From an uncultured SAR86 cluster bacterium (GTDB lineage Bacteria > Pseudomonadota > Gammaproteobacteria > Magnimaribacterales > D2472): a stretch of DNA of 64,000 nucleotides. Location of the stretch: positions 142,104 through 206,103 of the forward strand of contig CACIJE010000001.1 of assembly GCA_902586925.1 (NCBI GenBank), read 5' to 3'. The notes below the pieces were generated by a model. It had not been told where the DNA came from, made no database searches, and saw only the letters and a program-made list of their open reading frames with translations. How positions within the stretch are numbered: the first letter of the stretch is position 1; each line of letters starts with the position of its first letter. The position numbers were made by a program, and so were the translations under genes. This document shows positions 1 through 64,000 of this stretch, one piece after another.

Positions 1-395
1 ACATCCCTTACCTCAAATATAAATGGTGTTTTATGGATCCATTTCTTTAATAATGCCGGTACACCAATGGTGAGTGGTGTTGATGTTGCTAGGGTTAGAT
101 CACCTTTTAAGCTAAGTAATTTTAATGACGACGAAAATAAGAATTTGGTAAAAACTATTAAGCGTTTGAAATAATTTAAATCATTTGTGTAAGGTAAATA
201 AATATAATGAATCAACAATCCATTCTTCTCTATTTTTTTCCAGCGTTTGCCAGACTTATATTTAAGATCTGATGTTGATGTAACTATTTCAATTTGATGG
301 CCTAAATCTAAAAATCCATTGGCTAAATCATAAGATCGAGTTCCACCAGATTCACTAGGCAGCTTAAAGTATTGATGTAAGTAGATAATTCTCAT
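1..395 (-). CDS. Glycosyltransferase family 4, N-terminal part (cut by window edge)
   Basis: I translated this from the ATG at 393-395 on the minus strand; the frame stays open to base 1, so the C-terminal part lies outside. The N-terminus reads MRIIYLHQYF, followed by SGGTRSYDLA (about residues 16-25), the glycine-rich nucleotide-sugar loop of the GT4/WbuB-type N-terminal Rossmann domain. The visible end, FEVRD, matches the FEVRDLWP segment of WbuB-like enzymes. Family role: cytoplasmic transfer of a sugar to a lipid-linked polysaccharide repeat. It is the most downstream gene seen in the polysaccharide operon, 48 nt after the nucleotide-sugar dehydrogenase. Sugar specificity cannot be read. 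Confidence 0.8.
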   Translation of the reverse strand, partial: MRIIYLHQYFKLPSESGGTRSYDLANGFLDLGHQIEIVTSTSDLKYKSGKRWKKIEKNGLLIHYIYLPYTNDLNYFKRLIVFTKFLFSSSLKLLSLKGDLTLATSTPLTIGVPALLKKWIHKTPFIFEVRD

Positions 396-443
396 TATGA
401 AGTAATTTTAGCTTGAAAAATTATTTTCACTTAAATGATTTTG

Positions 444-1715
444 CTAAAGTCTCCAACTGGGATTTTCAACAATATTTTTTATATCTATTATAACTTTTGA
501 ATCCGTTGAGATACGAGAATAATCTTTTTCAGTATAAGTCTTAAAAATCTTATGACTTACCGCAACAATAATAGCGTCATACTTTTTGGTAGACTTTAAT
601 GGGTCCTCAATATTTTTAAAATCTTTATTTTTTTCCTGAATGCTAATCCAAGGATCATATACATCTATGTTTGCACCAGCTTCTTCAAGAACTTTTATAA
701 TGTCAATTACCCTTGTATTTCTGGTATCAGGACAATCCTCTTTAAAAGTAAAACCTAAAATCAATATCTCTGATTCTTTAACAGCTTTACTTGCTTTTGA
801 TAATTCAGAAATTGTCTTTTCTGCAATAAATCTACTCATCCCGTTATTTATCTCTCTTGCTGTGAGTATTAAATCAGGTGAATAGCCAACTTCCTCAGCT
901 TTATATGAAAGATAGTAAGGATCAATACCGATACAATGACCGCCGACTAATCCTGGCTTGAGCTTAATAAAATTCCATTTTGTAGAGGCAGCTTCTATTA
1001 CTTCATTAGTATCAATTCCCATTTGATCAAAAATCATTGCTAATTCGTTTATTAAAGCGATGTTTACATCACGTTGTGTGTTCTCAATAACCTTAGAGGC
1101 CTCTGCCACTTCAATACTTGAAGCTAAATGTGTGCCTGCTGAAATTATCTCATTATAAAGTTCATCAATAATCTTTGCGATTTCAGGAGTCGATCCCGAA
1201 GTTACTTTTGGAATTTTTGTAACGGTATGTTTTTTATCTCCTGGATTAATTCTCTCAGGTGAATATCCACAATAAAAATCCTTATTGAATGTCAAGCCTG
1301 AGGATTTTTCTAATTCTGGAACGCATACATCACGAGTAACTCCAGGGTAAACAGTGGATTCGTAAATAACAATATCTTGAGTTTTCAAAACAGTTCCAAC
1401 AAGTAAAGATGATTCTATTAAATATGTTAAATCTGGTTTATTGGAACTATCTATAGGTGTTGGCACAGTCACTATAAAAATATTACAGTCCTCTGCATCC
1501 TTGATATTTGCTGTGAAAGTAATATTAGTCTTAATGGATTCAAGGGAGCTTTCATCAACTTCAAACGTTATATCGTTTCCCTCTTTAAGCTGATTTATAC
1601 GAGATTCATCTATATCAAAACCAACTACCTTATATTTTTTTGCAAATGCGACTGCAAGTGGAAGCCCAACATATCCTAAGCCAATTATGGATATTTTATA
1701 ATTTTTTAAAATCAT
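444..1715 (-). CDS. UDP-N-acetylhexosamine 6-dehydrogenase (TviB/WbpO type)
   Basis: This protein (423 aa) is a full-length UDP-glucose/GDP-mannose dehydrogenase family enzyme that oxidises C6 of a nucleotide sugar to a uronic acid with two NAD+. The N-terminal dinucleotide motif GLGYVGLP is at residues 12-19 and the catalytic cysteine is C261 in GGHCIGIDPYY. The C-terminal substrate domain is present (GFTFKEDCPDTRN). The DPYYLSYKA sequence after the cysteine and the length resemble TviB/WbpO, which act on UDP-GlcNAc or UDP-GalNAc, so a UDP-HexNAcA product is likely but not certain. A much shorter paralogue lies at 26502-27356. Confidence 0.88.
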   Translation of the reverse strand: MILKNYKISIIGLGYVGLPLAVAFAKKYKVVGFDIDESRINQLKEGNDITFEVDESSLESIKTNITFTANIKDAEDCNIFIVTVPTPIDSSNKPDLTYLIESSLLVGTVLKTQDIVIYESTVYPGVTRDVCVPELEKSSGLTFNKDFYCGYSPERINPGDKKHTVTKIPKVTSGSTPEIAKIIDELYNEIISAGTHLASSIEVAEASKVIENTQRDVNIALINELAMIFDQMGIDTNEVIEAASTKWNFIKLKPGLVGGHCIGIDPYYLSYKAEEVGYSPDLILTAREINNGMSRFIAEKTISELSKASKAVKESEILILGFTFKEDCPDTRNTRVIDIIKVLEEAGANIDVYDPWISIQEKNKDFKNIEDPLKSTKKYDAIIVAVSHKIFKTYTEKDYSRISTDSKVIIDIKNIVENPSWRL

Positions 1716-1833
1716 TAAATTAAAATACTAAATTTTTTAGAGTTTATAGTGAAATTAATTGAAAATACAGTTAATAGACACTTAAAAACTTTTAATTAAT
1801 GTTTCTAATTGAATTCATGAACTAGCAAAAAAA

Positions 1834-2664
1834 TTATCTTTTTATAATAAACTTTAGAATAGTATTGATGGTTAAACTAAGTGTGATTAGAGATGACGCA
1901 ACTTTGCCATAATGTTTCTTAAAAAGAATATATCTAAATCTAATATTATTAGGTGATTTAATGGAATTAAAACTCTTAAATAATTCCTTATATGAGGGAA
2001 TATTTTGATTTTTAATTCCAGTTTGAGAATCATCTAAAACACAAACAGCATCTCTCATAATATGAGTTTTAATATTATGAGATCTCTTTGCTGTCAAGGT
2101 AAAATCATTATCACCACCATATTGAAGAAGTTCTTGATTGATATAGCCTACTTTTTTGAGAACACCTCCACCCATCATAAGAAATCTAGTAGTCCCCATG
2201 TCTATAGCAACTTTTTTTCTTTTAAAATTTTTTGGGTGTTTTGTCACGTATGGAAAAAGAGAGATTATTTTTGTTCCACTAGAGACTTCTATTTGATTAA
2301 GATCAAATGTTCTTGGATGAATTATCTGATAATTATCTTTTTTAATCTCATTCAGAAGAATTTCAAACGATTTTTTTTCTATTTGAACATCATTATTTGC
2401 AAAAACTACAATATCATCTTCGTTTAAGTTATATTCATTCAATAATTTCTTTATTCCTAAATTGACGCTCCCAACCCACCAAAGCTCTTCATTGGATGGT
2501 AGTACTTTAACATTATTTTTTTTGATTGTATTAAAAGTAATATTGCTTGGATGATCATCAATTAGCAAAACTAAGTATTTGCTTGAAACACTTCTGTGAA
2601 TTGAATTTAAAAAATTCTTTGTATCTTCAACTCTATCAAATGTAGGAACTATTATGTAGATCAT
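1834..2664 (-). CDS. Glycosyltransferase family 2 (rhamnosyltransferase-like)
   Basis: This protein (276 aa) has a GT-A fold. It starts MIYIIVPTFDR, has an acidic LLIDD stretch at about 33-37 and an NND (residues 90-92) in the DxD position, which normally binds the metal and nucleotide sugar. YGGDNDFTL near residue 183 matches the acceptor-side GGDxDF motif of WcaA/rhamnosyltransferase-like GT2 enzymes. The C-terminus is hydrophobic (SLITLSLTINTILKFI) and probably membrane-associated. It lies in the same-strand polysaccharide run, 44 nt after the polymerase-like gene. The sugar transferred is unknown. Confidence 0.8.
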   Translation of the reverse strand: MIYIIVPTFDRVEDTKNFLNSIHRSVSSKYLVLLIDDHPSNITFNTIKKNNVKVLPSNEELWWVGSVNLGIKKLLNEYNLNEDDIVVFANNDVQIEKKSFEILLNEIKKDNYQIIHPRTFDLNQIEVSSGTKIISLFPYVTKHPKNFKRKKVAIDMGTTRFLMMGGGVLKKVGYINQELLQYGGDNDFTLTAKRSHNIKTHIMRDAVCVLDDSQTGIKNQNIPSYKELFKSFNSIKSPNNIRFRYILFKKHYGKVASSLITLSLTINTILKFIIKR

Positions 2665-2708
2665 TTAAATAGATAATTATAATGGTTTAAAAATAATAAA
2701 AATGCGAT

Positions 2709-3671
2709 TTATTTTAAAGAACCATACATGCCTGTTAAGATTGTTAACCATAACAATCCAACAAAAGTTAAAATTAGGTAAATCTTGTAAGATGATCTAT
2801 TTAGCAAAATTCCAAATGACAAAATATATGGAATTAACATCATCATACCCATCCTTTCATACTGCCAGTTTAAACCACTTATGTAAAAAGATAGCGATAT
2901 AAAGCTGAAATAATATAACGTTAAGTTAAATGAATTGCTTAATATATTTGGATAGAATATCGACGATGTTATATAAATAAAGCCAATCGAAACAAATGCC
3001 CATCTAAAGTCAGCTCCAATAATTCTTGATTCTTCACTAAAAATGAAGCCGATTAAATTTAAGGCGTAATATGAAGAAAAAAGCAGAATTAATCCAACAA
3101 AGAAGTTAATAAAAACTTTACTTTTATAAGACAAACTTACAGTGTAATAATTTATTACTGTTGAAAAAATAATTATCAAGAAAAAAAGAAGCCCTGTTTT
3201 GTGCATAAAGATAGATAATACAGAAAATAAAATCATCCAATAAAAATTTTTTCGGGAGCTAGCAATAAGAGCCATGAATATTAAAGACATTGCCAGTCCT
3301 TGCCTCATTGCATTGCTTGTTGACATGATTATTGGCCATGTATGAATTGCCAGAATATACAATGATAAAAATAGAATTAAAGAATAACTTTGTTTAAATT
3401 TAATATGTTCTCTTATTAAAAAACCTGCAGAAATACTTAAAATAAAAGTTACAAGATGAACACCTATATGCACTCCATAAATAGTTAATGTTGCAACCCT
3501 ATATCCAAGTTGATCAAAGATTCCTCCCCACGTTAAATTTGGTTGATAATATGCTTCATAAAAATCATGACCATATCCATATAGACCTGAGCCAATAATT
3601 AAAGCAAATAAAAATGAAATGGATACTATTAAATAGGTTGATAAATAATTATATTGCTTGTTTTCTAACAC
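2709..3671 (-). CDS. EpsG-family membrane protein, probable O-antigen/repeat-unit polymerase
   Basis: This polytopic membrane protein (320 aa) has about eight to ten hydrophobic segments. Near the N-terminus it carries GLYGYGHDFYEAYY, and the loop after the third segment has SNAMRQGLAMS. The N-A-[IM]-R-Q-G-L-A motif is the hallmark of EpsG-type polymerases that join lipid-linked repeats at the periplasmic face. With Wzx and Wzz encoded in the same locus, a Wzy role is the natural reading (inference). It starts at a GTG 6 nt after the aminotransferase stop, so the two are probably translated together. No other polymerase candidate is visible in the locus. Confidence 0.75.
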   Translation of the reverse strand: MLENKQYNYLSTYLIVSISFLFALIIGSGLYGYGHDFYEAYYQPNLTWGGIFDQLGYRVATLTIYGVHIGVHLVTFILSISAGFLIREHIKFKQSYSLILFLSLYILAIHTWPIIMSTSNAMRQGLAMSLIFMALIASSRKNFYWMILFSVLSIFMHKTGLLFFLIIIFSTVINYYTVSLSYKSKVFINFFVGLILLFSSYYALNLIGFIFSEESRIIGADFRWAFVSIGFIYITSSIFYPNILSNSFNLTLYYFSFISLSFYISGLNWQYERMGMMMLIPYILSFGILLNRSSYKIYLILTFVGLLWLTILTGMYGSLK

Positions 3672-3677
3672 AATGAT

Positions 3678-4814
3678 TTAACTTAATTCATTTACAGCTT
3701 CTTCTATCAAATCGCATACGAAATTTATGTCATCATCATTAATACCTAGACCTGAAGGTATATAAAAACCATGTTTAGCAATATATTCTGAGTTAGGATA
3801 TTTTTCATTTTTAAAATAGTCTTGTTTTAGTAAATATGGTTGTAAATGCATAGGCCAAAAGAAAGGTCTATTACCAATACCGTGACTAGATAAGTAATTT
3901 GTTATATCTTTTAATGAAAAATTAAGTCCTTGTTTTAAAACTAGAGAAAATACCCAATAAATATTTTCTGCAAAATTATTTTTCTCAATTGGTAGCTGAA
4001 ATATTTCGCTTAAATTTTTCAATCTATCTTGATATTTTTTTCCAATATCTCTCTTTTTTAATATAAACTCGTCAATACATTCAAGCTGAGCTAGACCAAC
4101 TGCTGCTTGTATGTTTGACATTCTATAGTTCCATCCAAGATCATCATGCACAAATCTGCTTTCAGCTTTAAAACATAAATTTCTGTAGTATTTACATTTT
4201 TCGGCCAATTCCTCATCGCTAGTTAATACCATTCCGCCTTCACCAGTAGTGATGTGTTTATTTGCATAAAAACTAAATGTAGAAATATCACCCATAGACC
4301 CACATTTTTTTGATTTATATGTTTGACCATGCATCTCAGCAGAATCCTCAATAATTTTAATATTATTTTTAGTGGCTATTTCTTTTATTGGATCAATGTC
4401 TACAGGCAATCCATAAATGTGAACAACCATAATAGCTTTAGTTTTTGGTGAAATTTTTTTTATAACTTCATCTGGGTTCATATTAAATGTTTCGGGACAA
4501 CAATCGACTAAAACTGGATTTAATCCAAGGCGTATTATTGATGATATGCAAGAAATGATAGTAAATGTGGGTAATATTATTTCATCTCCTTCTTTTAGTT
4601 CCAGAGCTGCTATAGCAAGATCAATTGCTAAGCTTCCATTACATACAGAAATTCCATGATCTACACCAATATATTTTGCGAATTCTTTTTCAAATTTCTT
4701 AACATAAGATCCATCAGATGAAACCCATCCAGTATCAATACAATCATTAAGATATTTTTTTTCATTGCCAATAAATAACGGAGTATTTACTGGAACAATT
4801 CTTTTACTTGACAT
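3678..4814 (-). CDS. DegT/DnrJ/EryC1 sugar aminotransferase, probable GDP-perosamine synthase
   Basis: This PLP enzyme (378 aa) of the nucleotide-sugar aminotransferase family has catalytic lysine K186 in SFYANKHITTGEGG, and EDSAEMHG at about 156-163 carries the cofactor-binding Asp. Because the lysine is present, it is an aminotransferase and not a ColD-type dehydratase, which has His there. GDP-perosamine synthases (Per) use GDP-4-keto-6-deoxymannose, which Gmd at 11506-12540 would supply, so Per is the most economical assignment (inference). It lies 5 nt after the cupin gene. Alternatives are other 4-keto-sugar transaminases of similar length. Confidence 0.8.
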   Translation of the reverse strand: MSSKRIVPVNTPLFIGNEKKYLNDCIDTGWVSSDGSYVKKFEKEFAKYIGVDHGISVCNGSLAIDLAIAALELKEGDEIILPTFTIISCISSIIRLGLNPVLVDCCPETFNMNPDEVIKKISPKTKAIMVVHIYGLPVDIDPIKEIATKNNIKIIEDSAEMHGQTYKSKKCGSMGDISTFSFYANKHITTGEGGMVLTSDEELAEKCKYYRNLCFKAESRFVHDDLGWNYRMSNIQAAVGLAQLECIDEFILKKRDIGKKYQDRLKNLSEIFQLPIEKNNFAENIYWVFSLVLKQGLNFSLKDITNYLSSHGIGNRPFFWPMHLQPYLLKQDYFKNEKYPNSEYIAKHGFYIPSGLGINDDDINFVCDLIEEAVNELS

Positions 4815-4819
4815 AAATA

Positions 4820-5233
4820 CTACTCAGGATCAAATCTTGTTTTATCATCATCGCCAGCATATGGCCCTTGTTTAACCTCAATCATCTCGGCATCTTCAAG
4901 CATTTCAAATCCATGAGCACCGAAAGCAAGCAGAATAACATCGCCTGAATTTAATGTATCACTTTTAAGAAATGTTTTATTATCATTATAAAAATCAACC
5001 CTTACCTTGCCTGACTTAATAAAAAGAACTTCGAATGTATAGCTGACTTGTCTTTTAACCTTGTTATGCATATGTGGTTTAACTTTATGCCCTTTTTTGT
5101 GAAACATATACCCTAATTGTTGAGGAAATTCGTCAGGAGTAAAAAATTCTATTCCTTTAGATTTATGCTCTGATCTCAGAATAATTGCGAGTATTTCTCC
5201 TGAGTCATTAGTAACTTTATCAACGTATTTCAT
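4820..5233 (-). CDS. Cupin-domain protein of a nucleotide-sugar cluster
   Basis: This single-domain cupin (137 aa) has H54 and H56 in KPHMHNK, E68 and H107, in the positions of the usual cupin metal ligands. The LNSGDVILLAFGAHGFEMLE segment forms the second cupin box. Small cupins in polysaccharide clusters act as sugar epimerases, ketoisomerases or sensors; nothing here picks one. It is 5 nt upstream of the DegT aminotransferase and probably co-translated, so an action on the same keto-sugar or an amino-sugar product is possible. The reaction is unknown. Confidence 0.7.
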   Translation of the reverse strand: MKYVDKVTNDSGEILAIILRSEHKSKGIEFFTPDEFPQQLGYMFHKKGHKVKPHMHNKVKRQVSYTFEVLFIKSGKVRVDFYNDNKTFLKSDTLNSGDVILLAFGAHGFEMLEDAEMIEVKQGPYAGDDDKTRFDPE

Positions 5234-5301
5234 GTTTACATTTTTTTAAATTTAAAACTAAATCTAGTCTTTTAATATCAATATATAATAACAGCATAAT
5301 T

Positions 5302-6252
5302 TTAGAACCTTTTATCTTCTGTGTTCAAAAACCAATCATAAACATTTTTAATACCTGTCTTAAGATCAATTTTTGGCGACCAACCAAGGCTTTCAAGCTG
5401 AGAATTATCTAATTTTTTTCTTGGAGTCCCATCAGGTTTAGAAGAATCAAAAATAATGTCACCCTTAAATCCTACTACGTCTTTTATAATATTACTAAGA
5501 TCCATTATTGAAAGCTCATCATTTGAACCAACATTAATTACCTCGCCTTCAAAGCTTATTAAGATTTTTTCAATAGCTTCTGCTAGATCATCAACATGCA
5601 AAAATTCTCTTAAAGGTTTGCCAGAACCCCAAACTGACAATGACGGTGACGAATTTTCTTTTGCTTCATGTGCCTTTCGCATTAGTGCAGGCATGACATG
5701 GCTAGTCTCTAAATTAAAATTGTCATATGGGCCATATAAATTACTTGGCAAAACTGAAACATATGATCTATTAAATTGTTTATTATAGGCTTGGCATAGT
5801 TTAACAGCAGTAATTTTTGCAATTGCATACCATTGATTAGTTGTCTCTAACTTACCAGATAATAAAGAATCTTCTTCAATTGGTTGCTCTGCAAATTTAG
5901 GATAAATGCATGACGAACCAAGGTTGATAATTTTATCAACATCATTGTCATGACAGGATTTCATTATATTTTGAGCTATAGATATGTTGTCTTGAATAAA
6001 ATCTACAGGATAAGTATCATTTGCATGTATTCCACCCACTCTTGCAGCAGCTATAATTACAATATCAGGACTATTTTTCCTTACAAATTCCTCTACTTTT
6101 GATTTGTCTCGCAAATCAAGCTCAGAACTTGGTGCAGTTATTATTTCTAGTTTTTCGTGTTTTACAAAGTTTCTTACTAATGCCCTGCCAACCATACCAT
6201 TATGGCCTGCGATCCAGATTTTTTTATTTTCAAAATACATTTTATTATTCAT
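5302..6252 (-). CDS. fcl: GDP-L-fucose synthase (GDP-4-keto-6-deoxymannose epimerase/reductase)
   Basis: This extended SDR (316 aa) converts GDP-4-keto-6-deoxy-D-mannose to GDP-L-fucose using NADPH. The Rossmann motif GHNGMVG is at 16-22. The family signature GSSCIYPK is at 112-119 with active-site Ser and Cys, and the Tyr-Lys pair is Y142/K146 in WYAIAK. NLYGPYDNFN and SHVMPAL follow, as in E. coli Fcl, and length matches the family. Its substrate would come from Gmd at 11506-12540. ATG at 6252 is used; a second ATG four codons later is possible. Confidence 0.92.
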   Translation of the reverse strand: MNNKMYFENKKIWIAGHNGMVGRALVRNFVKHEKLEIITAPSSELDLRDKSKVEEFVRKNSPDIVIIAAARVGGIHANDTYPVDFIQDNISIAQNIMKSCHDNDVDKIINLGSSCIYPKFAEQPIEEDSLLSGKLETTNQWYAIAKITAVKLCQAYNKQFNRSYVSVLPSNLYGPYDNFNLETSHVMPALMRKAHEAKENSSPSLSVWGSGKPLREFLHVDDLAEAIEKILISFEGEVINVGSNDELSIMDLSNIIKDVVGFKGDIIFDSSKPDGTPRKKLDNSQLESLGWSPKIDLKTGIKNVYDWFLNTEDKRF

Positions 6253-6262
6253 ATATTTTAAG

Positions 6263-7297
6263 TTAGCTTGGTGTCAGTTTTGATTTATCTCTAAAAAGTC
6301 TATTCATTATAACTATTGGTGCAAAAATTATTGTCATTAAAAAGAAATTCTTTTTAATTGAAATAAAAATCACATTTAAAATTTCTTTTAGGCCTTCGAA
6401 TGCATAATCAAATTTTTTAGAAATGATGTTTAAAAATATAACCATGAAACCGCTCACAAGGATATATGCCGATAGTCTTCCCATAAAACTTATGTTTGTT
6501 TTTTGATCTTCTTTCAATATTTTATGGAAATACCATATTCTTGAAAGCCAATATCCAGATGATAATGGTGTTTTGCCATACATAATACTCATTGATTCTT
6601 CATGAAAACTTAATTGAGAAATTGTTGAATTACAAAAAAAGGTCGAATCTCCCTGTCTATATAAATTAAATAAAAATAAAACTAGATCAGGCCCTATATT
6701 TTGTCCAATGAATAGCTCATTCCTAAAATTTGATTTTTCAGCAAATAATCTTACTTCATTTATCCACTCCTTAAGAACTTTGGTTTTTGAAATTGATGTT
6801 ATTGGAGAAACAGGCAGAGATGAATATTCAAGATTCCTAAAAAAACCAAAATAATTTAATATTATCTTTTTAGGATTTATATCTATAAATGTAGGTTCTA
6901 TAAAATCGTATTCCTTGTCAGCATGAAGATTTGAGCCATAACCCATAATGAAATCTTGGTTTTTATCAATCATTTTTTCTGCTAATTGATAATAAAAACT
7001 TGAAAGAATATCATCATTGTACATAAACGTAACATATTCTGTTTCGACTAGATTAATACCAAGGAAGGCCGTTTCTTGAAAGCCTTTTTCTTTGTTAACT
7101 TGAATTAATTTTACGCATTCATTATTTGAAAATTCTTTTTGTAATTTTTCCCATGCACCATCATTACTATAACCGTCAATAACAATTACTCGCACCTTAA
7201 TTTTTTGAGATTTTTTTGAAATATTTAAGCAAGAATATATTGCTCTAACAACATACTCCTTTCTGTTGTAAGTGGGTAATACAAAAGTTATTTCCAA
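6263..7297 (-). CDS. Glycosyltransferase family 2 with C-terminal membrane segments
   Basis: This protein (344 aa) has a GT-A fold N-terminus (MEITFVLPTYNRKEY), VIDGYSND at about 39-46 and NDD at 94-96 as the DxD-like metal site. The last 80 residues contain two hydrophobic stretches (ILVSGFMVIFLNII and FLMTIIFAPIVIM), suggesting membrane anchoring. It would add one sugar of the repeat unit on the cytoplasmic side. It lies between fcl and the Gmd paralogue with gaps of 10 and 6 nt, so it is operonic. Specificity is unknown. Confidence 0.8.
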   Translation of the reverse strand: MEITFVLPTYNRKEYVVRAIYSCLNISKKSQKIKVRVIVIDGYSNDGAWEKLQKEFSNNECVKLIQVNKEKGFQETAFLGINLVETEYVTFMYNDDILSSFYYQLAEKMIDKNQDFIMGYGSNLHADKEYDFIEPTFIDINPKKIILNYFGFFRNLEYSSLPVSPITSISKTKVLKEWINEVRLFAEKSNFRNELFIGQNIGPDLVLFLFNLYRQGDSTFFCNSTISQLSFHEESMSIMYGKTPLSSGYWLSRIWYFHKILKEDQKTNISFMGRLSAYILVSGFMVIFLNIISKKFDYAFEGLKEILNVIFISIKKNFFLMTIIFAPIVIMNRLFRDKSKLTPS

Positions 7298-7303
7298 TTT
7301 GCA

Positions 7304-8260
7304 TCACCGGTTTTGATTTAAATCATGATCAACCATAATTTTAATTAAATCTTTAACTAGTACTTTGGGTTCAAAACCAAAATGACTTTTAGCCTTTGAA
7401 TAATCTGCAACTAACGAAAGATTTTTTGCAGGTCTTAAGAGATTTGCTGATGATTTAACATATTTTTTAGAATCCAAATTTAAATAATCGAATGTTTGTT
7501 CCACAAAATCTTCGACCGAAGTTTCTATTCCTGTGCCTATAATATAATCATCTGGATTTTCTTGTTGCATAATGTTCCAGGCTGCATCCATATATTCTTT
7601 AGCGTATCCCCAGTCTATTTTTGCAGACAAATCTCCTAAAACGAGCTCATCTTGAAGACCAAGTGAAATTTTTGCAGCTGATTTAGTTATTTTTCGTGTT
7701 ACATAATTGTCAGTTCTTCTTTCCGACTCATGATTATAGAAAATTGCACACGAAACAAACATATCATAATTATTTCTGTACATCCTGCATGTATGATATG
7801 CGAAAACTTTGGAGCATGCATAAGGATTTAAAGGAAAAAAGGGTGTGTTTTCATTTTGTGGTGTCTCGCTGATGTTGCCAAACATATTTGATGTTAAGGG
7901 TTGGAAATATTTAATATTTGAATTAGTATTCTTAATAATTTCAAGGATTCTTCCTACCGCTGCTCCTGTTACATCATAATTATATGAAGGTATATTAAAA
8001 CTTATTCCTGCATGATCTTGGTCAGCCTCATTGTAGATTTCATCAGGGTTCGAAACATTAATGGCATGCTGAATTGATACAGGATCGGCTAAATCACCAT
8101 AATGAAGTGTTACTTTCTCAATTATATGTTTTATATTTTGGAGGTTATCTTTTGCAGTTCTTCTAACTAAACCATGAACTTCGTAATTTTTGCTCAATAA
8201 AAGCTCAGCTAGAAAAGATCCATCCTGACCATTTATGCCCAATATTAACGCTTTTTTCAT
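7304..8260 (-). CDS. GDP-mannose 4,6-dehydratase-like SDR with altered active site
   Basis: This extended SDR (318 aa) clearly derives from the Gmd family: GINGQDGSFLAELL at the N-terminus, HYGDLAD, NHESERRTDNYVTRKIT and WGYAKEYMDAAW. It differs from Gmd in the active site. The Gmd triad segment T-S-E is T123-S124-N125 here, so the catalytic glutamate is replaced by asparagine, while Y147 and K151 remain. The [10 protein letters not shown] loop of Gmd reads EADQDHAGISF. A 4,6-dehydration therefore looks doubtful; epimerisation or reduction of a GDP-sugar, or use of a different GDP-sugar such as a heptose, are options. It overlaps the Nudix gene by 4 nt. Confidence 0.8.
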   Translation of the reverse strand: MKKALILGINGQDGSFLAELLLSKNYEVHGLVRRTAKDNLQNIKHIIEKVTLHYGDLADPVSIQHAINVSNPDEIYNEADQDHAGISFNIPSYNYDVTGAAVGRILEIIKNTNSNIKYFQPLTSNMFGNISETPQNENTPFFPLNPYACSKVFAYHTCRMYRNNYDMFVSCAIFYNHESERRTDNYVTRKITKSAAKISLGLQDELVLGDLSAKIDWGYAKEYMDAAWNIMQQENPDDYIIGTGIETSVEDFVEQTFDYLNLDSKKYVKSSANLLRPAKNLSLVADYSKAKSHFGFEPKVLVKDLIKIMVDHDLNQNR

Positions 8261-8706
8261 ATTCTTATAACCTTTTCAAATTCCAACCATGGTAAATATT
8301 TATCAAAAATTTTTGGTAATTTTTTTACCCACTTGTATTCTGAGCTTTGTTTATCAATTTTTATATTAGATTTTGAATCAACAAAAACAAAATAAACAAA
8401 ACTTATTGAATGAAAATTACCTTTGATCTTTTGTTCAGTCTTTTCAAAAAATTCTTCAAAATGTCCAAGATACTTTATTACTCCATTCTCTATTCCTGCT
8501 TCCTCTTTAATTTTTCTTTTGATTGCATCATTTGTTAACTCATTCTTGTGCAATCTTCCTCCTACCATCCAAAATTTATTTTTTAAAGGTTCGTTCTTTC
8601 TTTTAACTAGAAGATATTCACCAAGCTCATTCATGATGACGGCATCTACACAAACCACTGGCATGTTTTCCATTACTTTTTTGTACAAGTCACTATCAAG
8701 AATCAT
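8257..8706 (-). CDS. Nudix hydrolase, GDP-mannose mannosyl hydrolase (Gmm/NudD)-like
   Basis: This Nudix protein (149 aa) has its box at residues 50-72 (GRLHKNE...RKIKEEAGI). The first glutamate of the REUXEE core is replaced (R64-K65). Loss of a glutamate in this core is also known for Gmm/NudD, which hydrolyse GDP-sugars with inversion at the sugar carbon instead of cleaving the pyrophosphate. VRKN-type residues upstream and W46 fit that subfamily. It is coupled by overlaps to the Gmd paralogue (4 nt) and the methyltransferase (11 nt), so it may control or salvage a GDP-sugar of this locus. Confidence 0.75.
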   Translation of the reverse strand: MILDSDLYKKVMENMPVVCVDAVIMNELGEYLLVKRKNEPLKNKFWMVGGRLHKNELTNDAIKRKIKEEAGIENGVIKYLGHFEEFFEKTEQKIKGNFHSISFVYFVFVDSKSNIKIDKQSSEYKWVKKLPKIFDKYLPWLEFEKVIRI

Positions 8707-9913
8707 AATAATCTTTTGTTATCACTCTTAATTCAGGTAATGGGCTGACAAGAGTGCCACCATTCATAACCCATTCTCGTTCTCTTATTATGAACTCTTC
8801 GGTAAATCCATAAGGAAGAATTACAAAAACATCTGCATCTTTACGGGCCTCTTCTTCAGATATAATTGGAATGTCAGTTAATGAAAATAAGCCATGTTTT
8901 GCAGGATTTTTATCGGCGATAGCAATAATTTCTTTACTAGTTAATCCAAAATACTGACATATAACATTCCCTTTCGTTGAGGCTCCATAAGCATATATTT
9001 TCTTACCATCTTTTTGATAACCTTTTACTAAAGCTTGAATATCATGTTTAATTTTATCAACATCATTTTGAAAATTTATAACATCTTGTCTTGTAATATT
9101 TTCATTATAATCAATGCTTCCTTTATCTAAATGCTTAGCAAATATTCTATAACTACCGCCATTGATTTTGTTCTCTTCAATTTTATATATCTCTAGCCCA
9201 TTGGTTTCAAATAAAAATACCAATGATTTATACGTGTAATATTCGAGATGTTCATGACATATATTTCCAAGATCTTTGTTATCAAGCATTGGCTTTAAAG
9301 TCATCAACTGAGCAATAAAAATACCATCTTCATGCATTACTTTTGCAGCATCTGCAATAAACTGATTTGGATCTTCCATATCATAAAACATGCCAATTGC
9401 AGTGATTACCTTTGCTTTACCAACTCCAAGATCTTCGTAATTTTTTTGATTCCAAAAATCATGTATTTGATAATCACAGTTTGTTTTAAGTTCACTAGCC
9501 AAATTACTTGCAGGCTCACATCCAACGGTTGTGCATTTATCTCTAAGATTACTTAAGAGCGTTCCATCATTTGCTCCAATATCTAAAAAAACATCAGATT
9601 TTTGTATGTTTACAAGCTCAACTCCAAGGTTTGCAATATTTTTTAAATCGTTTGTAATAGTGTTGTTTATTCCAGATTTATACCAATAATGTCTCGAATA
9701 TAATAATTCTTGTGGTGCTGTATGACTTAATTGATATAAATCACAATTATCACAATGAACTATATCAAGAGGACAAATACCATTTCTTCCTTTTTGGCTC
9801 AAATCATCTAGGAAATCATTTATATATTGATCCCCCAAGCCGATAATATTTTCGGATAATTTCGAGCCACACAATCTACAACATGTTCTATGTATATTTT
9901 CTGCGATTTTCAT
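8696..9913 (-). CDS. SAM-dependent C-methyltransferase (zinc-binding N-terminus, NDP-sugar type)
   Basis: This protein (405 aa) has the three-part layout of NDP-sugar C-methyltransferases (TylCIII/NovU type). The N-terminus binds zinc with C12xxC15 and C54xxC57, a class I SAM domain carries FLDIGANDGT (109-118), and the C-terminal domain contains YGASTKGNVICQ. These enzymes C-methylate 4-keto-deoxysugars. With Gmd and its paralogue nearby, the target could be GDP-4-keto-6-deoxymannose or a derivative, giving a branched sugar (inference). It is the first gene of a tightly overlapping run and has a 108 nt upstream gap to the flippase gene. Confidence 0.82.
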   Translation of the reverse strand: MKIAENIHRTCCRLCGSKLSENIIGLGDQYINDFLDDLSQKGRNGICPLDIVHCDNCDLYQLSHTAPQELLYSRHYWYKSGINNTITNDLKNIANLGVELVNIQKSDVFLDIGANDGTLLSNLRDKCTTVGCEPASNLASELKTNCDYQIHDFWNQKNYEDLGVGKAKVITAIGMFYDMEDPNQFIADAAKVMHEDGIFIAQLMTLKPMLDNKDLGNICHEHLEYYTYKSLVFLFETNGLEIYKIEENKINGGSYRIFAKHLDKGSIDYNENITRQDVINFQNDVDKIKHDIQALVKGYQKDGKKIYAYGASTKGNVICQYFGLTSKEIIAIADKNPAKHGLFSLTDIPIISEEEARKDADVFVILPYGFTEEFIIREREWVMNGGTLVSPLPELRVITKDYYDS

Positions 9914-10021
9914 TACATGCCCCTAGTATTGATAAAGTTGGTTATTGTATCACTCATTTTAAAAGAAACTTAGCCAAATTCTCAAATATTGTCTAATAGG
10001 TTTTTTATATAAATTTTAAAG

Positions 10022-11494
10022 TTAAGCTTTAAATAAAACTTTTAATTCATCTAACTTTTTAAAGGAGTCTTTTAGTCTTTTGTAAAAGAAAATTAATAAC
10101 ATTGCAAAGTATATAGCGGCAGTTATTGATATATTTAAGTAAATGCTTCCTTGGTCATATAATGATTGAAGCATCATTAAAACAAATACTGCCGTAAAAC
10201 TTGAAAACAAAATTCTTAAGATATCTTTATAAAGTGTCTTAAAATATAAAGAATCATTAAGAATTAAATTGCATAAAAATATATGGCCAAAAATATAACT
10301 AAATAAAGTTACCAAAGCTGCATAATTAATATCTTTAAATGTATACAGAAGAATTAAATTAAAAATGAAATTGATAAAAAACATCCATAAATTTACTCTA
10401 AATAACTCTTTTGTTTTTAGCCTAACAAATAAAATATTCGAATTGATAATAAACAAACCAAAGAATATTGAAGAAAACGAAATTATTGATAAAACTATAT
10501 AACCTTGTTTGGCAATTTCTGAATTTGTATAAATAGTGAGAACCTCATTACCAACAATAATACTACCAAGAAAAAAAGGAATAGAAATAACTAAAAATAT
10601 TAATTTAGATTGTTTGATAAGGCTTTTTCCAAGTTCATCAAAATTCTTGTCTACACATAATGATAATATTTGAGGCAAAACAACACCCAAAACTCTAGCA
10701 ATTAAAATCGGCAGACTCCCAATGATATAAGCTGGAACATAATAAGATACAGATGAAAGGTTAATTATAAATGCTATTAAATATCTATCAGAAGATATTA
10801 TTAATGTATCAACTATGTAAGTTAGCAAAAATGGAAATCCAATAACCAATTCAAATTTTATTTTTTTATAGTTAGGAAATCTAAATTTAAAACCCAAATC
10901 ACTAAATACATATAAGCTTGCTGCTATGCCTAATGTAAATAGGTTTAAAGAATGAATCAAAAACAATGATAAAAGTGTAATTTCAAATATTGAAGAAAAG
11001 TAAAAAACTGTAGAAATAAATAGAACAGGGTTGAGTGATAATAAAAGATTATGAAAACCTAACCTGTTTGAATATCTTGCATAGCTCACAAATTGATTAA
11101 AAAAAGTGTTTGCTAGAACATATACTGGAACAATCCATATTTCTTCATAGCCAAAGGTTATGTAAGAACCTACCATTAAGAAAATACAAAAAAAACAAAA
11201 AATAGCAAAAATTAAAGAACAAAATAAATGAAACCAAAACTGTGTAAAAAATAAGTCTTGTCTTGAGTAAATTTCTTTAGAAACCTGTAAAGTCGGATAC
11301 CTTCTCTTGTATGAGACATCGAACCCAAGCGATGAAATACCTGATACTATTCCAAGAAAAGATAACAAAAGAATATACTCTGCATAGAGCTCCTGAGAAG
11401 ATAAGTTTATAAGTAAAGGAACTATTATTATTGGTTGCGCAACAATAAATATATGAGAAAAAAGGGTATACAGACTATTTTTATAAAAAGACAA
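10022..11494 (-). CDS. wzx: Wzx-type polysaccharide flippase (MOP superfamily)
   Basis: This protein (490 aa) is almost entirely hydrophobic with 12-14 predicted membrane helices, the size and layout of MOP/PST flippases that move undecaprenyl-linked repeats across the inner membrane. The start FYKNSLYTLFSHIF and the internal RYLIAFIINLSSVSYYVPAYIIG resemble Wzx proteins. The reading frame begins at a TTG (11492-11494) just downstream of the gmd stop; no ATG lies near the first helix. Wzx proteins are identified more by topology and context than by motifs, but the context (gmd, Wzz, EpsG-like polymerase) is strong. Confidence 0.82.
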   Translation of the reverse strand: MSFYKNSLYTLFSHIFIVAQPIIIVPLLINLSSQELYAEYILLLSFLGIVSGISSLGFDVSYKRRYPTLQVSKEIYSRQDLFFTQFWFHLFCSLIFAIFCFFCIFLMVGSYITFGYEEIWIVPVYVLANTFFNQFVSYARYSNRLGFHNLLLSLNPVLFISTVFYFSSIFEITLLSLFLIHSLNLFTLGIAASLYVFSDLGFKFRFPNYKKIKFELVIGFPFLLTYIVDTLIISSDRYLIAFIINLSSVSYYVPAYIIGSLPILIARVLGVVLPQILSLCVDKNFDELGKSLIKQSKLIFLVISIPFFLGSIIVGNEVLTIYTNSEIAKQGYIVLSIISFSSIFFGLFIINSNILFVRLKTKELFRVNLWMFFINFIFNLILLYTFKDINYAALVTLFSYIFGHIFLCNLILNDSLYFKTLYKDILRILFSSFTAVFVLMMLQSLYDQGSIYLNISITAAIYFAMLLIFFYKRLKDSFKKLDELKVLFKA

Positions 11495-11505
11495 AACAGA
11501 TTAAA

Positions 11506-12540
11506 TTAAACTCTCTTTAAATCGCTTTCAACCATTTCTGTCACGAGATCTTCAAATTTAATTTTAGGCTCCCAGCCAAGCTTTTCTTTTGCCTTGGAGG
11601 AGTCTCCAATAAGCAAATCTACCTCTGTTGGCCTAAAGTACATTGGATCAACTTCAACTAAAACTTTACCTGTTGATTTATCAATTCCTTTTTCATTGAC
11701 GCCATCTCCTTCCCAAATAATGTCTTTTTTAACAGCTTTAAAAGCAAGCGATACAAATTCTCTAACCTCATGAGTTTCATTTGTTGCTACAACATAATCA
11801 TCAGGTTGTTCCATTTGAAGCATCATCCACATCATCTCAACATAATCTTTGGCATGCCCCCAGTCTCTTTTAGCATTTAAGTTTCCTAGATATAACTTAT
11901 CTTGGATACCTCTTTCAATAGCTGCAACTGCTCTGGTTATTTTTCTCGTAACAAAAGTTTCGCCTCTTCTTGGACTTTCATGATTAAACAATATCCCGTT
12001 AGAGGCATGAATATCATATGCTTCTCTGTAATTAACAACAATCCAATATGCATAAAGTTTAGCAACTGCATATGGACTTCTTGGATAAAAAGGTGTTTTT
12101 TCAGTTTGAGGAATTTCTTGAACTTTTCCATATAATTCCGAAGTAGATGCTTGATAAAATCTTGTTTTGTTTTCTAGATTGTTGAATCTAATTGCTTCCA
12201 GCAAAGCTAGAGTTCCTAAAGCATCTGAATTAGCAGTATATTGAGGCAAATCAAAACTTACTGCAACATGAGATTGTGCACCCAAATTATATACTTCTTC
12301 TGGTTGAATGGTTCCAATTAATTTTGAAAGATTTAAGTTATCAGTTAAATCTCCATAATGAAGAAAAAAATTAGAATCATCCAAATGTCTATCTTGATAT
12401 ATGTGATCAATTCTTTCAGTATTTATTAAAGATGATCTTCTTTTTATACCATGAACTTCGTATCCCTTTCCTAAAAGAAGTTCTGCTAAATATGAACCAT
12501 CTTGTCCTGTAATTCCAGTGATAAGAGCCTTTTTCTTCAT
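11506..12540 (-). CDS. gmd: GDP-mannose 4,6-dehydratase
   Basis: This protein (344 aa) catalyses GDP-D-mannose to GDP-4-keto-6-deoxy-D-mannose, the shared precursor of GDP-fucose, GDP-perosamine and GDP-colitose. The NADP motif [14 protein letters not shown] is at 9-22. The catalytic set is intact with E. coli-like numbering: T133-S134-E135 (ASTSELYGK) and Y157/K161. [10 protein letters not shown] is canonical. It serves as the internal reference for the altered paralogue at 7304-8260. It lies 22 nt downstream of wzz, and the flippase gene follows 11 nt later. Confidence 0.95.
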
Positions 12541-12562
12541 TTAAATTTCTAGATATTTAGTG

Positions 12563-13516
12563 TTAAGTTTTATAAGAGTCATTTTTAAAAGCATAGTGCC
12601 TAAGTATAACTGTTAAGATTCCTATAAATCCTCCTAAAAAAATTCCAAACAGACAAATTAACATCCGGTTTGGTTCTGATTTTTGTTCCATTACAGCAGG
12701 AGGATCTAAATATTCAAATACATAAAATTTACTTACTTCTATTAAAGCTAATTGCTGGGTCTTCTGTTGAATTAACTCTGCGATGACTTGTTTAATTTCA
12801 GAATAACTTGTTTGAGAAATCTGCATGTTAAGGAAAGCAATAGCAGCTTCTGCTTCTGCCTTATCTTTTATTCTATAAAAATCGTTAAGTTGATCAACAA
12901 TTACCTCAGTCCAATTTTTTGCTACAAATGGTGATTGGTGTTTTATGGAGATAGTAACAAAGCCGGTATCAATATCTTTATCAACACTAAGATGCTCTTT
13001 CATGAAAATCTTGAAAGCTTCCTGTGCACTTGGTATCTGATTTTGTGGATATTGATAATCTCTGACCCATGTTTGTTTGGAAGCATCATAGATATCTTCG
13101 TCATAACTATTGACATTAGAGACAGAATCCCAAGATTGAATTGCCATGAGATCTGGAAGAAAAATATTTGGTAGAATATTTTCAGAAAAAAAACTGAGGC
13201 TATTTAATTTTTTTATTGATTTTACAGCATTGCTATCGCTATCCTGAGATGGGATATTAATTCCAGCAATTGTTGCAATTCCGCCGTAATTTCCAAGAGC
13301 GCTACTTAATCCACCTTGACTTTCCATTGGACTTAAAAGTGCATTCGATTGATATATATTTGGTTGAAGAAGGCTATATAAAATGGCAATTACCATAAAA
13401 ATAAATGTTATTGAGGAAACAAGAATTTTAGAATCCCAAATTATTTGAAATAATTCCTTAAAATCAATCTCTGCGTCATAATTTAAAGCAGTATTTTTAT
13501 GGTTATTGTTTTCCAT
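12563..13516 (-). CDS. wzz: Wzz/FepE-type polysaccharide chain-length regulator
   Basis: This protein (317 aa) has the Wzz layout: a short cytoplasmic N-terminus (DFKELFQIIWDSK), TM1 at about 32-50, a periplasmic domain of some 220 residues with a Q/K-rich predicted coiled coil near 200-255, and TM2 at about 283-305 (LICLFGIFLGGFIGIL). YQSNALLSP after TM1 is typical. Wzz sets the modal number of O-antigen repeats made by Wzy in the inner membrane. It is the first gene of the O-antigen operon, downstream of tRNA-Leu. In Pseudomonas aeruginosa wzz likewise opens the O-antigen locus near ihfB-rpsA. Confidence 0.88.
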   Translation of the reverse strand: MENNNHKNTALNYDAEIDFKELFQIIWDSKILVSSITFIFMVIAILYSLLQPNIYQSNALLSPMESQGGLSSALGNYGGIATIAGINIPSQDSDSNAVKSIKKLNSLSFFSENILPNIFLPDLMAIQSWDSVSNVNSYDEDIYDASKQTWVRDYQYPQNQIPSAQEAFKIFMKEHLSVDKDIDTGFVTISIKHQSPFVAKNWTEVIVDQLNDFYRIKDKAEAEAAIAFLNMQISQTSYSEIKQVIAELIQQKTQQLALIEVSKFYVFEYLDPPAVMEQKSEPNRMLICLFGIFLGGFIGILTVILRHYAFKNDSYKT

Positions 13517-13517
13517 A

Positions 13518-13544
13518 GTGTTAATTATATATTTTTTTTAACAC
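13518..13544 (-). promoter_or_regulatory. Inverted repeat with TATAAT-like box just upstream of wzz
   Basis: GTGTTAA (13518-13524) and TTAACAC (13538-13544) form a perfect 7-bp inverted repeat around a 13-nt AT loop, ending 1 nt before the wzz start codon region. On the minus strand a TATAAT lies at 13524-13529. No good -35 box is seen at the right distance, and transcription from it would give a nearly leaderless wzz mRNA. It could be an operator, a small hairpin, or chance in AT-rich DNA. Confidence 0.25.
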
Positions 13545-13620
13545 ATATAGCCACACCCTATAATTTCAGACTAATTTAACAAAACACAATAATTATCAAA
13601 ATAATATATCTAAATTAGAT

Positions 13621-13707
13621 TGGTACCCGAGGCCGGACTTGAACCGGCACGATATTTCTATCGAGGGATTTTAAGTCCCTTGTGTCTACCAATTCCACCA
13701 CTCGGGC
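13621..13707 (-). tRNA. leuZ: tRNA-Leu (anticodon UAA)
   Basis: The minus strand folds as a type II tRNA with a long variable arm. Acceptor strands are GCCCGAG and CTCGGGT with a G-U closing pair as in E. coli leuZ; the anticodon loop CTTAAAA gives anticodon TAA at 13671-13673; the T-loop is GGTTCAAGTCC; CCA is encoded (13621-13623). In E. coli leuZ belongs to the glyW-cysT-leuZ tRNA operon next to pgsA-uvrC. Here it is 12 kb from tRNA-Cys and 14 kb from pgsA. Confidence 0.96.
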
Positions 13708-13748
13708 TAGAACTAAAGATGACCAAAAGTTAATTATATTATGATTAT

Positions 13749-14138
13749 TTAAAGTTTACCTTCCTCTCTTAGCTGTTTTCTTATATTGGTTGCACTTATT
13801 TCTTCAACAGATTTTTCAAATACTTCTTCTTCAAATACATAACCTACACCCCTTCCATAAGTTATATTAACTATATTTGGAACAAGCATGATTTCATACT
13901 CGACACCTCTTGTAAAACCATCTTTCAATAAGTTTACTTCAATATTTTTGCATACCGAATCCCAATCAAAAGGATTGTCGTCTTGATTATTTCCACCGGA
14001 TGTACCTTGAACATCTCTTACCTGAATTATTACCTGTCCTGTTTTTGCACAACATCTTTTAAATAGGGCTTGATGGCCTTCGTGCCATGGCTGCCACCTT
14101 CCAAGCATTTGTACAGTAGGTTTTTTTGGATCAAACAT
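13749..14138 (-). CDS. Small nucleotidyltransferase (HxGH family)
   Basis: This protein (129 aa from the ATG at 14136-14138) has the cytidylyltransferase-like fold. It has GRWQPWHEGHQALF with the HEGH nucleotide-binding motif at about 19-22 and a C-terminal ISATNIRKQLR, the usual ISSTxxR counterpart. It transfers NMP to a phosphorylated small molecule; the substrate is unknown. The frame is open 28 codons further upstream, but those codons lie inside the kinase gene, and the TAA-A-ATG junction one base after the kinase stop is the likely coupled start. The kinase/nucleotidyltransferase pair suggests phosphorylation then activation of one compound. Confidence 0.75.
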   Translation of the reverse strand: MFDPKKPTVQMLGRWQPWHEGHQALFKRCCAKTGQVIIQVRDVQGTSGGNNQDDNPFDWDSVCKNIEVNLLKDGFTRGVEYEIMLVPNIVNITYGRGVGYVFEEEVFEKSVEEISATNIRKQLREEGKL

Positions 14139-14139
14139 T

Positions 14140-14559
14140 TTAAACCCTATTTTTTTTTTGAAGTATCTTTCTAGCGATTTCTTTGTGATTTTCTTCATTC
14201 CATTGTTTAATGTGGAAATCAACTCTTGTAGGATTTTGAAAAAGTTTATTAGTATCTTCGAATCTTCCCTCTTTTATTGTATCCATCCATACGACAATAT
14301 CCGCATCAAAGTTTTCTCTTGTTTCTCTTGTTGGACATACAAAGTCACAAATTACAAATCTGTCATGACTTTTTTCAAAATCTGCAAGTACTCTCATTCT
14401 TTTTGACTGCCTGTCTCTTCCTTCATTTGAAAAATCCCAATCATTAGTCATTTCTCTTACCTTGTCTGCGTTATACCAAGCTGCATTCAACAAAGGAACT
14501 AACCTTTCGGTTAGATAGGTTTTACCACTACCTGGCAGGCCCATAACTAATACTTTCAA
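14140..14559 (-). CDS. Small P-loop kinase (adenylylsulfate-kinase-like)
   Basis: This protein (139 aa) has a Walker A motif GLPGSGKT at residues 7-14. NADKVREMTNDWDFS and FVICDFVCPTRETR resemble CysC-type adenylylsulfate kinases, but it is shorter and its neighbour is a nucleotidyltransferase, not a sulfate-assimilation gene. The start is a TTG at 14557-14559: an AGAGG lies 9 nt upstream, and the next ATG (codon 6) would delete the first beta strand before the P-loop. A phosphorylated sugar or alcohol headgroup is as likely a product as PAPS. I recall similar small kinase and cytidylyltransferase genes in marine T4-like phages. Confidence 0.72.
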   Translation of the reverse strand: MKVLVMGLPGSGKTYLTERLVPLLNAAWYNADKVREMTNDWDFSNEGRDRQSKRMRVLADFEKSHDRFVICDFVCPTRETRENFDADIVVWMDTIKEGRFEDTNKLFQNPTRVDFHIKQWNEENHKEIARKILQKKNRV

Positions 14560-14607
14560 ATTCTTATACCTCTTATAGGAGTGAAAAGCATTATATACAG
14601 ATACTTA

Positions 14608-15477
14608 TTAATTTTCAGCTATTGCTATTAAAGTATCAGTCGCATCAAGCGTATTTAATGTTTTTTCATATATTTTTACGAGTTCAGGTGTTTCCATTGC
14701 AGCAATTTCACTTCTGTGGCCTCCCGGAATTTTGTCTTTAGCCCACTGAATATGATTTGCTATTGAAAATCTTTGTCTTCCATATATTTCGATATTCTTA
14801 TAACCGGACTTTAATAAAAATTTTTCCAATGATTCTCTAGTATGCAAAATTAAATGTTGTGACCATAAAGTAAAGTCAATAAACTCTTGAATTTTAAGAT
14901 TTTTAATTAAAAAATCTCTAGCATGGGGTACCTCAATAATAACTTTTCCACCTTTTACTAATTTGGCTTTAATTGATTCTAAATGATGAATAGGATTCTC
15001 AAAATGTTCTAGAACATGAAAAAGGAAACAAGACTCTATTGAATGATCATCAAGATTAGCAATGTCTTTATAGCAATCAATATTATTCTTATTAAGATCT
15101 TGCAGATAATTGTCTTGAACTTCTATTCCGATAGATTTTTTAGTTTCATTAATAGTATTTGTTAAAAAAGTGCCTTGTCCACAACCAAAATCGCAAATGA
15201 TTTTATTTTTGTAAAGATTAAAAAAATCGGATGCTCTTCTTTTATTATCTGCAATATCTTCAATTGATGCAGATTTAGCTGTTGCCTCTTCTTCTCTATA
15301 TTGACCTTGGATATATACATCATCACCTACAAAGAAATCATCAATAAAAATAATATCTGATACTGAATCCTTAAATACTTTCAGGTTTTCTACATCTCTA
15401 GTAGATTCTGAAAAGATTTCAGCAGTATTTTTAGAGGTTAATTCTAAAGACTCAAGCAAATTAAAGATTTTTCCCAT
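14608..15477 (-). CDS. Class I SAM-dependent methyltransferase
   Basis: This protein (289 aa from the ATG at 15475-15477) has SAM motif I IICDFGCGQGTFL (about 93-105) and the later motifs SCFLFHVLEHFENP and GGKVIIEVPHARDF, a Methyltransf_11/23-type domain. A GTG six codons upstream is also in frame, but AGGA sits 9 nt before the ATG and favours it. The roughly 75-residue N-terminal extension contains VGDDVYIQGQYREEE, which I do not recognise. The gene is 28 nt after the NeuB-fusion start side of the operon, so its target may be the sugar acid made by this module. Confidence 0.75.
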   Translation of the reverse strand: MGKIFNLLESLELTSKNTAEIFSESTRDVENLKVFKDSVSDIIFIDDFFVGDDVYIQGQYREEEATAKSASIEDIADNKRRASDFFNLYKNKIICDFGCGQGTFLTNTINETKKSIGIEVQDNYLQDLNKNNIDCYKDIANLDDHSIESCFLFHVLEHFENPIHHLESIKAKLVKGGKVIIEVPHARDFLIKNLKIQEFIDFTLWSQHLILHTRESLEKFLLKSGYKNIEIYGRQRFSIANHIQWAKDKIPGGHRSEIAAMETPELVKIYEKTLNTLDATDTLIAIAEN

Positions 15478-15505
15478 AGATTGTATTCCTATCACATCAA
15501 AATAA

Positions 15506-17392
15506 TTATTGTAATGTCTTTTCTAATTTATCAAGTGCGATCCAAAACCCCTCACCACCATTTTTATGACCTTGCCAAATCTCTGGGATAAAAAATGCGT
15601 CAGGACATGATGTTTTTAATATTTTTCCCAATAATTTAAAGTTTATTTCTCCTTCTCCTATTTGCAAGCCTTCTCCATTTACTCCATATGCATCCCCCAG
15701 ATGGAAATGAGCGCTATAAGGTGCAACTTCTTTACAAAATTCATAAAAATCATAACCAAAGTGATTACAAGTCAAAAATGAATGTGATATATCAAAACAC
15801 ATTCTAAGGTTTAGCTTTTTGCACCACTCTACAATTTCATGAGGATGAACAAATAAATTTTGATATCTCTGGCCACCAAAATGCCATGGGAAAGGAGCCA
15901 TTGTTTGAGGAATGATTTCTATGCCAGATAGATCTAATTCTTTTAAACTGTTCTTGAATATTTCGTACCCCTCCTGAACTTCATCATCAGAAAGGTTTGA
16001 GTCCATTGAAATACCTCCAATATTTGTAACTATCATAGGTCTAATTGTCTTTGGAAAATAAGTTTTTAATTTTTTTGTAATATCAATTACTTCTTGCATA
16101 TATTTAATTGATTGATTTCTATATTGATTATCAGGAGTTGCAAGATCTAATAACATGCTCCCTTCAAAAAGCTCAGGTGCATGAACTACAAAGTCATTTT
16201 TATATGTTCCATTGAGAAATTTAGAAATATCTAATTCCATGTCAGAATATGAAAGGTGAAACTCATATAAATCGGGAGATATTTTATCGTTATATTCATT
16301 AAAATCATGATATCTTACTGGCACTCCCCATGGGCGAGAAAATGTGTAATCTCTTGGTTCTATTCGAGTATTTTCTATATCACTCATGAAAAAGAAATCT
16401 TCTTCCTGCATATCATGTCGAACTTCTATACCTACCAACTCTTCAAAATATTGAGGAGAAAGACCCTGTCCAGGACTTCTGACTTTGATATCATCAGCCT
16501 TAAGAATCTCTCCTTTCTTTAAGCGTCTTGACGCAACCAAACTTTTTGCTAAATTTTCTCTATTTATCATCTCGCCTTGTGATAGTTTTCTTTTTGAGCC
16601 TCCTAATGCGCTCTCAATTTCTCTTATTCCATCGACCATCAATTTAAATTCAGACTGAGTTAAACTTGCTGCGTGATCAGGTCCTTCCATATTCCTATCT
16701 TGGGTAAAATGTCTTTCTAAAACACAAACACCAAAGCTAATTGAGGCTAAAGAAACATTGATGCCTCTCTCATGACCAGAATATCCAACATATTTGTGAA
16801 TCTTTTTAAGCTGATTAATCCATTTTAGGTTGATGTCATGTAATGGGGCTGGATAGGTGCTATTACAATGTAATAAGATAAATTTTGCTGAGTTTTTTGA
16901 AAGATATGAAACAGTTTTATGAATCTCGCTTTCCGTGCTCATTCCTGTTGATAAGATTAAAGGCTTAGCAGTATCTATAAGAGATTTTATGAGCGGTAAA
17001 TTTGTTAAGTCTGCTGATGCAACCTTAAATGCTTCCACGCCCATATTGTCTAGGAAGTTAACACTATCAGTGTCCCAAGGTGTGCATAAATATGTAATAT
17101 TTTTACTTGTTGCGTATTCAAATAATTTTTTATGTTGGTCCTTTGGTAACTCAAATCTATTTAATAAATCTATTACATATTCTGTTCCAAGATCCTCACC
17201 ATCTTTTACTAATGTCTTCTTTCTATAGACTTTATTTAAATGTCTCATTTGAAATTTTACACAATCGGCTCCTGCATCTTTTGCTTCATCGATCATATTG
17301 ATAGCTCTATCAAAATCACCATTATGATTATTTCCTATTTCAGCTATTACATATACCCTATTTTCACCTATTGAGTGTTCTCCAATTTTCAT
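15506..17392 (-). CDS. neuB: Nonulosonic acid synthase (NeuB) fused to a xylose-isomerase-like TIM barrel
   Basis: This protein (628 aa) has three parts. Residues 1-265 are the NeuB barrel: AEIGNNHNGD, KFQMRH, STGMSTESE, and GYSGHE and ERHFTQD with the metal-binding histidines (about H207 and H228). It condenses PEP with an N-acylated sugar to a nonulosonic acid. Residues about 280-340 form the SAF antifreeze-like domain (SLVASRRLKKGE). Residues about 350-628 are a xylose-isomerase/AP-endonuclease-2-type barrel (VVHAPE, MCFDISHS, HFHLGDAYG, GEGEINF, IPEIWQGH). The ATG at 17390-17392 is chosen because the 21 upstream codons lie inside the kinase gene. Normal NeuB proteins are about 340-350 aa, so the C-terminal barrel is an extra enzyme. 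Confidence 0.85.
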   Translation of the reverse strand: MKIGEHSIGENRVYVIAEIGNNHNGDFDRAINMIDEAKDAGADCVKFQMRHLNKVYRKKTLVKDGEDLGTEYVIDLLNRFELPKDQHKKLFEYATSKNITYLCTPWDTDSVNFLDNMGVEAFKVASADLTNLPLIKSLIDTAKPLILSTGMSTESEIHKTVSYLSKNSAKFILLHCNSTYPAPLHDINLKWINQLKKIHKYVGYSGHERGINVSLASISFGVCVLERHFTQDRNMEGPDHAASLTQSEFKLMVDGIREIESALGGSKRKLSQGEMINRENLAKSLVASRRLKKGEILKADDIKVRSPGQGLSPQYFEELVGIEVRHDMQEEDFFFMSDIENTRIEPRDYTFSRPWGVPVRYHDFNEYNDKISPDLYEFHLSYSDMELDISKFLNGTYKNDFVVHAPELFEGSMLLDLATPDNQYRNQSIKYMQEVIDITKKLKTYFPKTIRPMIVTNIGGISMDSNLSDDEVQEGYEIFKNSLKELDLSGIEIIPQTMAPFPWHFGGQRYQNLFVHPHEIVEWCKKLNLRMCFDISHSFLTCNHFGYDFYEFCKEVAPYSAHFHLGDAYGVNGEGLQIGEGEINFKLLGKILKTSCPDAFFIPEIWQGHKNGGEGFWIALDKLEKTLQ

Positions 17393-17411
17393 AATGTAAC
17401 TCTTAGTTTTG

Positions 17412-18767
17412 TCATTCTTCTCTAGTTTTCCAGGTCTGTAATCCAAGGTCATCAAAAATAAATCTGAATATATTTAAGTTCATTTTTTCAAGTTTTTTAA
17501 CTACTTTTTGATGCTTGGATGGATCTACATAGAACAAAAAGAATCCACCTCCACCAGCCCCTAGTAACTTACCCCCAATAGCTCCGCTTTTCTTTGCCTC
17601 ACTATATATATTATCAATTTCAGCTGAAGATATGCTTTTACTAAATCTTCTTTTATTTTCCCAGGCTTTATCCATTGAAATACCAAAATCATTTAATTTT
17701 CCTCTCAATAATTGATTTTTAATTTCATAGGTTAAATCTACATTATGTTTAACCAAACTATCTATATCTTTATTTTGCATGCTCTGTTTTTGATCAATAT
17801 GAATATTTCCAGAATTATGAGAAATACCTGTATCGCATAAGATAAGGTTTTCCTCTAACTCTAATTTAGTTGATTTTTGAATTCTTAAAGGATGAATAAT
17901 ATTTTTATCTTTATTAAATTCTATAAAATTAAATCCTCCAAAAGTACATGCATACTGATCTTGCCAACCTCCGGCAATATTTAAGCTTAATCTTTCTGCT
18001 TGAAAAGCAAGCTCAGATAGTTCATACGTATCCCATGGATCTTTTCTAAATTCATTAAAGCAACCAAGAACTGCTGCAGAAATAGCAGAAGAGCCTCCAA
18101 GACCTGAGTTTGATGGGAAATCTGAATATATCTCTAGTTCAAAACCATATTCAGGACTTATTAATTTTATTATTGATTGAATTAAATTTAAATTAGATTT
18201 TTTTTTCAAGGCTAAATCAAGGTTATCTTCTTCTATAACTTCATTTAAATCTCTAGATTTAATAATAACTTTTTTATCACTTCTTTGTTTAAGAAGTGCA
18301 TGAGAATATATAGATATTGTTGCGTTAATTACCGCGCCATTTGATTTAGAGAAAAAGTGTGTTAGATCTGACCCGCCTCCTCCAAAACTTACTCTAACAG
18401 GTGCTTTAGACCTAGCAAAATTTTTCTTTTCGCCTGAGATTGGTAAGTTGCTACGTGTTATTAACTTCAATAATATTTTATTGTCATCTACCAACGGAAT
18501 TGCTTTTGCTCCATTATCAAGAAGTTTAAGTAGAGTTTCTCTTGAGTCATTACTTGATGCTGAAATAAATGACACATTCATACATGAACTTATGGGTTTA
18601 TCTAAAGTTATTCCATCCAAAAGTTTTCTTCTTATATCACCATCAGTCGCTATACCAATAAGTTTATTGGATTTATTAACGATGCAAATTATTCCATCTC
18701 CATTAGATTCTATTTTTTCTAATGCAGTCTTAATTGTTTCTGTTTTTTGGATGGTAAAATTATTCAT
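17412..18767 (-). CDS. GHMP sugar kinase with N-terminal CBS pair (HddA-like)
   Basis: This protein (451 aa) begins with two CBS repeats (about 5-58 and 62-110; TDGDIRRKLLDG and VDDNKILLKLITR), which often bind adenine nucleotides. The kinase follows: KAPVRVSFGGGGSD (121-134), ATP loop SGLGGSSA (221-228) and GKLLGAGGGGFFLF near the C-terminus. This is the D-glycero-D-manno-heptose-7-phosphate kinase (HddA) subfamily, which phosphorylates C1. GmhB and GmhA genes next door fit heptose phosphate chemistry. The CBS pair suggests control by cellular energy charge (inference). It is 19 nt upstream of the NeuB fusion. Confidence 0.85.
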   Translation of the reverse strand: MNNFTIQKTETIKTALEKIESNGDGIICIVNKSNKLIGIATDGDIRRKLLDGITLDKPISSCMNVSFISASSNDSRETLLKLLDNGAKAIPLVDDNKILLKLITRSNLPISGEKKNFARSKAPVRVSFGGGGSDLTHFFSKSNGAVINATISIYSHALLKQRSDKKVIIKSRDLNEVIEEDNLDLALKKKSNLNLIQSIIKLISPEYGFELEIYSDFPSNSGLGGSSAISAAVLGCFNEFRKDPWDTYELSELAFQAERLSLNIAGGWQDQYACTFGGFNFIEFNKDKNIIHPLRIQKSTKLELEENLILCDTGISHNSGNIHIDQKQSMQNKDIDSLVKHNVDLTYEIKNQLLRGKLNDFGISMDKAWENKRRFSKSISSAEIDNIYSEAKKSGAIGGKLLGAGGGGFFLFYVDPSKHQKVVKKLEKMNLNIFRFIFDDLGLQTWKTREE

Positions 18768-18847
18768 ATTGATTTAATTTTATTTATGCAAACATCTAAA
18801 AGAAAATATAATATTTGGTACGACCATTTTAATGCATATATTAAAAT

Positions 18848-19378
18848 TTAGAATATTAATTCATCTTTAATATCAGAAAGTTTTTTTACTGACTTATAAG
18901 CATGATTACAAGTTTTTAAACCAAAATAAATCGATTTACCAATATTTGAAGCTATTCCTGCTTCAATATCAGACATTTGATCTCCAACAATAATAGATTT
19001 TTTTGGATCAATATTAAATTCCCTACAAGCCTTTAAAATCATTCCAGGCGAAGGTTTTCTGTACTTGCTTTTTTTTCTATATTTTTCGATAACTGCGTCT
19101 TCATGAAAAGGACAAAAATATGTTTTTGTAATTTTTCCACCATTTTGAAAAAACATTTCTGACATCCATTGTGTTAGTTCATTAAAATCTTTCTCTGTGT
19201 ATAAACCCTTTCCAATGCCTGCTTGATTAGTGATAACAATTACTAAAAACTTTTTTGATGTTGCAAAGGAAACAAGATCAAAAATTCCATCATTAAAGAT
19301 AAAATCTTCTTTCTTATGCACATATCCATAGTCGATGTTAATAACTCCATCTCTGTCTAAAAAAAGTGCTGAATACAT
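18848..19378 (-). CDS. gmhB: D-glycero-D-manno-heptose 1,7-bisphosphate phosphatase-like HAD protein
   Basis: This protein (176 aa) is a HAD phosphatase of the histidinol/heptose-phosphate type: nucleophile D8 and D10 in FLDRDGVIN, VITNQAGIGKG at about 48-58, RKPSPGM and VGDQMSDIEAG. It would remove the 7-phosphate from heptose 1,7-bisphosphate. Unlike E. coli GmhB, the structural zinc site is largely gone: C89 remains, but the segment before RKP reads KSKY where CDC is expected and the histidine position is Phe. Such zinc-free variants occur in the wider family, so activity is not excluded. It lies 7 nt after gmhA. Confidence 0.85.
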   Translation of the reverse strand: MYSALFLDRDGVINIDYGYVHKKEDFIFNDGIFDLVSFATSKKFLVIVITNQAGIGKGLYTEKDFNELTQWMSEMFFQNGGKITKTYFCPFHEDAVIEKYRKKSKYRKPSPGMILKACREFNIDPKKSIIVGDQMSDIEAGIASNIGKSIYFGLKTCNHAYKSVKKLSDIKDELIF

Positions 19379-19385
19379 GAAATAT

Positions 19386-20000
19386 TTAAAGTTTGGTTAA
19401 ATTTTCCTCAACTTTAAGACATACTTCATGACCTATTATGGTATGAATCTCCTGAATAATTGCTGTGTTTGAGGAGGGTGCAAAGAAAACATAGTCACAA
19501 GTATCTTTAATTTCAATATCTTTATTATTTCCTGTAAAAAGAATTACTTTTATATTTAACGACTTTGCCATAGATATTGCAGACAAAACATTTTTACTTG
19601 TTCCGCTTGTTGAATAACAAAAGAGAATATCCCCTTCATTTCCCAATGTTTCAACCTGTCTAGAGAAAACATTTTCATATCCAAAATCATTTGACCAAGC
19701 TGTTATAAATGAAGTATCAACCGTTAATGACATTGCAGCAAATCCTCGTCTAAAATTTTTGTGATTTAGGGTAGCGCAATATTCTGCTGCCATATGCTGG
19801 CTTTCTGCAGCACTACCTCCGTTTCCGCAAAACATCAACTTTTTATTTTTAGTCAGAGAATTTGTAATAATTGATGAAACATCATTTATTGAGCTCTTAA
19901 AAAAATCATGGTTTGAACTTATTATTTCAGCTCGAATTTTCAACCTATCTTTAATACTCACTTCATATCCATAAAATTTACCAAATAGTTCTTCCACCAT
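19386..20000 (-). CDS. gmhA: Phosphoheptose isomerase-like SIS protein
   Basis: This SIS-domain protein (204 aa) has FCGNGGSAAESQHMAAE (58-74) and YSTSGTSKNVL (129-139), the GmhA signatures, and a C-terminal QEIHTIIGHEVC carrying the catalytic histidine. GmhA converts sedoheptulose 7-phosphate to D-glycero-D-manno-heptose 7-phosphate in the cytoplasm. The start ATG overlaps the upstream SDR stop by 23 nt, and no nearer in-frame ATG exists. With gmhB and an HddA-type kinase it completes a route to heptose 1-phosphate. Confidence 0.88.
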   Translation of the reverse strand: MVEELFGKFYGYEVSIKDRLKIRAEIISSNHDFFKSSINDVSSIITNSLTKNKKLMFCGNGGSAAESQHMAAEYCATLNHKNFRRGFAAMSLTVDTSFITAWSNDFGYENVFSRQVETLGNEGDILFCYSTSGTSKNVLSAISMAKSLNIKVILFTGNNKDIEIKDTCDYVFFAPSSNTAIIQEIHTIIGHEVCLKVEENLTKL

Positions 20001-20787
20001 CTATGATCATTGATGAACCAGTCATATAAGATGAAGCATCTGAAAGTAAAAATACTATAGCGCCTCTATATTCTTCTTTATTTGCCATCCTTCCAAGAGG
20101 TATCAATTCTGATACTTTACTTAGAAAATCTGAATTTTGGTCATCTCTTACCCCGCCAGGATGCAAAGTATTACATCTTATTCCATACTCATGCCAATAG
20201 GTTGCAGTATATTTGGTTAAACCAACTAATGCATGCTTTATTACTGAATATGTTACTGGTTTATAATTTTTTGAAATACTTTTTTCGTTATTGTAAATTC
20301 TATGGTCAGGAGCAATTAATCCAAGATCAGACGAAATATTTATAATTGAACCGTATTTATTTTTAGCCATATTGCTTCCGAAAATCATTGTACATATTAG
20401 GGCACCTTTAATACCAACATTCAACTCAAGATCCCAATTGTCAAGATTAAAATTCTCGAGTTCATTTGAATCGTTCAAACTCTGACTTACTATTGGATTG
20501 ATAGCAGCATTGTTAATTAAACCAACAATATTGTCTTTGCCCTTATTTATTATTTTTAAAACATTTTCAACCTGATTTTTATCTGTGATATCACACTCGA
20601 AAATATTAATATTTTCATTTTTATAATCTATAAGTTTGTTTTTTAATGCCTCTAGCTTTTGTTTATTAATATCGATTAACGCCACTGAACCACCATGTTC
20701 AAGGACTGCTTTTGCATGTTGCTCCCCCAATAAACCTGCTGCTCCAGTTATTACAACTAATCCATTAATTTTAAATATTGATGTCAT
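19978..20787 (-). CDS. SDR-family oxidoreductase (sugar dehydrogenase-like)
   Basis: This classical SDR (269 aa) has the NAD(P) motif TGAAGLLG (14-21), NNAA at 92-95, Ser152/153 (ISSDLG) and the catalytic pair Y180/K184 (YSVIKHALVGL). The C-terminus GSSMIIDGGRTIW is typical. It probably oxidises or reduces a hydroxyl/keto group on a sugar of this pathway; PtmA of Campylobacter legionaminate clusters is a related-looking SDR found with NeuB and NeuA homologues. It is paired with a second SDR 2 nt upstream. Substrate unknown. Confidence 0.8.
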   Translation of the reverse strand: MTSIFKINGLVVITGAAGLLGEQHAKAVLEHGGSVALIDINKQKLEALKNKLIDYKNENINIFECDITDKNQVENVLKIINKGKDNIVGLINNAAINPIVSQSLNDSNELENFNLDNWDLELNVGIKGALICTMIFGSNMAKNKYGSIINISSDLGLIAPDHRIYNNEKSISKNYKPVTYSVIKHALVGLTKYTATYWHEYGIRCNTLHPGGVRDDQNSDFLSKVSELIPLGRMANKEEYRGAIVFLLSDASSYMTGSSMIIDGGRTIW

Positions 20788-20789
20788 TT

Positions 20790-21545
20790 TTATATTGATC
20801 TCGTTTGACCGCCATCAACTAATAATAGAGAACCTGACATGAAAGAATTCTTTGTATTTGTAAATAATTTTATCGCTCTATAAATATCATCTGGCTTAGC
20901 AAATCTTTTTACAGGAACATCTTTCATTAAAGATGATTTTATATTTTTATTAAGTCTCATTTTTTTATCCCAAACCGAACCTTTAAATAAAATGTTTCCG
21001 CAAACCAAACCATTTAAATTAATATTTTTTCCTTCGAGGTATTTTGAATAGACTTTTATATATGTATTTAATGCGGACTTAGCTACAGAGTATGTTGCCG
21101 GGGCTCCAGGAACATATTCGTGTCCACATATAGATGATATACAAACAATTGATGACGGAGATTTTTGTGGATTTTTTAAAAATGCATCAATTGTATTTAT
21201 TGTTGAAAATAAATTTAAGTCGAGCATCCTCTTCCATTCTTTTGGATCTTCCTTACCAATTGGAACAGAGGATCCTGAGCCAACATTACAAATAATGATG
21301 TCAATGTTTCCAACTGATTTTCTAGCATTATTTATGAGTTTTAAACATTCATTTGGTTTGGTAACATCACAAGCATAACCATCAACTTCCAGCTTTTTTT
21401 TTGCTCTTTCTAATCTAGGTTTTGAAGATCCGTTTACGAAAACATTATAATTATCATTAATAAATAATTCTGATAAATAATATCCCAGGCCGCTCGTTGA
21501 TCCAGTAATTAAAACATTCTTCTTAAAATCTTTCTTCAAAATCAT
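20790..21545 (-). CDS. SDR-family oxidoreductase
   Basis: This classical SDR (251 aa) has TGSTSGLG (14-21), S138 (ISSICGHE) and Y152/K156 (YSVAKSALN). The structural NNAG motif is CNVG (86-89), a mild departure. The C-terminus SGSLLLVDGGQTRSI is conserved SDR sequence. It is not closely similar to its neighbour SDR, so the pair probably performs two different redox steps, for instance oxidation before and reduction after an aminotransfer or epimerisation (inference). It overlaps the isomerase gene by 4 nt. Confidence 0.8.
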   Translation of the reverse strand: MILKKDFKKNVLITGSTSGLGYYLSELFINDNYNVFVNGSSKPRLERAKKKLEVDGYACDVTKPNECLKLINNARKSVGNIDIIICNVGSGSSVPIGKEDPKEWKRMLDLNLFSTINTIDAFLKNPQKSPSSIVCISSICGHEYVPGAPATYSVAKSALNTYIKVYSKYLEGKNINLNGLVCGNILFKGSVWDKKMRLNKNIKSSLMKDVPVKRFAKPDDIYRAIKLFTNTKNSFMSGSLLLVDGGQTRSI

Positions 21546-22366
21546 ATATCCAAGAGTTCGTCTATTATTTTAATATATCTTAACATTGCTTGGACATGCT
21601 TGCCTGAGTGATCTCTTGCAGTTTGCATAGAAAAATTACCTTCATATTTCTCTTTCCTTAGAACTTTAAGGCAATCTTTTAAATTAGCGTTGCCTTCACC
21701 TAACGGAACAGTTGTTCCATTTAAGATCCTATCTTTTACGTGAATATGAATTATTCTGTCAAAATATGAATCAAATTCCTCATAAAAATCATAGCCTAGA
21801 CTTGCGCTGTTTCCAATATCATAATTAATACCAAATAATTCACTAGGCAGTTCAGCAATAAATGACTTAAGTTTTTTTGGTTCAAAATCACTTTCAATTG
21901 CAACTTTTATTTCTTTTTTTTCTAATACTCTTGTAAGAGATTTTAAGAAATCAATAGCTATTTTATGATTAATGTTTTTTATAGAAGACTCATCGACAAA
22001 AGGTATCACAATAATTTTACAATCAAGATTACTTAATCCTTCAATAACTTCTTCAGTTATAAATTTCATTTGGTTGAAATTATCTATTCCTCCAAACCAT
22101 GGTGGGCTGTGCATAATGAAATCAGCAGTGCATGCTAAGGGATTTATTTTTGCTTTTGAAAGTTTTCCCTTCAAATATTCTTGACCAATTTTGCTAGTAA
22201 TAGGATTTTCCCAAATATTTTTTAAATCTACGGTTAGTTCAATGAAATTAATATTGTTTTCTGAAGCAATTTTTAATTCTTTTTCCCAATCATCTCTAGG
22301 AAATGCTTGAATTTTGCCATCAATTAAGTCTACTAATCTGCCTTGAACAAAAGCTATTTTATTCAT
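21542..22366 (-). CDS. Sugar phosphate isomerase/epimerase (xylose-isomerase-like TIM barrel)
   Basis: This protein (274 aa) has AP-endonuclease-2/xylose-isomerase-like features: FVQGRLVD at the N-terminus, FIELTVD, VAIESDF (metal Glu), NYDIGNSASLGYD (Asp), HIHVKDR (His) and PLGEGNANLKDC. These motifs form the divalent-metal site of sugar isomerases and epimerases. It overlaps the VOC gene by 8 nt and the downstream SDR by 4 nt, so it is part of a translationally coupled run. It is a second member of the fold found at the C-terminus of the NeuB fusion. Substrate unknown. Confidence 0.8.
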   Translation of the reverse strand: MNKIAFVQGRLVDLIDGKIQAFPRDDWEKELKIASENNINFIELTVDLKNIWENPITSKIGQEYLKGKLSKAKINPLACTADFIMHSPPWFGGIDNFNQMKFITEEVIEGLSNLDCKIIVIPFVDESSIKNINHKIAIDFLKSLTRVLEKKEIKVAIESDFEPKKLKSFIAELPSELFGINYDIGNSASLGYDFYEEFDSYFDRIIHIHVKDRILNGTTVPLGEGNANLKDCLKVLRKEKYEGNFSMQTARDHSGKHVQAMLRYIKIIDELLDI

Positions 22367-22787
22367 ATACCTGAACGAGTTCGATTAGATTTCCTTCAAA
22401 ATCTTCACAAAAAGCAACTTTTGCAGTTTTAGTGTCGTTAAATTTTGGTGAATTAATAAAATTAATACCAAGATTTTTTAGTTTTTTTTCTACTTCTTCC
22501 AAGTTTGATACATTAAGGGCTATATGATTAAATCCTGAAGATAAAAGTCCCTTATATCTGTTTTTGGGATCATGTGATACATATTCAATTAACTCAATAC
22601 AAGATCCGTTCTCAGCATAGCATTTACAAGTTCGTGCAACACCATTTTTGATACCAGTTAAATGTTCATAAAATTCTCCTGATTCAACTTGGTCGACTTT
22701 TGGTTTAAATCCAAAAATAGAATCATATAAATTAAGAGATTTCTCAATGCTATTCACTATTAAGCCTACGTGTCTTAGAGTAATCAT
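22359..22787 (-). CDS. VOC (glyoxalase/bleomycin-resistance fold) protein
   Basis: This protein (142 aa) has two beta-alpha-beta-beta-beta modules and a full set of candidate metal ligands in the glyoxalase positions: H6 (RHVGLIV), E65 (CIELIEY), H88 (FNHIALNV) and E137 (LIELVQV). The HEHE set occurs in glyoxalase I and methylmalonyl-CoA epimerase, so proton abstraction next to a carbonyl, such as epimerisation of a keto-sugar, would fit this cluster (inference). It overlaps the methyltransferase gene by 4 nt and the isomerase gene by 8 nt. Confidence 0.75.
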   Translation of the reverse strand: MITLRHVGLIVNSIEKSLNLYDSIFGFKPKVDQVESGEFYEHLTGIKNGVARTCKCYAENGSCIELIEYVSHDPKNRYKGLLSSGFNHIALNVSNLEEVEKKLKNLGINFINSPKFNDTKTAKVAFCEDFEGNLIELVQVYE

Positions 22788-23488
22788 TCTGGCTTAGTTG
22801 CAATGCCTAACAACATTACCTCTCTTGAAAATCTAACCCATTTAAATTTGTTACTTAGGAATCTTGGAGCTAACAATTGTGTTAAGAATGAGATTGGATT
22901 GAAGATTAATTTCCACTTGCCCCATAATAATGGCAACTGTTTGAAGAAACTAACACTAATGTTGCAAAATCCATGCATGTCCAAGATATCCCTTAACGAA
23001 CTTTTCATAAAAGGTGTTCGATGAGTATAGTCTTCAAAATAAATTCTATAGTTGTGCTCCCAAGATGGAGCCATTACGATTATTAAACCACCGGGCTTGA
23101 GGCATCTTTTACATTCTTTAATTAATATAGCTGGGTCGTAAAAGTGTTCTATGACAGATTTTGAAAAAATTATATCAAAATAATCGTCTTCAAATGGCAT
23201 ACCATTATTTTCTATGTCAGCTTGGAATAACTTGGCATTTGGACAATGTTTTTTTGCAGCATTTGTAAAATCAACTCCATAACCCTCACATCCATAGCTT
23301 ATAAAGCCATTTAAGAAATCACCTCTACCACAACCAACATCTAGTAGTTTTGATTCCTTTGCAATTTCTAATTTTTTAATAAGATATGAAGATAGTTTAT
23401 AAGGATAATCTGTTAATGGTTTTACTTCCTCGTTATATATTACATCGACGTAATTTTCATTAATTGAGTCATTTTTTTTTAATTTCAT
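22784..23488 (-). CDS. Class I SAM-dependent methyltransferase
   Basis: This protein (234 aa) has motif I LLDVGCGRGDFL (48-59), the acidic FQADIEN, and DIIFSKSVIEHFYDP with CLKPGGLIIVMAP as later motifs: a Methyltransf_11 enzyme. The C-terminus (RFLSNKFKWVRFSREVMLLG) is basic and hydrophobic and could sit on the membrane. It is a second methyltransferase in this module, unrelated in detail to that at 14608. It overlaps its neighbours by 4 nt on both sides. Target unknown; O- or N-methylation of the sugar is a guess. Confidence 0.78.
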   Translation of the reverse strand: MKLKKNDSINENYVDVIYNEEVKPLTDYPYKLSSYLIKKLEIAKESKLLDVGCGRGDFLNGFISYGCEGYGVDFTNAAKKHCPNAKLFQADIENNGMPFEDDYFDIIFSKSVIEHFYDPAILIKECKRCLKPGGLIIVMAPSWEHNYRIYFEDYTHRTPFMKSSLRDILDMHGFCNISVSFFKQLPLLWGKWKLIFNPISFLTQLLAPRFLSNKFKWVRFSREVMLLGIATKPE

Positions 23489-24855
23489 AAATATTCTCCA
23501 ACAATTTCTTTAATTATTGAAATACCTTCAAGCAAAGCTTCATCTGAAATATTTAATGGTGGTCCAATTTTTATTGACTCTCTTCCTGTATGGACAACCA
23601 ATAACCCACTTTGCATACATTTTTCAGATATCTCTGAAGGTACTTTACATTCAGGAATTCTTTTTTGTGGATCTTGAAATAAAATTGAAGCTATCATTCC
23701 TTTGCCCAAAACATCAGATATTAACCCATTTGAATTATCTTTAATTTCATTAAGGCCTTTGTGAAGGATAAGCCCTTTTCTATGTGACTCATCAATTAAA
23801 TTACTTTCGATGATTTCATCTATTACTGCCATCCCTGCAGAGCAACCTAAAGGATTTGCAGAATGAGTACTACTCATATTTCCTATCTCAGGTAGATCCA
23901 TTACCTCTTTGCTTCCAACAACTCCTGAAATAGGATAACCATTACCCATACCTTTACCAAGGCACAACAAATCTGGCTTAACGTCATAATGTTCGTAGCC
24001 AAATGCTTTTCCTGTTCTCCCAAAGCCTGATTGCATTTCATCAAATGTCATTAGTACATCATTTTTTTTACAATAATCTTCTGCAGCTTGAACAAAATCA
24101 GATGGATAAAATATTGCACCCCATCCTTGGAAGGTCTCTAAAATCATTCCACAAATATCTTTTGAAGGATCTATGCCAAAATCATTAAATGATTTTAGTT
24201 GTGCATTGAAAAAACTTTCGCCGGATTCGTTTGTTAAAGCCCATGGATAGGGAAATTTGAGGTGATGGATATTCTCATCATGATATCCAACCCATTCTTT
24301 CTGTTTAAGATTACCACTCATCATCTGTGCTGCCAAGGTTCTGCCATGCCAATTATTTTCGAAAGCAATTATTCCTAATTTTCTTTTTTTCTTTGCTTGT
24401 CCATTCATTCTCATTAATTTAAATGCTGCTTCCGTGGATTCAGTTCCAGCAGACATTAAAAAAGCTTTTTCGAAAGTTGGTCCCGCAAATTCTATGAGTT
24501 TTTCCAAATATTGAGCTCTTATTTCATTTCCATAAGCATAGCAGCCCATAATTGGCTTTTCTAAAGCTGTGTTCATGTAATCTAGAACTCTTTTATTTGA
24601 GTGCCCAACATTTGAAAAGAATATAGCAGAAGTAAAATCTATAAATTTATTTCCAGAGGCATCAAAAATATTAAAATTTGATGCCGAGTCCCACACAAGA
24701 GGAAGTTGACCATGCATTGATCTTGATTCATATTTATCCAATCTCTCTAAAATGTCATATGTACCTTTGCAAGGGATTTCAGTTTGAATTAATCTATTTT
24801 TAGTTTTGATTAATGGTACTGTTTGAGATTTTCTTGAAAATGTATGAGACGACAT
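23485..24855 (-). CDS. Class III PLP aminotransferase (glutamate-1-semialdehyde/omega type)
   Basis: This protein (456 aa) is a class III aminotransferase: SAGTESTEAAFK (135-146), FENNWHGRT, cofactor Asp in TFDEMQSGFGRTG (270-282) and the Schiff-base lysine K301 in LGKGMGNGYPISG. Members act on terminal amino groups of substrates such as ornithine, GABA or glutamate semialdehyde. In sugar clusters they are less common than DegT enzymes and would aminate a terminal aldehyde or keto group. It lies 3 nt after the neuA-like gene and overlaps the methyltransferase by 4 nt, so it probably works on the sugar acid or a side chain. Confidence 0.82.
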   Translation of the reverse strand: MSSHTFSRKSQTVPLIKTKNRLIQTEIPCKGTYDILERLDKYESRSMHGQLPLVWDSASNFNIFDASGNKFIDFTSAIFFSNVGHSNKRVLDYMNTALEKPIMGCYAYGNEIRAQYLEKLIEFAGPTFEKAFLMSAGTESTEAAFKLMRMNGQAKKKRKLGIIAFENNWHGRTLAAQMMSGNLKQKEWVGYHDENIHHLKFPYPWALTNESGESFFNAQLKSFNDFGIDPSKDICGMILETFQGWGAIFYPSDFVQAAEDYCKKNDVLMTFDEMQSGFGRTGKAFGYEHYDVKPDLLCLGKGMGNGYPISGVVGSKEVMDLPEIGNMSSTHSANPLGCSAGMAVIDEIIESNLIDESHRKGLILHKGLNEIKDNSNGLISDVLGKGMIASILFQDPQKRIPECKVPSEISEKCMQSGLLVVHTGRESIKIGPPLNISDEALLEGISIIKEIVGEYL

Positions 24856-24858
24856 ATT

Positions 24859-25578
24859 TTATTTAAAGATTTTATCAAGTTTACTATCTTGTTCTAATGT
24901 GTATTCTAAATATTTGAAATCATCAACGCAATCAATTTCAACAGCATATTCTGTCAAGAATGGTATCGAGTAATCGCCATGAATGTTATTGTTTCTTCTA
25001 ATATTTGAAGTTACTAAAATATCAACATAGCCGTTTGCTTGATATGTTTTAGGAAAGGCTTGTCTGGGCGCATTATTATCAAGTCTAAAATTTTTTGAAA
25101 CACCAATAGGTTTTAAAAAGTTATTCTCATCAATTTCAAGTGTTTTGTATGCTGTTTCAGACATTTCGTGAACTGATCTTAGTGAGCTACATTCTTCGCT
25201 ATTTTGAGCTAATTTAATTGCAGCATTTAAAATAAATGGATCCCTAATTGGTGTTGTTGGTCTTAAATGAACAATATAATTTGGCTCCATGGATTCATCT
25301 TTAAAAAAATTTAATGCATGTTCAATAAATTCAAGATCTGTTGATGAGTCATCAGATATTTCGTCTGGTCGCATAAAAGGTATATCTGCTCCATATCTAA
25401 TTGCTATATCTGCATATTCTTTTGAATTTGTAGATACCACTACTCTATCAATTAGTTTAGACTTTTTAGCTGCAGCAATTGACCAGCCCAAAAGAGGATG
25501 TCCATTTAATTTCATTATATTTTTATCAGGCACACCTTTTGAGCCTGATCTTGCTGGAATTAAAGCAAAAGTCTTCAT
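24859..25578 (-). CDS. neuA: CMP-sugar synthetase (acylneuraminate cytidylyltransferase)
   Basis: This protein (239 aa) starts MKTFALIPARSGSKGVPDKN, the CTP-binding P-loop-like signature of NeuA/KdsB-type enzymes. RVVVSTNSKEYADIA, FMRPDEISDDSSTD and HLRPTTPIRDP match NeuA. It activates a nonulosonic acid with CTP for transfer. The start is fixed at ATG 25576-25578: a longer in-frame reading would begin at 25671 and translate the tRNA-Cys gene, which cannot be coding. Together with the NeuB fusion it indicates that the end product of the module is a CMP-activated ulosonic acid. Confidence 0.88.
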   Translation of the reverse strand: MKTFALIPARSGSKGVPDKNIMKLNGHPLLGWSIAAAKKSKLIDRVVVSTNSKEYADIAIRYGADIPFMRPDEISDDSSTDLEFIEHALNFFKDESMEPNYIVHLRPTTPIRDPFILNAAIKLAQNSEECSSLRSVHEMSETAYKTLEIDENNFLKPIGVSKNFRLDNNAPRQAFPKTYQANGYVDILVTSNIRRNNNIHGDYSIPFLTEYAVEIDCVDDFKYLEYTLEQDSKLDKIFK

Positions 25579-25595
25579 AAAATCCCAATATATAT

Positions 25596-25669
25596 TGGAG
25601 GCTGAAGCCGGAATCGAACCGGCGTTAACGGCTTTGCAGGCCGCTGCATAACCACTCTGCCATCCAGCC
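25596..25669 (-). tRNA. cysT: tRNA-Cys (anticodon GCA)
   Basis: Minus-strand cloverleaf with acceptor strands GGCTGGA and TTCAGCC (one G-U pair), discriminator U73 typical of tRNA-Cys, anticodon loop CTGCAAA with GCA at 25635-25637, T-loop GGTTCGATTCC and encoded CCA at 25596-25598. The neuA start codon lies 17 nt downstream, so both are probably on one transcript and the mRNA is released by tRNA processing. In E. coli cysT is between glyW and leuZ beside pgsA. Confidence 0.96.
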
Positions 25670-25723
25670 AATTAAAAAGATGAGTATTGTATCTCAATTT
25701 AATTATCATTAATTATATTTTGT

Positions 25724-26497
25724 TTATTTTGGGGAATAATACTCCGTTCTTTCAATATCATCTTCAACACAGGCCTCACCGTATTGAATTTCAATAAGAT
25801 GACATGTTTCATCAAAAGGATTTGTTATTTGATGCCATTCCCCAAGTGGAACTAAATAATGATCAAATTTGTTAAGTTGAATGTTTTCCTTTTTATTAGG
25901 ATCATCTTTACTATAGTTGACAACACAAGAGCCTTTGCTTACAAGCCAAATCTCATTTCTTTTAAAATGTTTCTGAAAACTCATTCCCTTGCCAGGCTTA
26001 ACTACCAATTCCTTTACTTTTACGTGGTCTTCTTCAAATAAATTATAGAAGGAGCCCCACAATCTTTCTTCATAATAATATTGCCAGTTCTTTAATATCC
26101 ATGATGAAGAATTCTTCTTATCATCTCCGCCCACACTGAATAAAAACTCTACGCCCTCTACGGACATCTCGGTTATATTATCTTTACTTCTATCTCCACC
26201 ATTTGCAAAAGCAATCTCATCACTAGGATGCATTTTTTTTACTTTTATTAGGGCGTTAGTAGCACTACCAACATCATCATCTTCAAAATCAATAACATCA
26301 TCTACCATTGATAAGTTCTCTATTATTGATTTCCTCTCATTGAACGTCATAAAAAACTTACCCTTTTTGTCAACAAGCCATTGATCACTGTTTAATGCAA
26401 CTATAAGTTTATCGCCGAGCTTTTTTGCTGATTCAAAATATGCTATGTGCCCAGAATGAATAGGATCAAAACCACCACTTACAACTATTATTTTCAT
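25724..26497 (-). CDS. Nucleotidyltransferase (RfaE2/HldE-C-like) fused to a cupin domain
   Basis: This protein (257 aa) has two domains. Residues 1-135 are a nucleotidyltransferase close to the heptose-1-phosphate adenylyltransferase half of HldE: GGFDPIHSGHIAYFESAKKLG, VALNSDQWL, NGGDRSKDNI and a NSSSWIL tail. Residues 145-257 are a cupin like the type II phosphomannose isomerase domain of ManC/AlgA: RLWGSFYNL, VKELVVKPGKGMSFQKH, NEIWLVSKG, VPLGEWHQITNP. The combination suggests activation plus isomerisation of a sugar phosphate in one chain, probably a heptose given gmhA/gmhB. It is 4 nt after the short dehydrogenase gene. Confidence 0.8.
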   Translation of the reverse strand: MKIIVVSGGFDPIHSGHIAYFESAKKLGDKLIVALNSDQWLVDKKGKFFMTFNERKSIIENLSMVDDVIDFEDDDVGSATNALIKVKKMHPSDEIAFANGGDRSKDNITEMSVEGVEFLFSVGGDDKKNSSSWILKNWQYYYEERLWGSFYNLFEEDHVKVKELVVKPGKGMSFQKHFKRNEIWLVSKGSCVVNYSKDDPNKKENIQLNKFDHYLVPLGEWHQITNPFDETCHLIEIQYGEACVEDDIERTEYYSPK

Positions 26498-26501
26498 AAT
26501 T

Positions 26502-27356
26502 CTATTTTTTTACCTCTCCATCATTATATTTAATATTTTGTTGCTCTTCACGATCTGTTACATCTTCGTATGAAGCTCTTATCTTATTGTTTGTATTTAT
26601 AACATGTTTTATCAAGCTCATTTCAACATTAAGTTTAGATGCATATTCAGTGATTGCGTTTGCATCTTTTGGTAAGCATGCTCCTCCAAAACCAAATCTT
26701 CCATCATGACCTGGTACATTCATATGCGAATTGCCCAACCTAGTGTCTCTTGAGAGATAATTAATAAAATTTGTCCATGATTCATTTGTATTTACAGCAT
26801 TAAACAAATCATGAAATTCATTGAAAAAAATTACTTTGGATGCCAGAAAGGAATTAATTGCATACTTTAGAAGTGAAGCGGTAATAAGATCAGTAAAAAT
26901 ATAATCTTTGTTAACACATTTAGTATGTTTTAAATAAATTTGTGCTAATTTATTCGAAGATTCTTTATTGCCGCCAAAAACTATTAGGTTTGAATTGATA
27001 AAATCTTCATAGGCATGTTTCTCTCTCAAAAACTCTGGGTTATAAACTAATGAAGGAATAATTTTTTTTATATCGTTTATATTTCCTGGATGAACTGTGC
27101 TTTTAAGAACAACTAGTGAATCGAAATTATTTTTTTTTAAATCTTCAGCTACTTGCTCTAATGTTGATATATCTTGAATTCCATCACTGTGCATAGGTGT
27201 CGGCACACAAATAAAAATAGTTTCTGGATTAAATTCTTTTAGATCTTCTATGGAAGTTTTAAGTTTAGGATCTACTTTAAAAACTTCTACATCATTCTTG
27301 AAACCTTTTGATAAAGCTTCGCCTACAAAACCATATCCAATAATACCAATTTTCAT
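26502..27356 (-). CDS. Short nucleotide-sugar dehydrogenase (UDP-glucose dehydrogenase family)
   Basis: This protein (284 aa) has the NAD-binding domain (GYGFVGEA, 7-14; ICVPTPMH, 49-56; LKSTVHPG; YNPEFLREKHA) and the central domain with catalytic C227 in FGGACLPKD, but ends about 50 residues later. Ordinary family members of 390-450 aa have a further C-terminal UDP-binding domain, which is absent. The reading frame ends normally with a distinctive hydrophilic tail, so this is a compact form and not an obvious frameshift. It overlaps pgsA by 4 nt. It may use a smaller sugar phosphate or polyol, or be incomplete in function. Confidence 0.75.
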   Translation of the reverse strand: MKIGIIGYGFVGEALSKGFKNDVEVFKVDPKLKTSIEDLKEFNPETIFICVPTPMHSDGIQDISTLEQVAEDLKKNNFDSLVVLKSTVHPGNINDIKKIIPSLVYNPEFLREKHAYEDFINSNLIVFGGNKESSNKLAQIYLKHTKCVNKDYIFTDLITASLLKYAINSFLASKVIFFNEFHDLFNAVNTNESWTNFINYLSRDTRLGNSHMNVPGHDGRFGFGGACLPKDANAITEYASKLNVEMSLIKHVINTNNKIRASYEDVTDREEQQNIKYNDGEVKK

Positions 27357-27886
27357 TTTTTAAAGACATTTAAGGTATATTCATACCCTGTATAAAGAGT
27401 AACAAATGTTGCAATTATTAGAAAAATATCACCAATAACTATTAAAAGGTTAAAGCTGAAAGCTAATGCAAATATGTATAATCCTATAGAAAATAATTGA
27501 ACAGAAGTTTTTATTTTTGCCAAATAGGTTACCTTTGTTTTATGAGATTTATTATTTCTTGAAGAATAATCTCTAAGAGCAGATACTCCAATTTCTCTTG
27601 CAATTATTAAAGATCCTAAAAAAGCAATCAGGAAGCTGTCAAGATCAACAGATAATCCTATTAAAATAAATACAATAAGAATCTTGTCAGCGATAGGATC
27701 TAAAATTTCTCCTAATTGCGACTCAGCATTGTATTTTCTTGCTAAGTAACCATCTAAGTAATCAGTTAATCCAGCTACAAAGAATAGTAAAACACAAACC
27801 AAATAATTTCCAAATATTAAAAAAATCAAAATTATTGGCGCTAAAAATATTCTAGCAATGGTGATAAAGTTTATAAAATTAGTCAT
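27353..27886 (-). CDS. pgsA: CDP-diacylglycerol-glycerol-3-phosphate 3-phosphatidyltransferase
   Basis: This inner-membrane enzyme (177 aa) makes phosphatidylglycerol phosphate, the first step to phosphatidylglycerol and cardiolipin. The CDP-alcohol phosphotransferase motif D-G-x2-A-R-x8-G-x3-D-x3-D is complete (DGYLARKYN ... GEILDPIAD, about 44-66). Hydrophobic helices fill the rest. It overlaps uvrC by 8 nt, the order conserved across gammaproteobacteria; in E. coli tRNA genes follow, whereas here a sugar dehydrogenase gene overlaps its stop. PgpA, the next enzyme of the pathway, is encoded at 58224-58715. Confidence 0.95.
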   Translation of the reverse strand: MTNFINFITIARIFLAPIILIFLIFGNYLVCVLLFFVAGLTDYLDGYLARKYNAESQLGEILDPIADKILIVFILIGLSVDLDSFLIAFLGSLIIAREIGVSALRDYSSRNNKSHKTKVTYLAKIKTSVQLFSIGLYIFALAFSFNLLIVIGDIFLIIATFVTLYTGYEYTLNVFKK

Positions 27887-29666
27887 TTTTGAATTTATCT
27901 AATATTTCTTTGGCTATTTTCTCATTTATGCCTTCAACAGTCATTAATTCTTTAATACCAACAGATTTAATATTCTTAATGTTTTTAAATTTCGTTAGAA
28001 GACGTTTTTTTAAAATTTCCCCAATACCTTTAATAGAATCTAATTCAGATTGATTAATTTTCTTTCTTTTTTTATTTCTTTGTGCTCGAATTGCAAACCT
28101 ATGCGACTCATCACGAATCTCTTGAAGGATTAAAAAAGCCTTGGAGTATTTATCTAATTCAATAATGCCCTGCTCGCTTATTATGGTCTCAGTTGCTCGT
28201 ACCCTTTTAGAACCTTTAACGATCGAAATAACCTTGATGTCACGATGATCAGATTTATTAATAATTTTGTTAACAAAATTAAGTTGAATTTTACCGCCAT
28301 CAATTAAAATTACATCAGGCTTTAAATCAGGATCAGTGTAGTATTTTATTCTTCTCTCCAATACGTGTTCAAGCGAACCTATATCATTACCAGATAGTTC
28401 TGCCGGAATATTAAATAATCTATAGTTCTTTTTTTGTGGTCCTTGCATAGAGAATACTACACAGGATGCTACAGCATTATCACCTGAAAAATGACTTACA
28501 TCATAACCCTCAATTTTTTTAATATTTTCTATTCCTAAGTAATTACTAAGCTCCTGCATTGCAAAAGTATACTTATCCTCCTTGCTAATATGATTTTTTA
28601 TGACCTGTTTCGCATTGAGTCTGCATAAATTAAAAATTGGCCTTATGGATTTATTTGGTGAGTGAATAATTTTTACTTTTTTCTGATGTTTTGAACTAAA
28701 CATATCCTCTAGCAATTTATTATTTTCTAGTGAGTTTGTACATAAAATCTTCTTTGGGATATCTATCTGATAGTCATAAAAGTTAACAATAGCACTTTGA
28801 TAGACTTCTTCTATATTTTCAAAATGAGCCTGTTTTATGAGATGTGTCTTAGTGCCTCTTATTTTTCCATTTCTTACAACAATAATTGATATGCCTAGAT
28901 AAGTTAATTCTGAATGCACAGAAAAGATATCTACATTTGTGGCAAACGTTACAACTGATTGCTCCTCCTTTAGTAAATTTAATCTTTTTAAACGATCTCT
29001 TATTTCAGCAGCTTTTTCAAAGTCTAATTTTGTAACCGCAACATCAATATCTTTAATCAATCTTTGAACTGTTTTCTTATCAGTAGAAGAAATAAATGAC
29101 TTTGCGCCAGTTATATCCTCAAAGTAATCAACTTTTTTTATATGATTTACACAAGGAGCAGAACACCTTTTCATTTGATATTCAATGCATGGTCTAGTTC
29201 TATTAGCAAAGGTGGTATCACTACAATTTCTCACCTTATATATTTTTTGAATTTCTTTGATTGATTTTTTGACAGCCTCAGAGCTGACAAACGGTCCAAA
29301 GTAATTTCTATCAACTGCTTTTTTGGTTCTCTTTAAATAAACACCTGGGAAATCATGATCTGAAGAAAAGTATATATAAGGATAAGTCTTATCATCTCTT
29401 AAAAGAATATTAAATTTTGGTTTATTTTCTTTTATAAGCATTTGCTCAAGTAATAATGCTTCAACCTCATTTTTTGTTGTAAAAGTTTCTACTTTGTCAG
29501 TAAGAAATTTAATCTGTGAAGTCTTTCTGTCTTTGTGAGATTTTCCAAAGTAAGAGGAGACCCTTTTTTTTAAATCTTTTGCTTTACCAATATAAATAAT
29601 TTCATGATTACAAAAAAATTTGTAAACTCCTGGCGTATTGGGTACTTTCTTTAAATTAATAGACAT
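27879..29666 (-). CDS. uvrC: Excinuclease ABC subunit C
   Basis: This protein (595 aa) makes the dual incision in nucleotide excision repair with UvrAB. The GIY-YIG nuclease domain is at the N-terminus (TPGVYKFF, IIYIGKAKDLKKR). The cysteine cluster RPCIEYQMKRCSAPC follows, then a UVR motif (about 200-235), the RNase H-like nuclease domain (EGYDVSHFSG, DVILIDGGKIQL) and a C-terminal helix-hairpin-helix pair (SIKGIGEILKKR, TVEGINEKIAKE). Length is near E. coli's 610 aa. It is coupled to pgsA by an 8 nt overlap. Confidence 0.96.
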   Translation of the reverse strand: MSINLKKVPNTPGVYKFFCNHEIIYIGKAKDLKKRVSSYFGKSHKDRKTSQIKFLTDKVETFTTKNEVEALLLEQMLIKENKPKFNILLRDDKTYPYIYFSSDHDFPGVYLKRTKKAVDRNYFGPFVSSEAVKKSIKEIQKIYKVRNCSDTTFANRTRPCIEYQMKRCSAPCVNHIKKVDYFEDITGAKSFISSTDKKTVQRLIKDIDVAVTKLDFEKAAEIRDRLKRLNLLKEEQSVVTFATNVDIFSVHSELTYLGISIIVVRNGKIRGTKTHLIKQAHFENIEEVYQSAIVNFYDYQIDIPKKILCTNSLENNKLLEDMFSSKHQKKVKIIHSPNKSIRPIFNLCRLNAKQVIKNHISKEDKYTFAMQELSNYLGIENIKKIEGYDVSHFSGDNAVASCVVFSMQGPQKKNYRLFNIPAELSGNDIGSLEHVLERRIKYYTDPDLKPDVILIDGGKIQLNFVNKIINKSDHRDIKVISIVKGSKRVRATETIISEQGIIELDKYSKAFLILQEIRDESHRFAIRAQRNKKRKKINQSELDSIKGIGEILKKRLLTKFKNIKNIKSVGIKELMTVEGINEKIAKEILDKFKND

Positions 29667-29684
29667 AGCAAAAAATTATGACTT

Positions 29685-31055
29685 CTAGTCTTCTTTAATT
29701 TGATATTTCTTAGTATAAATCTTGCCAGCATTTACACCAAACTGATCAAAAGGATTTATTTGCAATATTACTGAGGATATAAAAACTCTGTGTTCCCAAG
29801 TTGCAATTAGAAATCCTAATTTTTTTGCATCAATACCATCAAAAATGAAAAGATTAACCGGAACATTGCCATTAATTGTTTCTTCCTTTTTTAGTAGATT
29901 TGAAGCTCCCTCTGATAGAAGCCTTGCTTGAGTTACGCCCTGAGAATAAGCTAAGCCATTATATTCATTATCTTTGTTTAAAATTATGTCTGCACAGATA
30001 TTTTGAGTTCCCTGATGTAATAATTGAAAATAGGAGTGTTGTGCTGTTGGACCATATCCTCCAAAAATAATTTGACCAGTTTTTTTGAATTCAGAATTTT
30101 TACTTGGTCTTTTTCCAAGCGATTCCATTTCAAGTTGTTGAAAGTAGTTAGGCAGAGATCTAAGCTTCCAGTCATAGCATAAGATTGCTCTAGTATTTTT
30201 TTCTTTGAAGTTATGAAACCAAATATCTGAAAAGGCTAACATCTTTACAAATTTTTGATAATCTTCATTATCAGATATATAGCTATCTGCAATTGAGCCG
30301 CCTAAACAAAAGTTATCAAAAGTATTTTCATGATTCACTGGCATAGCAAAACAAGCTGCTGCATAAGATATTCTAGACCATATTGAATATCTACCACCAA
30401 TCTCATTATCAAATTGAGAAATGTGTTTGAAATTAAATTTTTGAGCTTCTTTCTTATTTGCTGTTATTGCAATAAATCTATTCATATCTCCTGACCAATG
30501 AATTGCATCTTTTAGGCTCTCAATTGTTTCATCTGTAGTAAATGATTTAGAAGAGACTATAAAAACAGTTTTTTTTGGATTTAGTTTTTTTAGTGTTTCA
30601 TCCAACTCAATTCTATCTGAACCAGTTATAAAATAATGTTTCCACTCGGAAAGTACCTCGCCATGACCAAGGCTTTCAATTAATAGTTTTGGTCCTTCAT
30701 ACGATCCACCAATTCCTAAAGAAACAATATTTTCAGCAGATTGTGCTTCGTACATAAAGTTAATTAATGCTTCATCTTTTAAGCCCTCTACATCTGGAGC
30801 AAAATCTGTATCTGATTTTATAAATTCACGAATAAAGCCTTTGTTTTTTCTATATTTAGGATGAAATGCAGCTTGATTTTCAGTCAAGTTAACAACTTTG
30901 CCGCTTAACAAATCATCTATTTTTAAATTAAGGCCAAGTTCTGTTGCTTTATGATCAAACTCTTTATAAAGGTCTTCTGTAAAGTCATTATTAAGAAATT
31001 CATAACGCAAGATGTTGTCTTCGTAAGTATAGGTTTTAGGCATTTCTTTGCTCAT
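29685..31055 (-). CDS. pgi: Glucose-6-phosphate isomerase
   Basis: This protein (456 aa) interconverts glucose 6-phosphate and fructose 6-phosphate. SIS-domain signatures are present: SLGIGGSYEGPKLL, IVSSKSFTTDET, EIGGRYSIWSRISY (catalytic Glu loop) and GYGPTAQHSYFQLLHQGT with the active-site His. It is about 90 residues shorter than E. coli Pgi and closer in size to Gram-positive forms, but all catalytic segments are there. It overlaps pyrF by 4 nt. It supplies fructose 6-phosphate and hence GDP-mannose for the neighbouring polysaccharide genes. Confidence 0.92.
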   Translation of the reverse strand: MSKEMPKTYTYEDNILRYEFLNNDFTEDLYKEFDHKATELGLNLKIDDLLSGKVVNLTENQAAFHPKYRKNKGFIREFIKSDTDFAPDVEGLKDEALINFMYEAQSAENIVSLGIGGSYEGPKLLIESLGHGEVLSEWKHYFITGSDRIELDETLKKLNPKKTVFIVSSKSFTTDETIESLKDAIHWSGDMNRFIAITANKKEAQKFNFKHISQFDNEIGGRYSIWSRISYAAACFAMPVNHENTFDNFCLGGSIADSYISDNEDYQKFVKMLAFSDIWFHNFKEKNTRAILCYDWKLRSLPNYFQQLEMESLGKRPSKNSEFKKTGQIIFGGYGPTAQHSYFQLLHQGTQNICADIILNKDNEYNGLAYSQGVTQARLLSEGASNLLKKEETINGNVPVNLFIFDGIDAKKLGFLIATWEHRVFISSVILQINPFDQFGVNAGKIYTKKYQIKED

Positions 31056-31714
31056 GATATGTTTTGATAAATCTCATCCAGAGTCTCACCGATATTTTCA
31101 GCTCCTGTAATAGGTCTTCCAATTACAAGAAAGTCTGCGCCAAGATTTATTGCCTCTTTTGGAGTCATAACTCTTTTTTGATCATCATTCAAATTTTGTA
31201 ATCTGATACCAGGAGTTATTGATAATAAGGATTCTCTTTTTTTAACTTGCTTTAATTCATGAGGAGAACAAACAACTCCATCGATTCCCGCTGATTCCGC
31301 TGCATCTAACATTGCTTCTACTTGCTCAGAAGGTGTTCTTTTGAATATTGCGGTTGTATCATCATCATTGAGACTAGTCAAAACTGTTACTCCAAAAACT
31401 TTTATATCTGTTCCAGAAACAGCTTCCATTGCAGCTGACATCATATCCTTTCCACCAGATGTGTGGACGGTTAGGATTTTTATTGGTAATGACGAAAGGC
31501 CTTCGATAGTTTTTTTTACTGTATTAGGGATATCATGGAGTTTTAAATCAAGAAATATATCAAAACCTTTTTGAGCAGTATAATCAATTATTTTGTGGCC
31601 CAAAGAATTAAAAGCGGCACTTCCAATTTTGATCATACATTTTTCTGAATCAAGTTTGTCTATAACATTTGATGCTTTTTTGAAATTAATTTCATCTATT
31701 GCAACAATAATCAT
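31052..31714 (-). CDS. pyrF: Orotidine 5'-phosphate decarboxylase
   Basis: This TIM-barrel enzyme (220 aa) catalyses the last step of UMP synthesis. The catalytic DLKLHD (D56, K58, D61) is intact, followed by IPNTVK, and the phosphate-binding end has TPGIRL and FLVIGRPITGA. Length is normal. It overlaps ihfB by 4 nt and pgi by 4 nt, so it is deep inside the rpsA-ihfB-pyrF-pgi run. In many gammaproteobacteria pyrF is near ihfB-rpsA, which supports the placement. Confidence 0.95.
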   Translation of the reverse strand: MIIVAIDEINFKKASNVIDKLDSEKCMIKIGSAAFNSLGHKIIDYTAQKGFDIFLDLKLHDIPNTVKKTIEGLSSLPIKILTVHTSGGKDMMSAAMEAVSGTDIKVFGVTVLTSLNDDDTTAIFKRTPSEQVEAMLDAAESAGIDGVVCSPHELKQVKKRESLLSITPGIRLQNLNDDQKRVMTPKEAINLGADFLVIGRPITGAENIGETLDEIYQNIS

Positions 31715-32004
31715 TTTTTAATCATTGATTTTGAGGGCTTAAAGTGCATTGTTGCCGTTTCACCTAAGTACGAAATTTTTTTTGTTTTAGGATTAATAAA
31801 CTTTCTAGGCCTAATAAATTTTTTTGAAAAAGTACCAAAACCTCGTATTTCAAATTTTTCATCAAGAGCAATTGATTCAACTATGGTATCTAAAATTATG
31901 TCAATTACTTCTGAAATTTTTGGTTTTGAAATACCAGGAAATTCTTTTTTAAGAGATGATTCTATATCTGAGCGGGTAAATGTTTCTTTCTTGATTTTAT
32001 TCAC
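31711..32004 (-). CDS. ihfB: Integration host factor beta subunit
   Basis: This protein (97 aa) is of the HU/IHF family: the SDIESSLKKEFP and IRGFGTFSKKFIRPRK segments and the beta-arm INPKT with the DNA-intercalating proline. HFKPSKSMIKK closes the fold. Location between rpsA and pyrF is that of ihfB (himD), so beta is the natural name. It bends DNA for replication initiation, recombination and transcription. It starts at a GTG and overlaps rpsA by 8 nt. The arm RKFINPKTKK is more lysine-rich than in E. coli. Confidence 0.88.
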   Translation of the reverse strand: MNKIKKETFTRSDIESSLKKEFPGISKPKISEVIDIILDTIVESIALDEKFEIRGFGTFSKKFIRPRKFINPKTKKISYLGETATMHFKPSKSMIKK

Positions 32005-33304
32005 TAAGTTTTAAAGAAATTCTTTCTTTATCAGAATCAATTGCAAAAACTATACATTTTATATCCTGATCTTTCTTGAATTTATCCAGCGCCTTCTTTG
32101 GATCTTCCTCATCAGATATGTCAGATAAATGAATCAGGCCATCTATTTCACCTTCAAGACCAACAAAAATTCCAAAATCGGTTATCGACTTGATTTTGCC
32201 TTCAACTCTATCACCAATAAGGTATTTATTAGCGAATTCAATCCACGGATTTGGTTTAGTTTGCTTTAAACCCAGAGAAATTCTTCTTTTGTCATGATCT
32301 ATTTCTAAAATCATTACCTTTATTTTTTCTTCTAACTCCACAACTTTGGAGGGATGGATGTTTTTACTTGTCCAATCTAGCTCTGATAAATGAATTAATC
32401 CTTCAATGCCATCTTCAAGCTGAGCAAAACAACCATAATCAGTTATATTTGAGACAAAAGCCTCATAAATACCACCAACAGTATAATTTGATTCAACATT
32501 CTCCCATGGATCATTATTAATTTGTTTGAGGCCAAGTGACACTCTAAGCTTTTCCTTGTCAAAACTCAAAATCTTTACGTCTATCTCTTCCCCCATATTT
32601 AAATGTTCAGAGGGATTTGACACCCTTGACCAAGATATGTCGGTTATATGGAGTAATCCATCTAAGCCACCAAGATCTATAAAAGCTCCATAATCAGTGA
32701 TATTTTTTACGATACCCTTAACAATTTGGCCTTCTTCAAGATTCTTTAAGAGCTCAACCTTAACCGCTGAATTATTCTTCTCTAAAACTGCTTTCCTTGA
32801 TAGAACAACATTATTTCTTTTGTAGTCAAGTTTTATTACTTTAAATTCTTGTACAGTATTTTCAATATCTGGTGCCTCTTTTACTGGCCTAACATCAACC
32901 AAGGAACCTGGCAAAAATGCTTTAACAACGTCAACTTCAACTGCAAAACCTCCTTTAACTCTGTTATGAATTTTTCCTGTTACAAATTCACCTGTTTCTA
33001 AGGCTTCCTCTAACATTTTCCATGTTGAAATTTTTCTTGCCTTTTCTCGTGAAATTCTTGTTTCACCATATCCGTCTTCAACAGCTTCCAAAGCTACTTC
33101 AACTTCATCTCCAACCTCAATAGTGATCTCACCTTCGTTATTTCTGAATTCATCTAAAGAGACTATTCCCTCAGATTTTAAACCAACATGTATCGTTACA
33201 TAATCTTTGTCAACATCTAAGATTACACCTGAAACGATTGATCCTGGCTGCATATCAAGTGCATTTAAACTATCATCAAGTAAAGAAGAGAAAGTTTCAG
33301 ACAT
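31997..33304 (-). CDS. rpsA: 30S ribosomal protein S1 (five S1 domains)
   Basis: This protein (435 aa) has five S1/OB repeats at about 20-87, 105-171, 191-260, 276-347 and 363-434; domains 3-5 carry the ITDYGxFxxL and GLIHLSDIS-type RNA-binding motifs. E. coli S1 is 557 aa with six domains, so the last is missing here. The protein ends cleanly after the fifth repeat with no remnant. S1 recruits mRNAs with weak Shine-Dalgarno sites to the 30S subunit, relevant because many genes here lack clear ribosome-binding sites. Gene order cmk-rpsA-ihfB is conserved. Confidence 0.94.
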   Translation of the reverse strand: MSETFSSLLDDSLNALDMQPGSIVSGVILDVDKDYVTIHVGLKSEGIVSLDEFRNNEGEITIEVGDEVEVALEAVEDGYGETRISREKARKISTWKMLEEALETGEFVTGKIHNRVKGGFAVEVDVVKAFLPGSLVDVRPVKEAPDIENTVQEFKVIKLDYKRNNVVLSRKAVLEKNNSAVKVELLKNLEEGQIVKGIVKNITDYGAFIDLGGLDGLLHITDISWSRVSNPSEHLNMGEEIDVKILSFDKEKLRVSLGLKQINNDPWENVESNYTVGGIYEAFVSNITDYGCFAQLEDGIEGLIHLSELDWTSKNIHPSKVVELEEKIKVMILEIDHDKRRISLGLKQTKPNPWIEFANKYLIGDRVEGKIKSITDFGIFVGLEGEIDGLIHLSDISDEEDPKKALDKFKKDQDIKCIVFAIDSDKERISLKLSE

Positions 33305-33967
33305 TTATATAAATTCCTTATTTATCAAATTTTCAGTAATACTGAATACTTCTTCAAGCGATAAGTTTGAAGAGTCAATAATATGAGCATCTTCAGCTGG
33401 AAAGAGAGGTGATAATTCTCTAGAGCTATCTTTTAAATCTCTTTCTTCAATATCTTCTATCAGAGCGGGCATATTAACTTCTTGACCACGATTCTGCAAC
33501 TCTAAATATCTTCTTTTCGCTCTTTCTTGAGAAGATGCAGTTAGAAATATTTTTAATTTTGCGTCGTTAAATACAACGGTACCCATGTCTCGTCCGTCAG
33601 CAACTAAGACACCTCCGTCATAAAAATTTCTTTGTATGTTAAATAAAGCTTCTCTTACTTCTTTAATTGAGCTTAATTTTGAAGCAGTTTTTGCAATAAC
33701 TTCAGTTCTCAAGTCACTTGTAATATCATTATCCAAATAATTAATTAAAAGTTCTTTATCGTTTAGATCAAAATTCACATTTTTTCTAATTTGGTCAACA
33801 ATTTCATTTAACGTAAAACTCATGTTTGACAGATATGCATATAGTCTATACAAAGCGCCACTATCAAGAAGATTAAAGTCAAAACTATTAGCGATTTCTT
33901 TTGATAAAGATCCCTTCCCAGAGGCAGACGGACCATCAATGGTTATTACATTAATTTTTTTCATCAA
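33305..33967 (-). CDS. cmk: Cytidylate kinase
   Basis: This protein (220 aa) phosphorylates CMP and dCMP with ATP. The P-loop GPSASGKG is at 12-19, DSGALYR at about 36-42 binds CMP, and VADGRDMGTVVF and TASSQERAKRR are conserved NMP-kinase segments. Length is normal. It overlaps aroA by 17 nt and lies directly upstream of rpsA, the canonical order. Besides nucleotide recycling it regenerates CMP released by CMP-sugar and CDP-lipid chemistry, both encoded in this window. Confidence 0.95.
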   Translation of the reverse strand: MMKKINVITIDGPSASGKGSLSKEIANSFDFNLLDSGALYRLYAYLSNMSFTLNEIVDQIRKNVNFDLNDKELLINYLDNDITSDLRTEVIAKTASKLSSIKEVREALFNIQRNFYDGGVLVADGRDMGTVVFNDAKLKIFLTASSQERAKRRYLELQNRGQEVNMPALIEDIEERDLKDSSRELSPLFPAEDAHIIDSSNLSLEEVFSITENLINKEFI

Positions 33968-35264
33968 TTTTCATTCCTAAAGAATTCATTATATGTCTGA
34001 AATTCGGAAATGAAGTTTCAATATTTTTGCAGTTTAAGACACTTACCGAATTTTTTGATCTTATACCTGATATTAGAAAGCTCATTGCAATTCTATGATC
34101 ATTGTAAGAATCTATTGGGCTATCACAATAAATTTCTTCAGATGTTCCTTTGATAAATATTCCATCTTCAAAAATTTTATGTAGTACTCTCAATTTATTT
34201 AAACCTTCAGAAATTCCCATCAATCTATCGGATTCTTTTAGTCTTAATTCAGCTGCATTAGTAATTCTTGTTTCCCCTTTAGCAAATGAAGCTGCAATAC
34301 TTAAAATTGGAATTTCATCAATAATGTTGGGAATGATATCCTCAGGGACATCAATACCTTTTAAATCTGACGATTTTACCAATATATCTGCAACCTCTTC
34401 ATTTGATAATAGTCTTTCATTTTTAATTTTTATATCAGCACCCATTAGTAATAGAATTTTTAATAGTCCGTTTCTTGTTTTATTTAATCCAACATTTTTT
34501 ATTAAGACTTCAGAATTTTTTGAGATAACAGAAGCTACAATTATAAAAGCTGCTGATGAGAAATCACCAGGAATAGTGTATAAATTTTTTGGAGATATCT
34601 TATAATCATTTAATGAGATAGTACCTTGATTTAAACTATCTCCGTAGCTAATATCTCCTCCCAAAAATTCTATCATCCTTTCTGTATGGTCTCGGGTCGT
34701 TTTAGGTTCAATTATTCTAATCTGTTTTTTTGAAGCTAAAGCAGCTAAAAGCAGTGAAGATTTCACCTGAGCACTGGCGATTGGCATTTTGTATTCAAAA
34801 TTGTTAGTAATATTTGAACCTAAGGTAGTTATTGGAAGTTTTCCATCATTACTTTTTATTTCTGCTCCCATTTTTTTTAAAGGATCAACGATCCTATTCA
34901 TGGGTCTTTTTGATAAGGATTCATCTCCTGTTAAATTACATCTTATTCCTAAACCAGAGATTAAACCCAGTAAAAGCCTTGAACCTGTTCCAGAATTACC
35001 TAAATTCAGATCATTTACAGGATTTTTAAATGGAACCTCTCTTTTATTTAAAAATACGTAATTTTGCCTTATTGATATTGAAGCTCCGATTTCATTTAAT
35101 GCTTCCATAGTTGATATTGGATCTTCAGCATTTAAAAAACCATCTAATTGCATATCACAATTTAAAAGTGATCCTATAATTAATATTCTTTGTGATATTG
35201 ATTTATCTCCAGGACAATTAATTTTTCCATTGAGAAATTTTGTCTTATGAGATATGAGATTCAA
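33951..35264 (-). CDS. aroA: 3-Phosphoshikimate 1-carboxyvinyltransferase (EPSP synthase)
   Basis: This protein (437 aa) is the sixth shikimate-pathway enzyme, joining PEP to shikimate 3-phosphate. CPGDKSISQR at 17-26 and LGNSGTGSRLLLGL bind substrate and PEP; TRDHTERM and DIIPNIIDEIPIL are typical, with RLKESDRL near the C-terminus. It starts at TTG overlapping the tyrA stop by 4 nt. In Pseudomonas the tyrA and aroA genes here are fused; in this genome they are separate overlapping genes. Confidence 0.95.
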   Translation of the reverse strand: MNLISHKTKFLNGKINCPGDKSISQRILIIGSLLNCDMQLDGFLNAEDPISTMEALNEIGASISIRQNYVFLNKREVPFKNPVNDLNLGNSGTGSRLLLGLISGLGIRCNLTGDESLSKRPMNRIVDPLKKMGAEIKSNDGKLPITTLGSNITNNFEYKMPIASAQVKSSLLLAALASKKQIRIIEPKTTRDHTERMIEFLGGDISYGDSLNQGTISLNDYKISPKNLYTIPGDFSSAAFIIVASVISKNSEVLIKNVGLNKTRNGLLKILLLMGADIKIKNERLLSNEEVADILVKSSDLKGIDVPEDIIPNIIDEIPILSIAASFAKGETRITNAAELRLKESDRLMGISEGLNKLRVLHKIFEDGIFIKGTSEEIYCDSPIDSYNDHRIAMSFLISGIRSKNSVSVLNCKNIETSFPNFRHIMNSLGMKIDEKN

Positions 35265-36133
35265 AATTTATCTTCTTTGTAGGATTTTATTTCATCGAGC
35301 TCCTTATTTAGAAGCTCTAGATGTGAAAAAATATCTGGAATTTGTTTTGTTTCTGTAATAAGTTCAAGAAGATTGTTTAATGAGACCTGCATACCAGCGA
35401 GAGCTTTTATTAAATCAACTCTATTTAAAACGAAGATATCTCTCCACATCTCTGGATTTGAACCACTTAATCTTAAAAATTCTTTTAGTCCACCACCAGC
35501 ATTATCTTCAACATCGTGGTTTGATAGTCTAATTGAATCAATTAAGGCATAAGAGACTAGGTGAGGTAAATGACTTGTCATTGCAAAAACTAAATCGTGT
35601 TCATTAACTGTCATTAGGGCAATTTTCATCTGCAGAGCATTTTTCCAAAAGTTCTCAACCTTTTCGTAATGCTCTTTATCACAATTAAATGGATCACAGA
35701 GAACGTTTTTTTTGTTTGTAAAAAGATTTGCTTTTGCTGAGGATATGCCTGATTGATCTGATCCTGCTATTGGATGAGAAAGTAATATATTAGAAGCACC
35801 TTCTAATTTAATATGATTTTTAACACTGGATGTATCAGTAATGCTTGTATCAGAATTCCATATATCTTTTAGATTATTTAAAACATCTAATGTTTGTTTT
35901 GGAGGTACTGACAGAATGATTAAATCAATATCTCTACAGAACTCTTTTGAATTTATTTGATCAATAGAATCTGAAAAATCATCAATAATGTTATTATTAA
36001 TTGCATATTGTATTGAGTCTTTGGATGAATCAAATCCTATTACCTTAATTCCCTTAGATTTTGATGCAAGAGCAATTGATGCTCCAATCATTCCCAATCC
36101 AATTATTAAAACTTTCTCTACATTTTGAGTCAT
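35261..36133 (-). CDS. tyrA: Prephenate/arogenate dehydrogenase
   Basis: This protein (290 aa) oxidatively decarboxylates prephenate toward tyrosine. NAD motif GLGMIGASIAL is at 12-22; SVKNHI, LSHPIAGSDQSG and the H-containing TSHLPHLVSYAL (catalytic and substrate residues) are typical of the family. There is no chorismate mutase or ACT domain, so it is a monofunctional dehydrogenase. It is tied to pheA and aroA by 4-nt overlaps on both sides. Confidence 0.94.
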   Translation of the reverse strand: MTQNVEKVLIIGLGMIGASIALASKSKGIKVIGFDSSKDSIQYAINNNIIDDFSDSIDQINSKEFCRDIDLIILSVPPKQTLDVLNNLKDIWNSDTSITDTSSVKNHIKLEGASNILLSHPIAGSDQSGISSAKANLFTNKKNVLCDPFNCDKEHYEKVENFWKNALQMKIALMTVNEHDLVFAMTSHLPHLVSYALIDSIRLSNHDVEDNAGGGLKEFLRLSGSNPEMWRDIFVLNRVDLIKALAGMQVSLNNLLELITETKQIPDIFSHLELLNKELDEIKSYKEDKF

Positions 36134-37218
36134 ATATACTCTGGATAGGAACCAAAATTTCTTACAATTGCTCCGGTATCAACGACTTCCTTTATTGCCA
36201 ATTTTAGTTTTTGATCTTTAATGTGGCCCTCACAGTCAATAAAAAAATCGTGTGAATTAATATTTCCCCGAGATGGCCGAGTTTCAATCTTACTAAGGTT
36301 GATTTTTCTTTTTTCAAAGGGTTTCAAAACTGATATAAGTGATCCAGGCTTATTAGGAGTTTGAATTAAAAAAGAGCTTTTGTCTTTGCCAGTCTTTTCA
36401 ATATTATTTTTACCAATTACAAGAAATCTTGTTTTGTTTTCAGAATAATCTTGGATGTTTTTTTTGATCAATTTAAGCTTGTAATTTTTTACAGCCATCG
36501 AACTAACGATACATAAAATATTTTTATTCTCTTTGGCATATTTAGCTGCAACTGCTGAGCTTGGCATTTCTAACCTCTTAATGTTACCAATATTTCTTTC
36601 AATCCATTTTGAGCATTGTCCAAGCGCTTGGGGATGAGAAGCAATTGCAAATGCATCAACCATCTCAAAACTATTCCCAGCAGCAAGTTGATGTTCAATG
36701 TTTAAGTAAATTTCTCCAATAATATTTATATTTTCGCTATCGGCTAAACAATTCAATGTTGTGTTAATTACACCTTCAGATGAATTTTCTACTGGTACAA
36801 CACCTACATTTACATCATCATTCATTACTTGATAAAAGACGTCGTCAATTGAAGCTGATGGTATTCTTAAAACTTGTGATCCAAATTGATTATGCGCCGC
36901 TGCCTCAGAGTGAGTGCCCTCCGGCCCGAGGTAAGCAACCTTTAAAACCTCTTCAAGGGAAAGACAGCCAGATATTAATTCTTTGTAAATTGCCCTAATT
37001 TTAGAGTCTGGCAGTAATCCCTTTTTATTAGATTTGATAATGTTTCGAAGTATTTTTGTTTCTCTATCTGGTTTGTAAAAAGAATCTTTTGGACTAACTT
37101 TTGTTTTTATTTTACCAATATCAACTGCATGAGATGCTCTTTTTTGGATAAGACTAAAAATTTCTTGATCAATTTTATCAATTTTATTTCTAATACTTTT
37201 TAAGCTTTCATCTACCAT
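36130..37218 (-). CDS. pheA: Bifunctional chorismate mutase / prephenate dehydratase (P-protein)
   Basis: This protein (362 aa from the ATG at 37216-37218) has a chorismate mutase domain (about 1-85, LKSIRNKIDKIDQEIFSLI), a prephenate dehydratase domain (GPEGTHSEAAA to KTRFLVIG with the catalytic Thr-Arg-Phe) and a C-terminal ACT domain with KIETRPSR, the phenylalanine-binding motif (ESRP in E. coli). It makes phenylpyruvate from chorismate and is likely feedback-inhibited by phenylalanine. A TTG three codons upstream overlaps the serC stop; I prefer the ATG. It lies between serC and tyrA. Confidence 0.94.
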   Translation of the reverse strand: MVDESLKSIRNKIDKIDQEIFSLIQKRASHAVDIGKIKTKVSPKDSFYKPDRETKILRNIIKSNKKGLLPDSKIRAIYKELISGCLSLEEVLKVAYLGPEGTHSEAAAHNQFGSQVLRIPSASIDDVFYQVMNDDVNVGVVPVENSSEGVINTTLNCLADSENINIIGEIYLNIEHQLAAGNSFEMVDAFAIASHPQALGQCSKWIERNIGNIKRLEMPSSAVAAKYAKENKNILCIVSSMAVKNYKLKLIKKNIQDYSENKTRFLVIGKNNIEKTGKDKSSFLIQTPNKPGSLISVLKPFEKRKINLSKIETRPSRGNINSHDFFIDCEGHIKDQKLKLAIKEVVDTGAIVRNFGSYPEYI

Positions 37219-37223
37219 TTTGT

Positions 37224-38300
37224 TCAACCATTATTAGACTCAAAATAAGTCATAAATTTAATAAGTTCTTCCACCCCCTCCAGAGGCAAAGCATTATATA
37301 TGCTAGCGCGCATTCCTCCAACTGATCTATGTCCTTTTAAATTTAAAAATCCATTTTTTTCAGCCTCTAAAAGAAAAGCGGTATCTAATTGATCATTTTC
37401 GAGAAAGAATGTAACGTTCATTATTGATCTGTTTTTGATGTCAACGTGATTTGAGTAAAAACTTGATTTGTCAACAAATTCATATAATTTAGACGCTTTT
37501 GCGTGATTTTGTTCCCTAAAGTATTCAAGTCCTCCGCATTGTTTTATCCATTTAAAAACTTTTCCAGCCATATACCAAGCGAATGTTGGAGGAGTATTAA
37601 GCATTGAATTTGAGCTTGAATGTTCAGAATATTTTAAAATATTTGGTATTTGTTGGTTTCCCAATTCCATAAAATCTCTGTTAATGATAACTATGGTAAG
37701 TCCTGCAGGTCCAATATTCTTCTGAGCCCCTGCATAGATTAATGAAAATTTATTTACATCAAGCGGTTCGCTCAATATTACTGAGGAAGCGTCAGAAATA
37801 ATGGGTTTATTTATATCTGGAGGCTCATGTATTGCGACACCCTGAATAGTTTCATTTGGACAGTAATGAACATATGCAGAATTTTGATTAACTCTCCAAT
37901 CTTTTGGATCTGGAGCATATGAAAAATTTTTTGTCTCTGAAGAAGCGATGATATTTACCTTGGTAATTTTTGATGCTTCTGCTATTGCTTTTTTTGACCA
38001 TGTGCCTGACAAAACGTAGTCAGCTTGCCCATTACTATGGCCAAAGTTATACGGTACCATTGAAAATTGATGTGTTGCTCCACCTTGAAGAAATAATACA
38101 TCATAATTTTTGGGAATTTTTAATATATCAACTAAATCATTCTTTGCCTGTTCAGCAACCTCCATGAATGTTTTTGACCTATGGCTTATTTCCATTATGG
38201 AGGCTCCAATTTTCTTAAATTCTAATAATTCAGACTTTACCTCTTCTAATACTGCTTCTGAAATGACTGCAGGTCCTGCACAGAAGTTCCACTTTCTCAT
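37224..38300 (-). CDS. serC: Phosphoserine aminotransferase
   Basis: This protein (358 aa) is a class V PLP aminotransferase acting in serine and pyridoxine synthesis. MRKWNFCAGPAVI at the start, QGGATHQF, LSGTWSKKA, and YAGAQKNIGPAG with PLP lysine K194 are SerC signatures; the end has HRSVGGMRASIYNA. The gyrA-serC-pheA order is conserved in gammaproteobacteria. It is 6 nt after gyrA. Confidence 0.95.
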   Translation of the reverse strand: MRKWNFCAGPAVISEAVLEEVKSELLEFKKIGASIMEISHRSKTFMEVAEQAKNDLVDILKIPKNYDVLFLQGGATHQFSMVPYNFGHSNGQADYVLSGTWSKKAIAEASKITKVNIIASSETKNFSYAPDPKDWRVNQNSAYVHYCPNETIQGVAIHEPPDINKPIISDASSVILSEPLDVNKFSLIYAGAQKNIGPAGLTIVIINRDFMELGNQQIPNILKYSEHSSSNSMLNTPPTFAWYMAGKVFKWIKQCGGLEYFREQNHAKASKLYEFVDKSSFYSNHVDIKNRSIMNVTFFLENDQLDTAFLLEAEKNGFLNLKGHRSVGGMRASIYNALPLEGVEELIKFMTYFESNNG

Positions 38301-38306
38301 TTCTTA

Positions 38307-40844
38307 CTATTCTTGGTCATCTTCTTGAGGTATTGTCACACACTCAATAAGTTTTTCTTCATCTTTTGGAGTAATTATTTTTACGCCTTGAGTATTTCTA
38401 CTCAGAGTAGGAACCTGAGAGACATTTGTTCTTATCATCGTACCTTTGTCACTAATCAACATTATTCCATCCTCATTTTCAACTAATGTCGCGGCAACCA
38501 TATTTCCATTTCTCTCACTTGTTTTAATAGATATCACTCCTTGTCCACCTCTATTATGGATTGGAAAATCTTCAAGCCCAGTTTTTTTACCATATCCATT
38601 TTCTGATACACAAAGTATAGTCTTGGTTGGATCAGCAACATTAAGTGATATTAATTTCTGATCCTTTTTTAATTTCATTCCTCTGACACCCCTTGCAGTT
38701 CTTCCCATTGGCCTAACTTTTGATTCATTAAATCTTATTAATTTCCCTGCAGACGAAGCCAGCAGGATCTCTTTTTTACCATCAGTAATTGCGGTTCCAA
38801 TTAGTCTATCATCATCATCAAGATTGATTGCTTTAATTCCTGATTTCCATTTTCTTGCAAAAAGACTTAGATTAGTTTTTTTTGTAATCCCTTTTCTGGT
38901 TGCCATAAATACAAATTTATCTTCAGAAAATTCCTCAACTGGCAATATATCACTTACTCTTTCATCATCGTCTAAATTGAGCATATTTACTAAAGGTCTT
39001 CCTTTTGATGTCCTTGAGGCAACAGGTATTTCATATACTTTTAACCAAAAAACTTTACCTTTTGTTGTGAAACATAATATTTGCACATGACTACTTAAAA
39101 CATAAAGGTTTTGTATTAAATCTTCTTCTTTTACTGATGCCGCAGCTTTTCCTTGACCGCCTCTCCTCTGCTCTCGATATTCATCAAGAGGTTGAGTTTT
39201 TGCATAACCACTTCTAGAGACAGTTAATACTCTTGTTTCTTCTGGAATTAGATCCTCATTAGTAATGCCTCTTCTTGTGTCATTTATTAAAGTTTTTCTT
39301 TCATCCCCAAAAGTTTCTTTAATGTCCTTAAGTTCATCAATTAAAACATCTATTAAAGTTTGCTTATCATCAAGAATTTTTTGCAATCCAAGAATCTTTT
39401 CAACAATCTCTGAAAACTCTTTATTCAAATTATCTTGCTCTAAGCCTGTTAACCTGCCTAGTCTTAATTCAAGAATTGCTTTTGCTTGATTCTCAGACAG
39501 TTTATATTTTTTACCCTTGAGTCCAAGGTCTTTGCTTAATCCTTTTGGCTTGCATGCATCACTACCAACTTTTTTTAGCACTGCCTCCAAGGGACCAGAT
39601 TTCCATATTTTTTTACATAATTCATTTGCAGCTATTTTTGGATCTTTTGATTTTTTAATAATTGCAATTATTTGATCAATATTTGCAATCGCAACCATTA
39701 GGCCCTCAACGACATGCCCCCTATCCTTAGCTCTCCTTAAGTCATATTTTGTTCTTTTCGTGATGATATCTTTTCTGTGTTTAACAAATGCTTGTAACAT
39801 TTCTTTGAGATTTACTTCTTTGGGTTGCCCTTCAGATAGAACAGTGAAATTTATGCCAAATGATTGTTCAAGTTGAGTTTGCGCAAAAAGATTATTCTCT
39901 AAAACATCAACTGAATCACCTTTTCTAACCTCGATTACAACTCTTAAACCATCTTTATCTGATTCATCCCTTATTTCAGTTATGCCTTCTATTTTTTTTT
40001 CTTTTACTAGTTCAGCAATTTTCTCAAGCATTTTTGCTTTATTAACCATAAAAGGTATTTCATTGATAATTAAACTTTGTTTTCCAGATTTGTCTTCTTC
40101 AACTGATGTGTTTGATCTTGTGTGAATTATTCCTCTTCCAGTTTTATATGCCTCATAAATACCAGCCTTGCCATCAATAGTTCCCCCTGTTGGAAAATCT
40201 GGACCTGATATATCTTTAATTAAATCATCAATAGATATTTTCGGATTCTTAATTAAATTGATACACCCATTCAAAACTTCATTAAGATTATGTGGAGGAA
40301 TATTTGTAGCCATTCCCACAGCAATTCCTGAAGAGCCATTTACTAGTAAGTTTGGTATTTTAGTGGGTAATACATCTGGTATATCTTCACTACCATCATA
40401 ATTTGGTGAGAATGAGACTGTTTCTTTCTCGATATCACCCAGCATTTGATCAGTTATTTTGGACATCCTTACTTCTGTATATCTCATTGCAGCCGGTGGA
40501 TCTCCATCAATTGAACCAAAGTTACCTTGACCCTCAACAATTGGATATCTCATTGAAAAATCTTGTGCCATTCTTACCATGGCATCATAAACAGCAGAAT
40601 CACCATGAGGATGATATTTACCAATAACGTCACCAACAACTCTTGCAGATTTTTTATATGGCCTATTATAGAAATTCTTTAAATCGTACATTGCAAATAA
40701 AATGCGTCTATGAACTGGTTTTAAACCATCACGAATATCTGGAAGTGCTCTTCCATGGATAACACTAAGTGCATAACTTAAATATGATTGTTTAAGTTCA
40801 TCTTCAATGTTTACTGATATAATTTCCTTAGCGAAATCACTCAT
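38307..40844 (-). CDS. gyrA: DNA gyrase subunit A
   Basis: This protein (845 aa) is the breakage-reunion subunit. The active tyrosine is Y122 in [10 protein letters not shown], with E. coli numbering. The quinolone-determining region [15 protein letters not shown] has S83 and D87, the susceptible wild-type residues. The C-terminal beta-pinwheel carries the GyrA box [10 protein letters not shown], which separates it from ParC. An 82-nt gap precedes it on the pnt side. As first gene of the long gyrA-to-pgsA run, it may share its promoter with serC and beyond. Confidence 0.96.
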
Positions 40845-40926
40845 TTTTTTCTTAAAAAGCCCCTATTTTACACATGAATAAAACTACCAATTTAAGGTAA
40901 TATTTTAACATATTTATAAGTTGTTT

Positions 40927-42306
40927 TTACTCTTTAAATTCAGTAACTAGGCCGCCTATAGACTCTTTTGCATCACCAAACAACATTCTGGTATTTTCTC
41001 TGAAAAACAATGGGTTTTGAACGCCAGCAAAACCTGATGACATTGATCTTTTGAGAACAAAAACTGTCCTAGCATTATGTGCCTCAATTATAGGCATTCC
41101 ATATATTGGACTTCCTGGTTCTTCTGTTGCAGATGGATTTACAACATCATTAGCGCCAATGACAATTGCAACATCTATTGAATCCATTGATGGATTTATA
41201 TCATCAGGTTCAACTAAAACATCATACGGAACATTTGCTTCAGCTAACAAAACATTCATATGACCTGGCATTCTGCCCGCCACTGGATGAATTCCGTATC
41301 TTACTTCTGTTCCATTTTCTTCAAGGAGTTCTCCAAGCTCTCTTACAACATGTTGTGCTTGAGCAACTGCCATGCCATATCCAGGAATCACAATGACTGA
41401 ACTAGCATTCTCAAGTATTAAATAAGCATCTGAAACATTAATAGCTTTTACCTCTCCAGTCTCCTCAGATTTTGAACCAGAAGACTTTGAAGCATAGCCA
41501 ACAAATAAAATATTACCAATCGACCTATTCATTGCTTTAGCCATTATGATTGTGAGAATTAATCCACTTGCTCCAACTAATGAACCAGCAACAATTAAAA
41601 CATTATTTAACAACATAAGTCCTGCAAAAGCTGCCGCAATTCCAGAGAAGGAATTTAATAAAGAAATTACAACCGGCATATCTCCTCCACCAATTGGAAT
41701 AACAAATCCTATGCCTCCAAGTAAAGTAAGAATTAAGAGAATAGTGAAGAAATCAAAACTTGGAATAAATATCTTTGCGACAAAAATTGAATAAAATAAA
41801 TAAATTATTGATATATAAAACAAAGTTGTAAATAGCTTCGTGATTATTGAAGATTTTTCAATTTTTAGTCTCTCAGATAACTTTCCATAAGCAATAATAC
41901 TTCCAGAAAATGTAACGCCACCAATATATGTAGTAATCATTATTAATACATATTGAAATGTATTTGTCGGGATTGAGTTAAACTCAGACCATGCAATAAA
42001 GAAAGTCGCCAAACCTCCAAATCCATTAAATAGTGCGACCATTTCAGGAATAGAAGTCATTTTTACTTTAAGAGCAATTAAAGAGCCTATTGTAGCTCCA
42101 ATTGCGATGCCAATTAATACAATTAAAGGGTTTATCACATTTATGAACGTTACAGATACTGCAATAAACATTGCTAATGCTGATAAAAAATTTCCTTTAA
42201 CAGCAGTATCTTCTTTTCCAAGCATCTTAATTCCAGAAATAAATAATATTGATGAAAATATATAAATAATATTTTGAATAGACTCTATGTTTTCAAATAT
42301 ATTCAT
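40927..42306 (-). CDS. pntB: NAD(P) transhydrogenase subunit beta
   Basis: This protein (459 aa) combines about eight or nine membrane helices with the NADP(H)-binding domain III at the C-terminus (VIVIPGYGMAVAQAQH, HPVAGRMPGHMNVLLAEA, VIGANDVVNPSA, KRSMSSGFAGVQN). With PntA it uses the proton-motive force to reduce NADP+ with NADH in the inner membrane. It follows pntAB by 2 nt and is the last gene of the transhydrogenase operon. Confidence 0.95.
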   Translation of the reverse strand: MNIFENIESIQNIIYIFSSILFISGIKMLGKEDTAVKGNFLSALAMFIAVSVTFINVINPLIVLIGIAIGATIGSLIALKVKMTSIPEMVALFNGFGGLATFFIAWSEFNSIPTNTFQYVLIMITTYIGGVTFSGSIIAYGKLSERLKIEKSSIITKLFTTLFYISIIYLFYSIFVAKIFIPSFDFFTILLILTLLGGIGFVIPIGGGDMPVVISLLNSFSGIAAAFAGLMLLNNVLIVAGSLVGASGLILTIIMAKAMNRSIGNILFVGYASKSSGSKSEETGEVKAINVSDAYLILENASSVIVIPGYGMAVAQAQHVVRELGELLEENGTEVRYGIHPVAGRMPGHMNVLLAEANVPYDVLVEPDDINPSMDSIDVAIVIGANDVVNPSATEEPGSPIYGMPIIEAHNARTVFVLKRSMSSGFAGVQNPLFFRENTRMLFGDAKESIGGLVTEFKE

Positions 42307-42308
42307 AA

Positions 42309-42581
42309 TTACTTCTTTTTAAACATCTTTAGCATTCTGTTTGTTACCAAATATCCACCAAAAACATTTATAGATGCAAAAGTAACTGCCAGAAAAGATA
42401 ATATTTGTTGAAGATTAGTATCTGACCCAAGAATTAAGGCACCAACCAAAGCAATTCCTGAAATAGCATTTGCACCTGACATTAAAGGTGTATGCAAAGT
42501 GCTTGGAACTTTAGAAATTAACTCAAGACCTAGATAGATTGAAAGTATTAGAACAAACCCTAAAAGAACATATATTTCCAT
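42309..42581 (-). CDS. pntAB: NAD(P) transhydrogenase subunit alpha part 2 (membrane domain)
   Basis: This small membrane protein (90 aa) has three hydrophobic helices and the conserved PSTLHTPLMSGANAISGI segment. It corresponds to the C-terminal membrane part of E. coli PntA, here a separate gene as in Rhodospirillum rubrum and many alphaproteobacteria. It completes the proton channel with PntB. Its ATG overlaps the stop of pntAA by 1 nt (TAATG), so the two halves are translationally coupled. Confidence 0.93.
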   Translation of the reverse strand: MEIYVLLGFVLILSIYLGLELISKVPSTLHTPLMSGANAISGIALVGALILGSDTNLQQILSFLAVTFASINVFGGYLVTNRMLKMFKKK

Positions 42582-43702
42582 TATTGTTTAAACCTCTCAT
42601 TCATAATTTCGCCATTGTGAACTAAAACACTACTGTTCAAAATCTCATCACTAAAATCAAAATTTATAGTTTTATTTTCTTTATCTAAAAACTCTGTGAT
42701 CCAATTGTTAAAATTATTTGAAAGTGCAAGTGACGCATGACTCGAAACTTTAGAAGCAAGATTTGATATTCCAATAATCTTGACACCATTTCTTAAAATC
42801 ACTCTGTCAATTTCAGAACCTTCAACATTACCGCCTGATTCTACTGCCATGTCAAAAACAACACTTCCAGGCATCATTTTGTCGATTGTTTTATTATCTA
42901 TTAATAAGGGCGCAGGTCTGCCAAATAGCTGCGCAGTTGTTATAACAATATCAGATCTTTCACAAACTTTTGATTGAAGCTCTTTTTGTTTGTTAATTTG
43001 TTCTTCCGTTAATTCTTGTGCGTAACCTTGATCAGTTTCTCCAGTCTCTCCAAGATCTATCTTGACAAATTTTGCACCAAGTGAATTAACCTGTTCTTCT
43101 ACAACATCTCTTGTATCAAATGCCTCAACCCTAGCACCAAGTCTTTTAGCTGTTGCTATTGCTTGAAGTCCAGCAACTCCAACTCCTATTACAAAAACTT
43201 TTGCAGGTTTTAAAGTTCCGGCAGCAGTCATCATCATTGGAAGTGCAGTTGTTAAATGTTTTGCTGACTCAATAACAGCAACGTATCCAGCTAAATTTGC
43301 CTGTGAGCTTAAAACATCCATTTTTTGGGCTCTTGTAATTCTTGGTATAAATTCCATACTAACTAAATTAATTTTTAATCTTGAGCATGCATTTATTAAA
43401 TCCTGATTGTTAAAAGGATCTATTGTTCCAAGTAATGTAGAATTTGGATTTAATAATTTAAGTTCGTCCTCTGTTAAAGGTTGAGTAGTTATGACAAGGT
43501 CAGCTTTTTTAAGACAGTCCACGCGTGAATATTTTTGTAATCCAAGTTTGTTCAAAACTTTATCGCTAACATTGATGCCATCTCCGATCCCCTCTTGAAA
43601 AATTACGTCAACACCAAGATTAATTAATGTGTTAATGGTATCAATATGAATTGGTGACCTAGTGTCAGTTTCAATAGTAGATTTTAATGCAGAAATAATC
43701 AC
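42581..43702 (-). CDS. pntAA: NAD(P) transhydrogenase subunit alpha part 1 (NAD-binding)
   Basis: This soluble domain I subunit (373 aa) resembles alanine dehydrogenase. VFVIGVGVAGLQAIATAKRLGARVEAFDTR is the NAD-binding fold, RAQKMDVLSSQANLAGY is the family signature, and GETDQGYAQELT is near the mobile loop. It binds NAD(H) and works with PntAB/PntB. It begins with a GTG (43700-43702) and opens a divergent 170-nt spacer with ubiG. The product stops before the membrane segment that the next gene supplies. Confidence 0.94.
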   Translation of the reverse strand: MIISALKSTIETDTRSPIHIDTINTLINLGVDVIFQEGIGDGINVSDKVLNKLGLQKYSRVDCLKKADLVITTQPLTEDELKLLNPNSTLLGTIDPFNNQDLINACSRLKINLVSMEFIPRITRAQKMDVLSSQANLAGYVAVIESAKHLTTALPMMMTAAGTLKPAKVFVIGVGVAGLQAIATAKRLGARVEAFDTRDVVEEQVNSLGAKFVKIDLGETGETDQGYAQELTEEQINKQKELQSKVCERSDIVITTAQLFGRPAPLLIDNKTIDKMMPGSVVFDMAVESGGNVEGSEIDRVILRNGVKIIGISNLASKVSSHASLALSNNFNNWITEFLDKENKTINFDFSDEILNSSVLVHNGEIMNERFKQ

Positions 43703-43872
43703 GACTTATAGTAAAAAAAAATTTGTGAGATTTATCTTAACAGTTCTGATATCTCAATTAAATCAAATATCAAGTTTTTATACATTAGATAAATTCATAA
43801 TGATGGAAGTTTGCTTATCATTAATATTTTATATCTATTCTTTAATGAATTTTAAAGAGTTAAAATACTAAT
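43703..43872. other. Divergent intergenic spacer (pntAA / ubiG)
   Basis: The 170-nt, AT-rich spacer must hold promoters for both directions. I see no pair of good -35 and -10 boxes and no strong hairpin that I would defend; TTGCTT (43811-43816) is a possible -35-like element toward ubiG. A short in-frame stretch on the plus strand is not convincing as a gene. Confidence 0.4.
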
Positions 43873-44568
43873 ATGTCAAACATAGATGAACAAGAAATAA
43901 AAAAATTTTCTGAAATTGCTGATGACTGGTGGAATAAGGATGGTGATTTTAAACCACTCCACGTAATAAACCCCCTTAGAGCTAATTACATCAAAGAAAA
44001 GACAGAGCTAAATAATAAAAAAGTTTTAGATGTAGGTTGTGGCGGAGGACTATTGTCAGAAGCTATGTATGATTTTGGTGCAGATGTTACTGGAATTGAC
44101 GCAGCTGGTCCTGGCATTGAAGTAGCAAAGATTCATGCAAAAAAAAATAATAAAAACATAAAATATTTTGAAAAAACAGCTGAAGAGTTGAATGTTGATA
44201 AAAATGAGTACTTTGACATAGTAACTTGTTTAGAAGTGTTAGAGCATGTTCCTAATCCAAGTTCACTTGTGAAAACATGTATTCAACTATTAAAACCAGG
44301 CGGAGCATTGTTTCTATCCACCATAAATAAGAATCCTAGATCATGGGTTACTGCAATAGTTGGTGCAGAATATATATTTAAACTTTTACCTAAGGGAACG
44401 CATGAATTTAATAAATTTATAAAGCCTTCTTCATTAGCAAAATATGTAAGAGATGCAAATGCTGAGCTAATTGAAACAAAAGGCATGTTTTACAATCCAA
44501 TCACACATAGTGCTAATCTTAATAATGATCTTGGTGTGAATTATTTAATGTATGCAAAAAAGCCATAA
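43873..44568 (+). CDS. ubiG: Ubiquinone biosynthesis O-methyltransferase
   Basis: This protein (231 aa) is the SAM enzyme that performs both O-methylations of ubiquinone synthesis. The family signature DDWWNKDGDFKPLHVINPLR is seen around 18-37, motif I VLDVGCGGGLLSE near 53-65, and LEVLEHVPNP and GGALFLSTINKNP follow. Length matches E. coli UbiG. It overlaps the next gene by 17 nt. The ubiG-mupP-yciK order is that of Pseudomonas, also near gyrA. Confidence 0.96.
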   Translation: MSNIDEQEIKKFSEIADDWWNKDGDFKPLHVINPLRANYIKEKTELNNKKVLDVGCGGGLLSEAMYDFGADVTGIDAAGPGIEVAKIHAKKNNKNIKYFEKTAEELNVDKNEYFDIVTCLEVLEHVPNPSSLVKTCIQLLKPGGALFLSTINKNPRSWVTAIVGAEYIFKLLPKGTHEFNKFIKPSSLAKYVRDANAELIETKGMFYNPITHSANLNNDLGVNYLMYAKKP

Positions 44569-45217
44569 GACAAAACTTATCTTATTTGATTTAGATGGCA
44601 CTTTAATTGATACAGCGCCTGATTTTCATAACACATTAAATAATATGCTCAGAAAATATCAGATAGATCAAGTTACTATTGATGAGGTTCGTCCACATAT
44701 TTCTGAGGGCACATCAAAATTAATTCAAAAATTTTTTAATGCCGACAAAAAAGATCCACGATTTAATTTATTAAAATCAGAGTTCTTAACTGAATATAGT
44801 TTAAATATGACTAATGATTCAAAACTTTTTGATGGAATGGCTTCTTTAATTAATTTTTTGAATGAAAATAAAATTACATTTGGAGTTGTTACCAATAAAT
44901 TTTATAGACTTGCTAATCCTATAATTGATTCATTCTCAGAATTAAATAATATTAAGGTACTTATATGCCCTGATCACGTAAGAGTATCTAAGCCTGATCC
45001 TGAAGGTATTTTAATGGCATGTAAAAAACTTAATATTAATCCAACTAATACTATTTATTTGGGAGATCATATTAATGATTTAATAGCTGGAATTAAAGCA
45101 GGAACAAAAATTTTAGGATGCTTATATGGCTACTCACTCGATGAAAAGACGCTTAAAAAATTTAATTACCCATTCGTGAAAAAAGTTTCAGAAATATATT
45201 CTCATATAAATTTATAA
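44552..45217 (+). CDS. mupP: HAD phosphatase, MupP/Gph family
   Basis: This protein (221 aa) is a HAD phosphatase with nucleophile motif ILFDLDGTLIDTAPDF near the start, VVTNK as motif II, KPDPEG and YLGDHINDLIAG as motifs III/IV. By sequence it is phosphoglycolate phosphatase-like. Between ubiG and yciK the Pseudomonas orthologue is MupP, N-acetylmuramate-6-phosphate phosphatase of the cell-wall recycling bypass, so I favour that by context. Sequence alone cannot separate MupP from Gph. The 17-nt overlap indicates co-translation with ubiG. Confidence 0.8.
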   Translation: MQKSHKTKLILFDLDGTLIDTAPDFHNTLNNMLRKYQIDQVTIDEVRPHISEGTSKLIQKFFNADKKDPRFNLLKSEFLTEYSLNMTNDSKLFDGMASLINFLNENKITFGVVTNKFYRLANPIIDSFSELNNIKVLICPDHVRVSKPDPEGILMACKKLNINPTNTIYLGDHINDLIAGIKAGTKILGCLYGYSLDEKTLKKFNYPFVKKVSEIYSHINL

Positions 45218-45226
45218 TAACTATAA

Positions 45227-45970
45227 ATGGTCAAAAATTATTTAAATAAGAAAAATATACTAATTACAGGAGTTACGAGTGGCATTGGTAAGATACTTAC
45301 AGAATGTCTAAGCAGTTATGGTGCAAATATTATAATGCTCTCAAAAAATGAAGCTGTGTTAGATACTATGTATGATGAGATGATTAAAAAAGATAAAACT
45401 GATCCGCTAATTTTGAAATGTGACTTAGAAAAGTTAAATGAAGAAAATGCTTCTAAAATGAGCAAGATTGTTCAAGAAAATTATGCAAACTTAGATGCAG
45501 TAATATTTAACGCTGCTATCCTTGGGAAAATGTCTGATATTGAAAGCTATGATCAAACAACTTGGGAAAAAATTCTTAAAGTTAATCTAACTAGTACATT
45601 TCTTATGGCAAAACATTTGTTGCCATTACTTAAAGAAAGCATAAATCCAAGAATTATCTTCACTTCATCAAGTGTAGCCAAAAAAGCAAAAGCTTTCTGG
45701 GGTGCTTATTCAGTATCTAAAGCCGGTTTGAATGCATTATCTGAAATAATATCTGATGAAGTAGAGTCAGTATCAAGCATAAAAGTGTTCAATTTTAATC
45801 CTAAAGCAACTAGATCAAAACTAAGATCTCGTGCATACCCAGCTGAAAATCATAAAATTATTAAACAACCTGTGGATTTAATTGATTACTATTTATGGAT
45901 GCTTTCTGATGAAAGCTCTTCATCAAATAAAATCTATATAGAATATGGAGACGATTTAACTTCTATATAG
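45227..45970 (+). CDS. yciK: YciK-family SDR oxidoreductase
   Basis: This classical SDR (247 aa) has ILITGVTSGIGK at the N-terminus, FNAAILG in the NNAG position, SSSVAKKAKAFWGAYSVSKAGLN with Ser, Tyr and Lys of the active site, and FNFNPKATRSKLRSRAYPAE, a YciK feature (N-PGxxRTxMRxxAxPxE in E. coli). The physiological substrate of YciK is not known to me. Third gene of ubiG-mupP-yciK; its 3' end overlaps the convergent AlkA-like gene by 8 nt. Confidence 0.85.
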   Translation: MVKNYLNKKNILITGVTSGIGKILTECLSSYGANIIMLSKNEAVLDTMYDEMIKKDKTDPLILKCDLEKLNEENASKMSKIVQENYANLDAVIFNAAILGKMSDIESYDQTTWEKILKVNLTSTFLMAKHLLPLLKESINPRIIFTSSSVAKKAKAFWGAYSVSKAGLNALSEIISDEVESVSSIKVFNFNPKATRSKLRSRAYPAENHKIIKQPVDLIDYYLWMLSDESSSSNKIYIEYGDDLTSI

Positions 45971-46574
45971 TGACATTTTCATCTTCAAGAACTCTCCATA
46001 AGAATAAACACATATAACTTCTATAAGGACTAAAATTTTTATAAAATGATTCGCTATATTTTTTGATATTAAACATTTTTAGATGTGCGTTCTTCAAACC
46101 TAAATCTAGTATAGAAAAAACATCTGGGTCTCCAATGAAGAAGATTCTCGACATTTCAATAGACCATGGTCCGATACCTTTAATCTTAATTAAAAATTCG
46201 TAATACTCATGTTGTGACATTTTTTTTAATTCTGTTTTTGAAATTTTTATAAGCTCTTTGTTAAAGATGATTCCATTTAAGTATCCAATCTTTTGTCTCG
46301 ATAGGCCAGCAGTCTTAAACTTTTCATTAAGTTTTGTATTTTCTTTTTTATAATTATTTTTTTTTAATATCTTATCTATTCTTTTCCATATTGCTGCAGC
46401 AGATTGAACAGAAAGTTGCTGACCAACAATAATTTTTGAGAGATGAGTAACAAAGTCCAAATTTGAAACTGTAATTTTTAATGGTCCAACTCTTTTTATA
46501 TGATCTGCAAGATTAGTAAAACCTTTTTCAACTGATCTGTCATATAAAAATTTATGTGCTCTTTTATACTCCAT
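45963..46574 (-). CDS. DNA-3-methyladenine glycosylase II (AlkA/HhH-GPD family)
   Basis: This protein (203 aa) belongs to the HhH-GPD base-excision glycosylases. The hairpin IKGIGPWSIEM is followed at the usual distance by SILDLGLKNA, whose Asp is the catalytic residue; VGQQLSVQSAAAIWKR matches the AlkA VxQQxS segment. It lacks the N-terminal domain of E. coli AlkA (282 aa), as in the compact MAG/AlkA2 type. It removes alkylated purines. It overlaps rluB by 11 nt and may share its transcript. Confidence 0.88.
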   Translation of the reverse strand: MEYKRAHKFLYDRSVEKGFTNLADHIKRVGPLKITVSNLDFVTHLSKIIVGQQLSVQSAAAIWKRIDKILKKNNYKKENTKLNEKFKTAGLSRQKIGYLNGIIFNKELIKISKTELKKMSQHEYYEFLIKIKGIGPWSIEMSRIFFIGDPDVFSILDLGLKNAHLKMFNIKKYSESFYKNFSPYRSYMCLFLWRVLEDENVTI

Positions 46575-47289
46575 AGTTTTTTATTGAATCTATCTCTTTA
46601 TTTGATAATTCTATATATTTACCTTTTGCTAATTTTGAAGGCAAAAATATGGGTCCAAACCTTGTTCTTTTTAATCTGCTTATCTCGAGTCCTACTGAAT
46701 TAAAAATTTTCCTTACCTCTTTATTTTTTCCAGACATTAAGCATACAGAAAACCATTGATTCGATGATTGCTTCTCACCTTCAACAATATCTGTAAATTT
46801 ATATTTAACTCCATCTATTTGTATTCCTGTTAACATTTTTTGTTTTTTTTCTTTTGTAAAATCTCCCCTTGCTCTAACAAGATACTCTCTATCGATCATA
46901 GATGATGGATGCATGCAATAATTTGCAAAATTTCCGTCGTTTGTAAAAAGCATTAATCCGGATGAATTTATGTCTAGCCTTCCGACTGATATCCATCTTA
47001 TTTTGGTATTATCTTTTGGTAAAAAATCAAAAACTATTGGTATATCTTTTTCTTTTTTATTTGAAGATAAAACTCCCTCCGGTTTATTGAGTATTAATAA
47101 TTTTGTATCTGACTCAGTATGAGAAATAACCTTTCCGTCAAATTCAATCACATCATTTTTTTCAATAGAAGTTCCAATAATTGCTTGTTTCCCATTTACT
47201 TTAACTTTTTTTGATTTTATTAATTCTTCACAAAATCTTCTTGATCCTACCCCAGATTGAGCTAGAAATTTTTGAAGTCTTATAGCCAT
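46564..47289 (-). CDS. rluB: 23S rRNA pseudouridine synthase (RluB family)
   Basis: This protein (241 aa) has an N-terminal S4 RNA-binding domain (MAIRLQKFLAQSGVGSRR, KVKVNGKQA), then the pseudouridine synthase catalytic loop VGRLDINSSGLMLFTNDG with the catalytic Asp, and SGKNKEVRKIF. The scpA-scpB-rluB order is the usual bacterial context for RluB, which modifies U2605 of 23S rRNA. It lies 7 nt after scpB. Confidence 0.9.
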   Translation of the reverse strand: MAIRLQKFLAQSGVGSRRFCEELIKSKKVKVNGKQAIIGTSIEKNDVIEFDGKVISHTESDTKLLILNKPEGVLSSNKKEKDIPIVFDFLPKDNTKIRWISVGRLDINSSGLMLFTNDGNFANYCMHPSSMIDREYLVRARGDFTKEKKQKMLTGIQIDGVKYKFTDIVEGEKQSSNQWFSVCLMSGKNKEVRKIFNSVGLEISRLKRTRFGPIFLPSKLAKGKYIELSNKEIDSIKNYGV

Positions 47290-47296
47290 CTAATAA

Positions 47297-47854
47297 TTAA
47301 ACAGCTTTTGATAATAGATCTTCCTCTTCAGTTTCCTTTAATGTTGGTAATTCAGGTAACTCAGAAATATTTTTAAGATTTAAATCATTTAAAAATTCTT
47401 TGGTTGTAACATACAGGGCAGGTCTTCCAGGAACATCTTTGTAGCCAGACACTTTAATCCAATTCCTTTCTAATAATGATCTTATTATTCTAGTACTTAC
47501 GGTTATGCCTCTTATATCTTCGATGTCACCTCTTGTAACAGGTTGTTTATAAGCAATTATTGAAATAGTCTCCATTAAAGCTTTTGAAGTCCTTGGAGCT
47601 TTTTCATTCCACATTAGGCTTAAACTTTTACTATGAACTTCCTTTATTTGAAGTCTAAAACCAGAAGCAACCTCTTTGATCTCTAAAGATGTGCCCTCAT
47701 ATCTAACCTCTAACTCATTGATAGATTTTTTAATTTCACTTAATTCAATTATTAGCCCTGAATTTCCAATTATATTTTTTATTTCTGATAATCTCATGGG
47801 TCGGCCGGAACCAAATAGAAGTGCCTCAACAGAATTAATTACAATATCATTCAA
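47297..47854 (-). CDS. scpB: Segregation and condensation protein B
   Basis: This protein (185 aa) is the winged-helix kleisin partner of the SMC-ScpAB complex. VEALLFGSGRPMRLSEI at the N-terminus and KALMETISIIAYKQPVTRGDIEDIRG, the ScpB signature, are present, as is GRPALYVTT. It compacts and helps segregate chromosomes. No smc gene is in the window. It starts 1 nt after the scpA stop. Confidence 0.93.
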   Translation of the reverse strand: MNDIVINSVEALLFGSGRPMRLSEIKNIIGNSGLIIELSEIKKSINELEVRYEGTSLEIKEVASGFRLQIKEVHSKSLSLMWNEKAPRTSKALMETISIIAYKQPVTRGDIEDIRGITVSTRIIRSLLERNWIKVSGYKDVPGRPALYVTTKEFLNDLNLKNISELPELPTLKETEEEDLLSKAV

Positions 47855-47855
47855 T

Positions 47856-48650
47856 TTAAATACTCCTAATTGATTTTATAAAAAGTTCTTCGCTATTATT
47901 TTGAATTAATTCAACACACCCATCTTTTGCTAGCTCCAATGAAGCAAGTAGCGTTACAACAACTCCTTTCTTACCCTCTGGCTTCCTTAAGGTCTGAGAA
48001 AAGCTCATGAGTGTTGTTTTTTTTAATAAATTTATAAGTATTTGTATTCTTTCTTTTGTTGATAGTTCTTCGTAATCAATTAGATGACTGATTTTATAGT
48101 TGGGTCTATTTACAACTTCGTTGATTGAGGAAAATATATCCTCCACTGTTACAATACATTCTTCTATTAAACAATCGTCCAATTTTGGAAGTTTTGCAGA
48201 AACTAAAAAGAAGTCTCTATCGATTCTTGGCAAAACTGCAATTTTTTCTGAGACAAATTTATATTTTTTGTATTCCTGAAGTCTTTTTATTAAAGCTATC
48301 CGTGGATCATCCTCTTCATCCTCAAAAGATTCTTTTGGCAACATTAATTTTGATTTAATCTCTGCGAGAGTTGCAGCCATAACTAAATAATCAGCTGCTA
48401 ATTCAAATTTAAGAGAATCCATCAACTCTATATACTCCAAATATTGATCGGTAATTTTTGAAACATCCAAATCAAGAATATCTATGTCTTCTTTTTTGAT
48501 TAAGTATAGGAGAAGATCCAGTGGTCCTGAAAATGATTCTAAAATTACTTCAAGTGCATTGGGTGGGATAAAAAGATCTTCGGGTAATTTTTCTATGTGA
48601 TTTCCAATCACCAAAGGAATTTGAAGTTGTGCAAGACTATTATTTTGCAT
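47856..48650 (-). CDS. scpA: Segregation and condensation protein A (kleisin)
   Basis: This protein (264 aa) has the ScpA N-terminus that clasps the SMC neck (FSGPLDLLLYLIKKEDIDILDLDVSKITDQY shortened to its key FxGPLDLLLxLI element) and the AADYLVMAATLAEIKSKLMLP signature. The C-terminal winged helix (VVTLLASLELAKDG) closes the SMC head. First gene of scpA-scpB-rluB, transcribed away from the 184-nt spacer shared with the DAHP synthase gene. Confidence 0.93.
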   Translation of the reverse strand: MQNNSLAQLQIPLVIGNHIEKLPEDLFIPPNALEVILESFSGPLDLLLYLIKKEDIDILDLDVSKITDQYLEYIELMDSLKFELAADYLVMAATLAEIKSKLMLPKESFEDEEDDPRIALIKRLQEYKKYKFVSEKIAVLPRIDRDFFLVSAKLPKLDDCLIEECIVTVEDIFSSINEVVNRPNYKISHLIDYEELSTKERIQILINLLKKTTLMSFSQTLRKPEGKKGVVVTLLASLELAKDGCVELIQNNSEELFIKSIRSI

Positions 48651-48834
48651 ATATAAACACTACATAGCGTAAGTTCCAGATATTTTAATACAATATATGG
48701 TGTATTTCCTTAAAAACTTGATATTTATTACAAATTTATTAAAAAAATAAGATTATAAAAATGGTTTTCAAAGGTGCATATTAATTTAATAATATGGCTC
48801 CATTTCTTTATTTGAAGTTATAAAATATAAAAAT
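48651..48834. other. Divergent intergenic spacer (scpA / DAHP synthase)
   Basis: This 184-nt AT-rich spacer should carry promoters for both directions. TTGATA at 48718-48723 is a candidate -35 box toward the aro gene, but no matching -10 at 16-18 nt is convincing. No leader peptide rich in Phe, Tyr or Trp codons and no attenuator-like hairpin was seen, so control of the DAHP synthase by attenuation is not supported. Confidence 0.4.
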
Positions 48835-49884
48835 ATGAATTATTCAACAGATAACACAAGAATTATAGATAGAAAAAAAGTTCCTGCGCCTTATGAACTG
48901 ATAAATAAATACCCAATTAATGATGAAATTTCTAAACTTGTTTATGGAACTAGAAATGAAATAAGTCAAATCTTGCATAACAAAGATGACCGGTTATTTG
49001 TAATCGTTGGTCCATGTTCAATTCATGATCCCAAAAGTGCTATTGAATATGCAGAGATGCTCTCAAATGAAAATAAAAAATATAATGAGAACCTCTTAGT
49101 TATTATGAGAGTTTATTTTGAGAAACCAAGAACAACTGTAGGTTGGAAAGGTTTAATTAATGATCCGGACATAAATGAAACATACAACATTGCAAAAGGT
49201 GTTGAAATGGCAAGAAAATTATTAATAGATATTGCGGATCTTGGACTGCCAGCCGGAACTGAGTTTCTTGATCCTATTTCTCCGCAGTATGTCACTGACA
49301 TAATTTCATGGGGTGCAATTGGTGCAAGAACTGCTGAGAGTCAAATTCACAGAGAACTTGCATCTGGGCTTTCGTGTCCTATTGGTATAAAAAATGCCAC
49401 TAATGGTGGTCTAAAAGCCGCTATTGATGGAATTCAAGCTGCAAATCACTCTCATGTTTTCCTTGGTGCAACAAAAGAGGCTGATATAGCAATGCTTAAG
49501 ACAGCTGGAAATAACGATACTCATATAATCCTTAGAGGTGGTAAAGTACCAAATTTTGACAAGGAATCAGTTGAACAAACGCTGACTGCCCTAAAAGAAG
49601 CCGAAGTAAATGAATCTATAATGATTGATGCTAGTCATGGAAATAGTCAAAAAAAGTTTAAACAACAAATTCCAGTAATTGAATCAATTTGTCAACAGAT
49701 TACTGAGGGAAATAATAATATTAAAGGTGTAATGATTGAAAGTCATCTAAACCAAGGAAATCAGAAAATAACTGAAAAATTAAATTATGGCCAAAGTATT
49801 ACTGATGCATGTATGGGTTGGGAGGACACAGTAATGTGTCTGCAAAAGTTAAATGACACAATAAAATTAAAAAGAGGAAAATAA
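48835..49884 (+). CDS. aroG: 3-Deoxy-7-phosphoheptulonate synthase (class I-alpha)
   Basis: This protein (349 aa) catalyses the entry step of the shikimate pathway, condensing PEP and erythrose 4-phosphate. FVIVGPCSIHDPKSAIEYA, MRVYFEKPRTTVGWKGLINDP, GTEFLDPISPQY and MIDASHGNSQKK are AroF/G/H signatures including the metal-binding Cys and His. Which aromatic amino acid inhibits it cannot be told. The rest of its pathway in this window (aroA, tyrA, pheA) is 12 kb away. There is no clear Shine-Dalgarno site. Confidence 0.92.
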   Translation: MNYSTDNTRIIDRKKVPAPYELINKYPINDEISKLVYGTRNEISQILHNKDDRLFVIVGPCSIHDPKSAIEYAEMLSNENKKYNENLLVIMRVYFEKPRTTVGWKGLINDPDINETYNIAKGVEMARKLLIDIADLGLPAGTEFLDPISPQYVTDIISWGAIGARTAESQIHRELASGLSCPIGIKNATNGGLKAAIDGIQAANHSHVFLGATKEADIAMLKTAGNNDTHIILRGGKVPNFDKESVEQTLTALKEAEVNESIMIDASHGNSQKKFKQQIPVIESICQQITEGNNNIKGVMIESHLNQGNQKITEKLNYGQSITDACMGWEDTVMCLQKLNDTIKLKRGK

Positions 49885-49889
49885 TATAA

Positions 49890-50687
49890 TTGAAAATTGA
49901 GAATAATTTATCCTTTTCTTCTGACGTCGCAGAGACACTTGGACTAGAATGCGCAGTCATATTAAGTCAATATAATAGTGGAAAGCTTGATGACATCTCA
50001 TCATTGCATGGTCTATTGGAATCTATAAAAAAAAATTTAAGTTTTTTAAATAAGGAAACAATTGAAAATTCTGTGCATACCTTAATCAATTTTGGACTAA
50101 TAAAATTTGAAAAAAATATAAAAAAAGAAATTTATGAACTAAGAAAGCCAAGCGTAAGCCAAGAATCATCTAGGTTAATTAATGAATGGAGTCCTTCTTC
50201 AGAAGCAATTGAAATTCTAGAAATGACTAATATAAATCAAGAATTTTTAAAACTTAAGCTCAAAGAATTTAAAATATATTGGATTGAGAGAGGTCAAAAA
50301 AGGAATAATTGGAACTCAACATTTATTGAATTTATTAGACGAGAATGGGCTAAAGAAAGTAATTCAAAAAAAGTTATGCCTCATATAATTGATGAAAACT
50401 GGTATCCTGACGAAGATGTGTTTGATATTCTTAACTTATCAGAAATAAACAAAGATTCTGCGTTAAAATATCTAAAAGAGTTCATCTTATACTGGAAAGA
50501 TAAAGGCTCTGCGTTCACAACATGGAATTCAAAATTTATTGACCATGTTAAAAGGCGTCACATTGTGATTGGCGAAAAAGGAGATAATGAAGAAATTAAA
50601 AAATATTCTGAACCAGGAAAATATTCACAGGACTTCAAAACAAGAAAAAATGACACCACTTGGGCAAAAGAAATCAACCTCGACTAA
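49890..50687 (+). CDS. DnaT-like protein with two DnaT DNA-binding domains
   Basis: This protein (265 aa) begins at a TTG, with AGAGGA 12 nt upstream and the aro stop just before. Residues 1-85 look like a winged-helix N-domain (ECAVILSQY, TLINFGLIKFE). Two repeats follow at about 98-153 and 169-225. Each has Trp residues with identical spacing: W100/W131/W141 and W171/W202/W212, in the pattern W-x-P, YW..R/KG, W-N-S-x-F-I. This is the DnaT DNA-binding domain of primosomal DnaT, present once in E. coli DnaT. A role in loading the replicative helicase is inferred. Confidence 0.72.
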   Translation: MKIENNLSFSSDVAETLGLECAVILSQYNSGKLDDISSLHGLLESIKKNLSFLNKETIENSVHTLINFGLIKFEKNIKKEIYELRKPSVSQESSRLINEWSPSSEAIEILEMTNINQEFLKLKLKEFKIYWIERGQKRNNWNSTFIEFIRREWAKESNSKKVMPHIIDENWYPDEDVFDILNLSEINKDSALKYLKEFILYWKDKGSAFTTWNSKFIDHVKRRHIVIGEKGDNEEIKKYSEPGKYSQDFKTRKNDTTWAKEINLD

Positions 50688-51231
50688 AGAAGAATTTATA
50701 AGTTCGATTGAATCTTTGTTCTTGAAGCTTGAGCTTGCCTATCACTATCAATTTTATAAAGTTTTCGGCACTGACGATAAACTTAAAGAGGGAAAAAAGC
50801 TTTGGGCTATATCTTTAAGAAATGAAGTTCCAGAAGTGCTTCTTGAAGCTGCGGAAAATGTAATAAGATCTCAATCATATTTACCTACTCTCACAGATAT
50901 TATGAAAGCATGTTCAGATATTAATAAAATGGATGGTTTTCCAACAGTTGAAGAAGCTTATATCGAAGCAAGAAAATCATATCAACCAAGAGCTGAAATT
51001 AATTGGTCTCATCCGATTGTTTATTTTGCAGGCAAAAAAGTTGGCTGGAACAACTTGAATGAAAAAGACTCCAGTCAGAATTTTAATGCATTTAAAAAAA
51101 TATTTAATGCTTTAAAGAATGAAGCTTTTAATGGAAAAAAATTTGAAATTAAAGATAATACTAATCTCAGAACTCGAAAACCTTTCAACAAAAGTTTATT
51201 TGAGGAGTTGAGAAAGAAACATAAAGTTTAA
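50587..51231 (+). CDS. Phage lambda P-like replication (helicase-loader) protein
   Basis: This protein (214 aa from ATG 50587) resembles the replication protein P family of lambda and of proteobacterial chromosomes: YHYQFYKVFG, KKLWAISLRN, QSYLPTLTDIMKACSD, FPTVEEAYIEA and WSHPIVYFAGKKVGW in the expected order. Lambda P delivers DnaB to the origin. The ATG at 50587 follows AAGGAG closely, better than an upstream TTG (50569) or the later ATG (50650). It overlaps the DnaT-like gene by about 100 nt in another frame, so the two are coupled. Confidence 0.68.
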   Translation: MKKLKNILNQENIHRTSKQEKMTPLGQKKSTSTKEEFISSIESLFLKLELAYHYQFYKVFGTDDKLKEGKKLWAISLRNEVPEVLLEAAENVIRSQSYLPTLTDIMKACSDINKMDGFPTVEEAYIEARKSYQPRAEINWSHPIVYFAGKKVGWNNLNEKDSSQNFNAFKKIFNALKNEAFNGKKFEIKDNTNLRTRKPFNKSLFEELRKKHKV

Positions 51232-51276
51232 AACATCAAATATTATCATTATTGATTCAAGTTATATCTTAATAGT

Positions 51277-52155
51277 ATGAAATTAACCAAAAATATAAGA
51301 ATATCTCTAATTATACTTATACCAATTACTTTATGGATGATTTCAGGTTTTTTTAAAAATGAAAATATTGATGTTAAAAAAGAAACCTCGGATTTATTTA
51401 GTGTTCAGACTAATTTAAGTAAAGCAACTGAATATCAACCATTAATTAAGCTCAAGGCAACTTCATACTCTGAGACAAAAGTAGATGTTAAGGCGAAAAC
51501 ATCAGGAGAAGTTGTAAAAATTGGTGCTATTCAAGGAAAATTTATAGAAAAAGATGAAGTATTGTGCAGTTTAGGAGTTGTTGAGCTAAATAGAACAGAA
51601 GTCAAAGCTCCTTTCTCAGGTTTTATTGAAAAAATAACTAAACCAGGAAATTTTCTTGAAAGAGGACAAGTATGTGCCACAATAATAAAGCTTGATCCCA
51701 TTACTTTTTTTGCTGGTGTTCCTGAATATGATATTAATAAAGTTCGTATCGATCAGAAAGTTGATCTTGAATTAGTAACTGGACAAAGAATATCAGGTAA
51801 TTTAACTTTCGTTTCTAAAAGTGCATCTCCAAACACAAGAACATTTAGAGTTGGCTCAATGATTAAAAATCCTGATGGTTTTATAAAAGATGGTTTGACT
51901 GCCAATATGTCGATTGAAATAGATAAAGTAAAAGCTCATAAAATATCTCCATCGATATTGCTCTTAAATGATGAAGGAAAATTAGGAATACGAATAATTG
52001 AAAAAGATAATCTAGCAAAATTTGTTGAAATTATTATTTTAGAAGATTCTGAAGAAGGTTTATGGGTAACAGGTATTCCAGAACAAGTTGAGATAATTAT
52101 ACAAGGTCAAGGGTTTGTAGAAGATGGTCAAGAAGTTATTACAAATCGTATATGA
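51277..52155 (+). CDS. RND efflux periplasmic adaptor (membrane fusion protein)
   Basis: This protein (292 aa) has an N-terminal membrane anchor (about 7-26), a short lipoyl-like half-motif (VDVKAKTSGEVVKIGAIQGK and EVKAPFSGFIEKI with the second half of the lipoyl fold) and beta-barrel segments (GQRISGNLTFVSKSASPNTRTF). The helical hairpin of AcrA-type adaptors is almost absent, so it is shorter than the usual 370-400 aa. Its stop overlaps the RND gene start by 4 nt. It should bridge the pump to an outer-membrane channel encoded elsewhere. Confidence 0.87.
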   Translation: MKLTKNIRISLIILIPITLWMISGFFKNENIDVKKETSDLFSVQTNLSKATEYQPLIKLKATSYSETKVDVKAKTSGEVVKIGAIQGKFIEKDEVLCSLGVVELNRTEVKAPFSGFIEKITKPGNFLERGQVCATIIKLDPITFFAGVPEYDINKVRIDQKVDLELVTGQRISGNLTFVSKSASPNTRTFRVGSMIKNPDGFIKDGLTANMSIEIDKVKAHKISPSILLLNDEGKLGIRIIEKDNLAKFVEIIILEDSEEGLWVTGIPEQVEIIIQGQGFVEDGQEVITNRI

Positions 52156-55100
52156 TTAAAATAATTGACTTTGCACTAAAAAAAGCAAAAACAACCTTGC
52201 TGATTGCTTTTATGGTAATAATAGCTGGAACTTATGCGAGACAGGAGATCCCAATTGCAGCCTCTCCAAACGTTCAGTTACCTTTTATAACAGTTTCTGT
52301 ATTCCTTGACGGAGCATCACCAAGTGATACCTCAAGATTAATAGCAAGGCCACTTGAAAATAGATTAAAAACTATAACTGGGGTTAAAAGTATCAGGTCA
52401 ACCAGTTCTTTAAGCTACGCAAGAGTATTTCTTGAATTTGAGGTTGGTTTTGAAATGGATAAGGCATTGGTAGATGTAAAGCAAGGTGTTGAAGAAATCA
52501 AATATCAACTGCCCCTTGAAGCAGAAGATCCCCAAATACAAGAATATACTGAATCAAGCTTTCCTGTAATGAATATAAGTATTGTAGGGGGCAGTTCAGT
52601 AAGACAAAAAGTTTTCTATGCCAGAGAGCTTAAAGATTTAATTGAGCCAATAGAGCAAATACTCGAGGTAAGGACTTCAGGTGCACCTGAGGAGGTTCTT
52701 GAGGGAGTTATTGATAAAGCAAAAATGGAATCTTATGGTGTAACTCTCTCAGATATTTACTACTCAGTTTCTAATAATAATTTAATTATTCCTGGTGGAA
52801 AGCAAGATACAGGGAGAGGAAGTTTTAACATAGAAGTACCGAGTATTATTGAATCAGCTAAGGATGTGTATGAAATTCCTGTAAAAGTCACAAATGACGC
52901 AATTGTTACTCTTGGTGATATTGCTGTTATTAAAAGAACCTTTAAAGATTTTACATCCTACGCAAGAGTTAATGGGCAAGATGCAGTGACACTTGAGATT
53001 TCGCTTCGTGAAAGTGCTAATGCAATTGATGCATCTAATGCTATAAGAGAGGTATTATCAGATTTTGAAAATACTCTTCCAAAAAATTTAGATATTCAGA
53101 TCACCAATGACGATACGATTTATGCAAGTCTAATGGTTAAAGAATTAAATGGAAATATTATAGCAGCAGTGGTATTAATAATGGTGCTTGTTATAGCGAG
53201 TATGGGTACAAGAGTATCTATGTTAGTTGGGCTTTCAATACCCTTCTGTTTTTTAATGACTTATTTAATTTTATATAGTCTAAACATGGAAGTTAATTTC
53301 CTTGTGATGATGGGGCTTCTCCTAGGAATGGGTATGCTGATAGATGGCTCGATAGTTATTACGGAGTATGCTGATAAAAAAATTGCAGAAGGTCTGTCTC
53401 GTGTTGAGGGTTATACACTTGCATCAAAAAGAATGTTTTATCCAATAATTGCATCAACAGGCACAACGCTTGCTGCATTCATTCCGATGATGTTTTGGCC
53501 AGGCTTTACCGGCCAATTTATGAAATACCTTCCAATAACTATTTTTTTTGTACTTTCAGCTTCATTATTCTACTCTTTAATAGTTATACCTGTTTTGGGA
53601 GCTTATTTTGGACAAAAAGATTCTGCACTAAATGGCGAAGATAGCCATACGTCAGTATTTGTAAAACTTACAGATTGGTATGGAAAATATATTAAGAAAT
53701 TTGTAAAGAATCCTGTTGAAACTGTTGCTGCTGTTGTCTCGCTTCTATTAGTAATAATCTTGAGTTACTCAATTTCAGGAATGGGGACAATCTATTTTGC
53801 AATAGTGGATCCAATACAAGCTAATGTAACTGTAAAAGCAAGAGGAAATTTTTCAGCGCTTGAAACAAAAGAGATAATTGAAGAGGTTGAGTCAAGATTT
53901 TTAAAAGTTCAAGGTATAAAAAATGTATATCTTAGGTCTGGAACAAATTGGTGGGAATCCGGTGCAGATAGGATTGGTGGTGGATTTGTTGAAACACTAG
54001 AACCATCTCAAACAAAAATAAGTGGATTCGAAATTATGGACCTTCTTAAGGAATCTACAAGAGATATGCCAGGTATTAATGTTGAGATAGAGGCTGATGA
54101 AGGTGGTCCATCATTTGATTCTCCTATTGAGCTTGATATTTATGGAGATACAGAAGAACAAGTTAACGATGCGGTCACTATCATTGAAAATTATATGCGT
54201 AATAACATGAGTGGCTTAAATAATATTTTCTCATCAAAAGCATATCCATCTGTTGAATGGAGCGTAGAGGTTGATAAGCAAAAAGCTGCGCAGTTAGGAG
54301 TAAGTGTTTCAGATGTTGGTGCTTTGGTACAAATGCTTACATCTGGATTTAAAGTTGGAGAATATCGACCAGATGATGCCAAAGACGAAGTTGAAATAAG
54401 AGCAAGATTTCCTGATTCAGATAGAACAATAACAGGCATTAGAGATTTAAATGTGGTTACTCGGCAAGGAACTGTTCCAGTGAGCTCCTTCATTCAAGTT
54501 GTACCAAAAGAAAATCGTCAAACCGTTAATCGTAAAAATGGTAAATATTTCCAAGAAATTGGTGCAGGAACAGAAGACGAATCAAAGGTTTCACAAAAAA
54601 TTAATGAACTTGATAAGTGGTTAAAATCAACTTATTTTGATCCTGCAATTACTTATCAGTTTAGTGGCATGGCCGAAGAAACTGAAGATGTTAATAGATT
54701 TATTGTTGTCGCAGGAGTAATGGCAGTATTTATGATGTTGCTTATGTTAATAACTCAATTTAACAGTTTTTATCAATCTTTTATTATTTTATCTGCAGTT
54801 ACTATTTCATTTGTTGGAGTCCTACTAGGACTTTTAATAACAGGTAAGTCCTTCAGTACTACTATGACTGGTATTTCAATAGTTACTCTTGCTGGAATTG
54901 TTGTTAATAACAATATTGTATTGATTGACACTTTTAACAAATTGAGAGAAGAATCACCTCAAATTGAATATTCTATTCATATTATTAATGCATGTAAGCA
55001 AAGATTAAGACCAATTATTCTAACCTCTCTTACAACTATTTTTGGGTTGCTCCCATTAGCAATGGGAATAAGCATAGATATAATTTCAAGAGATATTGTC

Positions 55101-55274
55101 ATTGGTAGTAGAGTTGTGGATTGGTGGTCAAACCTTGCAGTTTCTATTGTTTGGGGACTTGGTTTTAGCACCTTTATGACATTGATTTTAACTCCAGCAA
55201 TTCTCTCACTGCCTTATGCGTTAAGAAATGAATACAATAAATACTTCAAAACGGTTGTTAATGACATACAATAA
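52152..55274 (+). CDS. RND-family efflux transporter (HAE1/AcrB-like)
   Basis: This protein (1040 aa) has the RND layout: 12 membrane helices and two large periplasmic loops. Signatures include QEIPIAASPNVQLPFITVSVFLDGASP, GVKSIRSTSS and, in TM4, MGLLLGMGMLIDGSIVITEYADKK. AcrB has an Asp pair (D407-D408) in TM4 for proton relay; here the positions are D398-G399, so only the first Asp is kept. GIVVNNNIVLIDTFN in TM10 is conserved. The pump exports drugs, lipids or other amphiphiles; the substrate is unknown. xseB follows 3 nt later. Confidence 0.88.
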   Translation: MIKIIDFALKKAKTTLLIAFMVIIAGTYARQEIPIAASPNVQLPFITVSVFLDGASPSDTSRLIARPLENRLKTITGVKSIRSTSSLSYARVFLEFEVGFEMDKALVDVKQGVEEIKYQLPLEAEDPQIQEYTESSFPVMNISIVGGSSVRQKVFYARELKDLIEPIEQILEVRTSGAPEEVLEGVIDKAKMESYGVTLSDIYYSVSNNNLIIPGGKQDTGRGSFNIEVPSIIESAKDVYEIPVKVTNDAIVTLGDIAVIKRTFKDFTSYARVNGQDAVTLEISLRESANAIDASNAIREVLSDFENTLPKNLDIQITNDDTIYASLMVKELNGNIIAAVVLIMVLVIASMGTRVSMLVGLSIPFCFLMTYLILYSLNMEVNFLVMMGLLLGMGMLIDGSIVITEYADKKIAEGLSRVEGYTLASKRMFYPIIASTGTTLAAFIPMMFWPGFTGQFMKYLPITIFFVLSASLFYSLIVIPVLGAYFGQKDSALNGEDSHTSVFVKLTDWYGKYIKKFVKNPVETVAAVVSLLLVIILSYSISGMGTIYFAIVDPIQANVTVKARGNFSALETKEIIEEVESRFLKVQGIKNVYLRSGTNWWESGADRIGGGFVETLEPSQTKISGFEIMDLLKESTRDMPGINVEIEADEGGPSFDSPIELDIYGDTEEQVNDAVTIIENYMRNNMSGLNNIFSSKAYPSVEWSVEVDKQKAAQLGVSVSDVGALVQMLTSGFKVGEYRPDDAKDEVEIRARFPDSDRTITGIRDLNVVTRQGTVPVSSFIQVVPKENRQTVNRKNGKYFQEIGAGTEDESKVSQKINELDKWLKSTYFDPAITYQFSGMAEETEDVNRFIVVAGVMAVFMMLLMLITQFNSFYQSFIILSAVTISFVGVLLGLLITGKSFSTTMTGISIVTLAGIVVNNNIVLIDTFNKLREESPQIEYSIHIINACKQRLRPIILTSLTTIFGLLPLAMGISIDIISRDIVIGSRVVDWWSNLAVSIVWGLGFSTFMTLILTPAILSLPYALRNEYNKYFKTVVNDIQ

Positions 55275-55277
55275 ATA

Positions 55278-55502
55278 ATGGCTAAAGAAGAGAAAAAAAT
55301 AGATTTTGAATCATCACTAAAGGAACTTGAATCTATAGTGGAGAAATTAGAGGATGAAAATATAAATTTAGAGGATTCGGTCAAATCATTTGAAAAAGGA
55401 ATTAATCTGGTAAAAGAATGTCAAAAACAACTTCAAAGTGCAGAATTAAAAATTAAAAAACTTCTTGATGATGGTTCTGCATCCAATATTAATAATTCAT
55501 AA
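55278..55502 (+). CDS. xseB: Exodeoxyribonuclease VII small subunit
   Basis: This small protein (74 aa) has the XseB signature DFESSLKELESIVEKLED, NLEDSVKSFEKGINLVKECQKQL, a two-helix coiled coil. It forms ExoVII with XseA, not encoded here. xseB-ispA-dxs is a conserved gammaproteobacterial order. The gene is 3 nt after the RND gene, so the efflux pair may share its transcript with the isoprenoid genes. Confidence 0.92.
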   Translation: MAKEEKKIDFESSLKELESIVEKLEDENINLEDSVKSFEKGINLVKECQKQLQSAELKIKKLLDDGSASNINNS

Positions 55503-55507
55503 CTGTT

Positions 55508-56377
55508 GTGTTAGAAGCATTTCTATCTCATACAAGAGATCAGGTTTCTAAGAAAGTAAAAAAAATAATTGGTAACTCAAATCTTATTGAGAAGGCTATG
55601 TCCTATTCTGTGCTAGGAGAAAGCAAAATGATAAGAGCTGGTTTAATAGTTGCTTCTGGAAAAATAAATAAAAATATTTCTAAATCTAGTTTAATTACAT
55701 TTGCTTCAGCTGTAGAGTTGATTCATACATATTCTCTTATTCATGACGACTTACCAGCAATGGATGATGATGACTTAAGAAGAGGGAAGAAATCAAGTCA
55801 TATTAAATTTGGGGAAGCAAATGCAATACTTGCGGGTGATGCACTTCAAACTCTTGCTTATGAAATAATTTGTAACGATAGTAGCATTAAAGATAAAGAT
55901 AAGATTGAAGCCATCAAAATGATCAGTAAGGCTTGTGGAAAAAACGGTATGGTATACGGACAACATCTTGATATAAATGCAGAAACAAAAAAAATTGACA
56001 AACATTCTATTGAAAATATACACCAATTAAAAACAGGTAAACTCATACAGTGCTCTGTTATGCTTGGTCAAATTTCAAATGAAAATAATAATGAAATTAA
56101 TTCTTTCAAATCTTTCGGTAAAAAAATCGGCTTAGCTTTTCAAATAACTGATGATATTTTAGAAGCAATCTCAAGTGAAGAAATTCTTGGAAAGGATATT
56201 CAATCAGATCTCAAAAATTGTAAATCTACATACGTAAGTGTTCTTGGCATTGATGAATCTAAAAAAGAGTCAAAAAAACTTATGGAATCTGCAATTAGTG
56301 ATTTACAAAATATTGAATCAAAAGATAAAGATTTGCTGATAGAATTAGCAAAATATATTTCGTTAAGAGAAAATTAA
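55508..56377 (+). CDS. ispA: Farnesyl/geranyl diphosphate synthase
   Basis: This protein (289 aa) is a trans-isoprenyl diphosphate synthase. The first Asp-rich motif is HDDLPAMDDDDLRRG (about 79-93), the second FQITDDILE (about 212-220). Five residues before the first motif are aromatic-light (SLIHDD), consistent with C15 product control, so farnesyl diphosphate is likely. It starts with GTG at 55508-55510, 5 nt after xseB. It is followed immediately by dxs, whose TTG comes right after the ispA stop. Confidence 0.92.
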   Translation: MLEAFLSHTRDQVSKKVKKIIGNSNLIEKAMSYSVLGESKMIRAGLIVASGKINKNISKSSLITFASAVELIHTYSLIHDDLPAMDDDDLRRGKKSSHIKFGEANAILAGDALQTLAYEIICNDSSIKDKDKIEAIKMISKACGKNGMVYGQHLDINAETKKIDKHSIENIHQLKTGKLIQCSVMLGQISNENNNEINSFKSFGKKIGLAFQITDDILEAISSEEILGKDIQSDLKNCKSTYVSVLGIDESKKESKKLMESAISDLQNIESKDKDLLIELAKYISLREN

Positions 56378-58252
56378 TTGAAGATCTTCAAAGAAATACC
56401 TGTTGAAAAACCTTTAACACCTCTACTAGATCAGGTTAATTATCCTAATGATTTAAGATCTTTCTCTATTAATGAACTTAAAACTCTTGCAGATGAACTG
56501 AGAGAATTTTTGTTGTATTCCGTTGGCCAAAGTGGTGGGCATCTAGGCGGTGGACTTGGAGTTATTGAGCTAACGATAATATTGCATTATATCTATAATA
56601 CGCCTTACGATAATCTTATTTGGGATGTTGGACATCAAGCATATCCTCATAAAATTCTTTCTGGCAGAAAAGATAAAATTCAAACTATCAGGAAAAAAGA
56701 TGGGCTTGCGCCCTTCCCCTCTAGATCTGAAAGTGAATATGATGTATTTGGTGTTGGTCACTCAAGCACATCGTTAAGTGCCCTTGTTGGAATGGCGATT
56801 GGATCTAAAGAATCTAATCCAGATAAAAAACATGTTGCTGTTATTGGTGATGGAGCAATGACAGCTGGAATGGCTTTTGAAGCGTTGGGTCATATCGGTC
56901 ATCTAAAACCTAATGTCTTAATTGTTTTGAATGACAATGATATGTCAATATCTGAAAACGTAGGTGGCTTATCTAATTACTTTTCAAGAATATGGGCTTC
57001 AAAAACCTATAAAGGAATAAAAAAAAGCGGTGCTAGCTTTCTAAAACCTTTGCCTCAAGCTTATCATCTTGCTAGAAAAGTAGAAACTCAAATGAAAGCA
57101 ATGGTTGCACCTGGAACTATTTTTGAAGAGTTAGGATTAAATTATATAGGTCCAATTGATGGTCATAATTTAAAGCAATTGAATGATGTTATTTCAAACT
57201 TAAAAGATTTTGAAGGTCCTCAATTTTTACATGTAATTACAAAAAAAGGGGCAGGACTTGATTCTGCTGAAGCTGACCGAATAGGTTTTCATGCAATAGG
57301 TAAAATAAATTCAATAAAAGATAAAAAAATTAAACAAAAAAAATATCAGGATATTTTTGGTGAATGGATTATTGATATGGCTGGAAGTGATGAAAGTCTT
57401 ATCGGCATAACTCCTGCTATGAGAGAAGGTTCAGGTCTTGTTGAATTTAGTAAAAAATTTCCAGATAGATACTTTGATGTTGCAATAGCAGAACAACATT
57501 CTATTACATTTGCAGCAGGATTATCTGTAGAAAAGAAAAAACCAGTTGTTGCTATCTACTCAACGTTTTTACAAAGAGGATATGATCAGTTAATACATGA
57601 TGTAGCGGTTCAAAATCTTGATGTTACTTTCGCCTTAGACAGATCTGGTCTTGTTGGTGAGGACGGTCCAACCCATTCTGGAAACTATGATATTGCTTAT
57701 TTAAGATGCATTCCAAATATGTTGATCTGTACACCATCAGATGAAAATGAAACTAGGAAATTGCTAACAACTGCATACTTACATAAAGGGCCAGCTTCTG
57801 TAAGGTATCCAAGAGGTGCTGGACCAAATAGTAAGATTGTAAAAGACCTCAAGCCATACAAAATAGGAGAAGCGAATGTTATTAGAGATAAAAACTCAAA
57901 GGTTGTTATCTTGAACTTTGGAACTCTTTTAAAAGAGGCAACTGAAATATCGAAAGATTTAAAAGCTACTTTAGTTGATATGCGTTTTGTAAAACCTTTA
58001 GATGAAAAAATTTTAAAAAAACTTTTTAATAAAGCTGAAGTATTTATTTCAATTGAAGATGGTTCGGTCATGGGTGGAGCTGGAAGCGCAGTTCAAGAGT
58101 TTGCATCAAAAGAAAATCTAAATATTAAATCTATTCTTTTTGGCATACCTGATAAGTTTATTGAACACGCGTCAAGGGAAGAAATGTTAATTGAGGCTGG
58201 GCTTGATATAGAAAGTATTAAATCTAAATTAAGTAAAGTGTTATCGATGTAG
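56378..58252 (+). CDS. dxs: 1-Deoxy-D-xylulose-5-phosphate synthase
   Basis: This protein (624 aa) catalyses the first step of the MEP isoprenoid pathway from pyruvate and glyceraldehyde 3-phosphate, with thiamine diphosphate. Signatures: SVGQSGGHLGGGLGVIELT, DVGHQAYPHKILSGR, GDGAMTAGMAFEAL with NDNDMSIS as the ThDP/Mg motif, and DRSGLVGEDGPTHSG. It starts at TTG directly after the ispA stop, giving tight coupling. The 3' end overlaps the convergent pgpA by 29 nt. Confidence 0.95.
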   Translation: MKIFKEIPVEKPLTPLLDQVNYPNDLRSFSINELKTLADELREFLLYSVGQSGGHLGGGLGVIELTIILHYIYNTPYDNLIWDVGHQAYPHKILSGRKDKIQTIRKKDGLAPFPSRSESEYDVFGVGHSSTSLSALVGMAIGSKESNPDKKHVAVIGDGAMTAGMAFEALGHIGHLKPNVLIVLNDNDMSISENVGGLSNYFSRIWASKTYKGIKKSGASFLKPLPQAYHLARKVETQMKAMVAPGTIFEELGLNYIGPIDGHNLKQLNDVISNLKDFEGPQFLHVITKKGAGLDSAEADRIGFHAIGKINSIKDKKIKQKKYQDIFGEWIIDMAGSDESLIGITPAMREGSGLVEFSKKFPDRYFDVAIAEQHSITFAAGLSVEKKKPVVAIYSTFLQRGYDQLIHDVAVQNLDVTFALDRSGLVGEDGPTHSGNYDIAYLRCIPNMLICTPSDENETRKLLTTAYLHKGPASVRYPRGAGPNSKIVKDLKPYKIGEANVIRDKNSKVVILNFGTLLKEATEISKDLKATLVDMRFVKPLDEKILKKLFNKAEVFISIEDGSVMGGAGSAVQEFASKENLNIKSILFGIPDKFIEHASREEMLIEAGLDIESIKSKLSKVLSM

Positions 58253-58715
58253 TAAAAATTACTGCATAAATTCCTGCTACTAAATCATCCAAAACAATAC
58301 CAAAACCATTCTTCAAATTTTTATCAATATATGAAATTGGATATGGCTTAAAAATGTCGAATACCCTAAAAAAAATCAGTGCTAAAAAAGCATATAAACT
58401 TCTTTCATATTGAGTTGATGCAATAAAAAGCACTGGAATCATTGCAAACCATATACCAACAAGCTCATCAATAACAATAGATTTATGATCTTTTTCAATT
58501 AGATCTTTTGATGCAGCTCCACAGATCGCAATAGCTAAAACTAAAGCAACAGCTGAAAGAATAATGATATACATACCAATATAATGAGATAAGATAATAA
58601 AAATAATCCACCCAAAAATACTACCAGCTGTTCCAGGAGCTAAAGGTGATAACCCTATACCACCAAGAGTTGCCAAAAAATGATTTGGATTTTTTAAATT
58701 TGGAAACTTTTGCAT
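58224..58715 (-). CDS. pgpA: Phosphatidylglycerophosphatase A
   Basis: This inner-membrane enzyme (163 aa) removes the phosphate of phosphatidylglycerol phosphate made by PgsA. SPLAPGTAGSIFGW, VIDELVGIW and the end LDDLVAGIYA are PgpA signatures with conserved acidic residues, and there are about four membrane helices. In most relatives thiL is directly upstream; here a GlpD-like gene lies between. It overlaps the dxs 3' end by 29 nt on the opposite strand. Confidence 0.93.
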   Translation of the reverse strand: MQKFPNLKNPNHFLATLGGIGLSPLAPGTAGSIFGWIIFIILSHYIGMYIIILSAVALVLAIAICGAASKDLIEKDHKSIVIDELVGIWFAMIPVLFIASTQYERSLYAFLALIFFRVFDIFKPYPISYIDKNLKNGFGIVLDDLVAGIYAVIFTTSITLYLI

Positions 58716-58716
58716 C

Positions 58717-59778
58717 TTAAATCATTGTAACAATTTTTCTTGCAATTGAAGGTGAGGTTGTCCATTTGCCTCCAAAGATAGTTAAAAGAGATTTATTTTC
58801 TTGAATATAAAAATCTCTTGAAGACTTATGATAATTATCATTGGATTTAATTAGTGGTCTTACTCCAGAATATGAGCTAATTATTTCAGAGACCGAAATA
58901 GGCTTTTTTAAAATCTGATTGAAGCTATCAATTAGATAGTCTATTTCAATTCTACTTATCTTTGCATGATCGGGATGTTTTACTTTTTCTTCAGTTGTAC
59001 CTAACAACGTTGCTCCGTTGTATGGCAAGGCAAAAATATATCGAGACTTACATATACTTGAAAACATTAAGCCTGAGGTAATTTTTCTATCAATTATCAA
59101 ATGGCTCCCTTTAATAAAATCTATATCTCTTTGACTTTCTATATTATTTTGTTCGAGTAGTATTTTTGACCATGGACCTACCGCTAATATTATTTTGTCA
59201 AATTTACATCCATCAATAATTCCATTTCTTTCAAAATCAGTAACTTCGGTATTTTCCAACAAATCTATATTTAAATCTCTAGCTAACTGAATTAATTCAC
59301 TACCTAGAGAGATGTCATCCATACTTCCATCAAAAAAAGAAAGTATGGTGTTATATTCATTTTTTAATATAGATACATCATCTTTAAGCAGCTTTAGAAT
59401 ATTACTGCTACCTATATTTTTTGATCCAGCAAGTATTTCATATAACTTAATTCCAAGAAATGACTTCAAGAAGGCTATTGAATAGATACTTTTAAAAGGA
59501 ATAGATATTTTTAGTTTTGATGTATGTTTAGGAAAATTTTCTAGCCACCAAAATCTATCATTAAGCCCATTTTTTACTTCATTAAAATGGAGATTTTCAA
59601 GATACCTTAATCCACCATGAAGAAGTTTGGTTGTCTTAGAACTTGTTTGAGCTAACAATTTATTTTTTTCATATATTGTTACCTTAAAACCTTCTTTCGC
59701 AAGAAATATACCAACAATTAAGCCAGTGATACCTCCTCCAATAATGCCAATCTTCCTAGGCAAATGAATCCCATCCAT
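58717..59778 (-). CDS. Short FAD-dependent glycerol-3-phosphate dehydrogenase-like protein
   Basis: This protein (353 aa) is a DAO/GlpD-type oxidoreductase. The FAD motif IGIIGGGITGLIVGI is at about 10-24, followed by SSKTTKLLHGGLRYLE (the GlpD substrate loop), GTTEEKV and YSGVRPLIK with a terminal GGKWTT. E. coli GlpD is about 500 aa; the C-terminal alpha domain is missing. It would oxidise glycerol 3-phosphate to DHAP on the membrane, delivering electrons to quinone. It overlaps thiL by 23 nt and is sandwiched between thiL and pgpA. Confidence 0.82.
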   Translation of the reverse strand: MDGIHLPRKIGIIGGGITGLIVGIFLAKEGFKVTIYEKNKLLAQTSSKTTKLLHGGLRYLENLHFNEVKNGLNDRFWWLENFPKHTSKLKISIPFKSIYSIAFLKSFLGIKLYEILAGSKNIGSSNILKLLKDDVSILKNEYNTILSFFDGSMDDISLGSELIQLARDLNIDLLENTEVTDFERNGIIDGCKFDKIILAVGPWSKILLEQNNIESQRDIDFIKGSHLIIDRKITSGLMFSSICKSRYIFALPYNGATLLGTTEEKVKHPDHAKISRIEIDYLIDSFNQILKKPISVSEIISSYSGVRPLIKSNDNYHKSSRDFYIQENKSLLTIFGGKWTTSPSIARKIVTMI

Positions 59779-60646
59779 TTTTTTTAAAATCGAATACTAA
59801 ATTTTCTTTTATCAGTATGATTTCTTTTTTTGATGTAATTTTTCCAATAAGGTGATCTTGTATTATGAATTTATTATCTATGTTCTTAGGAGAACAAGTG
59901 TAGCAAAGCTTATAGTCATCTCCATAAGATAAGTCATTAATATCATTTGTTATTGGTACTTTTTCAAAGATAATTTCTGCTCCAACACCAGATTTTTTAC
60001 ATATGCTTCCTAAGTCTTTTATTAGCCCATCTGATATATCAATGCAGCTTGAGGCATATTTTGAAATATATTTACTTTTTTTAAATTGAATTACAGGTTT
60101 AAAAAATTTTTTAATATATTCTGATTTCTCTTTTTTATTCCAATCAGATAACCCTTGTCGTCCCTCGCCTAATGGCCCAGTAATAAAAATTAGATCTCCA
60201 ATTTCTGCAGTTGACCTCAAAATATTTTTTTCATAAGCATAGCCAAAAACGTTAACACATACACTCACTTCACCATTTGTAACATCACCACCTACTAACT
60301 GTATCTCATACTCATTTAATATTTTTTCTACTCCAGAAGTAAATTTCTTATACCAGTCCAAGTCAGAGCTATTTGATGTTAGTCCAATTGATATAAATGA
60401 TGGGTAAGCTCCCATTGCTGCTAGATCACTCAAAGCAACCGCAATAGATCTATATGCTATGTCCTCTGGGCTGCTATCTTTGGGAAAATGAGTGTTAATT
60501 TTTGAAATATCGACTGAATGAACTAAATCTTTATCTTGAGCTTTAATTACTGCTGCATCATCACCTGAGCCAACTATCAATAGTTTATCTGTCTTTTTAT
60601 CAACTAGGTGTTGGAAGCAATCTAAAATTGATAATTCTGATATCAA
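59756..60646 (-). CDS. thiL: Thiamine-monophosphate kinase
   Basis: This protein (296 aa) phosphorylates thiamine monophosphate to thiamine diphosphate, the cofactor of Dxs. Signatures: GSGDDAAVIK, HSVDISKINTHFP, AYRSIAVALSDLAAMGA, GGDVTNGEVSVCVNVFG and CIDISDGLIKDLG. It is slightly shorter than E. coli ThiL (325 aa). It overlaps the thiolase gene by 4 nt and the GlpD-like gene by 23 nt. Confidence 0.93.
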   Translation of the reverse strand: MISELSILDCFQHLVDKKTDKLLIVGSGDDAAVIKAQDKDLVHSVDISKINTHFPKDSSPEDIAYRSIAVALSDLAAMGAYPSFISIGLTSNSSDLDWYKKFTSGVEKILNEYEIQLVGGDVTNGEVSVCVNVFGYAYEKNILRSTAEIGDLIFITGPLGEGRQGLSDWNKKEKSEYIKKFFKPVIQFKKSKYISKYASSCIDISDGLIKDLGSICKKSGVGAEIIFEKVPITNDINDLSYGDDYKLCYTCSPKNIDNKFIIQDHLIGKITSKKEIILIKENLVFDFKKNGWDSFA

Positions 60647-61830
60647 GAAGGGTATCTTTCAAATAATCCACTAGCGCCCATGCCACCACCAATACACATG
60701 GTTACAACACCAAACTGTTTATCTAGATTTTGAAGTTGCCTGGCTAAATGTCCAACTTGCCTAGATCCAGTCATACCAAAAGGGTGACCAATTGATATTG
60801 AACCGCCATCAAGATTTAATTTATCCATAGGAATTCCAAGTTTATCCCTGCAATAAACTACTTGAACTGCAAAGGCTTCATTTAGCTCCCAAATATCAAT
60901 ATCTTCAATTCCCATATTATAATTTTTAAGAAGTTTTGGAACAGAATATACAGGTCCAATTCCCATTTCATCTGGCTCACAACCCATTGTTGTAAAACCT
61001 CTAAAATAAGCCAAAGGTTTCAAACCAAGCTCCAAAGCTTTATCTTCTGACATGACTAAAGTAACAGACGCACCATCTGACAATTGTGAAGAATTTCCAG
61101 CAGTTACAGAACCATTTTCAGGATCAAATACTGGTTTAAGTGATGAAAGTCCCTCAAGAGTTGTCTCAGGTCTATTGCATTCATCTTTATCAACTGTGTA
61201 ATCGATTTCTTTTGATTCACCTGTTTCTTTATTTGTTAATAACATCTTTGTATTCATTGGTATTATTTCATCATCATAGCCACCAGATTGTTGAGCGGCA
61301 GCTGTTCTCATTTGACTTTCATATGCATATTCGTCTTGAGTTTCTCTAGATATTTCATATCTTTTTGCAACTACCTCTGCCGTCATTCCCATAGGAAAAT
61401 ATATACCCGGAGATTCCTCAGCCAATCTCTCGTTTACAAAATTATCCATATTCATATTCATCATTGAAATTGTTTCAGCTCCACCAGCAATAACCGTGTC
61501 ATAGGAACCAGCCATTATTTGCCCAGCTGCCATTGAAATTGATTGAAGGCCTGATGAACAATATCTATTAATAGTTGTCCCACCTGTTGAAATTGGAAGC
61601 TTGGATAAGACTGCAGCATTTCTTCCAACGTTATGACCTTGAGCCCCCTCAGGATTTCCACAACCCATAATAATATCCTCAACTTCTTCAGGTGGTAAAT
61701 TTGGGTTTCTATCAAGCATCGCATCAATAATATGTGCAAGCATTTCATCTGGTCTAGTCATATTAAAACCACCTCTATGTGATTTAGCTAGTCCAGTTCT
61801 TACGCTATCAACAATTACTACATTTTTCAT
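60643..61830 (-). CDS. Acetyl-CoA C-acyltransferase (thiolase)
   Basis: This protein (395 aa) is a full-length thiolase with acyl-carrying cysteine C91 in INRYCSSGLQS, the His of GHPFGMTGSRQ and the second cysteine in MCIGGGMGASGLFERYP. Either biosynthetic acetoacetyl-CoA formation or degradative 3-ketoacyl cleavage is possible; no FadB partner is nearby. The residue pattern (VDSVRTGLAKSHRG) resembles FadA/acetyl-CoA acyltransferase proteins. First gene of a thiolase-thiL-GlpD-like-pgpA run with short overlaps. Confidence 0.9.
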   Translation of the reverse strand: MKNVVIVDSVRTGLAKSHRGGFNMTRPDEMLAHIIDAMLDRNPNLPPEEVEDIIMGCGNPEGAQGHNVGRNAAVLSKLPISTGGTTINRYCSSGLQSISMAAGQIMAGSYDTVIAGGAETISMMNMNMDNFVNERLAEESPGIYFPMGMTAEVVAKRYEISRETQDEYAYESQMRTAAAQQSGGYDDEIIPMNTKMLLTNKETGESKEIDYTVDKDECNRPETTLEGLSSLKPVFDPENGSVTAGNSSQLSDGASVTLVMSEDKALELGLKPLAYFRGFTTMGCEPDEMGIGPVYSVPKLLKNYNMGIEDIDIWELNEAFAVQVVYCRDKLGIPMDKLNLDGGSISIGHPFGMTGSRQVGHLARQLQNLDKQFGVVTMCIGGGMGASGLFERYPS

Positions 61831-61852
61831 AATTTCTCCAATAAAAGCCTAA

Positions 61853-62164
61853 CTATTCTAGTCTATCTTCATCCTTACTTAAAGTTTTATACCACTCAGG
61901 TACCAAGTCAATTTCTAACTCTTTTGCCTTTTTCAAAACATAAGGTATTGATATAGGACTGAACGGCAAAACAACCAAGATACCTAATCCTAAGCTCTTA
62001 AATATTTCTTTTAATTGTGCATTAGCCTCGTGCATATCTTTTTCACTTGCATTTCCCTCTGCATAACTTATATATGTATCAAGCATTTTTTTATTCTCTT
62101 CTGTTTCGTCTAGGAAAAGGTCTTTGAGTTTTAATAAATTTTGTTTTAATTTATGTGTATTCAT
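61853..62164 (-). CDS. Small unknown protein (possible LETM1-like fragment)
   Basis: This protein (103 aa) is charged and helical in its first 55 residues (LKQNLLKLKDLFLDETEENKK), then has one hydrophobic stretch LGLGILVVLPFSPISIPYVL (about 57-76) and a polar tail with LVPEWYKTLSK. The P-rich membrane-edge segment followed by a basic helix vaguely resembles LETM1-type proteins, but this is weak. It is 22 nt upstream of the thiolase and divergent from nth by 32 nt. I do not recognise it with confidence. Confidence 0.6.
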   Translation of the reverse strand: MNTHKLKQNLLKLKDLFLDETEENKKMLDTYISYAEGNASEKDMHEANAQLKEIFKSLGLGILVVLPFSPISIPYVLKKAKELEIDLVPEWYKTLSKDEDRLE

Positions 62165-62196
62165 AGCGTTGAAAATATTATGCTACATTTATTACT

Positions 62197-62850
62197 ATGA
62201 ATAAATCTGAAAGAGCTATTGAAATTAAAAAAATCCTGGACAAAACTTATCCAGAAATACCAGTTCCCCTAGATCATGAAGATAATTTTACATTACTTAT
62301 TGCTGTTCTTTTATCAGCACAATGTACTGACGAAAGAGTGAATCAAATAACTCCAAGTCTTTTTTCAGTTGCTTCAGATCCTTTATCAATGTCAAAGATT
62401 TCAGTAAATAAAATCTACAAAATTATCAAGCCTTGTGGATTAGGTCCCCAAAAGTCTAAAGCTATTTCTAAACTTTCAAAGATTTTAGTTAAAAAATTTA
62501 ACTGTGAGGTTCCAAATAATTTTTCTGATCTTGAGAACTTACCAGGCGTTGGACATAAGACTGCTTCTGTTGTTATGAGTCAGGGTTTTGGAATTCCAGC
62601 CTTTGCTGTAGATACTCATATTCATAGGCTTGCACAAAGATGGGGACTAACAAATGGTAAAAATGTTAAAAAAACAGAAGAAGATCTAAGAAAAATATTT
62701 CCAAAAGAATCTTGGAATAAACTACATTTACAAATTATATTTTGGGGCCGACAATACTGTACGGCAAGATCATGCTATGGACTAGAATGTAAAATTTGTA
62801 AAAGTTGTTATCCAAAAAGAAGAAAACCTTTTGTGCACAAAAAGCCATAG
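62197..62850 (+). CDS. nth: Endonuclease III (base-excision repair)
   Basis: This protein (217 aa) is a helix-hairpin-helix glycosylase/AP lyase for oxidised pyrimidines. The hairpin LPGVGHKTASVV has catalytic K121 and AVDTHIHRLAQRWG supplies D139. The C-terminal cysteine cluster should bind 4Fe-4S with C-X6-C-X2-C-X5-C; here the cysteines are C188, C193, C198, C201 and C204, a different spacing with one extra. The cluster may still form from four of five. Divergent from the small unknown gene. Confidence 0.92.
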   Translation: MNKSERAIEIKKILDKTYPEIPVPLDHEDNFTLLIAVLLSAQCTDERVNQITPSLFSVASDPLSMSKISVNKIYKIIKPCGLGPQKSKAISKLSKILVKKFNCEVPNNFSDLENLPGVGHKTASVVMSQGFGIPAFAVDTHIHRLAQRWGLTNGKNVKKTEEDLRKIFPKESWNKLHLQIIFWGRQYCTARSCYGLECKICKSCYPKRRKPFVHKKP

Positions 62851-62895
62851 ATAATATAAAATTATATCTATTATATTAATATTATTAAAAAAATT

Positions 62896-64000
62896 ATGAA
62901 ACAATCAAGTAACTATAATATCTTTACTACAAAAATTGAAACGTCGTCAAAAAGCGATAATATTTTTGCCAATAAAGAGTCTATAAAAGATTATGACTCC
63001 GAATTATGGACATCTTTTGAATATGAAGCAGACAGACAAGAGGATCATATTGAATTAATAGCATCTGAAAATTATGCATCAAAAAGAATTCTTGAGGCAC
63101 AAGGATCTTTATTGACAAATAAATATGCTGAAGGATATCCATCAAAAAGATACTATGGTGGTTGTGAAAATGTTGATATTGCTGAAAATCTAGCTATCAA
63201 AAGAGCAAAACAACTTTATAAAGCAGATTATGCAAATGTTCAGCCCCATTCAGGCTCATCTGCAAATGCTGCAGCTTATTTGGCATTATTAGAGCCAAAT
63301 GACACTATACTTGGAATGAGTCTTGATCATGGAGGACACTTAACGCATGGTTCAAAAGTTAATTTTTCTGGTAAAAATTATAAAAGCGTTCAATATGGAC
63401 TTCATCCTGAAACACATGATATTAATTACGACCAAGTTAGAGCATTAGCAAAAGAGCATAAGCCTAAGTTAATAATTGCTGGTTTTTCTGCATTTACTGG
63501 AATAATAGACTGGAAAAAATTTCGTGAAATATCTGACGAAGTTGGTGCATATTTCCTAGTTGACATGGCTCATGTATCTGGACTTGTCGCAGCAGGTTTG
63601 TATCCATCTCCAGTTCCATATGCAGATGTTGTTACATCAACAACTCATAAAACTTTACGTGGGCCAAGATCAGGCATAATTCTTGCAAAAGCAAATGAAG
63701 AAATCGAAAAAAAACTTAATTCTGCTGTTTTTCCAGGTTCACAAGGTGGTCCTTTGATGCATGTTGTTGCAGCAAAAGCAATATGTTTTAAAGAAGCTCT
63801 TGATCCAGAGTTTAAAATTTACATACAACAAGTAATGGATAACGCAAAGACCATGGCTAAAACATTGATGTCAAACGGCATTGATATTGTAAGCAACGGA
63901 ACAGAAAATCATATCATTTTAGTTGATCTTAGATCTAAAGGCATTACTGGTAAGGATCTTGAGAGAGTGCTTGGCTCTGTAAACATTACTGTTAATAAAA
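62896..64000 (+). CDS. glyA: Serine hydroxymethyltransferase (3' end beyond window)
   Basis: I translated this from the ATG at 62896; the frame is open to the window end (368 codons). It interconverts serine and glycine with tetrahydrofolate. Signatures: [56 protein letters not shown] and the PLP lysine in [14 protein letters not shown]. About 30 residues precede the point where E. coli GlyA's DYDAELW begins at residue 11, giving a polar N-terminal extension of some 20 aa. No ATG lies between, so this start is the only ATG option. Confidence 0.95.

Follow-up and report, generated by a model that had tools for sequence, protein, structure and literature searches.

A fused synthase gene within a tRNA-bordered cassette

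The window, by which we mean the whole 64,000-nucleotide stretch of DNA analysed here, carries on its minus strand a single open reading frame (15506..17392) for a 628-residue protein of three domains. The frame starts with an ATG at 17392, has no internal stops and ends with its stop codon at 15506; the mechanically called frame opens with TTG, 21 codons before that ATG. A NeuB domain with its catalytic residues kept (residues 33-266, 16595..17296; PF03102, E 5e-83) is followed by a SAF (antifreeze-like) domain (residues 283-330, 16403..16546; PF08666, E 1.4e-8) and by a xylose-isomerase-like (XI-like) (beta/alpha)8 barrel (residues 345-628, 15509..16360), within which the AP_endonuc_2 model (PF01261) matches residues 398-609 (E 3e-19; 70 bits, cut-off 31.1). 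All three domains score above their Pfam cut-offs, and we confirmed both the coordinates given by the initial annotation and its placing of a synthase and SAF unit ahead of an extra C-terminal domain. The nearest NCBIfam models, NeuB_NnaB (339 against 399.65) and PseI (264.5 against 340.25), are both under their equivalog cut-offs.

NeuB and the XI-like barrel are truly one protein, of which we are all but certain. A scan of the contigs of 84,980 species yielded 432 relatives, and each of the best 80, which were inspected, is fused: 78 encode it in full, and the remaining two, cut by a contig end, have both domains. Another genome of the window's genus has a copy of the fusion with a C-terminal domain 98% identical, frames of at least 624 aa hold 34 of 34 profile matches in Bradyrhizobium and four of four in the window's class, and the same architecture has been described in Serratia (PMC9000132). 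The earlier worry that a frameshift had joined two genes can therefore be set aside, given the same-genus copy and the fusion in all of the best 80 of 432 relatives; a sequencing or assembly error, for which we found no supporting point, is extremely improbable.

The gene lies in a cassette of 11.9 kb that runs from tRNA-Leu (13621..13707) to tRNA-Cys (25596..25669), both on the minus strand, as are all the genes named next. On one side of the fusion is a methyltransferase (MT7, 14608..15495), the last gene in common with the cassette of another genome, G011. Directly upstream of the fusion is an HddA-like CBS-GHMP kinase (17412..18767), present in all 43 non-Bradyrhizobium loci whose upstream sequence exceeds 1.4 kb. 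There follow a GmhB-like heptose bisphosphate phosphatase (18848..19378; TIGR00213, 166.6 bits, above the cut-off of 149.6), a GmhA-like SIS isomerase (19386..20000; TIGR00441, 158.7 bits, below the cut-off of 209.45), a PtmA-like SDR oxidoreductase (19978..20787), a second SDR oxidoreductase (20790..21545), a second, stand-alone XI-like barrel (XI2, 21542..22366; PF01261, E 3e-15), a glyoxalase-fold protein (22359..22787; PF00903, E 5.5e-12), a methyltransferase-like protein of family MT13 (22784..23488; assigned by blastp to MT13 of related loci, its fold by eye), a class-III aminotransferase (23485..24855; PF00202, E 8.6e-88) and a NeuA/PseF-like CMP-ulosonate cytidylyltransferase (24859..25584; TIGR03584, 139 bits, below the cut-off of 205.7). 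All of these genes, from MT7 to NeuA and including the fusion, lie between tRNA-Leu and tRNA-Cys in G011 as well; two small genes of the window at 13749-14559 were not seen in the matching G011 stretch. Eight sister genomes were searched, and tRNA-Cys was matched in seven. In all six sister genomes inspected the two tRNAs are less than 0.9 kb apart; three of the six have one predicted gene in the interval. Since both tRNAs are nearly adjacent there, the cassette genes come as one unit, which supports their belonging to one pathway.

Active-site residues of the two halves

Fifteen active-site positions of N. meningitidis NeuB, mapped by motif, were compared in 86 fused rows (84 distinct sequences, two rows being copies of the window, with the cut loci L050 and L070 left out). 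Eleven of the positions have the N. meningitidis residue in every row (E25, K53, T110, K129, S132, S154, Y186, S213, H215, H236 and D247), and these include the catalytic and metal residues E25, K53, K129, H215, H236 and D247. With NeuB/SiaC (PDB 1xuu, 1xuz and 4ipi) the fusion has thus the NeuB barrel, the SAF domain and 11 of 15 tested positions in common, but it differs in having Asp for Glu134, Ser for Asn184, Gly for Asp214 and Ser for Arg314 (each in 86/86 rows), in its additional barrel of 280 residues and in its score under the NeuB_NnaB equivalog cut-off. Its NeuB and SAF domains and its catalytic residues place the fusion in the NeuB/SAF synthase superfamily; by equivalog score and by Arg314 alike, it falls outside the N-acetylneuraminate and pseudaminate synthases proper.

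Arg314 is the sole SAF residue in the NeuB active site, where it positions the N-acetyl group of ManNAc (PMC6795526). In a phmmer alignment to 4ipi and 4ipj its place is taken by Ser306 of the window (minus-strand codon 16475..16477); the two PDB chains themselves have Ala and Lys at this position, which fits the R314A and R314K mutants named in the same paper. The deep fused relatives L126 and L127 have Thr and Ala, respectively. Across the aligned sequences, loss of Arg314 is constant in the fusion proteins, yet it is shared by some other NeuB proteins: Arg is found in seven of eight second NeuB genes of fusion loci; of 26 other NeuB proteins, all without this barrel, 10 have Arg and the remaining 16 Asn or Gly. 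The change at Asn184 says little, because all 34 comparators are also without this residue. For an aldose-ketose isomerase to act, C2 has to bear oxygen and not an acetamido group. The replacement of Arg314 by Ser suggests that the acceptor is probably a C2-hydroxy aldose, a kind that isomerases can make, so that both halves of the protein point the same way.

For the C-terminal half we ran the AlphaFold check that the initial annotation had proposed. Residues 345-628, modelled with 46 homologues, give a complete (beta/alpha)8 barrel in which helices alternate with eight strands (mean pLDDT 91.9, pTM 0.91, no residue below 50), and the full-length model has a pLDDT of 91.6 and a pTM of 0.75. 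The top PDB match of the barrel by VIA-align is MJ1311 (3wqo), which is D-tagatose-3-epimerase-like (Z 23.9, 2.6 A over 243 residues), followed by two T. maritima entries of ketose-3-epimerase type (Z 22.9 and 22.8, one of them 5h1w) and Art22 (22.7); UlaE (3cqj) and M. tuberculosis endonuclease IV (5zhz) both reach 22.2, and xylose isomerases at most 20.9. The predicted fold is clearly xylose-isomerase-like, a class within which the ranking of the model's matches cannot pick one chemistry. The ketose 3-epimerases (3wqo, 5h1w and 3cqj) match over the full fold (Z 22.2-23.9), and their presumed Asp, His and Glu ligands can also be placed in the window's barrel, which differs from them in a Gln for the first Glu ligand, in the attached NeuB and in an identity of 14-24% in structural alignments.

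Ketose epimerases have four ligands, Glu-Asp-His-Glu, and both Glu serve as acid/base. When the barrel profile was compared with stand-alone XI2 by hhalign (probability 80%, E 1.4e-5), Asp190, His220 and Glu260 of the barrel came to lie at XI-like ligand positions. They are Asp534 (15791..15793; opposite XI2 D183), His564 (15701..15703; opposite XI2 H209) and Glu604 (15581..15583) of the fusion, the presumed second to fourth metal ligands, all with minus-strand codons and all invariant. The first-ligand position holds Gln496 (barrel residue 152; 15905..15907, minus strand), opposite a position where all 44 XI2 rows have Glu. Gln occurs here in all 47 aligned barrel rows and in each of the 88 matches to a motif made from the neighbouring residues, near-copies and window copies being counted; the deep relatives L126 and L127 have Glu and Gln, respectively. 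With a Gln-Asp-His-Glu site in place of the four-ligand pattern of a ketose 3-epimerase, a canonical two-Glu epimerase is not to be assumed. The barrel had been credited at the outset with all metal-site motifs, which is borne out for the invariant Asp, His and Glu but not for the first Glu. To judge by conservation, the barrel looks catalytic: of its 78 invariant columns, 39 are among the 64 residues at the C-terminal strand ends (61%, against 11% on the opposite face), a count reached by one circular shift of the strand map out of 283. We consider it highly probable that the barrel works in the same pathway as the NeuB half, as an active sugar enzyme.

Distribution and gene neighbourhood of the fusion

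Judged from their record titles, the best 80 of 432 relatives of the fusion come from, among others, Proteobacteria, Bacteroidetes, Chlorobium, Nitrospinales, Nitrospirota, Cyanobium and relatives of Bdellovibrio. The fusion occurs patchily, in 2 of the 34 genomes from the window's genus and, by profile search, in 34 of 117 Bradyrhizobium genomes and 4 of 369 genomes of the window's class (the window included in its genus and class). No unfused close relative of the barrel was seen among these profile matches; a generic unfused barrel in genome G034 (26% identity, E 1e-7, 285-aa frame) is not close, nor is a 77-residue match in genome G283 (E 9e-4), where the longest ORF looks aminotransferase-like by eye. 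In a tree of NeuB domains one branch (100/98) splits 25 sampled fused rows from 34 others, consistent with one fusion event; L127 is on a long branch of unsure placement, and its SAF domain was not detected by Pfam. Some clades (L008, L010 and L125) have an N-terminal CBS domain on the fusion, and in the main clade CBS is carried by the kinase encoded directly upstream, not by the fusion. The viral contigs and phages searched held no relatives of the fusion, and the E. coli genomes searched did not contain the L008 gene. The single plasmid match is from Ensifer canadensis, Ensifer being a rhizobium related to Sinorhizobium fredii. The many Bradyrhizobium matches had brought the bicyclic sugar bradyrhizose into consideration as the product, a candidate that we dropped: PMC4743980 links bradyrhizose to an eleven-gene cluster, and the word neuB is absent from the available excerpt.

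Neighbouring genes were counted in 49 non-Bradyrhizobium loci, with flanks of up to 10 kb; L004 and L009, which are not fused, were dropped, and 31 Bradyrhizobium-type loci were excluded because their GC-rich DNA gave messy ORF calls. The CBS-GHMP kinase was found in 46 loci, in 19 of which its frame overlaps that of the fusion by four bases, and NeuA or SpsF in 44. SDRs were found in 36, an HddC-like nucleotidyltransferase in 34, a GmhA-like gene in 33, an aminotransferase of one of three classes in 31, XI2 in 30 and a GmhB-like gene in 12, and NeuA is also near the distant fusion forms L010, L128, L130 and L132. The core of the cassette recurs in many bacterial lineages. A GmhA- or GmhB-type gene is present in 35 of the 49 loci, and none was found around L010, on the short contigs of L128, L129 and L130, or in L132, where the fusion is near a contig end; the heptose link of the cassette is not general. 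The pathway to GDP-D-glycero-D-manno-heptose (GmhA, HddA, GmhB and HddC) provides the best NCBIfam models for the cassette-type genes, although the GmhA-, HddA- and HddC-like members are under equivalog cut-offs and, among the heptose models, only TIGR00213 of GmhB passes. A search of the window's genome with an HddC-like query gave no close gene, only distant matches of 24-27% identity.

The initial annotation had also suggested that the fusion replaces a missing precursor epimerase. Within the window's genome (94.58% complete) no PF02350 epimerase indeed scores above the cut-off, the one weak match reaching 19.3 bits, but a PF02350 protein is present in 12 of 14 other chosen fusion-bearing genomes, so the fusion is not a general stand-in for this enzyme. 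As the fused NeuB is without the Arg that seats the N-acetyl group, the barrel more probably supplies a C2-hydroxy aldose than replaces NeuC or LegG.

A proposed bifunctional synthase

KDN is a deaminated sialic acid that lacks the acetylated amine. It would be the expected product from a C2-hydroxy acceptor (mannose). The sole description of a NeuB-XI fusion that we found in a search of open-access papers concerns the NeuB of the KL1/KL2 capsules of Serratia marcescens, in which an isomerase/epimerase domain was noted and for which the available excerpt proposes no role (PMC9000132). Carrier strains have KDN over Neu5Ac at about 20:1, deletion of neuB lowers sialic acid fourfold and abolishes the capsule, and neuB supplied in trans on a plasmid brings back sialic acid (PMC9000132). 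Serratia KDN therefore fits, independently, the lost Arg314. The Serratia protein, known to us by description, resembles that of the window in joining NeuB and an XI-like domain in one polypeptide and in having a NeuA gene in its cluster; its gene, at 2241 bp, is longer than the window's and encodes, we infer, a protein close in length to the CBS-bearing forms L008 (751 aa) and L125 (750 aa). Unlike the window's cassette, the Serratia loci come without mention of heptose-type genes in the excerpt. KDN from S. fredii and a KDN synthase of Bacteroides thetaiotaomicron are also named there, and the correspondence between the former and the Ensifer plasmid match is suggestive only.

We propose, at a probability of roughly one half, that the fusion is a bifunctional synthase, which forms the C2-hydroxy aldose that it consumes. 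The barrel, with a metal held by Gln, Asp, His and Glu, would form this aldose from a ketose or via epimerisation; the NeuB domain would join it with phosphoenolpyruvate to give a deaminated (KDN-like) 3-deoxy-2-ulosonic acid; and the neighbouring NeuA (or SpsF) would activate the acid as a CMP-sugar for a cell-surface glycan. Catalysis by the barrel, its action before NeuB, the isomerisation and the identity of the window's aldose are steps that we infer, and the chances that the barrel makes the acceptor of NeuB seem to us evenly balanced. The first reading of this locus likewise had an isomerase or epimerase joined to NeuB make the aldose, which stands as the most economical interpretation of an old fusion, a complete barrel and Serratia KDN (PMC9000132), though the enzyme is not necessarily a canonical epimerase. 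Support comes from the retained catalytic residues of NeuB, the loss of Arg314, the completeness of the barrel, its conserved catalytic face and the presence of NeuA or SpsF nearby.

Against this proposal, the first-ligand Glu, a residue that doubles as acid/base in ketose epimerases, is Gln; endonuclease IV (5zhz) ties with UlaE among the fold matches; and Arg314 is also missing from 16 of the 26 other NeuB proteins, all without this barrel. The window's cassette has an aldose-ketose isomerase in its GmhA-like protein, which leaves no obvious need for another, and there are KDN synthases that are not known to have a fused barrel, as in B. thetaiotaomicron. The Serratia strains, moreover, also yield some Neu5Ac, which counts against strict acceptor specificity (PMC9000132).

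It may be that the barrel carries out another step of the same pathway, acting for example on an SDR-made keto-sugar or, once NeuB has done its work, on the ulosonic acid, and that the fusion serves channelling or co-regulation. We consider this unlikely, though it has a real claim to attention: the cassette's pair of SDRs, its aminotransferase and its XI2 make several keto intermediates likely, and the chemistry of the XI fold is varied, XI2 itself having weak matches to the IolE and CbiR models. However, in Ensifer L010, with a flank of some 14 kb on each side, the fusion adjoins NeuA and no other recurrent cassette family was labelled, and the Serratia loci are set apart by neuA and neuB alone (PMC9000132), which together bind the barrel to the very step that NeuB carries out. 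L128, L130 and L132 agree with L010, but their contigs end close by.

A non-catalytic barrel, serving the synthase as a structural or allosteric domain after the change from Glu to Gln, would explain why an invariant Gln stands where a canonical metal ligand is expected; it is made rather improbable by the clustering of invariant residues on the catalytic face, by the invariance of the three other presumed ligands and by the Glu that the deep relative L126, with the same fusion, has at the first-ligand position. Very improbable is a hydrolase in the role of LegG or PseG, releasing the acceptor from its nucleotide or phosphate. The fold is that of endonuclease IV and CbiR too, the endonuclease IV chains (Z 21.0-22.2) are level with the sugar epimerases, and NDP-heptose-type genes are nearby; yet where endonuclease IV has the additional ligands of its third zinc site, Asp229 and His231, the barrel appears, by eye, to have Gly.

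The acidic sugars that bacteria display depend on their NeuB synthases, whose substrates tend to be guessed by analogy with sialic acid. The fusions (432 relatives in one scan) form a separate NeuB branch in which an altered acceptor pocket goes with a permanently attached isomerase-like enzyme. The lost Arg314 and Serratia KDN (PMC9000132) suggest a testable role for the unexplained extra domain, namely that one protein would make and consume a C2-hydroxy aldose. If true, many clusters now read as sialic-acid pathways would be of KDN type instead. With its heptose-type genes, the cassette makes an undescribed sugar likelier. For the window itself, a C10 acid made from a heptose is doubtful. 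It is just as speculative that a surface sugar of a new class is made in the window's clade, where a single polypeptide of a portable cassette would extend a heptose (C7 + C3) to a 3-deoxy-ulosonic acid with ten carbons and no acyl group; a literature search for ten-carbon ulosonic acids under three names found no paper.

The architecture itself is known from one printed mention (PMC9000132), and what is new here is the breadth of the fusion, the lost Arg314, the Gln site and the heptose-type cassette. The excerpt of PMC7591256 has no bearing on the NeuB-XI fusion. In oral fusobacteria, NeuB/NeuA and NeuB/NeuD fusions indicate that NeuB fuses with pathway partners (PMC4045943); NeuB is tied there to an enzyme of the same pathway, as in the window, with a CMP transferase or an acetyltransferase as its partner whereas that of the window is an isomerase-type barrel.

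The cassette and its tRNA borders

The accessory cassette is bordered by tRNA-Leu and tRNA-Cys (window 13621-25669). In six sister genomes these two tRNA genes lie at most 0.9 kb apart and are followed by other polysaccharide genes, among which four of the six carry a NeuB-length homologue at 33-37% identity. The NeuA open reading frame as called mechanically (24859-25671) extends back into the tRNA-Cys gene, and the true start is likely the ATG at 25584. The window also encodes a single fused protein joining a cytidylyltransferase-like domain to a mannose-phosphate-isomerase-type cupin (25724-26497). Two GDP-mannose-4,6-dehydratase-like genes, identified by eye, share one cluster at 7304-8260 (visibly diverged) and 11506-12540.

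A second barrel and a variably placed CBS domain

The cassette that encodes the NeuB fusion also holds a stand-alone xylose-isomerase-like barrel, XI2 (21542-22366). XI2 retains the first Glu ligand, and its hhalign alignment with the fused barrel places a Gln in the fourth ligand position, so that Glu and Gln are swapped relative to the fused barrel. The CBS domain is variably placed: certain clades (L008, L010, L125) have it on the NeuB fusion, while other clades have it on the neighbouring kinase (window 17412-18767), as if it had shifted between pathway partners.

Other NeuB fusions and neighbourhoods

A NeuB fusion distinct from the barrel type was observed at locus L096 (1474-3867), with the same kind in L098, L101, L102 and L103. 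These proteins, of 794-843 aa, place a FAD amine-oxidase/UDP-galactopyranose-mutase-like domain N-terminal to NeuB-SAF (domain content by Pfam scan of L096 alone), and have Gly at the position of Arg314 of Neisseria meningitidis NeuB. In L128 (4294-6289), a distant relative carrying the barrel fusion, the genes that come after the fusion are not heptose genes; their products are a GDP-mannose-dehydratase-like protein, an aldolase of the DHDPS family (DapA/NanA-type) and a protein resembling NeuA.
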